Source: Candidatus Elulimicrobium sp.
GTDB lineage: Bacteria > Omnitrophota > Gorgyraeia > Zapsychrales > Fredricksoniimonadaceae
Reading direction: 5' to 3'
Assembly (NCBI GenBank): GCA_020720365.1
Contig: DYOU01000012.1
Span: forward strand, 1 to 36,159
DNA: 36,159 bases
Made by a program: the position numbers and the translations under genes. This document shows positions 1 through 36,159 of the stretch, piece after piece (the first letter of the stretch is position 1; each line of letters starts with the position of its first letter). Below the pieces are notes generated by a model. That model searched no databases. It had not been told where the DNA came from and was given only the letters and a program-made list of their open reading frames with translations.

Positions 1-121
1 TCCCTCCTTCCGCATTATTTATTCCTACTAGTAGTGAGCAAGCGAGCCAAAGCGAACGCGTCGAACCACTTCTTCTACACTAATATATGCATCCTACCCA
101 TCATGGCAGAATTGGCTTTCA

Positions 122-139
122 GCATGATAAGCATGATAA
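122..139. repeat. 9-bp tandem direct repeat (GCATGATAA x2)
   Basis: GCATGATAA occurs twice back to back, at 122-130 and 131-139, about 40 bp upstream of a TATAAT box. It could be a regulator site or chance; nothing else supports a function. Confidence 0.4.
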
Positions 140-177
140 GTTACAAAAATCCTGTCTATCCTCATAAAAAATGTTAC

Positions 178-183
178 TATAAT
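178..183 (+). promoter_or_regulatory. Candidate -10 box for lpd
   Basis: TATAAT at 178-183 matches the sigma70-type -10 consensus and would place the transcript start near 190, about 30 nt before the lpd ATG at 220. No good -35 hexamer sits 16-18 bp upstream (the sequence there is TCTATC-like), so this is a weak call in an AT-rich stretch. Confidence 0.3.
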
Positions 184-219
184 TATTATTTATTAATATT
201 TTCTAATTTAAGCAAGAAT

Positions 220-1635
220 ATGCCCAAACACACACAGTTGGCCATCATCGGAGCAGGCCCCGGCGGATATACTGCCGCTTTTCACGCGGCCGACCTCGGC
301 CTTTCCGTAACGTTGATCGATAAAAAAGCGAACCCCGGCGGAACATGTCTTTATGAGGGCTGTATCCCCTCCAAGGCATTACTACACGCGGCCAGGATCA
401 TTACTGAATCTCATGAAGCAAGAAATATTGGCATCACATTTTCTGAACCTCAACTGAACATAGATAAACTCCGTACATGGAAAGAAACGGTTATTCGCAA
501 ACTGACCGGCGGCTTGGGCCAACTCACCAAAGCACGCAAGATCTCTTACATCCAGGGTGAAGCCAAATTCACCGGCTCTAATTCCATGAACATTGTCATG
601 ACTGATGGATCAACAGACAAGCTGACATTCGACAAAGCCATTCTGGCCATAGGTTCAAGCCCAATTCAACTTCCCGGGCTCCCTAAGTCGCCACGCATAT
701 GGGATTCAACCGATGCACTGGCCTTACCCCTTATTCCAGAAACAATGCTCGTTATCGGCGGTGGGTATATCGGGCTTGAATTAGGCAGTGCTTACGCGGC
801 GCTCGGAACAAAAGTGTCTATTGTCGAAGCTCTACCCCAATTGCTAGGCGGAGTCGACCAGGATCTGGCTGAAATACTCCTGCGCCGCCTTAAAAGAACC
901 TTTGCAAAAATATTAACCGGCACAAGAGTGATCAGTGCCGCAGAAACCCCTGGCGGTATTCTTATTGCTTTCCAGGACACCGAAGGAAAAACATTCTCGG
1001 AAACCTACTCACAGGTCCTCTCTTCAATCGGCAGACAGCCTAATACAAGAGGTCTCGGGATCGAACATACTCAAATAACACTTAACACCCAAAACTTTAT
1101 TGAGGTCAATTCGACTCGTCAGACAACAGATCCCCATATTTACGCTATCGGCGATATCACCGGTCAGCCTATGCTGGCGCATAAAGCTTCTTCCGAAGCA
1201 AAAGTCGCAGTTCAAGCGATCGCCGGCCGCAAGGCTACCTTCACCCCTAAAGCTATACCGGCTGTTATTTTTACAAATCCGGAACTTGCCTGGGCAGGCT
1301 TAACAGAGGCCGAAGCCAAACAAAAAAATATAGCCGTTACAGTTTTCAAATTCCCCTGGGGAGCTTCAGGCAGGGCTCTTACGCTTGATCGTACAGATGG
1401 CATCACTAAAGTGATCGCGGACACGCAAACCAAATGCATTCTAGGTGTTGGCATCGTCGGTATAAATGCAGGAGACCTGATCGCTGAAGGCTCTCTAGCC
1501 ATAGAAACAAAAATGACAGCTGAAGCACTGGCGCACACTATACACCCTCACCCGACACTGTCAGAAACACTGATGGAAACCGCTGAAGGACTATTTGGCA
1601 ACTGCATACACCTACTGAGGAAATATGATGAGTAA
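220..1635 (+). CDS. lpdA: Dihydrolipoamide dehydrogenase (E3)
   Basis: FAD-dependent disulfide oxidoreductase that reoxidises dihydrolipoyl groups of 2-oxoacid dehydrogenase or glycine-cleavage complexes with NAD+, in the cytoplasm. From the ATG at 220 the protein is 471 aa, normal for E3. Visible in order: N-terminal FAD dinucleotide motif GAGPGG (residues 11-16), the redox-active disulfide GGTCLYEGCIPSK with Cys43 and Cys48, a second GGGYIG motif near residue 180 for NAD, and the C-terminal HPHPTLSE near 442-449, which supplies the His-Glu pair of the partner active site. The HPHPTLSE motif favours lipoamide dehydrogenase over mercuric reductase. The frame stays open upstream to 34, but similarity begins at the chosen ATG, which has only a weak ribosome site. 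The E1 and E2 partners are not in the window. The stop overlaps the start of the pseudopilin gene. Confidence 0.93.
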   Translation: MPKHTQLAIIGAGPGGYTAAFHAADLGLSVTLIDKKANPGGTCLYEGCIPSKALLHAARIITESHEARNIGITFSEPQLNIDKLRTWKETVIRKLTGGLGQLTKARKISYIQGEAKFTGSNSMNIVMTDGSTDKLTFDKAILAIGSSPIQLPGLPKSPRIWDSTDALALPLIPETMLVIGGGYIGLELGSAYAALGTKVSIVEALPQLLGGVDQDLAEILLRRLKRTFAKILTGTRVISAAETPGGILIAFQDTEGKTFSETYSQVLSSIGRQPNTRGLGIEHTQITLNTQNFIEVNSTRQTTDPHIYAIGDITGQPMLAHKASSEAKVAVQAIAGRKATFTPKAIPAVIFTNPELAWAGLTEAEAKQKNIAVTVFKFPWGASGRALTLDRTDGITKVIADTQTKCILGVGIVGINAGDLIAEGSLAIETKMTAEALAHTIHPHPTLSETLMETAEGLFGNCIHLLRKYDE

Positions 1636-2080
1636 AGGCTTTACACTTATTGAGATCATTATTGTCATTGTTATTCTCGGCGTTCTGGCCTCGCTGGCTT
1701 TACCGCGTTTAACAGCACAAACTACCGCGGCCGAAAGCGCTGAAGCTATGACGCTCCTGGGCACCCTTAAAAGAGCTTCACTCGCCTGCTATAACATTAT
1801 GGACAACTTTTCATCCTGCAAAACTTCATTTGAATTAGGCATCTCCGTAGCGGCTGACTCAAAATTTGAGTACTATCATAATGGGCCTCTATCTTCAGAT
1901 ACATCTGTAAGCTGGTGGGCTCGTTCAACAAAAAATACAGCTAATTATCTTTATATGAATCTGGATAATACAGGTGTTGCCACTTTCAGCACTCCACCGG
2001 CATCTCCTTATTTAGGGATCATCAATAAGACAGGATCAACGACGGCACTCGTGGCCATCAACACAACTAATTCTTTTTGA
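1628..2080 (+). CDS. Type IV pilin / type II secretion pseudopilin
   Basis: 150-aa protein with a textbook class III signal: the leader MSKG, then the cleavage site G|FTLIE with Glu at +5, then a continuous hydrophobic helix (IIIVIVILGVLASLALP) that anchors the protein and packs in the pilus core. The rest is a small globular domain with two nearby cysteines (about residues 54 and 63) that may form a disulfide. The start overlaps the lpd stop. ATG codons at 1625 and 1628 are both possible; GAGGA at 1617-1621 is better spaced for 1628. The domain is too generic to separate a minor pilin from a general secretion pseudopilin, and no assembly ATPase or prepilin peptidase is nearby. The 3' end overlaps the convergent DUF192 gene by 14 bp. 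Confidence 0.85.
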   Translation: MSKGFTLIEIIIVIVILGVLASLALPRLTAQTTAAESAEAMTLLGTLKRASLACYNIMDNFSSCKTSFELGISVAADSKFEYYHNGPLSSDTSVSWWARSTKNTANYLYMNLDNTGVATFSTPPASPYLGIINKTGSTTALVAINTTNSF

Positions 2081-2531
2081 TAAGGGAGTTTATTTCAAAG
2101 CTGAACTGCCCGCCTGGCTGCATATCCGCATCCTTCGCCGCTCCCGCAGGAATCTCAAGAACATATCTGGCATAAACAGCTGGCACATAAACCTGGCAGG
2201 GATCTTTCTGGCAGGGAGGAACATTGGCTTCAATATGAACAATAGTCTTGTTCTCGTCGATCCAGATCATATCGATCGGGAACTTCACATTCTTCATCCA
2301 GAACGCAAACCGTCCATTAGCTTCAAATTCAAATAACAATGCCTGCTTCTCTGGTAACGTTTCCCGGAACATAAGCCCCTGCTCACGCTGAGCCGGTGTA
2401 CTCATAACCTCAGTCTTGAAACAGACATCTTTATAACAAACCTTGTAGTTCAGATCCTGTTGTGCAACAGAATATGAAGCAAAAAAGATACTCCCCATGC
2501 ACAAAGCTGATATCCTTAACCTATTGACCAT
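2067..2531 (-). CDS. Secreted DUF192 family protein
   Basis: About 154 aa. An N-terminal Sec signal (basic MVNRLR, hydrophobic core, likely cleavage before QQD near residue 24) is followed by a full DUF192 domain: an EQGLMFRETLP-type segment, FWMKNVKFPIDMIWID, and a closing VLEIPAG. DUF192 is a small beta-barrel family of unknown biochemical role, usually exported. The start is uncertain: the ATG at 2531 has GAGGGG very close, while an in-frame GTG at 2540 has GGAG upstream. Either overlaps the 3' end of the Maf-M48 ORF, so translation is probably coupled. This is the last gene of the minus-strand unit that starts with the outer-membrane protein. Four cysteines, two in a C-x4-C pair, could form disulfides in the periplasm. 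Confidence 0.85.
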   Translation of the reverse strand: MVNRLRISALCMGSIFFASYSVAQQDLNYKVCYKDVCFKTEVMSTPAQREQGLMFRETLPEKQALLFEFEANGRFAFWMKNVKFPIDMIWIDENKTIVHIEANVPPCQKDPCQVYVPAVYARYVLEIPAGAAKDADMQPGGQFSFEINSLIKKN

Positions 2532-3888
2532 ACCCCTCACGCTCTCCGGTCATTCGCACATAATCACGAAAAGTCAACTCCTGATGGATCTCTCGATTCA
2601 CAGCCGCAATACGTTGATGAATAAAAGGATGCGTCCGGGCATTCAATTTCGGACGAGGAGGCTGCTGACGATCGTACTCCTGCAAAATTTCCAGCATACT
2701 GACAACCCCTGCTGGTTTATACCCGGCAGCCTTCATATATTTCAAGCCCAAAGCATCTGCCTGCAACTCATCTTCCTGTGAATAATCAAAAAACATCGCC
2801 ATGGTCGCCGCACTTACCCCTCCGGCCACGGCACTATTAACCTGCATTGCCGCTAAAAGAGCCACCATACTGCCATACGAAGCTTGCAGGCGTTTAATGC
2901 TGTGCCGTGCAGTCACATGCCCGATCTCATGAGCGATCACCGCTGCCAACTGATCATCATCTTTGATCCGATCCAAAAGCCCCTTAAATACGTATACATA
3001 ACCGCCTGGCAACGCAAAAGCATTCACAAGAGGATCTTCCGTCGGTTTTTTCTCTTCCAGTACCTTAGCGATATAAACAAGTTCTTGACGATCACAAACA
3101 GCGCTGATCTTTCGGGTAATCCTCTCCACCCGCTCATTCACCGCCATATCTTCAACAAGATTATATTCGTTCTCCAAATCCCTGGCTACCGATGCCCCGA
3201 TCTCCTGTTCTCTCTCCGTTGAATACAGTGAAGTTTCCTGAGAACCCGTTGCCGTATTAAAGTTGGTCGATAACCCGCTGCACCCATACAAAGAAACCGC
3301 CATCACCAGTGTTAAAACATGAACTCCAAACTTCTTCAACATCTGCGCCAGCTTGGCAAGAGGAAGTCCTACCACATTAAAATAACAACCTTCGATCCTC
3401 GGAATAAAAACGCCGCCGCGCCCTTCAATATCAAACCCACCGGCTTTATCCAGCGGCGAAACATCCTGATGATACCGATCGATCTCCTCATCCGTCATTT
3501 CATTCATGAAAACTTTGGTCTTGTCGTGATCAACAAGGACCGTCTTGTCTTGCGTGTCGATCACCGCAAGGCCTGTATAAACCCAATGAGGCTCAGACAT
3601 CAGCATTTTCAAGTTTTTCTTGGCTTCGGCAAGATCTTTGGGCTTGATCACCAGGCGTGACTTGGCATAAACAACCGTATCGGCTCCAATAACGATCGAA
3701 GGCTCCTTCACTCTTTCAGCAATATCGATCGCTTTCAAGAGCGCATTATCTTTCACCAGGTCAGAAACAGTTGTAGAGATCGTCCCCCTCTCCTCTGCTG
3801 TCGACCGCCGCACAGTAAAAGGCACCTTCAAAAGTTTCATCAATACTTTACGCTGAGGCGATGCCGATGCCAGGATGATCTTTTTCAT
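2521..3888 (-). CDS. Fusion ORF: Maf nucleotide pyrophosphatase + M48 metalloprotease
   Basis: One uninterrupted 455-codon frame holds two families. Residues 1-189 are a Maf/YhdE-type nucleoside triphosphate pyrophosphatase: ASASPQRK near the start, IVIGADTVV (Asp70), DKAGGFDIEG and a closing YFNVVGLPL. Residues 190-206 are hydrophobic and end in the lipobox LYGC (Cys203). After that comes an M48 peptidase with HEIGH (320-324) as zinc motif and EDELQAD (Glu374, Asp378) as third ligand. Maf is cytosolic (removes non-canonical or modified NTPs); M48 lipoproteins of the BepA/LoiP type act in the periplasm on outer-membrane proteins. An internal ATG at 3342 (MLKKFGV) would start a normal lipoprotein signal peptide, but it has no clear ribosome site. 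So the product may be one membrane-spanning protein, two proteins from nested starts, or a Maf gene that lost its stop. The start at 3888 lies 8 bp after pyrE. Confidence 0.85.
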   Translation of the reverse strand: MKKIILASASPQRKVLMKLLKVPFTVRRSTAEERGTISTTVSDLVKDNALLKAIDIAERVKEPSIVIGADTVVYAKSRLVIKPKDLAEAKKNLKMLMSEPHWVYTGLAVIDTQDKTVLVDHDKTKVFMNEMTDEEIDRYHQDVSPLDKAGGFDIEGRGGVFIPRIEGCYFNVVGLPLAKLAQMLKKFGVHVLTLVMAVSLYGCSGLSTNFNTATGSQETSLYSTEREQEIGASVARDLENEYNLVEDMAVNERVERITRKISAVCDRQELVYIAKVLEEKKPTEDPLVNAFALPGGYVYVFKGLLDRIKDDDQLAAVIAHEIGHVTARHSIKRLQASYGSMVALLAAMQVNSAVAGGVSAATMAMFFDYSQEDELQADALGLKYMKAAGYKPAGVVSMLEILQEYDRQQPPRPKLNARTHPFIHQRIAAVNREIHQELTFRDYVRMTGEREGYGQ

Positions 3889-3896
3889 TATCTCGC

Positions 3897-4460
3897 TTAA
3901 TCCTTTAAAAATTCTGAAGCCGTAAATAAAGAGATCATTTCCACGCCCTGCGCCGCAACGGCTTCCCTGGCCCCATCCTGCCGGTCTATAATACAAACAC
4001 AGACTACAGGTTTTAATCCGTCCTGTGCCAACGCGTCGATCGAATGAATAAAAGCTTTCCCTGTTGTGGCGACATCATCGATCACCACAATACGATCAGC
4101 AGCTGTTAATTCAGGCCCCTCCACCATTCTGCCTTTGCCATGGCTTTTAGATTCCTTACGGATAATGAATGTTTTAACCGGCGCGCCTTCCAGAAAACTG
4201 ACGGCACCTATCGCGCCCACCATGGGATCTGCGCCAAGCGTCGGTCCACCGATCGCGGTCGGAGCCTTGTCCTGGACCATCGCCCTCATCAGTTTTCCGC
4301 AAAGAAAAGCCCCCTCCGCCGAAAGAGTCACCAGACGGGCATCCAGATAATAATTGCTTTTCTTCCCCGAAGACAATGTGAAATTCCCACGAAAGAATGC
4401 CTGTGATTTAATAAGCTCAAACAGCCTTTTCCTGCAATCTGCAACCGATATGGTCAACAT
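3897..4460 (-). CDS. pyrE: Orotate phosphoribosyltransferase
   Basis: 187 aa. Joins orotate to PRPP to give orotidine 5'-phosphate, step five of pyrimidine synthesis. The PRPP-binding signature RIVVIDDVATTGKAF is at about 123-137, preceded by the flexible catalytic loop RKESKSHGKG (101-110), which identifies PyrE among type I phosphoribosyltransferases. SSGKKSNYYLDAR (30-42) is the usual orotate-side segment. The ATG at 4460 was chosen because AGGAG sits 5 nt upstream; the longer open frame has no support. It lies 13 bp after the small secreted protein gene and 8 bp before the Maf-M48 ORF. No other pyrimidine gene is in the window. Confidence 0.92.
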   Translation of the reverse strand: MLTISVADCRKRLFELIKSQAFFRGNFTLSSGKKSNYYLDARLVTLSAEGAFLCGKLMRAMVQDKAPTAIGGPTLGADPMVGAIGAVSFLEGAPVKTFIIRKESKSHGKGRMVEGPELTAADRIVVIDDVATTGKAFIHSIDALAQDGLKPVVCVCIIDRQDGAREAVAAQGVEMISLFTASEFLKD

Positions 4461-4473
4461 ACCAACTCCTGGA

Positions 4474-4794
4474 TTAATATAAGGCTGAAGGGATCTCCAG
4501 CTTTCGACGGTTGATCTCAAATAAAAGAGACAAACGATACTTGATTAATTCTTTATATTTATTATACTCCTTCAACGTGAATCCACTCGTCGTATGAAAC
4601 GCTCGGGAAGCTTCGATCTCGGAAAGCATATCAATATAATTCTCAACCAGTTTCTCATCCGTTAATGCCGCAATAGCTTTCAGGTCCAACACCTGTATAT
4701 CTTCCGACGGAAACGATGTTAATGCCATGGCCAAAGGACAAAACAGCAACATTCCTGCCAATATTATGACAATCGTAGAACGTATCATTCTCAT
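4474..4794 (-). CDS. Small secreted protein, unknown
   Basis: 106 aa, not recognised. Residues 1-25 form a Sec signal peptide (MRMIRS, then a hydrophobic core ending LAMA|L). The mature part of about 80 residues is charged and probably helical, without cysteines; it contains the segment EKLVENYIDMLSEIEASRAF and a Lys/Arg/Tyr-rich second half. A strong ribosome site (AAGGAGG) precedes the ATG at 4794, and an in-frame ATG at 4788 is also possible. It sits 8 bp after the outer-membrane barrel gene and 13 bp before pyrE, so it is likely co-transcribed with the barrel and may work with it in the periplasm; that is inference from position only. Confidence 0.7.
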   Translation of the reverse strand: MRMIRSTIVIILAGMLLFCPLAMALTSFPSEDIQVLDLKAIAALTDEKLVENYIDMLSEIEASRAFHTTSGFTLKEYNKYKELIKYRLSLLFEINRRKLEIPSALY

Positions 4795-4802
4795 AACCCT
4801 CC

Positions 4803-5783
4803 TTAAAATCCAACACCCATTTTAAGCCCGATCTCTTTCGTGACATTACTCGGCTCAACACCGCCGTAACAACCCGTTGCATCACATTGCGTAACCCCAT
4901 TGATTACAAACGGCGTGAATTTTGAATCCTCAATATCCCAATACCTGAAAAAAGGCTCAATAAATAAATTTACACGTTTACTTATATCTTTAGACAGCTT
5001 CACTGCTCCACGCAAACCAAAGCCTTTATTCTGTTCATTCACAAGATTGGAATATCCCGGGTCATTGCCTGAAATATCCCTCTGATCCTCCAAATGACTT
5101 TGCTGCTCACCATCAATAAAATGATCATATTCCAAATTCATGGAAAGGTCCCACCCGCCATTAACCCTTGTCCGTAAATCCGCCCCCAGCGGTAAATAAA
5201 CATATCTGGACTCACGATTATACCCCGAATAGGTCGTGGCGTTGGCCGGCATTTCTTCCGCCCCATTATTCAAATACCTGAATCCAACTCCCACGTAAGG
5301 AACGACTGTCGCCATACCACCAACATCATAACTCTTAGCCAACAAACCTCTCAATTCAAACATATAATCTTCAAGACCTTTATACGTACCGCTACCAGTA
5401 TAATCAACGTCTCCAAACGCCACTCTTGCTTGCAGCCGATATTCATCAATATACTCTCCATAATAACTGCTAGCCCCGGGACGATACACATAATCCAACG
5501 CATATCCTGAATAATTACCCTTCGTATTCATGAACTCCGAACCCTTAACTGTTTCTTCATATTTATAATTATATAACTCATATCCCAAATCAAAAGAATG
5601 CTTCTTTTCCGCTACAGGAGCTGCAACAAAATACCTGGACTGCTGAGCAAGATATGCCCCCCGCACATCGGACTCAACCGACGGATCATTATTATAAGCC
5701 CAAACAGATGCAGACAAAAAACAACTGGCGATCCCAACAACAAATAACATACTTATACAAATACATTGATAAATTTTTTTCAT
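4803..5783 (-). CDS. Outer-membrane beta-barrel protein
   Basis: 326 aa. A signal peptide (MKKIYQ, hydrophobic core, cleavage after Ala29) is followed by alternating polar/aromatic segments typical of transmembrane beta strands (for example HSFDLGYELYNYKYEE and ATVVPYVGVGFRYLN), with Gly/Tyr/Asn-rich loops. The last residue is Phe (KMGVGF), the usual C-terminal signal for BAM-dependent insertion. The protein proves the cell has an outer membrane. Substrate and function are not recognisable. Two cysteines in a late loop (C-x4-C) may form a disulfide. A good ribosome site (AGGAG, 7 nt before the ATG) is present. It is the first gene of a five-gene minus-strand unit that ends with a likely M48 protease and DUF192. 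Confidence 0.8.
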   Translation of the reverse strand: MKKIYQCICISMLFVVGIASCFLSASVWAYNNDPSVESDVRGAYLAQQSRYFVAAPVAEKKHSFDLGYELYNYKYEETVKGSEFMNTKGNYSGYALDYVYRPGASSYYGEYIDEYRLQARVAFGDVDYTGSGTYKGLEDYMFELRGLLAKSYDVGGMATVVPYVGVGFRYLNNGAEEMPANATTYSGYNRESRYVYLPLGADLRTRVNGGWDLSMNLEYDHFIDGEQQSHLEDQRDISGNDPGYSNLVNEQNKGFGLRGAVKLSKDISKRVNLFIEPFFRYWDIEDSKFTPFVINGVTQCDATGCYGGVEPSNVTKEIGLKMGVGF

Positions 5784-5803
5784 GATTTATCTCCTTTTTT
5801 CTC

Positions 5804-5842
5804 ATTGTATTGTCTTTTTGACAAAAACATAACAATTAATTG
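5804..5842 (-). promoter_or_regulatory. Candidate promoter/operator for the outer-membrane protein unit
   Basis: The minus strand carries TACAAT (5809-5804) as a possible -10 box upstream of the barrel gene. The -35 region is poor (TTATGT-like at 17 bp, TTGTTA at 20 bp). Overlapping it are an inverted repeat TTGTC-ttttt-GACAA (5810-5824) and a perfect palindrome CAATTAATTG (5833-5842), either of which could bind a regulator. Confidence 0.35.
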
Positions 5843-5874
5843 ATTATCTTAAACCTCATCACCGCTACATTATT

Positions 5875-5903
5875 TTGACAAAAAATCAAACACCTGCTAT
5901 TCT
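5875..5903 (+). promoter_or_regulatory. Near-consensus sigma70 promoter of comF
   Basis: TTGACA at 5875-5880 is a perfect -35 box. A 17-bp spacer follows, then TATTCT at 5898-5903 preceded by TG at 5895-5896 (extended -10). The expected transcript start is about 5909-5911, which coincides with the comF ATG at 5909. No Shine-Dalgarno sequence precedes that ATG, so the mRNA is probably leaderless. Confidence 0.7.
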
Positions 5904-5908
5904 TCATT

Positions 5909-6628
5909 ATGTTTAAAGAAATACTCCACGGCTTTACGGATCTGCTCTTTCCTCTGAACTGCGCCTTATGCGGTGCCTACGACCCTTCTACCGCTGAACA
6001 ACCCTTATGCCAACAATGCCTGACAACGATCCCTTATAACCATCCACCATTCTGCCTGCGCTGTTCCCGTCATATCAATCGCTCCAATGAACAAGGCCTG
6101 TGCCCTGATTGTATCCAGCAATACCCCGACTTTGATGATGCCTGGGTCTTCACCCGTTATCAGCCTCCCATGACAGAACTGATACGCTCGTTTAAATTCC
6201 ATAACAAAACTTCCCTGCGTAAGACCTTCCACACCATTGCCAACACCTTTGCTGAACGCCATTCTCTGGAATTAAGAGCCGACCTACTGCTCCCGATCCC
6301 CATTCACCCTGTCCGATTTCGTGAGCGCAGTTATAATCAGTCTGAACTTCTGGCAGAAATCGTTTCTGATATATTTCATATTCCTGTTAATATTAATATA
6401 CTTACGAAAATGTTGCTAACGCCGCGCCAAAGCGACTTGCGTCGAAAAGAACGCTGGACAAACATTCAGGGCGCTTTTAAAATAGAAAACTCTTCAATCA
6501 TTAAAAACAAAGAAATTATTCTCGTCGACGATCTGTTAACAACAGGGGCCACTGCCAGCGAAGCAGCAAAAACCCTGAAACAAGCCGGTGCCGCGAAGGT
6601 TAAACTCATCGCGTTATCGGCAGCTTAG
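5909..6628 (+). CDS. comF: ComF family phosphoribosyltransferase-like protein
   Basis: 239 aa. The N-terminal zinc ribbon has four CxxC pairs (Cys18/21, 34/37, 49/52, 65/68). After it comes a type I phosphoribosyltransferase fold with RERSYNQSELLA and the PRPP loop ILVDDLLTTGAT near 204-215. ComF proteins are needed for DNA uptake during natural transformation in several bacteria; the enzymatic substrate is unknown. The start at MFKEILHG fits the family N-terminus. A strong promoter ends right at this ATG. The gene is followed after 3-6 bp by two LPS-transport permease genes, with which it shares a transcript; the functional link between them is not obvious. A pseudopilin gene elsewhere in the window would fit a competence role, but no comEC or comEA is seen. 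Confidence 0.9.
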   Translation: MFKEILHGFTDLLFPLNCALCGAYDPSTAEQPLCQQCLTTIPYNHPPFCLRCSRHINRSNEQGLCPDCIQQYPDFDDAWVFTRYQPPMTELIRSFKFHNKTSLRKTFHTIANTFAERHSLELRADLLLPIPIHPVRFRERSYNQSELLAEIVSDIFHIPVNINILTKMLLTPRQSDLRRKERWTNIQGAFKIENSSIIKNKEIILVDDLLTTGATASEAAKTLKQAGAAKVKLIALSAA

Positions 6629-6634
6629 GACATG

Positions 6635-7723
6635 ATGCGAATATTACGTAATTACATTTTAAAAGAATGCGTTGTCCCCTTCGCGATCGCCGTTGGAGTC
6701 CTTACCTTCGTCTTTCTTCTGGGCTACCTGCCCCAGCTAGCTAATAAAGTGATCAATAAAGGCGTCAGTATCTCATCGGTCATTATGGTCATGCTCTACA
6801 ATATCCCTGTCTTGCTGGGCTACACACTGCCTATTGCGGCCCTGTCCGCTGTTATCCTTACTTTTGGACGCTTATCATCAGATAATGAGATTATTGCCAT
6901 CCGTGCCAGCGGCATTCCTCTCCAGAGGCTCCTGGCCCCTTTGGTAGCCATTGGGATCCTTTTCTCGCTATCCTTACTGCTGTTGAACGACAGGGTTATC
7001 CCTCGGGCCTATCATGCCCAAAGAGAACTTCTCCATGAAACCGGCACCAAGAATCCAACAGCGATCCTCGAAGCCGGAACCTTCATTGATGATTTCAGCG
7101 GATTCGTTATTTTTATTTACAAGATCGAACGAAATCATCTGTTCAATGTCCGTATCTACCAGCCTCAGGAAGGAAAGCCGACACGCACTATTGTTTCTAA
7201 AGAAGGTGAATTCACCCCTGTCCCCGGCCAACAAAAGATCCTGCTCAAACTGATCGATGGAACCTCGGATGAACCCGACCTGCGTAATCCGAACAATTAC
7301 TACAAACTTAATTTCAAACAATCCTTCATGACCCTAGACCTGTCCAAGAAACAAGGGAAAGTCACCAAGAAGCCGAAAGGCATGACGCTCAAGGAACTAC
7401 AGACCGAGATCGGCGAATACCAGCGCATGGGGATCAATGCCAATCCGCTGATCAGCGAATATCACCGCAAGATCAGCTGGGCTTTCGCGCCGCTCATTTT
7501 CATATTGCTCGGATTTCCGGTCGCCGTTATTACACATCGTCGTCAAAAAACAGCCAATCTTCTTCTTGCCATTATCTTCGCCGCGCCGTATTATCTTTTA
7601 TCTGTCGGCTGCCAGGCCCTCGCGGGCCAGGGGCTGGTCCGGCCGGACTTGATCATGTGGTTTCCCAACATCGTCGGTGGGATCATTGTACTCATCCTGA
7701 ATTATAAATTATGCGCATCCTAG
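6635..7723 (+). CDS. lptF: LptF/LptG family permease (first copy)
   Basis: About 362 aa, YjgP/YjgQ family. Three N-terminal membrane segments (roughly residues 10-120), a periplasmic beta-jellyroll domain in the middle and three C-terminal segments (about 275-360) match the family. In the LptB2FG complex this subunit extracts lipopolysaccharide from the inner membrane and passes it to the periplasmic bridge. Typical segments are MRILRNYILKE at the start and SDNEIIAIRASGI. Which of the two neighbouring copies equals E. coli LptF is not certain. ATG codons at 6632 and 6635 are both possible; AGGA at the comF stop is better spaced for 6635. It overlaps the next gene by 13 bp. LptB, LptC, LptA and LptD are not in the window. 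Confidence 0.87.
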   Translation: MRILRNYILKECVVPFAIAVGVLTFVFLLGYLPQLANKVINKGVSISSVIMVMLYNIPVLLGYTLPIAALSAVILTFGRLSSDNEIIAIRASGIPLQRLLAPLVAIGILFSLSLLLLNDRVIPRAYHAQRELLHETGTKNPTAILEAGTFIDDFSGFVIFIYKIERNHLFNVRIYQPQEGKPTRTIVSKEGEFTPVPGQQKILLKLIDGTSDEPDLRNPNNYYKLNFKQSFMTLDLSKKQGKVTKKPKGMTLKELQTEIGEYQRMGINANPLISEYHRKISWAFAPLIFILLGFPVAVITHRRQKTANLLLAIIFAAPYYLLSVGCQALAGQGLVRPDLIMWFPNIVGGIIVLILNYKLCAS

Positions 7724-8817
7724 ATAATTACATCACTCGGTCAGTCGTACAAATATTCCTTTCGACCATTCTGATATTCTGTTTTCTTTATATCCTGATC
7801 GACCTGGCCACACACCTGGAAGATTTTATTTCCAATAAAGTCCCCTGGCAAACCGTTGCCAGTTATTACGGATCTTTCTTCCCTATTATTTTTGTGCAAA
7901 CAGCACCGATCGCATGCCTGCTGGCTTCTCTCTTTACCTACAGCAACCTGAACAATAACAATGAGATCATTGCCCTGCGCGCCAGTGGCCTGAATTTCTG
8001 GATGATCACCCGCCCGGCTATTATTTTCGGTATCGTCGCTGCCGCTCTCGTCTTTCTGGTCAATGAGAAATTTGTTCCGCAATCATTATCTATGTCACAA
8101 GAGATCAAACAGGAGAAAATCAAACTTGAAGCCAGCAAACGAAAGACAAAAGCTCCCCCAATCAAACACCTGTTCTTCTACGGCCTCAACAACCGCCTGT
8201 TTTTCATCGATCAATTCGATCCTTCAACCAAAACTCTCGAAGGCATTACGATCATCGGACAAAACGACAACCAACAAATGACCGAAAAAATCGTGGCCCT
8301 CAAAGGCGAATGGACCGGATCCGGCTGGAAGTTCACCAATTGTCAGATCTCAAAATACGACCCTTTTGACCTATCTTCAACCGGGAATGTTCAATTCTTC
8401 AAAGATAAAACATTGGATATTCATGAAAGCCCGGAGGATATGCTGAAACAGCGCAATAGCGTATCCACCATGAACATTCGGGGACTGAAAGCTTATATTA
8501 AACGTTTTAAAGGCAGCGGAGCCGTTGCGGCTTTGAACGGACTAAAAGTTGACCTCCATCAAAAGATCGCTTACCCTTTTGCCTGTATCGTTATCATCTT
8601 CGCAGGGCTGCCCTTCGCACTTGCTTCCGGACGGCGTAAAGGCCTTACTTTTGCTTCCGTTGGTATTGCTTTAGTGATCGGATTTCTATTCTATGTCGTT
8701 AATGCCGTTGGCCTGGCTTTAGGAAAAGGCGGCGTTCTTCCCCCTTTACTTGCCGCATGGGTTGCGCCAATATTATTTGTCGGAGCAGGAATTTATTCAG
8801 CGAGAAAGTTATTCTGA
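7711..8817 (+). CDS. lptG: LptF/LptG family permease (second copy)
   Basis: 368 aa, same architecture as the preceding gene: N-terminal membrane helices (MRILDNYITRSVVQIF onward), NNEIIALRASGLN after helix 3, a central periplasmic jellyroll, and three C-terminal helices ending at the last residues. Paired with the previous gene it should form the heterodimeric LPS extractor with LptB. The start overlaps the end of lptF by 13 bp, so translation is coupled. The gene ends only 3 bp from the convergent alr gene, with no terminator hairpin with a T-tract between them. The presence of both copies argues for true lipopolysaccharide or a similar glycolipid in the outer leaflet. Confidence 0.87.
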   Translation: MRILDNYITRSVVQIFLSTILIFCFLYILIDLATHLEDFISNKVPWQTVASYYGSFFPIIFVQTAPIACLLASLFTYSNLNNNNEIIALRASGLNFWMITRPAIIFGIVAAALVFLVNEKFVPQSLSMSQEIKQEKIKLEASKRKTKAPPIKHLFFYGLNNRLFFIDQFDPSTKTLEGITIIGQNDNQQMTEKIVALKGEWTGSGWKFTNCQISKYDPFDLSSTGNVQFFKDKTLDIHESPEDMLKQRNSVSTMNIRGLKAYIKRFKGSGAVAALNGLKVDLHQKIAYPFACIVIIFAGLPFALASGRRKGLTFASVGIALVIGFLFYVVNAVGLALGKGGVLPPLLAAWVAPILFVGAGIYSARKLF

Positions 8818-8820
8818 CCT

Positions 8821-9972
8821 TTACATAAAAATCCGGGGCAGGCGATTGCCCATATTACACGTTACTTCATAATTGATCGTTCCTGCCCAAGCCGCGATCT
8901 GCTCCGCAGAAATACATCCCTTCTTCTGCCTACCTAGAACAACAGCGGTGTCACCGACCTTGACCCTGCCGGCTAAAGAAATATCCACCATGAGCTGATC
9001 CATAGTCACCCGCCCCATGATGGGACATAATACTCCGTTAAGAAGAATGCTTCCCTTATTCGATAAGGCACGAAAATAACCGTCACTATACCCGATCGCC
9101 AGAACGGCAACCGGCGTATCTTTTTTTACCCTAAGGGTATGCCCATAACTTATGCCCCGGCCGCCATGAATAGTTTTAACCAGTAGTACTCTTGTTTTTA
9201 CGCTCATCACAGGTTTCAAGTCAATCTTCCCCACCAGGCTTTTGTCTGGATACAGGCCATAAAGCATCACACCCGGACGGGTTAAATTAAAATAACGATT
9301 CTTGTATCCCGCCAACCCCATACTATTCGCGGCATGGAGATATTTGAATGGCACTCCTTCTTTAATAAGGTCCGCAACGGCATAGGCAAAGAGCTCACTC
9401 TGACGCTCTGTATACGCGCGATCCGAATCTGCTAGAGGAAAATGTGTCAGGAACCCTTCAATATAAACGTGATCCAACTTCAATATTTTACTAACAAAGA
9501 GAAGGATATCTTCATGCCATACCCCTAACCGCCCCATTCCTGAGTCAACCTTAATATGCACAGGCATCAGAACCTTTGCTTTCTTGGCCTCTGCATTTAA
9601 CGCGCGCGCCATCTCAAGAGTACACAAGGCCGGCGTCAAAGAGTATTGCACCATATCGCGCGCCGTTTCAATGAAAGTCGCTTCAAAAACAAGAATACGA
9701 TCCCGACAGCCTGATGCGCGTAAAGTAACCGCTTCATTGATATTGGAAACAGCAAAGAACTTTCCCCCCTCCCTGGCGATCGAACGCACAACCTCCGGCA
9801 TACCATGGCCATACGAATCTGCCTTAACGACAGAAAGCACATCCACATTCCGGTTAAAGCGCGGCTCAAGCAAAGCACGGGAAATATCCTTGGCCACGCA
9901 AAAATTATACCGCAAAGCCGTAAGATCTATTTCAACCCAGGCACCTGATATATTAGTGGGGGATCCCTTCAC
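8821..9972 (-). CDS. alr: Alanine racemase
   Basis: About 383 aa. PLP enzyme that interconverts L- and D-alanine for peptidoglycan. The PLP lysine is in VVKADSYGHG (Lys50 from the GTG start), a variant of the common VKANAYGHG; the second catalytic base is the Tyr of ISYGHT (about 276). HIKVDSGMGRLG, HAANSMG and RPGVMLYG are the usual cofactor and barrel motifs, and the C-terminal beta domain (GRVTMDQLMVDIS) is complete. The start is ambiguous: GTG at 9972 follows the tsaB stop by 1 nt (TAGCGTG) and suggests reinitiation, while an in-frame TTG at 9987 overlaps tsaB. There is no upstream ATG option. It is the last gene of the long minus-strand run, convergent with lptG. Confidence 0.92.
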   Translation of the reverse strand: MKGSPTNISGAWVEIDLTALRYNFCVAKDISRALLEPRFNRNVDVLSVVKADSYGHGMPEVVRSIAREGGKFFAVSNINEAVTLRASGCRDRILVFEATFIETARDMVQYSLTPALCTLEMARALNAEAKKAKVLMPVHIKVDSGMGRLGVWHEDILLFVSKILKLDHVYIEGFLTHFPLADSDRAYTERQSELFAYAVADLIKEGVPFKYLHAANSMGLAGYKNRYFNLTRPGVMLYGLYPDKSLVGKIDLKPVMSVKTRVLLVKTIHGGRGISYGHTLRVKKDTPVAVLAIGYSDGYFRALSNKGSILLNGVLCPIMGRVTMDQLMVDISLAGRVKVGDTAVVLGRQKKGCISAEQIAAWAGTINYEVTCNMGNRLPRIFM

Positions 9973-9973
9973 G

Positions 9974-10684
9974 CTATACGCTCTCAAATGATTTTTTCTG
10001 CACCTGACAATCTTCCGGATACAAATAAAGTGGAGTGATCGTTTCTATATTATCTACATCTTTCTTGGCCAGCCTGAGCCAGCCTAACCGGGCCAGTTCT
10101 TTCGCTTGAGGCAGCCAATTCTTCTCAGGCTCAAAGGCTGCGCTAAAAGTGGAATGACGCTCAGACTCCTGCCTGATCAGATCCTGAGCCAGCAAGATCC
10201 CATCCCCTACAAAAATAACCTCGCCAGACAAAAGAGGCAGTATTTCACTTAAAGGTTTCAATACATGATCCGTCTTGCGCCTTAACTCACTCCCATGCCT
10301 TTCATAAAGACACGCATAAAAAAGCTTCCGCCGGGCATCTGATAAAACGCACACCTGGACCGGTTTGTCTGACTTTACATTCATCGCGATCACGTCAAGA
10401 CTCGACACTCCCACCACTAAACGTTCATTCACCATAATAAATGCTTTTAACATGGAAAGACCCACCCTCAGGCTGGTAAAAGAGCCCGGCCCAAGCCCAA
10501 CAACATAAGCATCAATATCATGAAGAAAAATACCCGCCCTCTGCAGCACGCGTTCAATATCAAAAGTGATCGACAGGGAAAGGTCCTTCTTGGGCGGAAC
10601 ATTACGAAAGACTAGGACTCTGTCATTCTCGGCAACAGCGATGCTCAAATGCTTGGTTGAGGTATCGACGGCGAGTATTTTCAT
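9974..10684 (-). CDS. tsaB: tRNA t6A biosynthesis protein TsaB
   Basis: 236 aa, ASKHA fold. The start MKILAVDTSTKHLSIA and the internal GLGPGSFTSLRVGLSM are diagnostic of TsaB (YeaZ). It is an inactive paralogue of TsaD that pairs with TsaD and TsaE to put threonylcarbamoyl on A37 of ANN-decoding tRNAs. The gene follows tsaE by 2 bp; TsaD and TsaC are not in the window. The length is normal. A modest AAGG lies about 9 nt before the ATG. It nearly abuts alr. Confidence 0.92.
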   Translation of the reverse strand: MKILAVDTSTKHLSIAVAENDRVLVFRNVPPKKDLSLSITFDIERVLQRAGIFLHDIDAYVVGLGPGSFTSLRVGLSMLKAFIMVNERLVVGVSSLDVIAMNVKSDKPVQVCVLSDARRKLFYACLYERHGSELRRKTDHVLKPLSEILPLLSGEVIFVGDGILLAQDLIRQESERHSTFSAAFEPEKNWLPQAKELARLGWLRLAKKDVDNIETITPLYLYPEDCQVQKKSFESV

Positions 10685-10686
10685 AC

Positions 10687-11151
10687 TTAATCACCTTTTA
10701 ATAATTTCAACCGCTCTGCCTGAATGGCACCAAAATACGATATACTGATACACCGCCTGTCTTCACCGGCATGACGAAGCTCAACCTTCCAGTAATTGTC
10801 TGGAATAAGATCTTCCAGCCGTTCCGACCACTCTACGGCCGCAACGCCCCTGCCATAAAAATACTCTTCATATCCAAGCCCGAAAAGATCCTCGGCCTGA
10901 ATACGATAAAGATCAAAATGATATAATGGCATCTTTCCATCATAAATATTCATTAACGTAAACGTTGGGCTATGCACTTTCAAAGGATCCAAGCCCAAGC
11001 CCTTAGCTATTCCCTTCACAAAAGCCGTCTTGCCTGCGCCAAGATCTCCGAACAAACAGATAACATCCGAAGGCTTCAACGCTTGAGCGAACCGCGCGCC
11101 GATCGCCAGGGTTTCCTCATAACTGTTGGAAAGGAAATTAGTCAGCTCCAT
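10687..11151 (-). CDS. tsaE: tRNA t6A biosynthesis ATPase TsaE
   Basis: 154 aa. P-loop GDLGAGKT at 35-42, then SPTFTLMN, HFDLYR and AAVEWSER, the family signature of TsaE (YjeE). It drives turnover of the TsaBDE complex in t6A synthesis. The gene lies 3 bp after thiL and 2 bp before tsaB. Adjacency of tsaE and tsaB is common in bacteria and supports both names. Confidence 0.93.
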   Translation of the reverse strand: MELTNFLSNSYEETLAIGARFAQALKPSDVICLFGDLGAGKTAFVKGIAKGLGLDPLKVHSPTFTLMNIYDGKMPLYHFDLYRIQAEDLFGLGYEEYFYGRGVAAVEWSERLEDLIPDNYWKVELRHAGEDRRCISISYFGAIQAERLKLLKGD

Positions 11152-11154
11152 CTC

Positions 11155-12069
11155 TTAAAAGTGCTTATACCCCGACGCTGATATTGTCTTCAGGACTCCC
11201 TGCCTATCCCTGAGACTGATCCTGGCAGGACCTTTAATAATAACCCCCACTTGAATAAACGAGAACCCTTTCTTCCCGGCTGCACTGCAGGCCAATGAAT
11301 GTGCGCGTGCCGCTGGCAATGTAAACAGCAACTCAAAATCTTCACCGCCACTCAATGCCGAGTTCAATCCAGCTCCAGGATTAAGGGGAATCCTGATCTC
11401 ATCGATCACCGCACCAACCCTGCTGGCTTTCAGAAGATGCCCAAGATCTCCCGCAAGCCCATCAGAAATATCCATCATGGCCGATGGCTTATAATTCTCC
11501 ACAAGGAACCGCGCCTCTTTCACCCGGGGCAAGAAAGTCAAATGCCGTCCGGAATGTAAGGTATTTCCCAGCGGCCCAGTAACAAAGATCACATCACCTG
11601 GACATGCCCCGCGACGCAATACCAAATGTTTTTTCTCTACCTCACCTAAAAGAGCAATATTGATAACCAGTGTATCTGCTCTAACCGTATCACCACCCAC
11701 AATGCTCACGTCAAACTTCCGCGCAAGCGCCGACATCCCCTCATACAACTGCGACACATACCTTGCCGGCAGTCCGGAAGGCAACCCAAGAGATATCACC
11801 GCATGCGTCGGTAGGCCTCCCATCGCGGCAATATCACTGATATTACACGCCAATGCTTTATGCCCGACCTGCCGGGCCGAAGCGTCCCGCAAGAAATGCA
11901 CGCCCTCTACCAGCATATCCGTCGTCAATAATTGATATCGCCGGGCATCAAGCTTAAGGACCGCAGCATCGTCCCCGATCCCTTCCACCACCCGTGACGA
12001 CGGATATTGATACTTTCTGATTGAATCGATCAACCCAAACTCACCCAACCGATCAATGCTCTTTCCCAT
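11155..12069 (-). CDS. thiL: Thiamine-monophosphate kinase
   Basis: 304 aa. Phosphorylates thiamine monophosphate to the active diphosphate with ATP. The PurM-like fold shows the N-terminal GIGDDAAVL (about 30-38), LLTTDMLVEGVHF, SDIAAMGG and VGGDTVR, metal-nucleotide binding segments, and DISDGLAGDLGHL later. The length is normal (E. coli ThiL is slightly longer). ATG at 12069 is preceded only by a weak purine stretch. It lies 20 bp after mtnA and 3 bp before tsaE. No other thiamine genes are seen. Confidence 0.93.
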   Translation of the reverse strand: MGKSIDRLGEFGLIDSIRKYQYPSSRVVEGIGDDAAVLKLDARRYQLLTTDMLVEGVHFLRDASARQVGHKALACNISDIAAMGGLPTHAVISLGLPSGLPARYVSQLYEGMSALARKFDVSIVGGDTVRADTLVINIALLGEVEKKHLVLRRGACPGDVIFVTGPLGNTLHSGRHLTFLPRVKEARFLVENYKPSAMMDISDGLAGDLGHLLKASRVGAVIDEIRIPLNPGAGLNSALSGGEDFELLFTLPAARAHSLACSAAGKKGFSFIQVGVIIKGPARISLRDRQGVLKTISASGYKHF

Positions 12070-12089
12070 AACAAGATCCCGTCATCAAC

Positions 12090-13133
12090 CTAAACCTGCT
12101 GTGCCAATACCCGTTTAATACTGGCCGCGAATGGTTTCTGAATAATCCCGTACTCCGTGATGATCCCGCTGATCAGTTCATGCGGCGTCACATCAAAAGA
12201 AGGATTAAACACCTTAATCCCCTCCGGAGCCGTTCGACGAAAGCCGAAACTGGTGACTTCTTCTGCTGAACGTTCTTCAATAGGGATGTCCTTGCCGGAT
12301 TTGATTTTCAGATCAAAGGTGGTTTTCGGGGCAACAACATAAAAAGGAACTTTATGATACTTAGCCAGGACCGCCAGCATATACGTTCCGATCTTATTAG
12401 CCGTATCGCCATTCGACGCAATCCGGTCGGCACCTGTAAAGATGATGTCTACCCCTTTATCCCGCATAACCGTCGCCGCCATATTATCGCAGATCAACGT
12501 GACATCAATCTTGTTCTTTTGCAACTCCCACGCTGTTAAACGTGCCCCCTGCAACAACGGACGAGTTTCCAGAGAATATACCTTGAATTTCTTCCCCGCC
12601 GCTTTGGCGGCATACATCACGCCCAAGGCTGTGCCATAATCAGCCGTAGCCAATGCCCCGGCATTACAGATCGTCATTACGGTATCCCTGGAATGAATAA
12701 GCCCGGCGCCATACTGCCCCATGGCACGGCACACGGCACGGTCTTCTTCGTAGATCGCATTCGCTTCGGCCTCAAGAACAGCCTTGAGAATAGCCACCGT
12801 CTTGTCAGGATTATACAAAACAAGGCCGCGCATCTGGGCGAGCGCATTGAACAAATTAACGGCCGTTGGACGCGACCCTCCAATATAGTCGCACAACTCA
12901 CACACCCGGCGTACAAACGCAGCTGTATCTGTCCCTTGATAATCCCGGATCCCTAAAACAACTCCATAGGCAGCAGCAATCCCCAAGGCCGGGGCTCCGC
13001 GTACTTTCAGCGTTTTGATCGCGCCCCATAAAGTCTCGACCTTTCGACAATCCAGATAGATCAATTTATTCGGAAGCTGAGTCTGATCAATGATCCTGAC
13101 AGAATGACCTGTCCATTTGATTGTATCAATCAT
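12090..13133 (-). CDS. mtnA: S-methyl-5-thioribose-1-phosphate isomerase
   Basis: 347 aa. Isomerises methylthioribose-1-phosphate to methylthioribulose-1-phosphate in methionine salvage. Seen: VRGAPALG (about 44-51), TICNAGALAT with catalytic Cys156, and FTGADRIASNGD with Asp236. The 80-residue distance between Cys and Asp is the same as in the studied Bacillus enzyme, so I prefer MtnA over the related eIF2B-like or ribose-1,5-bisphosphate isomerases. The ATG overlaps the metG stop by 4 bp. No other salvage gene (mtnB, C, D, K, P) lies nearby, so the pathway downstream is open. Confidence 0.9.
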   Translation of the reverse strand: MIDTIKWTGHSVRIIDQTQLPNKLIYLDCRKVETLWGAIKTLKVRGAPALGIAAAYGVVLGIRDYQGTDTAAFVRRVCELCDYIGGSRPTAVNLFNALAQMRGLVLYNPDKTVAILKAVLEAEANAIYEEDRAVCRAMGQYGAGLIHSRDTVMTICNAGALATADYGTALGVMYAAKAAGKKFKVYSLETRPLLQGARLTAWELQKNKIDVTLICDNMAATVMRDKGVDIIFTGADRIASNGDTANKIGTYMLAVLAKYHKVPFYVVAPKTTFDLKIKSGKDIPIEERSAEEVTSFGFRRTAPEGIKVFNPSFDVTPHELISGIITEYGIIQKPFAASIKRVLAQQV

Positions 13134-14638
13134 ACCTTCTCCAATTCAATTCGTGGGAACAATGGTGGAAAGATGGGAAGCTTGACGCCGCTTTCAAGGC
13201 CGCCCCAAACTAAGCCTGAAGCCTGAACGCCCAGGATTTCCAGCACCCTTCCTGCTTTGTCCGGCATGACCGCCCTTAACAATACCGCCGCAATACGCAA
13301 AGCCTCTGTCGCTACATATAGAACCCGCCCTGCGGCGGGAAGGTCTGTCTTTGCCAATTTCCAGGGAGCTTGCACTTCCATATACTTATTGACAACCCGA
13401 ATCAGCTCCATGATCTGATCGATGGCCGCATCAACCTTGTATTGCCGCACCAATTCTTCCACACGCGACCCTAAAGTAGACGCCTGTGCCGCGATCTCAC
13501 GATCAGCTTCGGAAAGATCGCCCTGCCCTGGAATAACACCTTCGAAATATTTCCCGATCAACCCCGACACGCGGTTCAACAGGTTGCCGAAATCATTGGC
13601 CAGATCGCTGTTATAACGCTTTATGAAGTTCTCCAGCGTAAAATTAGCATCAGACCCCAGATTCATCTCGCTCATTAAATAATAACGGACTGCATCTACT
13701 CCATGCTGCTCGATCAAATCCAGCGGCTTAATGACATTCCCCAGAGACTTGGACATCTTACTTTCACCCATCAGCCACCAGCCATGCGCGAAGATGACCT
13801 CCGGCAGCGGAAGCTCGAGAGAAAAAAGCATGGTTGTCCAATAAATAGAATGTGTGGTCAGGATATCCTTGCCGATCAACTGGGCAGACGCAGGCCACCA
13901 GCGCTTAAATTTTTCTTCGTCCGAAAGATAGCCGACAGCCGAAATATAATTGATCAGCGCATCAAACCAGACATAGGTTACAAAATCACGGTCAAAAGGG
14001 ATCTCGATCCCCCAAGCCAGACGGCTTTTAGGACGGGAAATACACAAATCGGTCAATGGCTGGCGCAGGAATCCCAGCATTTCATTCTTGCGATGTTCCG
14101 GGCGGATAAAGCCTGGATTTTCTTCAATATACCGAATAAGCCGTTCCTGATACCGGCTCATTCTAAAGAAATAATTCTTTTCCTTCAGGACCTTGACTTC
14201 CCGAAACTGGCCGGACTCCGCCTCTTTCTCCGTAATGAACCGCTCCTCCGCTACCGAATATAAGCCTTCATATTCCTTCTGATAAATATCCCCATTATCA
14301 AAAACTTTCTGAAGAATAGACTGAACAACACGAATATGCCGTTCTTCCGTCGTACGGATAAAATCATCATTCGATATCCCAAGCTCTTTCCATAAAGAAC
14401 TGAACCGCGGAGCCAGATCATCACAGTGCTGTTGCGGGGCCAGGCCCCGTTTCTCAGCCGCCTGCTGTACCTTTTGGCCATGCTCATCTACTCCAGTCAG
14501 AAAAAAGACATCATCCCCCAAGGCCCGATGGAAGCGCGCCAAGACATCCGCCAGTATCGTCGTATACGCATGACCGATATGCGGCGTATCGTTCACATAA
14601 TAGATCGGTGTGGTCACATAAAACTTATTTTTTATCAT
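13130..14638 (-). CDS. metG: Methionyl-tRNA synthetase, short form
   Basis: 502 aa, class I synthetase. The HIGH motif is PHIGHAYT (His20-His23) and the KMSKS motif is at 294-298; WFDALINYISAVG and HGWWL are further MetRS motifs. In the connective domain the usual Cys of the zinc knuckle is missing (GLYSVAEERF, about 125-134), so this is a zinc-free type. The protein ends after the anticodon helical bundle and lacks the C-terminal tRNA-binding domain of Bacillus or E. coli MetRS. The start overlaps ricT by 14 bp and the stop overlaps mtnA by 4 bp. The holB-ricT-metG order is like that around Bacillus metS. Confidence 0.95.
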   Translation of the reverse strand: MIKNKFYVTTPIYYVNDTPHIGHAYTTILADVLARFHRALGDDVFFLTGVDEHGQKVQQAAEKRGLAPQQHCDDLAPRFSSLWKELGISNDDFIRTTEERHIRVVQSILQKVFDNGDIYQKEYEGLYSVAEERFITEKEAESGQFREVKVLKEKNYFFRMSRYQERLIRYIEENPGFIRPEHRKNEMLGFLRQPLTDLCISRPKSRLAWGIEIPFDRDFVTYVWFDALINYISAVGYLSDEEKFKRWWPASAQLIGKDILTTHSIYWTTMLFSLELPLPEVIFAHGWWLMGESKMSKSLGNVIKPLDLIEQHGVDAVRYYLMSEMNLGSDANFTLENFIKRYNSDLANDFGNLLNRVSGLIGKYFEGVIPGQGDLSEADREIAAQASTLGSRVEELVRQYKVDAAIDQIMELIRVVNKYMEVQAPWKLAKTDLPAAGRVLYVATEALRIAAVLLRAVMPDKAGRVLEILGVQASGLVWGGLESGVKLPIFPPLFPRIELEKV

Positions 14639-15434
14639 TGGTATTTTCCAAAGGCATATTGATCTTCACGACCTTGCCATCCCCGGTATCAACATAAACC
14701 AGCCGTTTAAGGATATCAAGATTTATCACCCTTCCGCGCCCCTCTGCCACCTGGATCTTGGCTCCCATTTTGGGAAGCCCACGGTTAAGTTCTTTATATA
14801 CATTGAACTCATACGCCATACAACACTTGATACGCCCGCACACCCCCGAGATTTTGGATGGATTTAAGGGCAGCGCCTGCTCTTTCGCCATCTTGATCGA
14901 CAGTTGACTGAAATCTTTAATGAAATTAGCACAACACAGCTCCTGGCCGCATACCCCATACCCCTTGACCATTTTCGCGCGATCACGTACCCCGATCTGC
15001 TTAAGTTCAATGCGCACACGAAATATCTTGGCCAATTCCTTCACTAAATTACGAAAATCTACACGCCCTTCAGCTGTAAAATATAATATAACTCTACTCG
15101 CATCAAAAGAATATTCTGCATTAAGCATGCGCATATCAAGGTTCAACTCATTCACTTTGCTCACACACATATTCAACGCGTCTTTGGCTTTACCACGGTT
15201 ATTCTCGATCTGACGCAAATCACCCTCTGTCACCTTGCGCAAGACCTTGCCTTGAGCCGACGGGGGCCTCCCGCCCTCGCTACCCGCAACCGCTTCTGCC
15301 ACTACACGGCCAACCTCAGATGACCGGTCAATATCAACGATCACCCGCTCTCCCCGCTTAAGTTCAAGTCCGCCGCCATCAAAACACGCGGATGGACGAT
15401 ACTCACCAACCTGCACATGAAATAATCTTGCCAT
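14625..15434 (-). CDS. ricT: PSP1-domain protein RicT (YaaT)
   Basis: 269 aa. PSP1 domain with two cysteine clusters, GVCGQELCC (about 164-172) and GVCGRIKCC (about 197-205), which in Bacillus RicT help bind an iron-sulfur cluster in the RicA-RicF-RicT complex acting with RNase Y on mRNA maturation. Residues 1-50 form the usual N-terminal beta domain. The tail (about 230-269) is Lys-rich and carries a short beta segment. A good ribosome site (GAGGAG) lies 3-4 nt before the ATG. It is 19 bp after holB and overlaps metG by 14 bp, as in the Firmicutes arrangement. RicA and RicF are not seen in the window. Confidence 0.9.
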   Translation of the reverse strand: MARLFHVQVGEYRPSACFDGGGLELKRGERVIVDIDRSSEVGRVVAEAVAGSEGGRPPSAQGKVLRKVTEGDLRQIENNRGKAKDALNMCVSKVNELNLDMRMLNAEYSFDASRVILYFTAEGRVDFRNLVKELAKIFRVRIELKQIGVRDRAKMVKGYGVCGQELCCANFIKDFSQLSIKMAKEQALPLNPSKISGVCGRIKCCMAYEFNVYKELNRGLPKMGAKIQVAEGRGRVINLDILKRLVYVDTGDGKVVKINMPLENTNDKK

Positions 15435-15453
15435 AATCTCCTCGATAAACTCT

Positions 15454-16455
15454 TTAACTTTCCAGAGGCCCCCTGGAAATGATCTCTTTTAAAAGCGTCA
15501 ACGCGACTTTCAGATTAAAATTCTGATTCAATGCCTCAATCCCTTTCACCGCTTGGCCAAGCACAGCATGCGCATGTTCATTCGATATACTTCGTGCGAT
15601 TCGATGAATATCCACAAGGCGGTCGCTATTAAATAAGCGGCTGTCATCCCCCCCCTGCACACACACCACATCCCTGTAAAATAACATGATAACATCAATT
15701 AGACCCCGCGCCTTCTCTTTATCCGCACTCCATTTCTTCAGCAACGGCTCTGAAGCCGGCCCCAGAATAAATTCATCGATCATTCCGTTCTTCTGGGCAG
15801 AAACTTGTCTGTTCAAGAAAGGCAGCCGAACACCCGCAACGCCGGAAGATCCCGGAAGGCCTGCCTTATCAAATAACAGGTTCTCAACCTCATTCTTATC
15901 GCCACCGGTAAGGACAGAATGCCCCAATGACTGAAAACGGACCTCATGGCAGCGAGAGATAACCGTACGTGCGATCCTGTCTGGAGCGGCACTGGTTAAA
16001 AGAAAGAGTGTTCCCGGCCGCGGCTCTTCGAGTGTTTTCAGGAAAGCATTCGCCGCATTATCCGTAAAAAGATCCGCATCTTTAATGATCACAACCCGAA
16101 CTTGCGCTTCCAAGGCTCTCACTGACAGCCACGGCAATAAAGGCTGATATGGTTCATTCGGCCTGGTCGTTATCTGTCCGATCAGGATCTCGGACTTGTC
16201 CTGCGGCTTTTTAATAATAAAAAGGTCTGGATGATTGCCATCGGACATCTTTTGACATGACGCACACCCGCACCCTGGTTTAAATCCAGACGGTTGCTGA
16301 CAATTCACCGCCTGTGCCACTGCTAATGCTGTCTCGACTTTTCCACACCCTTTAGGCCCTGTAAATAAATACGCATGCGCCAATCGGTCATTCTTATAAA
16401 GGCTGGTCAAACGTTTCAGCACTTCAAGATCAATAGCATTCGTCTGAGATCCCAT
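15454..16455 (-). CDS. holB: DNA polymerase III delta prime subunit
   Basis: 333 aa. AAA+ clamp-loader subunit. Features: RLAHAYLFTGPKGCGKVETA with the P-loop at 33-40 (Lys-Val instead of Lys-Thr/Ser, so ATP turnover is doubtful, as in other delta prime subunits), a zinc finger with Cys52, 62, 64 and 67 followed by HPDLF, then NAANAFLKTLEEP and the sensor-type LLTSAAPDRIARTVISRC. The C-terminal collar domain is present. The ATG at 16455 overlaps the tmk stop by 1 nt (TAATG); the longer open frame into tmk lacks family similarity. The tmk-holB-ricT order matches Bacillus. Confidence 0.88.
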   Translation of the reverse strand: MGSQTNAIDLEVLKRLTSLYKNDRLAHAYLFTGPKGCGKVETALAVAQAVNCQQPSGFKPGCGCASCQKMSDGNHPDLFIIKKPQDKSEILIGQITTRPNEPYQPLLPWLSVRALEAQVRVVIIKDADLFTDNAANAFLKTLEEPRPGTLFLLTSAAPDRIARTVISRCHEVRFQSLGHSVLTGGDKNEVENLLFDKAGLPGSSGVAGVRLPFLNRQVSAQKNGMIDEFILGPASEPLLKKWSADKEKARGLIDVIMLFYRDVVCVQGGDDSRLFNSDRLVDIHRIARSISNEHAHAVLGQAVKGIEALNQNFNLKVALTLLKEIISRGPLES

Positions 16456-17075
16456 TATGATAACAGTTGCTCCACACGTGCGCACATCTGCGTAAAAATA
16501 ACATCCTTTGCCTGTGATCCATCAATCACCATCATCCGCGCCGGTTCTTTTCTGGCCATATCCAAATACCCTTTCCGGACACGGTTATGATAATCCAGCG
16601 AACGCAACTCAATGCGGTCCCGTTCAGCCCCTCGGCGGAGCAGGCCTTCCTCTACATCAAGATCCAGAAGAATGGTCAGGTCCGGCTGAATCCCTTTCGC
16701 CGCAAAAAGCCCCATGGACCTGATCCCTTCAACCGGGACACCACACCCATACCCCTGATACGCCAATGTTGAATCCAGGAACCGATCACATAAAAGGATC
16801 ACCCCGTTCGTTAAGCGAGGAATGATGACTTCTTCCACAAGTTGAGCACGCGCCGCCATATAAAGAAGGGTTTCACACTCTTTATTCATCACGGCATTTG
16901 CCTTATCCAGCAATAGGGAACGGATCTTTTCACTGATCGCTACACCGCCAGGCTCACGGATCAGCTGAACATCCAGGCCCTTCGCTTTTAAATACTCAAG
17001 CAATAATTTTGATTGCGTACTTTTACCACAACCTTCAGAACCTTCGAACGTAATAAACTTGCCTTGAACAGCCAT
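16455..17075 (-). CDS. tmk: Thymidylate kinase
   Basis: About 206 aa. Phosphorylates dTMP to dTDP. P-loop FEGSEGCGKSTQ (10-21), LIREPGG with the DR-type motif CDRFLDSTLAYQG in the middle, and LDLDVEEGLLRR before the lid region (RGAERDRIE). The start ATG at 17075 comes 1 nt after the stop of the TM2 gene (TAATATG); an upstream in-frame ATG at 17090 would overlap that gene. The stop and the holB start share a base. Length is normal. Confidence 0.94.
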   Translation of the reverse strand: MAVQGKFITFEGSEGCGKSTQSKLLLEYLKAKGLDVQLIREPGGVAISEKIRSLLLDKANAVMNKECETLLYMAARAQLVEEVIIPRLTNGVILLCDRFLDSTLAYQGYGCGVPVEGIRSMGLFAAKGIQPDLTILLDLDVEEGLLRRGAERDRIELRSLDYHNRVRKGYLDMARKEPARMMVIDGSQAKDVIFTQMCARVEQLLS

Positions 17076-17076
17076 A

Positions 17077-17322
17077 TTATTTACCGCCATGATCCATCCA
17101 GCCGATCACGCGAAGCCCTCCCTTATCCCGAAATGAGCCGCATAGAATAAAAATAAGATCCACGATCACCCAAATACCAAGACCGCCAAAACTGATAAGC
17201 ATCAAGACCGCGGTCCCGTTTTTCCCAACATAAAACCTGTGCGCCCCCAGAACCCCGATGAACAAACATAATAACAAACACGCCAGACGCGATCTTGAAG
17301 AATGCTCTGACTGACTATTCAT
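17077..17322 (-). CDS. TM2-domain membrane protein
   Basis: 81 aa. Two hydrophobic helices (about 12-28 and 38-60) flank the conserved short turn GVLGAHRFYVGKNGTA, the TM2 hallmark. TM2 proteins are small inner-membrane proteins of unknown molecular role, often next to unrelated genes. The ATG at 17322 has GGAGG 5 nt upstream, which decides the start against an in-frame upstream codon. It lies between cysS (14 bp) and tmk (1 bp), in the long co-directional run. Function cannot be inferred from context. Confidence 0.83.
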   Translation of the reverse strand: MNSQSEHSSRSRLACLLLCLFIGVLGAHRFYVGKNGTAVLMLISFGGLGIWVIVDLIFILCGSFRDKGGLRVIGWMDHGGK

Positions 17323-17336
17323 GACCACCTCCCCTG

Positions 17337-18737
17337 TTATACCCGGCGCCATGTTTGACCACTCTTCCCATCTTCCACCAGGATACCGCGAGTCTTTAAA
17401 GAATCACGCAACTCATCCGAACGTTTCCAATTCTTGGCTTTACGCGCATCATTACGTTCCTCGATCAGCAACTTTTCTTCGGCCGATAACACTTCTGCGG
17501 CCGCACCTTCGAGGTCAAGCCCCAACACATGAATAAGAAATTCCTGCAAAAACCTGATGACAGCATGAATACTCCCTTCAAAATAATCATCCTGCTTTCC
17601 TGCATCAATAAAACGATTAGCTGCCGTCATCAATTCAAAAACATACCCTAAAGCCAATGCCGTATTAAAATCTTCATCCATGGCCTGAATGATCTTTTCT
17701 TTAGCTTCCACAAGGAATTCCACATCCTCCAGCCGGACTTTCAACTCCGTTTCCGGGACCTGAGCCGCCCGAATAAACAAGGCCTTGAACTTGGCAATAC
17801 CCTTTTCCATATCTGCTAACTTATCATCAGTATAATCGATCGAACTCGCGTAATGGGTCGACAAGAAGAACAACTTGAAAGCACTTGCGGAATATTTTCT
17901 TAACGCCTCCTGGACCGTAATAAAATTTCCCAATGATTTAGCCATTTTCTGGGAATTAATGGTCAAAAGGCCATGATGGATCCACATTTTAGCAAAAGGC
18001 TTGCCGGTCAATGCTTCGGCCTGGGCGATCTCATTCTCATGATGCGGAAAGATCAGGTCTCTTCCACCTGCATGAATATCAAGGGTTTCCGTTCCCAGAT
18101 GCTTGATGCTCATACATGAACATTCGATATGCCACCCCGGGCGCCCCTCACCCCACGGAGAGGGCCACGAAGGTTCACCAGGTTTGGCTTTCTTCCAAAG
18201 GGCAAAATCCAGCGGATCCTCTTTTTTTTCACCTTTATCGATCCGAACCCCCTCCAGCATCTTATCCACACTCTGACCCGAAAGCCTGCCATAGGAAGGA
18301 AACGAACGTACCCGAAAATAAACATCTCCGTTTACTGAATAGGCGTGCTTTTTCGCCATAAGACCTTCAATATGCGTGATCATCAACGCTATATTCTCCG
18401 TCGCACGCGGTTCAACATCAGCGGGTTTCAAACCGAGATCTGCCATATCTTTGGAATATAACTCGATATTCTCTTCTACCACCTCATTAAACGACCTGCC
18501 TGTTTGCACCGCTTTGGCAATGATCTTGTCGTCTACATCCGTAATATTACGGACAAATCTGACCTCATACCCGCGATAACGCATAAACTTCACCAGCGTA
18601 TCAAATGTATATAATGAACGCGCATGGCCAATATGACATTTATCGTAAACAGTTACCCCACACGAATACATATTAATACGTGCCGGTAATGATGGCAGTT
18701 GCTCTCGAGACCTGGTCAATGAATTATATAATTCCAT
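17337..18737 (-). CDS. cysS: Cysteinyl-tRNA synthetase
   Basis: 466 aa, class I. Motifs: YSCGVTVYDKCHIGHAR with the zinc Cys26 and HIGH at 35-38, then GWHIECS (second zinc site), HHENEIAQAEA and the KMSKS variant KMAKSLGNF near 265. The C-terminal anticodon domain is present and includes RSDELRDSLKTRGI. The start and cysE stop share a base (TAATG). The cysE-cysS pair links cysteine synthesis to its charging on tRNA, as in Bacillus, and both probably share one transcript. Confidence 0.95.
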   Translation of the reverse strand: MELYNSLTRSREQLPSLPARINMYSCGVTVYDKCHIGHARSLYTFDTLVKFMRYRGYEVRFVRNITDVDDKIIAKAVQTGRSFNEVVEENIELYSKDMADLGLKPADVEPRATENIALMITHIEGLMAKKHAYSVNGDVYFRVRSFPSYGRLSGQSVDKMLEGVRIDKGEKKEDPLDFALWKKAKPGEPSWPSPWGEGRPGWHIECSCMSIKHLGTETLDIHAGGRDLIFPHHENEIAQAEALTGKPFAKMWIHHGLLTINSQKMAKSLGNFITVQEALRKYSASAFKLFFLSTHYASSIDYTDDKLADMEKGIAKFKALFIRAAQVPETELKVRLEDVEFLVEAKEKIIQAMDEDFNTALALGYVFELMTAANRFIDAGKQDDYFEGSIHAVIRFLQEFLIHVLGLDLEGAAAEVLSAEEKLLIEERNDARKAKNWKRSDELRDSLKTRGILVEDGKSGQTWRRV

Positions 18738-19402
18738 TACGTACTCTTTCTTTCCAGAACGCCAAGGCGTTTATTCATATCATCTATATCCTGACGGACC
18801 GGATCAAGGATCTGCGCATGAGCGAGCTTCTTGTCGATCTTCTCTCCGTCCTGTTTTGTTAGATACCCTGGAACACCCACAACAGTGGCATTCGGCGGAA
18901 CACTTTGCAGCACAACCGCATTGGCGCCAACATACGAATTATCGCCTATCACAATGTTCCCCAGGATCTTGGCTCCCGCGCCGACAACGATATTATTGCC
19001 AAGAGTAGGATGACGTTTACCCGTCTCTTTACCTGTCCCGCCCAGAGTCACCCCCTGATATAAAGTCACGTTATTCCCAACGATCGCGGTCTCTCCGATC
19101 ACAACACCGGTGCCGTGATCGATCAACAGGGACTCCCCTATCTGCGCACCAGGATGGATCTCGATCCCGGTGATCAAACGCGCCAGCTGAGAAACGGCCC
19201 TGGGAACAAAAGGCATGTTCATCTTCCATAGCGGATGAGCAAGGCGGTGCAATACAACCGCATGCAATCCAGGGTAAAGAATAACCACTTCCAACGCGGA
19301 ACGCGCCGCCGGATCTCTCTCCTGGATCGCTTTGATCTCCTTATGAAAGAAAATAACCGTGATCAGCCAAAATAACAATATGCTGTAAAATATAAAAATC
19401 AT
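18737..19402 (-). CDS. cysE: Serine O-acetyltransferase with N-terminal membrane segment
   Basis: 221 aa. Makes O-acetylserine for cysteine synthesis. The left-handed beta-helix is complete: ALEVVILYPGLHAVVLHRLAH, the catalytic segment LLIDHGTGVVIGETA, and the hexapeptide array through GVTLGGTGKETGKRHP to VVGVPG. Unusually, residues 2-18 (IFIFYSILLFWLITVIF) are strongly hydrophobic, so the enzyme may be membrane-anchored. The ATG at 19402 is well supported by AGGAG 5 nt upstream. The C-terminus (ERKST) lacks the terminal Ile used for binding O-acetylserine sulfhydrylase in enteric CysE. It lies 10 bp after ispF; gltX, present here in Bacillus, is absent. Confidence 0.88.
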   Translation of the reverse strand: MIFIFYSILLFWLITVIFFHKEIKAIQERDPAARSALEVVILYPGLHAVVLHRLAHPLWKMNMPFVPRAVSQLARLITGIEIHPGAQIGESLLIDHGTGVVIGETAIVGNNVTLYQGVTLGGTGKETGKRHPTLGNNIVVGAGAKILGNIVIGDNSYVGANAVVLQSVPPNATVVGVPGYLTKQDGEKIDKKLAHAQILDPVRQDIDDMNKRLGVLERKST

Positions 19403-19412
19403 ACATGCTCCT

Positions 19413-19931
19413 CTAAGTCCGATGCTCGGCGGCACGAAGCATGACAGTCGCATATGCAGCCATGCCTTCTTTCCTGCCGATAAACCCCAGCCCTTCATTC
19501 GTTGTTGCTTTCACATTCACCTGACAAACGTCAATATCCAGAGCTTTAGCAATATTGGCTTTCATTTTGTCCTTATACGGATGGATCTTCGGTTCTTCGG
19601 CAAGCAATACACAATCCACATTCACTACCTTGAACCCTGCCGTTTCCAGCAGATTACACACACGCCGCAGCAAAACCAGACTCGAAATACCCTTGTATTT
19701 CTTATCCGTATCCGGAAAGTGCTCACCTATATCGCCTTTACCAGCCGCTCCCAATAAGGCATCAGCGATCGCATGCAGCAATACATCTGCATCAGAATGC
19801 CCCTTCAAACCCCGGGCATAAGGGATTTTCACTCCACCGAGCACAAGCTTTCTCCCAAGGATCAATTCATGCACATCATACCCAATTCCTGAACAATAAT
19901 CAAACGGCCTATACCACGTCGGTAAGCTCAT
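19413..19931 (-). CDS. ispF: 2-C-methyl-D-erythritol 2,4-cyclodiphosphate synthase
   Basis: 172 aa. Fifth step of the MEP isoprenoid pathway. Zinc ligands Asp19 and His21 are in GIGYDVHEL and His53 is in [19 protein letters not shown] and the closing [16 protein letters not shown] are also present. The protein has about 12 more N-terminal residues than the E. coli enzyme. The ATG overlaps the ispD stop by 4 bp, so IspD and IspF are separate but coupled. IspE is not in the window. Confidence 0.95.
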
Positions 19932-20608
19932 TGGAACGATCCTTTCAACAATGCTTCCGCAAAATCCATGTCTTCCGGAGTTGTTATCTTGATATTCCTG
20001 TAACTGCCCATATGGATCTTTACTGCCGCGCCTATACGCTCCACCAGGCTTGCGTCATCTGTTGCTTCATCATCGTCCTCATACGCCCTTTCCAGCAGTT
20101 TTCTTTCAAATGTTTGGGGGGTCTGGATCTCCCAGATCAGAGAGCGATCCAATGTTTCACGGACAAAACCAGTTCGGGGATCAACCACTTTTAACGTCGG
20201 CTTAACTGGAACAGCCGTCACCGCAGCTTTCTGAATAACCGCCGAAAGAACACCTTCTTCAATAATCTCCGGCGTAACAAAAGGCCTGACAGCATCATGC
20301 ACCATAACAAAACCAGTGTCCGCGTCAAGCTCTCGCAAGCCTATACGGATCGACTGTGTCCGCGTAGCCCCTCCAGGAACAATCACGGCAATCTTCTGCA
20401 GGCCCGCATCACGTACAACATCACGATAAGCATTAAGATACGCTTCATGCACCACCAGGATAATACTGGCCACCAAAGGATGCGTTTCAAACACTTTCAG
20501 TGTTCGGATCACAACAGGATCTCCATCTAATGCCAGCAGTGGTTTAGGAAGAGGCGCCTTCATCCTCTCACCGGTTCCTCCAGCGGCTATAATGACTTGA
20601 ACTTTCAT
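19928..20608 (-). CDS. ispD: 2-C-methyl-D-erythritol 4-phosphate cytidylyltransferase
   Basis: 226 aa. Third step of the MEP pathway, transferring CMP to methylerythritol phosphate. The N-terminal nucleotide loop [20 protein letters not shown] is a variant of AAGxGxRM...PKQ. Later comes [12 protein letters not shown] and WEIQTPQTF, both standard. The Thr-Arg-Thr segment [13 protein letters not shown] is also as expected. The start and the stop of the PIN gene share one base (TAATG) and the stop overlaps ispF. Confidence 0.94.
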
Positions 20609-21588
20609 TAATGCTCCATTTTCGAAAAAACCATACGACCTGCCTGTGTCTGCAGAACTGATGTAACGGTGACCTTGACTTTATGCCCTGTATGCCGGCG
20701 GCCATCCGTTACCACAACCATCGTACCATCTTCCAGATACCCGATCCCCTGCCCGTCCTCTTTACCTTCCTTGATAATAAAGACATCCATCTGCTCACCG
20801 GCAAAAATAACCGGTTTCACAGAATTGACCAGATCATTGATATTCAGCATTTCTGTTCCCTGGATCGCCGCCATACGACTTAAATTAAAATCCGTCGTAC
20901 AAACCCTGGCCTCAAGGATCTTGGCTAGTTTGATCAGCTTCAGGTCCACTTCACGGTCACCGGGAAGATCATCTTCATGGATCATTATATCTACCGTTGG
21001 ATCTTTCTGCATCGCCCGCAGTATCTCCATTCCACGGCGCCCGCGCTGACGCTTAAGATCATCCTCGGAATCTGCCAGGCGTTGCAGTTCATGAAGAACG
21101 AACCGGGGGACCACCAAACGTCCGGTCAAGAAATGACTACGAAAAATATCCGCAACACGGCCATCAATAATAGCGCTTGTATCCAAAAGGACAACCCCCT
21201 CTTTAAGGTCTGTACGTTTAAACCTCACATAGGGAATGATCAAATTAAATTCATCTTTCCCTCGCAATGCAATAACCGCACCAAGGTAAGAAAAGATCAG
21301 TGTGAGTACCACCCGAAGCGAGGCATGAAACGATTCGCTGAAAGGAACCAAGGCCAGAATATCCGCCACCAACTTGGCCATGATCACACCAAAAAGAAGC
21401 CCGAAAACAACACTGGAAAGCCCTCGTACAGAAATCTGTTTCATCATCGCTTCAACGCCAACCCAAAAAGCCGCACCGGCAAGCCCTAAAACCATCCCGA
21501 TCCATTCATTATTATAAAGCCCACCGATAAAGAAACCCACAATACAGCTTAAGATCGTAAAAAATAACCGGATAAATAATAATGTCAT
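20608..21588 (-). CDS. PIN-TRAM membrane protein (YacL-like)
   Basis: 326 aa. Four membrane helices (about 1-110), then a PIN-fold nuclease domain (about 132-250) with acidic residues in LLDTSAIIDGRV (Asp136, Asp142) and CTTDFNLSRMA, then a C-terminal TRAM domain (about 265-326, EDGQGIGYLEDGTMVVV) that binds nucleic acid. Matches Bacillus YacL, found at the same position between radA and ispD; the function there is not established and an RNA-directed nuclease is likely. The ATG at 21588 has GAGGAG 6 nt upstream. It starts 9 bp after radA; disA, which separates the two in Bacillus, is missing. Confidence 0.9.
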   Translation of the reverse strand: MTLLFIRLFFTILSCIVGFFIGGLYNNEWIGMVLGLAGAAFWVGVEAMMKQISVRGLSSVVFGLLFGVIMAKLVADILALVPFSESFHASLRVVLTLIFSYLGAVIALRGKDEFNLIIPYVRFKRTDLKEGVVLLDTSAIIDGRVADIFRSHFLTGRLVVPRFVLHELQRLADSEDDLKRQRGRRGMEILRAMQKDPTVDIMIHEDDLPGDREVDLKLIKLAKILEARVCTTDFNLSRMAAIQGTEMLNINDLVNSVKPVIFAGEQMDVFIIKEGKEDGQGIGYLEDGTMVVVTDGRRHTGHKVKVTVTSVLQTQAGRMVFSKMEH

Positions 21589-21597
21589 TTCATCTCC

Positions 21598-22983
21598 TCA
21601 GTTTCTGATCAGATCCAGAGCTTCCCGTACATCGGACACAGGGATCAATTGTAAACTTTTCAATCTGATATCCATCCTGGACTTTAAATTATTCTTTGGC
21701 ACAAAACACTTCTTGAATCCAAGCTTCTCTGCCTCATTAAGGCGGGCCACTATATGAGCGACACTGCGCACCTCGGCCGCAAGCCCAACCTCTCCCAGAA
21801 CAGCCGTATCCGAAGGTAACGGCTTATCCAGAAATGATGAGGCCACAGCCAATGCCACTCCTAAATCCGCGGCAGGATCCTCAACCCGGACGCCGCCCAC
21901 AATATTCAGAAAGATATCCTGGTCTTCCAGACGAATCCCCACGCGCTTCTCCAGGACCGCCGTTAAAAGAGATAGACGATTTGCATCAAAACCTTGTGCA
22001 CGATGACGTACCATACCGAATGCCGAGCGGCTCACCAGGCCTTGAACTTCAACAAGAAAAGGCCGGGTCCCTTCCAGAATAGGCACTACAACTGAGCCTG
22101 ACACAGCCTTCGCCCGTTCAGAAAGAAATATTTCGGAAGGATTTTCAACTTCCACTAAACCCTCCGAAGTCATTTCAAAAACACCCAATTCATTGGTCGA
22201 TCCAAAACGGTTTTTGGTCGTACGCAATACCCTGTATGCCGAATAACGCTCTCCTTCAAAATATAAGACCGTATCAACAATATGTTCCAGCACTCTCGGC
22301 CCCGCAATCGCACCGTCTTTGGTCACATGCCCAATAAGCATCATGGAGATACCCCGGGATTTGGCCAGCTGGGTCAACAGCGCCGCACATTCGCGCACCT
22401 GCCCCACACTCCCCGGTGAAGAACCCAAGTTCGATTCATAAACAACCTGAATAGAATCAATGACCACAACTGCCGGAGAGAGCTTGTTAATGAATTCAAT
22501 AACAACATTCAGATCGATCTGATTCACAATGAACAAATTCGGATTATTCTGCCGGGCGATCCTGTCTGCCCGCATTTTCGTCTGAGCAACCGATTCTTCT
22601 CCGCTGACATACAAGACTTTTACCCCCTGCTCACTCAAACGACAGGCCGCCTGCAGCGAGAGGGTTGACTTACCAATGCCAGGGTCTCCGCCAATAAGTG
22701 TCACAGAACCCACCACCATGCCACCTCCCAGCACACGGTCAAATTCTTTAATGCTGGTCTGGTGCCTCTTCTCATGGATCGAAGAAATGTCTCCCAACAA
22801 AACAGGCGCATCCATATTGCTTAATAGCCCGCGCTGAGTATCTTTCACAGGTTTAACAGCCGAAGACTCTTCTACAAAAGAATTCCAGCCGCCGCATCCC
22901 GGGCATTTTCCCAGCCAGCGTGAAGATTCCTGCCCGCAACTTTGACATACAAAAACTGTTTTAAGGCCTGCCTTGCTCTTCAT
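21598..22983 (-). CDS. radA: DNA repair protein RadA
   Basis: 461 aa. RecA-like branch-migration helicase in recombination repair. Zinc ribbon with Cys13, 16, 27 and 30, Walker A GGDPGIGKST (about 98-107), the RadA-specific KNRFG motif (about 258), and a C-terminal Lon-like domain (GVRVEDPAADLGVALAVASS). Residues 40-70 are a short linker. It starts 7 bp after mlaD with no clear ribosome site and lies before the YacL-like gene, as in Bacillus apart from the missing disA. Confidence 0.95.
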   Translation of the reverse strand: MKSKAGLKTVFVCQSCGQESSRWLGKCPGCGGWNSFVEESSAVKPVKDTQRGLLSNMDAPVLLGDISSIHEKRHQTSIKEFDRVLGGGMVVGSVTLIGGDPGIGKSTLSLQAACRLSEQGVKVLYVSGEESVAQTKMRADRIARQNNPNLFIVNQIDLNVVIEFINKLSPAVVVIDSIQVVYESNLGSSPGSVGQVRECAALLTQLAKSRGISMMLIGHVTKDGAIAGPRVLEHIVDTVLYFEGERYSAYRVLRTTKNRFGSTNELGVFEMTSEGLVEVENPSEIFLSERAKAVSGSVVVPILEGTRPFLVEVQGLVSRSAFGMVRHRAQGFDANRLSLLTAVLEKRVGIRLEDQDIFLNIVGGVRVEDPAADLGVALAVASSFLDKPLPSDTAVLGEVGLAAEVRSVAHIVARLNEAEKLGFKKCFVPKNNLKSRMDIRLKSLQLIPVSDVREALDLIRN

Positions 22984-22990
22984 TCCGAGA

Positions 22991-23779
22991 TCACTTGCTT
23001 TTAGGACGATAAAAAAGCTTCCATGGATTCAATTTCAGATCCGCCGATAATTCTTCCAGATTCTTATAAACACGCGCGTCAGTTAAAAACTTTCCTATGG
23101 TGCCTTCACCCTCTTTCATAGTGCTGGTCAATACGGCAATATTTTCAAGTGTCAACGCCAGATTCTGATACAAGCTTTGATCTGTCAATAGCTTCCCCAT
23201 ACTTCCTTCACCGTTTTTCACCGCAGATGTGATCGCGGCAAGGTTCTGCAATGATTCCGATAATGCTTTTGTATTCGCATCCGTCAATATTTTCTGATTC
23301 ACATTAGCGATCGTCACCTCTAACTGTCCGGAAATACTCCCGACCATCTCCATGATCGATTCCATGGCTACAGGATCTGAACCATTCAGGCTGGCCGCCA
23401 CAGGCAGCCGGTCATTCGTTGTCCCCGGAAGGATCTCGACATATTTCTCACCTAAAAGCCCGAGCTGATTAATAAGCACTCTTGAGTCAGAAGGGATCTC
23501 GAACCCGCGGATCACCAATAATCCTACCTTGACTTTGGTACGCAATTCCGTTGAATCATAGAAAACTGTCAAATCCTTGACATTTCCTGCATCCACACCC
23601 GCCAAACGGACTGGCGCACCTTTTTTCAAACCGTTGGCATAACTGAATATGACTGAATATTCATCCCGTTTCTCGAAAAATGAAAAATCACTCACAGAGA
23701 AAACAAAACCGATCAGACATATAAGCGCAACAGCAACAAATGCCCCAACCTTTAACTCCAAACTACTTTCTTTCGGCAT
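22991..23779 (-). CDS. mlaD: MCE-domain lipid-transport protein (MlaD-like)
   Basis: 262 aa. An N-terminal anchor (about 9-29) is followed by one MCE domain (about 38-115; YSVIFSYANGLKKGAPVRLAGV, GLLGEKYVEILPG), which forms the hexameric periplasmic ring of Mla-type phospholipid transporters. The C-terminal third is helical and carries a duplicated motif: GEGSMGKLLTDQSLYQNL (about 190-207) and GEGTIGKFLTDARVYKNL (about 223-240). A strong GGGAGGG ribosome site precedes the ATG. Its order after mlaE and mlaF matches known operons; MlaB and MlaC are not seen. Confidence 0.88.
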   Translation of the reverse strand: MPKESSLELKVGAFVAVALICLIGFVFSVSDFSFFEKRDEYSVIFSYANGLKKGAPVRLAGVDAGNVKDLTVFYDSTELRTKVKVGLLVIRGFEIPSDSRVLINQLGLLGEKYVEILPGTTNDRLPVAASLNGSDPVAMESIMEMVGSISGQLEVTIANVNQKILTDANTKALSESLQNLAAITSAVKNGEGSMGKLLTDQSLYQNLALTLENIAVLTSTMKEGEGTIGKFLTDARVYKNLEELSADLKLNPWKLFYRPKSK

Positions 23780-23811
23780 AATCCCTCCCTAATCCCCCGC
23801 TCAAACTGCCG

Positions 23812-24585
23812 TTAACGAACATGACCAAACTTCATGCTCTCATCATCAGTAATAGGACCGGATGCTTCACCATTAATAAACTGCTTCACAACCGGATGCC
23901 GTGAATTCCTTATCTCTTCAGGCGACCCGTCAGCAATAATCTGCCCATGATAAAACATGGCGACTGAATCCGCGACCTTGAACGCGGCACCCATATCATG
24001 CGTCACAACAATAGACGTTACGTTAATTTTTGTGCGCATATCAATAATAATATTATTGATCGCATCTGCCGTAATCGGGTCAATCCCAGTCGTCGGTTCA
24101 TCATACAGGATGATCTTCGGTTCCATACACAGAATCCTCGCCAAAGAAACACGTTTGCGCATCCCTCCAGATAACTCCGCCGGCATTAAAGACTCAATCC
24201 CCTTAAGCCCCACCAGGGATAAAACATGCGCCGTACGTTCACGCTTCTTTGCCGCAGAAAGATCAGAATATTCATCCAGAAAGAAACTGATATTTTCACC
24301 TACGCTTAATGAATCAAAGAGTGCGCCCCCTTGAAAGACCAGGCCTATGTTCTTGCGTATCCTGTCATAATCCCGCTGATTCAAGATTGTCAGTTCTTCA
24401 CCGTTAACCTTGATCGAACCGCTTTCCGGATGAATAATACCGACAATACATTTTAAAAGAACACTCTTTCCAACCCCTGACCGGCCGATAATAACTTTGG
24501 TCTCACCATCGCGCACCGAAAGAGCCAGTCCGTTCAAGACTTGCTTTTTATCAAACGTTTTATAAAGGTCGCGTATCTCGATCAT
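23812..24585 (-). CDS. mlaF: Mla-type ABC transporter ATP-binding protein
   Basis: 257 aa. ABC ATPase with Walker A GRSGVGKSV (34-42), Q-loop FQGGALFDSLSV, signature LSGGMRKRVSLAR, and Walker B IILYDEPTTGID. The GGALFDSL and LSGGMRKRV forms are typical of MlaF and its relatives. It powers lipid movement by the MlaE permease and MlaD ring at the inner membrane. The start overlaps mlaE by 4 bp; a 32-bp gap leads to mlaD. The C-terminal extension beyond the ABC fold (about 235-257) is short. Confidence 0.92.
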   Translation of the reverse strand: MIEIRDLYKTFDKKQVLNGLALSVRDGETKVIIGRSGVGKSVLLKCIVGIIHPESGSIKVNGEELTILNQRDYDRIRKNIGLVFQGGALFDSLSVGENISFFLDEYSDLSAAKKRERTAHVLSLVGLKGIESLMPAELSGGMRKRVSLARILCMEPKIILYDEPTTGIDPITADAINNIIIDMRTKINVTSIVVTHDMGAAFKVADSVAMFYHGQIIADGSPEEIRNSRHPVVKQFINGEASGPITDDESMKFGHVR

Positions 24586-25382
24586 GCGTTAAACAGAAAA
24601 TAAAAGATGAATGTAAAAATACAATCGAACATAATAATGAAAATAAATGATCGCACGACCGAAAGCGTGGTCGCTTTACCAACCCCGTCGGCTCCGCCTC
24701 GAACATTAAGCCCTTCAAAACACCCGACGATCGCAATGATCATTCCAAAAAATACCGTCTTTATTAACCCCGTCAGAATATCCTTAATAACCAATGAATC
24801 AAACACCATACTCCAGTACATATGCGCGTCAATCGACAGCTTAAAAGAACAGATCAGAAAACCTCCAAAAATACCGACAATAACAGCAAAAAGCGTCAGG
24901 ACCGGCAGCATGATCACCAATGCCAGAAAACGGGGTACCACAAGATAACGGATTGGATCAACGGCAAATGCTTTCAACGCATCAATCTGTTCCGTCACCT
25001 CCATAGTCCCAATCTCGGCCGTTATCCCGGCGCCAATACGTCCCGCCACGATCAATGCCGTCAATATCGGCCCCAGTTCACGTGTCAATGAAACAGCGAT
25101 CACATTCGGGATATAGATCTCCGCCGACAACTGCACCATCATATAAGCCATCTGCAACGCAATGATCATCCCAACAAACAGTCCAACCAACGAAGAAATA
25201 AAAAAACTCCCCGGACCGACACGCTGCGCCTGCGCCAGGAAACGATAACCATTCAGTGGAGTAGAAGAAATACACACAAGGGTCTGCACAAACAGGATGG
25301 TCAGCTGTCCAATATAGCGAAGAAAACTTAATACCGCTTCACCGATACCCAAACCAGATTTTAGCAACATTTGCTGGATCAT
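24582..25382 (-). CDS. mlaE: Mla-type ABC transporter permease
   Basis: 266 aa, MlaE family. Several hydrophobic helices; the conserved stretch REL GPILTALIVAGRIGAG (about 115-135) leads into MEVTEQIDALKAF and VVPRFLALVIMLPVL. It is the membrane core of the transporter that moves phospholipid between the inner membrane and the MCE ring. It begins 1 bp after the AsmA-like gene and overlaps mlaF by 4 bp. The first residues (MIQQMLLKSGLG) could start at a second ATG. Confidence 0.9.
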   Translation of the reverse strand: MIQQMLLKSGLGIGEAVLSFLRYIGQLTILFVQTLVCISSTPLNGYRFLAQAQRVGPGSFFISSLVGLFVGMIIALQMAYMMVQLSAEIYIPNVIAVSLTRELGPILTALIVAGRIGAGITAEIGTMEVTEQIDALKAFAVDPIRYLVVPRFLALVIMLPVLTLFAVIVGIFGGFLICSFKLSIDAHMYWSMVFDSLVIKDILTGLIKTVFFGMIIAIVGCFEGLNVRGGADGVGKATTLSVVRSFIFIIMFDCIFTFIFYFLFNA

Positions 25383-25383
25383 A

Positions 25384-26379
25384 TCAAAACCCTATGCTCT
25401 TTTGAATCCCCAAAACAGCTTCAGTATCGCCCCGGTCATTCTTCAAATACAGGCACTTCATTTCTGTCCGAGCCTCATCAGAAGAGGCTAAACGTTTAAA
25501 AACCCATTCCCTACGATTGTCATCTGCCGTGATCGTTGGCAGCTGCTTAAGCCGTTTCACCTGATCCGAAAGACCCGTCGGGTTCATTACATTCAAAGGC
25601 CCTGTTAAACGAAAACTCAATCCTCCAGACTGCGTTACCATGGCTTCATTGATATTCAAAAATGGAAAATGACCATCAAAATCCAGGCTGATCTGATCAA
25701 AATTAAACAATTGGACAGTACCGTTATGTGCCAGAAGCCTGCCGTGAACATGAGGGCGCGGCCACACTCCTTGTAAATTTAACTCGCCTTTCATGACTCC
25801 TGAAACCCCCAAAGGGTCCGAACCACTCATCCCCCAAGCGGCCCTGATGATGGTTGAAAGCTCTTGAAGATCAGCCGCTACGGCTTCAAATTTCAGATCC
25901 ATCTCTCGTTTCCCTGTCAACTGGACCTCTCCACTCCCCAGAAAACCTCCAACCCATAAAAGTTCAAGAATGAACTTCCGGTTCCGTATAGCACACTTGA
26001 CCTGAGCATCACGAAAAGGCGCATAATTGAGCAATGCATAAGAACTTTTGAACTCCCCCACAAATTCACGGGCCTTTGGATTATCACCCGTGATCGTCAC
26101 GTCTCCCTCAATAACAGCCGCCACATCCAAAGCCGGCAGGGGAATATGCGCAATATCCATTTTAACATGGTACATCCCGCGCCCGGTCATCGCAGCCTTC
26201 AGCATAATACTCCGGATTCCCTCTGACCGGCCGATCTTGACTTCTGCATGCGCCTGATTGAAATCAACTACCCCGGTAAAAGGGATCACAAGCCCCTGAT
26301 CTAACGCATACGCCAATGATCCTGCGTATACTTCAACGGCCAAGAAAACCGTGATGATCAAGAAAAAGCATTTTTTCAT
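25384..26379 (-). CDS. AsmA/TamB-like periplasmic protein (tentative)
   Basis: 331 aa, not confidently recognised. A signal peptide (MKKCFF, cleavage near residue 24-28) is followed by a beta-rich body without cysteine pairs. The second half (about 195-275: GVSGVMKGELNLQGVW, HGRLLAHNGTVQLFNF, FPFLNINEAMVTQSGG) has the repeated strand-and-turn pattern of the late domains of AsmA, TamB or YdbH, proteins that form a groove for phospholipids between the membranes. Position supports that: its ATG overlaps the clpC stop by 4 bp and its stop lies 1 bp before mlaE. The lipid role is inference from fold impression and context; a simpler secreted beta protein is the alternative. Confidence 0.6.
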   Translation of the reverse strand: MKKCFFLIITVFLAVEVYAGSLAYALDQGLVIPFTGVVDFNQAHAEVKIGRSEGIRSIMLKAAMTGRGMYHVKMDIAHIPLPALDVAAVIEGDVTITGDNPKAREFVGEFKSSYALLNYAPFRDAQVKCAIRNRKFILELLWVGGFLGSGEVQLTGKREMDLKFEAVAADLQELSTIIRAAWGMSGSDPLGVSGVMKGELNLQGVWPRPHVHGRLLAHNGTVQLFNFDQISLDFDGHFPFLNINEAMVTQSGGLSFRLTGPLNVMNPTGLSDQVKRLKQLPTITADDNRREWVFKRLASSDEARTEMKCLYLKNDRGDTEAVLGIQKSIGF

Positions 26380-28832
26380 TGCACAAAGATCAACTTGTCA
26401 TTATCAGGCCGAACGGTCACTTGAGTATCCTCTTTGAATGCCCCTAAAATAATCATCTCCGACATGGGATCTTCCACGAACCGCTGGATCGTCCGCTTGA
26501 GCGGACGTGCGCCATAAACAGGATCAAACCCCTTTTCAATAAGAAAATCGATCGCCTCCTGGGTAAACACAAGAAAAATATTCTTCTCTTTCAAACGAAG
26601 GCGCACCGAGTTGATCTCCAGATCAATGATCTGATAGAGATCTTCTTTCGACAAAGGTTTGAACACAATAATGTCATCGATACGGTTCAGAAATTCCGGC
26701 TTAAAGACCCGTTTAACCTCACCCAAAAGTTTAGACTTCATCTGATCATAACTGTCGCCTTCAGTCCGCGGAGAGAACCCCAACGCCCCCTGCTTGCGCA
26801 GCATGTCAACACCAATATTCGATGTCATCAGGATCACTGTATTACGAAAATCAACAACACGTCCCAGACTATCCGTCAAGCGCCCGTCTTCAAGGACCTG
26901 CAGGAGGATATTAAAGACATCCACATGCGCTTTCTCGATCTCATCCAGCAGGATCACGGAATAAGGACGACGGCGCACTTTCTCCGTCAGCTGGCCGCCT
27001 TCTTCGTAACCCACGTATCCGGGAGGTGCCCCGACCAGGCGGGAAACATTATATTTATCCATGTATTCTGACATATCAATATGAATCAGGGCATTCTGAT
27101 CTCCGAACATGAACTCTGCCAGCGCACGCGCCAGGAGCGACTTACCCACTCCCGTCGGACCAAGAAAAATAAAAGACCCAATAGGACGACGGGGATCTTT
27201 AATGCCGGCCCGTGACCGCCTGACCGCTCGCGCGATCGCCGTTACCGGCTCACTCTGGCCAATAACAACCTTGGTCATATGCTCTTCCATCTTCAGCAGC
27301 CGCTCGGTTTCTTTCTGTTCAAGGCGGATCAAAGGGACTCCCGTCCATTGGGAAACAACACGTGCCATTTCTTCATAACCTACGACAAGGGAAGCGTTAT
27401 CCCTTCCTGCCAGCCATTCGGAGCGTCGTTTTTCAAGCTTTTCACGGACCTCCTTCTCCTGATCCCGTAATTGCGCTGCTTTTTCGAAATCCTGCCGTTT
27501 GATAAAAGATTCTTTTTCTTTACGCAGATCCTCAATACCCTCTTCCATCTGCTTGATATCCTCCGGAGTCACCATGGCCTTAAGACGTGCCGCTGCTCCG
27601 GCCTCATCAATAATATCCACAGCCTTATCCGGAAGAAACCGGCCTGAAATATAACGATCGGACAATTTCGCCGCGGCATCCAATGCTTCATCTGAATATT
27701 TCACGCGATGATGCGCTTCATATTTATCACGTAATCCTTTCAAGATAAGGATAGTCTGCTCAACCGACGGAGGGTTGACCTGAATAGTCTGGAACCGACG
27801 TTCAAGCGCCGCATCTTTTTCAATATGTTTACGATACTCATCCAGTGTTGTGGCCCCGATACACTGGATCTCTCCACGCGCCAAAGCTGGCTTAAGAATA
27901 TTAGCCGCGTCAATAGCCCCTTCCGCCGCCCCCGCCCCTACCAGTGTATGAATCTCATCAATAAAAAGAACCAACTTGCCGTTACGCTTGAGTTCTTCCA
28001 TGACCGCCTTGATCCGCTCCTCAAACTGGCCGCGATACTTCGTCCCTGCTACCATCATGGCCAGGTCCAGAACTACGATCGTCTTATCCCGCAGGATCTC
28101 TGGCACTTCTCCGGCAACGATCTGCTGTGCCAAGCCTTCAACGATCGCCGTCTTGCCAATACCTGCCTCACCCAAAAGAACAGGATTATTCTTTGTCCGG
28201 CGAGACAATACCTGAATAACGCGTTCGATCTCATTCTTCCGCCCTATCACCGGATCAAGTTTTCCGTCTTTAGCATACTTGTTTAGATTACGACCATACG
28301 CATCAATCGCCGGAGTTTTACTACCCGTCTTCTGAGGGTCCTGAGGGTCCTGAGGCTGTTGCGCCTGCTGTTGCTGCTGATTATACCCAGGGATCCCGGA
28401 ACCCAAAAGCTCCATGACCTCATTGCGCAGTTTCCCGAGATCGAGCCCAAGGTTCAACAGCACGCGATACGCCATGCCTTCACCTTCCTTGACAAGCCCC
28501 AGCAAAAGATGCTCAGTACCAATATAATTATGCCCCAACGCACGCGCTTCTTCAGCGGCCAGTTCAAGCGCCTTTTTGGAACGCGGCGTAAATGGAATAT
28601 CACCAACAACTTGCGTTTGGGGCCCCGGCTGAACCAGTTTCTCAACCTCAATCCGGATCGATTCAAGATCTACTCCCAATTTCTGCAGGACAGCTGAAGC
28701 TACCCCTTCTCCTTCACGAATAAGACCAAGCAAAAGATGTTCAGTCCCGATATAGTCATGATTAAAACGACGAGCCTCTTCTTTCGCAAAAACAATCACC
28801 TTACGTGCACGCTCTGTAAATCGATTAAACAT
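26376..28832 (-). CDS. clpC: ATP-dependent Clp protease ATPase ClpC
   Basis: 818 aa. Two Clp-N repeats (1-145), a Gln/Pro/Asp-rich linker (151-170), AAA module 1 with GEAGIGKT (221-228), a UVR/coiled-coil middle domain (about 420-470, [17 protein letters not shown]-type), and AAA module 2 ([17 protein letters not shown]), ending with [10 protein letters not shown] and the D2 small domain. It unfolds substrates for ClpP; in Bacillus, phospho-arginine proteins marked by McsB dock on the Clp-N repeats. The middle domain makes it ClpC rather than ClpA or ClpB. The ATG has AAAGGAG 7 nt upstream. ClpP is not in the window. Confidence 0.96.
28332..28355. repeat. Short 9-bp tandem repeat inside clpC
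   Basis: CTGAGGGTC occurs twice in full (28332-28340, 28341-28349) and a third time in part (28350-28355). It encodes the Asp-Pro-Gln repeats of the ClpC linker, next to a run of Gln codons (CTG/TTG on this strand). Such repeats can vary in copy number without shifting the frame. Confidence 0.8.
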
Positions 28833-28868
28833 ACCTTTTCTCCTTTAGTATATATTCACAATGCCGGC

Positions 28869-29924
28869 TCAAGCCGCTTTGCGAAGTTTCTCTCGTATCA
28901 ACTGGGCTCGGCGAATATCACGTTCCGCTGAATTCAGCTTACGCCCATCGATCTTCTGCAAATGAGCCGGCTGAATCATAATAAACAGATCATTCATGAC
29001 CTTGCTGTCGATCTCCTGCAGGATGCCCATATCCAGACCAAGCCGAACCATCGACATCAACTCGATCGTCTCCTGGCTGGAAATAATACGGGAATGTTTC
29101 AGGATCCCCCACGCCCGGCAGATCTTGTCCTCCAACATCGGCCGATTCTGAACCAGCAGTGCCTGACGCGCCTGTTCTTCCTGTTCAACGATCTGACGAA
29201 TAAGCCCGTTAATATTCTGAATGATATCCAGTTCACTATGCCCTAATGAAACCTGATTGGATATCTGATAGAAATTTCCGATCGCTTGCGTCCCTTCACC
29301 ATAAAACCCGCGCGACGCAAAACTTAACTTTGATATAGCCATAAGAACTTTATTGATCTGGCGAGTCATGACCAGGGCCGGTAAATGCAGCATCACTGAA
29401 CCTCGCATCGCGGTTCCCGCATTCGTCGGACAAGCCGTCAAATAACCCCATTCCGGCATGAACGCATATGTCAATTTTTCTGCCAGCACATTATCAATAT
29501 TATTGATTATCTCCCAAGTCCCGTTCAGGTTATATCCTGACTGCATGACCTGAATACGCAAATGATCTTCTTCATTCACCATGATCGAGATCGCTTCCTC
29601 TCTGGAAACCACAACCGCTTTCCCCTGCGGATTAGACGCATGATCATGACTCATCAAATGTCGTTCCACGAGGAACTGACGGTCTACACTGTCCAGATCG
29701 CTTAATCGAAAGAACGTCATATCTTTCAACAGAGGACTTTTACGGACCGCCGACTCTATGGAAAGAAGCACCCTGTCCAAATCTTTTCTTTGGGCACGAT
29801 TGGTGAAAAGCACGTCCATCAGATTACGGGCAAGACGGATCCGCGAGGATAAAACAATATGCGCATTCGGACCGGTCCCCCGCAACCACTCTCCTGTATG
29901 ATTAATAAGCTCATTCAGTTCCAT
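28869..29924 (-). CDS. mcsB: Protein-arginine kinase McsB
   Basis: 351 aa. Phosphorylates arginines on proteins and so marks them for ClpC-ClpP. Guanido-kinase fold with SSRIRLARN (26-34), NEEDHLRI (117-124) and the catalytic Cys165 in LTACPTNAGTAMRGSV. Near the C-terminus is RDIRRA (335-340), matching the RDxxRA phospho-arginine docking motif of Bacillus McsB, so allosteric control is probably kept. The ATG at 29924 was chosen because AAAGG lies 5 nt upstream and the mcsA stop is 1 bp away; an upstream in-frame codon lacks support. A 36-bp gap leads to clpC. The family is mainly Gram-positive, so its use here in a diderm is notable. Confidence 0.95.
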   Translation of the reverse strand: MELNELINHTGEWLRGTGPNAHIVLSSRIRLARNLMDVLFTNRAQRKDLDRVLLSIESAVRKSPLLKDMTFFRLSDLDSVDRQFLVERHLMSHDHASNPQGKAVVVSREEAISIMVNEEDHLRIQVMQSGYNLNGTWEIINNIDNVLAEKLTYAFMPEWGYLTACPTNAGTAMRGSVMLHLPALVMTRQINKVLMAISKLSFASRGFYGEGTQAIGNFYQISNQVSLGHSELDIIQNINGLIRQIVEQEEQARQALLVQNRPMLEDKICRAWGILKHSRIISSQETIELMSMVRLGLDMGILQEIDSKVMNDLFIMIQPAHLQKIDGRKLNSAERDIRRAQLIREKLRKAA

Positions 29925-29925
29925 A

Positions 29926-30471
29926 TCAGCCTTTCTGCTCCATCTCACGGATCTTGTCCCGCAAAGCTGCCGCTAATTCAAAATTCTCCTGCTCAATAGC
30001 CATATGCATCTGAAAACGCAATGTCTCTGCGGTTTCAATCTCTGGCAGCTGAGGAACAATAGAAGCTGCCTGGACATCAGTCTCAGAAACAGCTTCATCT
30101 TTCACCAATACATCTGCACCCTTCAACTTTTTGCCTAAATGTACATTAGAACCATGTATCTTTTTTAGCAGTGCCTTGAGATGAAGCTTGAAGGCTTCAT
30201 AACACTGAGCACATCCGAAACGGCCAAATTTACGAAAATCTTCATACGATAACCCGCACGTCGGACACGTCAGGACTTCTTTCGGAACTTCAGGGACCTG
30301 CTTACCAAAGTCCGTCAACCCCGCCAACAGGTCAGCCAAGCCAAACTGTTGTTCCGTGTGCTGACTCTGCTCGCGGGCACAATCTTCACATAAATGCATT
30401 TCTGCCGCTTTCCCATCAACGATCTCGGTTAAATGAACTGTTGCTTTCTTAGGACATTTATCGCATTTCAT
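29926..30471 (-). CDS. mcsA: McsA, zinc-binding activator of McsB
   Basis: 181 aa. Two zinc sites: Cys3, 6, 28 and 31, and Cys69, 72, 87 and 90 (TCPTCG ... GCAQC). A variable Gly/Leu/Lys-rich middle is followed by a C-terminal UVR motif (about 146-181, MHMAIEQENFELAAALRD). In Bacillus McsA binds and activates McsB. The ATG overlaps the ilvE stop by one base (TAATG). ctsR, normally just upstream, is replaced by ilvE here. Confidence 0.92.
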   Translation of the reverse strand: MKCDKCPKKATVHLTEIVDGKAAEMHLCEDCAREQSQHTEQQFGLADLLAGLTDFGKQVPEVPKEVLTCPTCGLSYEDFRKFGRFGCAQCYEAFKLHLKALLKKIHGSNVHLGKKLKGADVLVKDEAVSETDVQAASIVPQLPEIETAETLRFQMHMAIEQENFELAAALRDKIREMEQKG

Positions 30472-31337
30472 TAGAATCCCACTCCATCTTTACGCGTAAC
30501 TTCATGAAAAAGTTTCAACAAATTCAACGTCACCGGGCCAGGCTCACCATTGCTGATAGAACGCCCGTCGATCTTGACCACCGGGATAAGCTCAGCCGCA
30601 GTTCCTGTGAGAAAAACTTCTTCAGCATTATAAAGCTCATGCCGAGTGATCAACGTCTCCTGCACGGCCAACTTTAACTTTTGTTCCGCCAGCGCCATCA
30701 CGGCATCACGCGTAATCCCGCGTAAACGGCCTTGAAGCGGCGTCTTCAGAACGCCATTTTTCACCATGAAAATATTGTCACCCGTACATTCCGCCACATA
30801 TCCACTGCCATCAAGCATAATAGCTTCCGGGACTCCAGCATTATTCGCCTCGATCTTAGCCATAATATTATTCAAATAATTCAACGATTTGAGCTGAGGA
30901 TTGATCGCCTCCGGATGATTGCGCACTGTCGGCACAGTAACGATCGTTAACCCCTTCTCATAGAATTCCTGAGGATAAAGCGTAATGCTGTCGGCAATAA
31001 TGATAATATTGGGACCTGCCTTGCATTTGCGGGGATCAAGGCCCAAGTCTCCATCACCCCGGGTAACAACCAGGCGGATATATCCGTCGCGAAGCCCGTT
31101 CGCTTTCAATGTATCCACAACCGCAGCGACCATCTGTGTTTTCGTGATCCCCACATTGATCATCAAAGAATGACAAGTCTCATACAAACGATCAATATGC
31201 TCATTCAGTTTGAATACAACACCGCTATAGGCCCGAATCCCTTCAAAAGCCCCGTCTCCGTATAAAAGCCCGTGATCAAACACCGAAATACGGGCATTCT
31301 CTTTTTCCACCATTTTCCCGTTTAAATAAATCTTCAT
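30471..31337 (-). CDS. ilvE: Branched-chain amino acid aminotransferase (class IV)
   Basis: 288 aa, fold-type IV PLP enzyme. Transfers the amino group between glutamate and branched-chain 2-oxo acids. PLP Lys150 lies in NPQLKSLNYLNNI; VFDHGLLYGDGAFEGIRAY (19-37) and GYVAECTGDNIF are family motifs. The GDGAFEGIR form favours IlvE over D-alanine aminotransferase or PabC, but substrate is not proven. AGGGGG lies 7 nt before the ATG. It is the first gene of the 24-gene run and probably carries its main promoter. Its stop overlaps mcsA. Confidence 0.88.
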   Translation of the reverse strand: MKIYLNGKMVEKENARISVFDHGLLYGDGAFEGIRAYSGVVFKLNEHIDRLYETCHSLMINVGITKTQMVAAVVDTLKANGLRDGYIRLVVTRGDGDLGLDPRKCKAGPNIIIIADSITLYPQEFYEKGLTIVTVPTVRNHPEAINPQLKSLNYLNNIMAKIEANNAGVPEAIMLDGSGYVAECTGDNIFMVKNGVLKTPLQGRLRGITRDAVMALAEQKLKLAVQETLITRHELYNAEEVFLTGTAAELIPVVKIDGRSISNGEPGPVTLNLLKLFHEVTRKDGVGF

Positions 31338-31440
31338 AGAAATACCCCCTAAAGTTTTCTCTATTATACTTAAATAAGATTATATTGCTATTGGATTTAG
31401 GGAGGATTTTCGCGAGGCTTAAAGATAAATAAAAAAATAT
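31338..31440 (-). promoter_or_regulatory. Candidate promoter region for the ilvE-to-alr run
   Basis: This 103-bp gap is the only large one between 8821 and 33332. The minus strand has two perfect TATAAT boxes, at 31368-31363 and 31384-31379, the first about 26 nt before the ilvE ATG. Neither has a good -35 at 16-18 bp (best is ATAGCA). The lolD stop comes at the far end and no terminator stem is visible, so read-through from lysS is also possible. Confidence 0.45.
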
Positions 31441-32112
31441 TTATATTAAAATACCATCTTTAATGTGAACTGTACGTGAAGCACGGCTGGCCAAAAGAAC
31501 ATCATGCGTCACAATTACAAGTGTCCTGCGCTCACTTTCATTCAGCGTAAAGAGCAGCTCCATAACTGCATTTCCGCTAGCGGAATCAAGATTCCCGGTC
31601 GGTTCATCACATAATAAAAGTGCCGGATCATTGATCAAAGCCCGTGCAACAGCTGTGCGCTGCTGTTCTCCTCCCGACAGCTGATTAGGCTTGTGATCCA
31701 TTCGCTCGCCCAAACCGACAGCCTGCAACCGCCGGATCGCTTTCTCTTCGATCGCCTGCGTTTTTGATCCCAGATTCTCCCCTACCATCAGCGGCAGCAT
31801 CACGTTTTCAAGAGCTGTAAGGTCCGGCAACAAATGATAAAATTGAAAGACAAACCCAACGGTTATATTTCGCATACGCGACCGTTCTGCATCCGACATG
31901 CGATAAACATCCTGATCGTTCAACAAAACCTTTCCTTCATTCGGATGATCCAGGCCACCGGCAATGTGCAGCAACGTAGACTTGCCCGCCCCAGAGGGAC
32001 CAACGATGGCTACAGTCTCCCCGGCGGCTACCTTCAGACTTATCCCTTTAAGCACATCCACCCGCTTTTGAGTATCCGTGTACGATCTGAATATATTTTC
32101 GATCTTTAACAT
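31441..32112 (-). CDS. lolD: Lipoprotein-releasing ABC transporter ATPase LolD
   Basis: 223 aa, ABC ATPase of the MacB/LolD group. Walker A GPSGAGKST (38-46), Q-loop FQFYHLLPDLTALENVMLP, signature LSGGEQQRTAVAR, Walker B LLLCDEPTGNLD. The FQFYHLLPDLTALENV-type form is typical of LolD. With LolC/E-type permeases it releases mature lipoproteins from the inner membrane for transport to the outer one. It follows lolC by 8 bp; LolA and LolB are not seen. The stop is followed by a T-rich stretch without a stem. Confidence 0.92.
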   Translation of the reverse strand: MLKIENIFRSYTDTQKRVDVLKGISLKVAAGETVAIVGPSGAGKSTLLHIAGGLDHPNEGKVLLNDQDVYRMSDAERSRMRNITVGFVFQFYHLLPDLTALENVMLPLMVGENLGSKTQAIEEKAIRRLQAVGLGERMDHKPNQLSGGEQQRTAVARALINDPALLLCDEPTGNLDSASGNAVMELLFTLNESERRTLVIVTHDVLLASRASRTVHIKDGILI

Positions 32113-32120
32113 GCCTGCCC

Positions 32121-33323
32121 CTACTGATACCGCAACGCTTCAACAGGTTGAAGAGCCGCTGCCTTGGCCGATGGATAAATTGTCGCGAGAAAACTGATAA
32201 TCATTGAACTCCCGGCAATAATCAAGATATCGCTTAACTGGATCAATACCGGTAAATGATCAATATAATACACTGTCTGCGGCAGCTTGATGAGCTCCGT
32301 TTCTCTCAAAATATAACCAATCGTCATCCCACCCACCAATCCCCAAAAAGTCCCGATGAGACCGAGAGTCAATCCATATAATGTAAAGATCCTGCGAATC
32401 GCCAATGCCGGAACACCGATCGACCGCAATATCCCTATATCCTTTGTCTTACTCGTTACTGTCACGATCAAAGTACTGATAATATTGAATGAAGCCACCA
32501 GAACGATCAACGTCAAAATAATGAACATGGCAAACTTTTCAAGATTAAGCGCCGCAAAAAAGTTCTCATTCTGCTCTATCCAGGTCCGTACTTCATACGC
32601 AAACCCCACCTGACCGCGAATGGCCGACTTGACTTGCACCGCTTCATCAATATCCGCGAGCCTCACGCCGATGCCGGAAACAATATCCAGAGGCAAATTA
32701 AAGATCTCCTGGGCATTCCGATAATCAACAAGGATCAGATTCCGGTCGTAATCGTACATTCCTGAATTAAAAATAGCCACCACCTTGAACGTATAACGCC
32801 ACCCATCGCCTGCAACACCAGATACCGGTGACAAAAGTGATATCTCAGAACCAACCTTGAACCCGTAATACCGCGCAAGTTCCTTACCGATAATGATCGA
32901 ACCAGCCTTAAGATCCTGAACCTTGAAACCATTCTGCAAATACTTGTCTATCTTGGTCACATTCCCTTCATTCCGGGGATCAATCCCCCGGAGCATTAAA
33001 CCCGTAGCTCTATTCCCGCTCTCAAGAAAAACATTACCCAAAATATACGCAGATGCCCCGGCGACTCCCTTAACCACCGCTACCTGGTCCCTCAAAACTT
33101 CAAACCCCTTAACCCCCGTCTCACGTTCAATCACAATATGAGCATTTGTGCCAACAATCTTATCCCGCAAGTCCCGATCAAAGCCGCTCATCACACCGAT
33201 CACCACAATAAGTGCAGCCACCCCAATGGCAATGCCCAGGATAGACACCAGATTGATCAATGCCAGGAACTTATCCTTCTTGGCAACAAGATACCGATAA
33301 GTGATCCAGGAAACATAATTCAT
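32121..33323 (-). CDS. lolC: Lipoprotein-releasing permease LolC/LolE type
   Basis: 400 aa. One N-terminal membrane segment (about 22-45, LVSILGIAIGVAALIVVIGV), a long periplasmic domain (about 46-260) and three C-terminal segments (about 267-395), ending in the family tail YPSAKAAALQPVEALRYQ. The N-terminal YRYLVAKK form and the FSRD-like GVMSGFDRDLRDKIVG are usual. Only one permease gene is present, so the complex may be a homodimer (LolF type) rather than LolC-LolE. It starts 9 bp after lysS and is 8 bp from lolD. Confidence 0.92.
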   Translation of the reverse strand: MNYVSWITYRYLVAKKDKFLALINLVSILGIAIGVAALIVVIGVMSGFDRDLRDKIVGTNAHIVIERETGVKGFEVLRDQVAVVKGVAGASAYILGNVFLESGNRATGLMLRGIDPRNEGNVTKIDKYLQNGFKVQDLKAGSIIIGKELARYYGFKVGSEISLLSPVSGVAGDGWRYTFKVVAIFNSGMYDYDRNLILVDYRNAQEIFNLPLDIVSGIGVRLADIDEAVQVKSAIRGQVGFAYEVRTWIEQNENFFAALNLEKFAMFIILTLIVLVASFNIISTLIVTVTSKTKDIGILRSIGVPALAIRRIFTLYGLTLGLIGTFWGLVGGMTIGYILRETELIKLPQTVYYIDHLPVLIQLSDILIIAGSSMIISFLATIYPSAKAAALQPVEALRYQ

Positions 33324-33332
33324 ATCGACACT

Positions 33333-34799
33333 CTATTCTTCATTATCTCCAAGCTGCTGCTCCACAGGCTTCATTAACGGAAACAGAATAACATCCCGGA
33401 TGCTTGGAGAATTTGTTAGCAACATAACCAGCCGATCGATCCCGATCCCAAGCCCACCTGCGGGAGGCATACCATATTCAAGGGCTCGGACAAAATCTTC
33501 ATCAATACAACGCAAGCCAGTCTCTGTATCATCATGCAGATCTTCCAAAAGGCGTTCACGCTGTTCCTGCGGATCATTCAACTCTGAATAAGCATTCCCT
33601 ACTTCCATGCCCGCGATAAAAAATTCAAAGCGTTTCGACAAAGCCAGATTCTTCGGATCTGTCTTGGCCAACGGGCACAAAAACGTAAAGTAATCCGTAA
33701 AGAATACCGGATCCATGGTAGCATCCTCATCGAGAACTTCCTCAACGATCTTCATGATCGCTGATTTGGTCAAACGATCCAGCTTGTAATAACCCGGACG
33801 CTTGATCTTGACTTTCTCCAACATAATCTCGGCCGAATCATCCGGATTAATATCAAACTTCTCTTTAATAAGCCCCGCAAAACTCACCCGTTTCCATGGC
33901 GTTGTAAAGTCAATCACATATTCTTTGAATTTGACCTTATAATCCCCCGTAATCTCCTTGGCAAGAGAACTAATCAATGTTTCAGTAATGTCCATCATAT
34001 CCTGCATATCTCCATAAGCCTGATAAAGTTCAAGCATGGTAAATTCAGGATTGTGACGGGTTGACACGCCTTCATTACGAAAATTACGATTAATCTCGTA
34101 CACCCGATCCAACCCGCCAACCAACAAACGTTTTAAATACAATTCCGGCGCGATACGAAGAAAAACATCCATATTATAAGCATTATGTTTTGACTGAAAC
34201 GGCCGCCCGCGCGCACCTCCCGCCATCGTCTGCAGCATCGGAGTTTCCACTTCCAGAAAACGACGGCCGTCAAGAAAATTACGAATACAGGAAACGATCC
34301 GGCTGCGTTTAATAAAAACATCACGCACTTCTGGATTCGCGATCATATCTACATACCGCTGACGATAACGGATATCAACGTCTTTTAAACCGTGCCATTT
34401 TTCCGGCAAGCACATCAAGGATTTCGCTAACACAGCAAACTTCTCTACGCGAAGGCTTTGCTGCCCCATCTTGGTGGTGAATAACTTTCCTTCAGCACTG
34501 ATAATATCGCCAATATCAAGTAATTTAAAGACCGCCCACTGTTCCCCTAAAATTGCCTCTTTAAAAAATAACTGCATCCGGCCAGTCTGGTCCATCAAAT
34601 CCAGAAAAAATACTTTTCCGTGATCTCTCATGGCCATGATACGGCCTGCGGTGAACGCCGGCTTTTCTTCAGCAAAACCAGCCAGTACATCGCCAACAGG
34701 TTCTACACCGGTCACCCTCCCGCCATAAGGATCAATGCCCATACTTCTCAAGGAATTTAATTTCTGAATACGGATCTGCTTGATTTCATCAGTTTCCAC
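33333..34799 (-). CDS. lysS: Lysyl-tRNA synthetase, class II
   Basis: 488 aa. An OB-fold anticodon domain (about 45-140) is followed by the class II core: motif 1 near RSRIVSCIRNFLDGRRFLEVETPML, motif 2 RNFRNEGVSTRHNPEFTML, motif 3 GGLGIGIDRLVML. The segment GGARGRPFQSKHNAYNMD differs from the common GGAxARPFxTHHNALD of bacterial LysS. The start is a GTG at 34799, decided by AGGAG 5 nt upstream. First gene of the lysS-lolC-lolD unit, with its own promoter just upstream. The Bacillus cluster also has lysS near mcsA. Confidence 0.94.
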   Translation of the reverse strand: METDEIKQIRIQKLNSLRSMGIDPYGGRVTGVEPVGDVLAGFAEEKPAFTAGRIMAMRDHGKVFFLDLMDQTGRMQLFFKEAILGEQWAVFKLLDIGDIISAEGKLFTTKMGQQSLRVEKFAVLAKSLMCLPEKWHGLKDVDIRYRQRYVDMIANPEVRDVFIKRSRIVSCIRNFLDGRRFLEVETPMLQTMAGGARGRPFQSKHNAYNMDVFLRIAPELYLKRLLVGGLDRVYEINRNFRNEGVSTRHNPEFTMLELYQAYGDMQDMMDITETLISSLAKEITGDYKVKFKEYVIDFTTPWKRVSFAGLIKEKFDINPDDSAEIMLEKVKIKRPGYYKLDRLTKSAIMKIVEEVLDEDATMDPVFFTDYFTFLCPLAKTDPKNLALSKRFEFFIAGMEVGNAYSELNDPQEQRERLLEDLHDDTETGLRCIDEDFVRALEYGMPPAGGLGIGIDRLVMLLTNSPSIRDVILFPLMKPVEQQLGDNEE

Positions 34800-34844
34800 A
34801 ACAACTCCTCATCAATTAAAATTAGAACAATTATTTAATGCCAC

Positions 34845-34874
34845 AGTATACTTTACTATAAATTAAAAGTCCAA
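34845..34874 (-). promoter_or_regulatory. Candidate promoter of lysS
   Basis: The minus strand reads TTGGAC (34874-34869), an 18-bp spacer, then TATACT (34850-34845). The -10 matches 5 of 6 consensus bases and the -35 only 3. The expected transcript start near 34838 gives a leader of about 39 nt with AGGAG. It sits directly downstream of the terminator of the preceding gene. Confidence 0.5.
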
Positions 34875-34876
34875 AT

Positions 34877-34914
34877 GAAAACCTCCGCTCAACCAGCAAC
34901 GGCCAAGCGGAGGC
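34877..34914 (-). terminator. Intrinsic terminator after the repeat-protein gene
   Basis: A perfect 8-bp stem, CCTCCGCT (34882-34889) and AGCGGAGG (34906-34913), with a 16-nt loop. On the minus strand it is followed by TTTTCATTT, so it ends the transcript of the gene at the right edge, about 30 nt after that gene's stop. The plus-strand side lacks a T-tract, so it is one-directional. Confidence 0.8.
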
Positions 34915-34941
34915 TATATAACAATTCGCTGACTATTACTA

Positions 34942-36159
34942 TTAACCCACTGACTCCAACTCACGCACATCCCAACGGCGTGCCAGGAAAAGAACTGGCA
35001 ATGTCTCATTCCTGCCTAACCTTAAATCCTGCCTGCCCTCTTCCGTTGAAAAGCCAAGCAATGACCGCCAATTAACCGGCTGTGCCCCTCCCACAGGTAC
35101 CGGTATAAGGCCGCGCAAATCTTTTTGCAACTGTTGAATCTGCACCGGATCAAATGACGGCACGCCTGCTGCATCAGTTGCGATCACCTTTAAATAATTA
35201 CCATGACCAATGTCAATACCACCATATTGTTGTGCGTTATCGACATTGTCATCCCTGTTTAAAACTATTTCTGATAATCTTGAGTTCAAATATTCCACTT
35301 GACGCTCTCTTCCACCCAGATTATTCGTAATAACAAGGTCTCTTATAAAATCAGAATTATCAAGTGAAGACAATATTATCCTTGTCTGTTCCGGATCAAC
35401 AATTAAAACATAAGCCAAAGGTTCTTGACCCTGAACACCAAAACTATACGCGCTTTCAGCCTTCGATTTTCCTGAAGTAAAATTATTACGATGCATCTTC
35501 TGCATAAAAAGCTTGCCTTCAATCAACATATCCTCTATTGGCTGCCATCCGGTATTGGGTACATACAAGTGCGCCAGGACAATCCGATCCTTCTCAACTT
35601 TGCTGATCGCCGCATTATCCACATTAATCACCTCATTCGCGCCCACCGCATCCTGAGCTGCATCAAATATTTCATCAGACTTTATCGCATTCTCAAGAAA
35701 GCGTTTGATCTTTTCCGGTGGATAATTAAAAAACATGGGCCGCATCGTTGTAGTATAAATGGCCGGCCGGTTTGACCCTCTTGCTGGTATTATTGAAAGA
35801 GTACTTTCATAATCGTTATAAACAGCCTTGACCGTATAATTACCTCCGGCTAACGGTATCATCCAAATATCCCCGGACTTCACAATCTTGTCCTGGATAA
35901 TATCCCGACGAACAATTCTTAATAACTGCGCGCGTGAATATTTTCTATCCCCCTCTTCCTGATCCATGGCAGGATCGATCTCTGATTTAATCTGATTCTC
36001 CAGCGTGGTCTTGATTTTCAATGGAAGATAATTAAGAACATATTCATGAATTGTCATGGAATACAAAATGTTTTCTTGCTTCCCGGATGACACCAATTGA
36101 AGCGTACTCTTCTGATCACTAAAAGAAGCAATAACTGTGTGCTGGCCTCCAACTAACGG
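34942..36159 (-). CDS. Unknown protein with about 100-residue repeats (5' end outside window)
   Basis: The frame is open to the window edge; 405 residues of the C-terminal part are visible and the true start lies outside. Not recognised. A repeat is clear: PLVGGQHTVIASFSDQKSTL at the edge (visible residues 1-20) and PLAGGNYTVKAVYNDYESTL (102-121). These are followed by matching segments, FFNYPPEKIKRFLENAIKS against LNYLPLKIKTTLENQIKS. A weaker third unit may start near 203. The spacing is about 101 residues. Two short stretches (NYLPLKIKTTLENQ-like) look amphipathic; there are no cysteines, membrane helix or lipobox in the visible part. A large extracellular or surface repeat protein is possible. 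A terminator follows the stop. Confidence 0.75.
   Translation of the reverse strand, partial: PLVGGQHTVIASFSDQKSTLQLVSSGKQENILYSMTIHEYVLNYLPLKIKTTLENQIKSEIDPAMDQEEGDRKYSRAQLLRIVRRDIIQDKIVKSGDIWMIPLAGGNYTVKAVYNDYESTLSIIPARGSNRPAIYTTTMRPMFFNYPPEKIKRFLENAIKSDEIFDAAQDAVGANEVINVDNAAISKVEKDRIVLAHLYVPNTGWQPIEDMLIEGKLFMQKMHRNNFTSGKSKAESAYSFGVQGQEPLAYVLIVDPEQTRIILSSLDNSDFIRDLVITNNLGGRERQVEYLNSRLSEIVLNRDDNVDNAQQYGGIDIGHGNYLKVIATDAAGVPSFDPVQIQQLQKDLRGLIPVPVGGAQPVNWRSLLGFSTEEGRQDLRLGRNETLPVLFLARRWDVRELESVG

What the first reader, a model, noticed from the sequence alone, without database searches (positions are those of the whole stretch)
34942..36159. Unknown protein with about 101-residue repeats running off the right edge
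Two clear repeats, PLVGGQHTV... and PLAGGNYTV..., are about 101 residues apart with matching interior motifs, and the gene extends beyond the window. Omnitrophota are known to encode very large proteins, so this could be the tail of a giant gene. No family name comes to mind.
Basis: partly seen in the sequence, partly recalled or inferred. Interest (0 to 1): 0.55.

Follow-up and report, generated by a model that had tools for sequence, protein, structure and literature searches.

The report
One member of huge secreted-cargo family
The cut-off repeat protein at the end of the window is the tail of one of dozens of secreted bacterial proteins that share the same front end and the same back end but carry completely different cargo in between, a family with no name yet that looks built to export enzymes and other domains from the cell.

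Summary
The two ~101-residue repeats are real (score 122 vs 26.9±4.7 shuffled, 0 of 2000). The gene is on the minus strand; its C-terminus is in the window and its 5' part is cut by the contig end. The repeats match no known family, but they are only cargo. Near the C-terminus is a ~60-residue module (GGID...) shared by proteins whose other end is a ~310-residue domain (WVNLSP domain) behind a signal-like stretch. In this 1.89-Mb genome 35 ORFs carry the N-domain and 25 score for both ends; all these ORFs are 6.7% of the assembly. Cargo between the ends is almost never related: SNF2 helicase, radical SAM, ABC1 kinase, starch synthase, ankyrin, an extra triosephosphate isomerase. Pfam and PDB searches name neither end. 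Synteny and domain subclass place this gene's start on contig C136, between ispE and lysS, where a sister species has no gene. Distant N-domain relatives sit in six Streptomyces plasmid-encoded surface proteins beside other variable domains. Best reading: a polymorphic export chassis delivering or displaying variable cargo; route and target unknown.

The parts
34942..36159 (-). C-terminal 405 codons and stop of a two-ended exported cargo protein; the 5' part is missing (contig end)
35857..36159 (-). cargo: repeat unit 1 (residues 1-101, may begin before the edge)
35545..35856 (-). cargo: repeat unit 2 (residues 102-205)
35227..35544 (-). rest of the cargo (residues 206-311), no relatives found
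35038..35226 (-). C-terminal GGID module (class A), residues 312-374
   Evidence: E 1.3e-28 against profile A1 (the window is a row of A1); unbiased: matches in 13 other genomes found with the window alone
34945..35037 (-). C-terminal tail after the module
   Evidence: sequence
33333..34799 (-). lysS-like neighbour that fixes the site and the genus of the contig
   Evidence: 89% and 88% to genus-mates; next to ispE in G002

Best explanation
The window holds the C-terminal end of one member of a large paralogous family of exported proteins built as: signal peptide, constant ~310-aa domain ending in KYFSGG (WVNLSP domain), variable cargo, constant ~60-aa GGID module near the C-terminus. Here the cargo contains the two repeats. 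Shown: both constant ends, their joint occurrence, signal-like N-termini, near absence of relatedness between cargoes, correlated divergence of the two ends, and (strongly supported, gap not closed) the genomic site of this gene. Inferred: Sec takes the protein across the inner membrane, and the two constant ends act together as an export and delivery chassis, with the cargo working outside the cell, probably in or on a partner cell, as a polymorphic effector. Not shown: the outer-membrane route, processing at the GG junctions, any target. The architecture is about 0.95 likely; the number given is for the effector-delivery function.
For: Module shared at the C-terminus of 21 of 21 collected proteins. 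Own genome: 36 N-domain matches, 29 module matches at E<=0.01; 25 ORFs with both, 10 N-only, 5 module-only, of which four are cut at the 5' end by contig ends and one is the second piece of a frame-split gene. Hydrophobic signal-like stretch before the N-domain in 50 of 50 tested against 19.5% of random cargo segments. One real cargo pair in all-against-all BLAST. Cargo includes cytosol-type enzymes and interaction domains. The fused triosephosphate isomerase is an extra copy with active-site motifs kept. N and C distances correlate, r=0.575, n=38, 0 of 5000 permutations; own genome alone r=0.544, n=24. Homologous domain in Streptomyces proteins with three unrelated upstream regions.
Against: No secretion partner, immunity gene or target was identified. 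No cargo is a library-recognised toxin. The deaminase and nuclease look of the Streptomyces upstream parts rests on recalled motifs; Pfam, NCBIfam and PDB do not confirm it. The module is not detectable in Streptomyces (best E 0.17). The N-C correlation could reflect common descent of the two ends rather than contact. One module-bearing protein (L023, 266 aa) lacks the N-domain and a signal. Both structure models failed.
Confidence: 0.5

Rival explanations
1. Display or scaffold rather than delivery: the constant ends fix diverse enzymes on the producer's surface or in its periplasm (as dockerins gather enzymes), for its own extracellular metabolism or envelope work.
For: Metabolic enzymes with kept motifs among the cargo; LysM and weak peptidoglycan-binding matches in some; Streptomyces relatives end in a hydrophobic or sortase-anchor-like segment.
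Against: Helicase, ankyrin, response-regulator and kinase cargo have no obvious use outside the own cell; no anchor segment in the C-module by inspection.
Confidence: 0.3
2. A fast-duplicating, partly dispensable or selfish gene family: the ends are kept because they drive recombination or spread with mobile elements, and cargo is captured at random.
For: 73 matches in one genus-mate and 25 in another; presence or absence at the ispE-lysS site; one copy near a phage tail gene; 12 copies interrupted by one element in G001.
Against: Signal-like start in 50 of 50, 57 invariant positions in the N-domain among 14 proteins and long open cargo frames suggest purifying selection (dN/dS not measured).
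Confidence: 0.1
3. One reading: the tail of a giant adhesin-like repeat protein.
For: Repeats are real; some family members in other genomes reach 5000-5839 codons.
Against: Only two units, no adhesion domain by Pfam; 28 of the 31 own-genome N-domain ORFs longer than 400 aa (after adding the 2852-aa length of the ORF cut in my fetch) are under 2020 aa.
Confidence: 0.08

Closest known systems
Polymorphic toxin/effector systems (recalled: a constant export region joined to interchangeable toxin domains)
   Same: Constant exported region, interchangeable unrelated cargo, many paralogues per genome.
   Different: Constant at both ends with cargo in the middle; cargo mostly enzymes and interaction domains, no library-recognised toxin; immunity genes not examined; domains absent from Pfam, and no NCBIfam or PHROGs hit to them in the proteins scanned.
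Streptomyces plasmid-encoded 'hypothetical' surface proteins (WP_121549542.1, WP_331747086.1, WP_266737726.1, WP_251091514.1 and two unannotated)
   Same: Homologous N-domain (hhalign probability 99.8; HMM E 2.8e-29 to 1.5e-48 for four), signal-like start, unrelated variable parts.
   Different: Variable part lies before the domain; C-terminal hydrophobic or sortase-like segment; no C-module, only short GG[IV]D motifs on both sides of the domain in 6 of 6.
Giant ORFs of Omnitrophota (PMC10066038, passages seen)
   Different: Those are defined by length over 20 kb; this family is defined by its two ends and most members are much shorter. The passages seen do not mention such ends.
Type IX secretion cargo with a C-terminal signal domain (abstract and one passage of PMC11285876)
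   Same: Conserved C-terminal domain on otherwise unrelated exported proteins.
   Different: Also needs a conserved N-domain here; no SprA found, but that search was uninformative.

Membership tests
Two-ended WVNLSP/GGID family (defined here) | C-terminal GGID module | tested here: met
   E 1.3e-28 (the window is in the profile); the window alone finds it in 13 other genomes
Two-ended WVNLSP/GGID family (defined here) | N-terminal WVNLSP domain and signal on the same gene | tested here: inconclusive
   5' part missing; the only class-A N-domain of the genome lies cut at the end of C136 and synteny joins the two ends, but the gap is not closed
Polymorphic toxin/effector system | constant exported region with interchangeable unrelated cargo | tested here: met
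Polymorphic toxin/effector system | recognised toxin domain | tested here: not met
   36 own-genome cargo pieces against Pfam: none named a toxin
Polymorphic toxin/effector system | immunity gene next to it | not tested
   neighbour genes were not analysed systematically
Type IX secretion cargo | SprA translocon in the genome | tested here: inconclusive
   0 of 29 family genomes, but the control genomes did not ring either
Sortase or PEP-CTERM type anchored protein | C-terminal hydrophobic helix with basic tail | tested here: not met
   absent by inspection from the module tails
Giant adhesin ORF (over 20 kb) | length over 20 kb | tested here: inconclusive
   gap between C136 and C42 of unknown length
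Giant adhesin ORF (over 20 kb) | adhesion domains | tested here: not met
   no Pfam hit in the 405 residues available

The most novel reading that the evidence does not exclude
A lineage-wide export chassis with two constant ends, in up to 73 matches per genome, carries spare but catalytically intact copies of cytosolic enzymes and regulatory domains out of the cell and into partner or prey cells; the same carrier domain serves surface proteins with candidate toxins in Streptomyces. The GG junctions (KYFSGG, cargo, GGID) would be where cargo is released, and the two ends would be one folded unit into which cargo is inserted.
Probability: 0.3. Interest if true: 0.92.

Novelty: new variant of a known kind. 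Interest (0 to 1): 0.76.

Why it matters
Several percent of a small genome codes for a family that the Pfam, NCBIfam and PHROGs searches made here do not name, in a lineage whose dealings with other cells are an open question. If the ends are an export chassis, the cargoes are a direct list of what these uncultured bacteria send out, and the constant ends are handles for testing how. It also gives a simple rule for annotating many large 'hypothetical' proteins of the group.

Tried and rejected
Mis-binning of the window contig was considered, because its module class differs from the other modules of the genome; rejected, since the lysS product is 89% and 88% identical to genus-mates G002 and G001, above every other genome listed.

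Homology between the GGID module and the GG[IV]D segments of the Streptomyces proteins: hhalign probability only 13-16% over 6-11 columns, and I had chosen the segments for that motif, so it stays a lead.

Structure prediction of the N-domain (2 sequences) and of the window protein (3 sequences): mean pLDDT 39 and 35, not interpreted; no fold search was run. PDB sequence searches: only chance-level matches to the constant parts, none to the Streptomyces protein.

Type IX machinery: search uninformative. Viral contigs: one pair of near-identical contigs and one other, nothing from two further N-domain queries, the same pair again from a third. Phage records: no match. Intein reading of the element in G001: rejected, a stop codon follows its 5' end.

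Print check: 'no description found' rests on the paper searches (listings), and on passages of PMC10066038, PMC11573180 and PMC11285876. No paper was read whole; preprints and most subscription papers are not held.

Full report
What was checked. The ORF at 34942-36159 runs on the minus strand, 405 aa, with its stop inside the window and no stop before the right edge. The reported repeats are residues 1-101 and 102-205; the best local alignment scores 122 against 26.9±4.7, none of 2000 shuffles reaching it, and no third copy is visible. A profile of the two units finds nothing else significant in 3295 stop-to-stop ORFs of the fetched loci, the window being counted three times. Pfam, NCBIfam and PHROGs have no hit to the protein.

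The part with relatives is the C-terminus. In 92 related genomes, 13 besides the own one match, with 18 matches, all within residues 276-387. In 21 of 21 collected proteins the segment starts within the last 57-116 residues. It begins GGID and ends with a P-V.....V....LLG-like pattern (alignment A1). The other ends of these proteins share a second constant part: a signal-like start, LPxPG, and about 310 residues with 57 invariant positions among 14 sequences, among them WVNLSP and a closing SGG (alignment A2). Pfam finds nothing in either constant part, and PDB sequence searches give only chance-level hits.

Size of the family. In the own genome the N-domain profile gives 36 matches, lying in 35 ORFs, and the module profile 31 at E<=1, 29 at E<=0.01. 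With 27 fetched stretches and contig C197, 25 ORFs score for both, 10 only for the N-domain and 5 only for the module. Of the 10, four show a GGID module by eye (L121, L123, L124, and L113 beyond the stretch first fetched) and one has it in the neighbouring frame after a masked run (L110); L106 is cut by a contig end, L116 and L122 are masked near the tail; L125 and L129 are short fragments without it. Of the 5 module-only ORFs, four (the window included) are cut at the 5' end by contig ends and the fifth is the L110 piece. These ORFs, measured stop to stop, add up to 42,289 codons, 6.7% of the assembly. Two genus-mates have 73 and 25 N-domain matches and a family-mate 58 at E<=1e-10; these are matches, and some genes are split in two. 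In 145 genomes sampled over the phylum 37 match at E<=1e-10: 7 of the own family (own genome included), 9 of the 10 listed from the order, 21 of the class, mostly weaker; 88 genomes without a match are not listed by name.

Cargo. Cargo of own-genome ORFs with an N-domain, short fragments and the cut L106 aside, measures 119-2315 residues, unscored modules included. BLAST of all cargo against all finds one real pair (L104/L112, 31% over 467 aa) and two short similarities next to the N-domain. Pfam matches over the cut-off with a stretch significant by itself: HAD hydrolase and APH (L103), radical SAM and B12-binding (L104), ABC1 kinase and M48 peptidase (L107), metallophosphoesterase (L109), SNF2 helicase, mTERF and HEAT (three ORFs of L113), ankyrin (L117), response regulator (L118), HATPase (L119), starch synthase (L120), TIM (L127), GNAT (L128). 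AAA (L042) stays below its cut-off. Matches without such a stretch I did not interpret; the other pieces, the window among them, have none (36 pieces, all own-genome cargo of at least 100 aa). In relatives: phosphoglucomutase in two, a dehydrogenase with LysM, a HATPase. The fused TIM keeps the sequence motifs around the catalytic His and Glu (motifs recalled) and is 49% identical over 191 aa to a separate complete TIM gene of the same genome, so it is an extra copy; its own N-terminal part is lost at a contig end. A hydrophobic stretch precedes the N-domain in 50 of 50 testable proteins (one more was too short to test), against 19.5% of 2000 random cargo segments at the same threshold.

The two ends go together. 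Pairwise distances of N-domains and of modules correlate over 38 proteins (r=0.575, 0 of 5000 permutations) and over the 24 of the own genome (r=0.544, 0 of 5000), although cargoes are unrelated. Common descent of both ends would also give this; it does not prove contact.

Where the window's gene starts. Its module is 61-75% identical to eight modules from other genomes and unlike the other modules of its own genome, yet the contig belongs to this genus. One N-domain of the genome belongs to the matching class: mean identity 0.74 to four such N-domains against 0.38-0.54 for the 31 others; it is cut by the right end of contig C136. C136 carries genes that I call rmuC, yfiH, a surA-like gene, hisG, a TPR gene and ispE by recall, in the order found in genus-mate G002, where lysS follows ispE directly; the window contig, read from its right end, starts with our gene and then lysS. 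So the gene most likely runs from C136 into C42 between ispE and lysS, a site without a family member in G002. Other members with the module lie directly upstream of lysS in G006, G014 and G017; none was found near it in G002, G004, G005 and G010; in G001 and G019 the contig ends too soon to tell. About 326 + 405 residues are in hand, plus an unknown gap.

Outside the group. tblastn of one N-domain finds 6 of 72,556 plasmid records, all Streptomyces (the same six with a Streptomyces query), and none of 50,697 phage records. The homology is solid (hhalign probability 99.8; HMM E 2.8e-29 to 1.5e-48 in four of four tested). In 6 of 6 the domain has GG[IV]DF before and GGVD[LF]S after it, and the upstream parts fall into three groups without similarity between groups beyond the junction. 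By recalled motifs they look like deaminases or nucleases; no library confirms that. Two of four scanned match a sortase-anchor family just under its cut-off. Chromosomes of other phyla could not be searched.

Reading. The plainest account is a polymorphic export chassis: constant ends, exchangeable cargo. Delivery into another cell fits kinases, helicase and ankyrin cargo better than surface display does, but nothing here shows the route or a target. Papers describe giant Omnitrophota ORFs as poorly conserved with few annotated domains (PMC10066038, passages); the searches named under Tried and rejected found no description of these two domains.

Noticed in passing
genome G001, loci L178-L207 (L197 holds 635 bases of the element): One repeated mobile element sits at the same codon junction (W-V | N-L-S-P) of the N-domain in many diverged paralogues: 13 copies of its 5' end, 12 of them at exactly this point in 12 different N-domain genes, plus 10 contig ends at the other side; none in 28 other genomes of the family. 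A stop codon follows at once. A fragment of its coding end looks like an IS110-type transposase by recall only; one search found a different element.
   Followed up: partly
L141:18-11498 (IMGVR_UViG_3300031576_000207): An N-domain gene lies two genes downstream of a phage tail-tip gene (PHROG central tail fiber J, E 1.4e-146), so family members may travel with prophages.
   Followed up: partly
L132, L136, L138 (upstream of lysS in G006, G014, G017) and window 34942-36159: Different family members, or none, occupy the place upstream of lysS in related genomes, as if it were a hot spot.
   Followed up: partly
L127:4282-5148 (C99): A second triosephosphate isomerase fused to the GGID module, besides a normal separate copy on C96.
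   Followed up: partly
L023:5643-6440 (JADFYB010000127.1): The closest relative of the window's module (76%) is in a MAG titled Nitrospirae, in a 266-aa protein without N-domain or signal; the title may not reflect the true lineage.
   Followed up: no
L158, L159 (G050 contigs C85 and C60): Family members of 5839 (cut at the contig end) and 5005 codons, so some very large ORFs of the group belong to this family.
   Followed up: no
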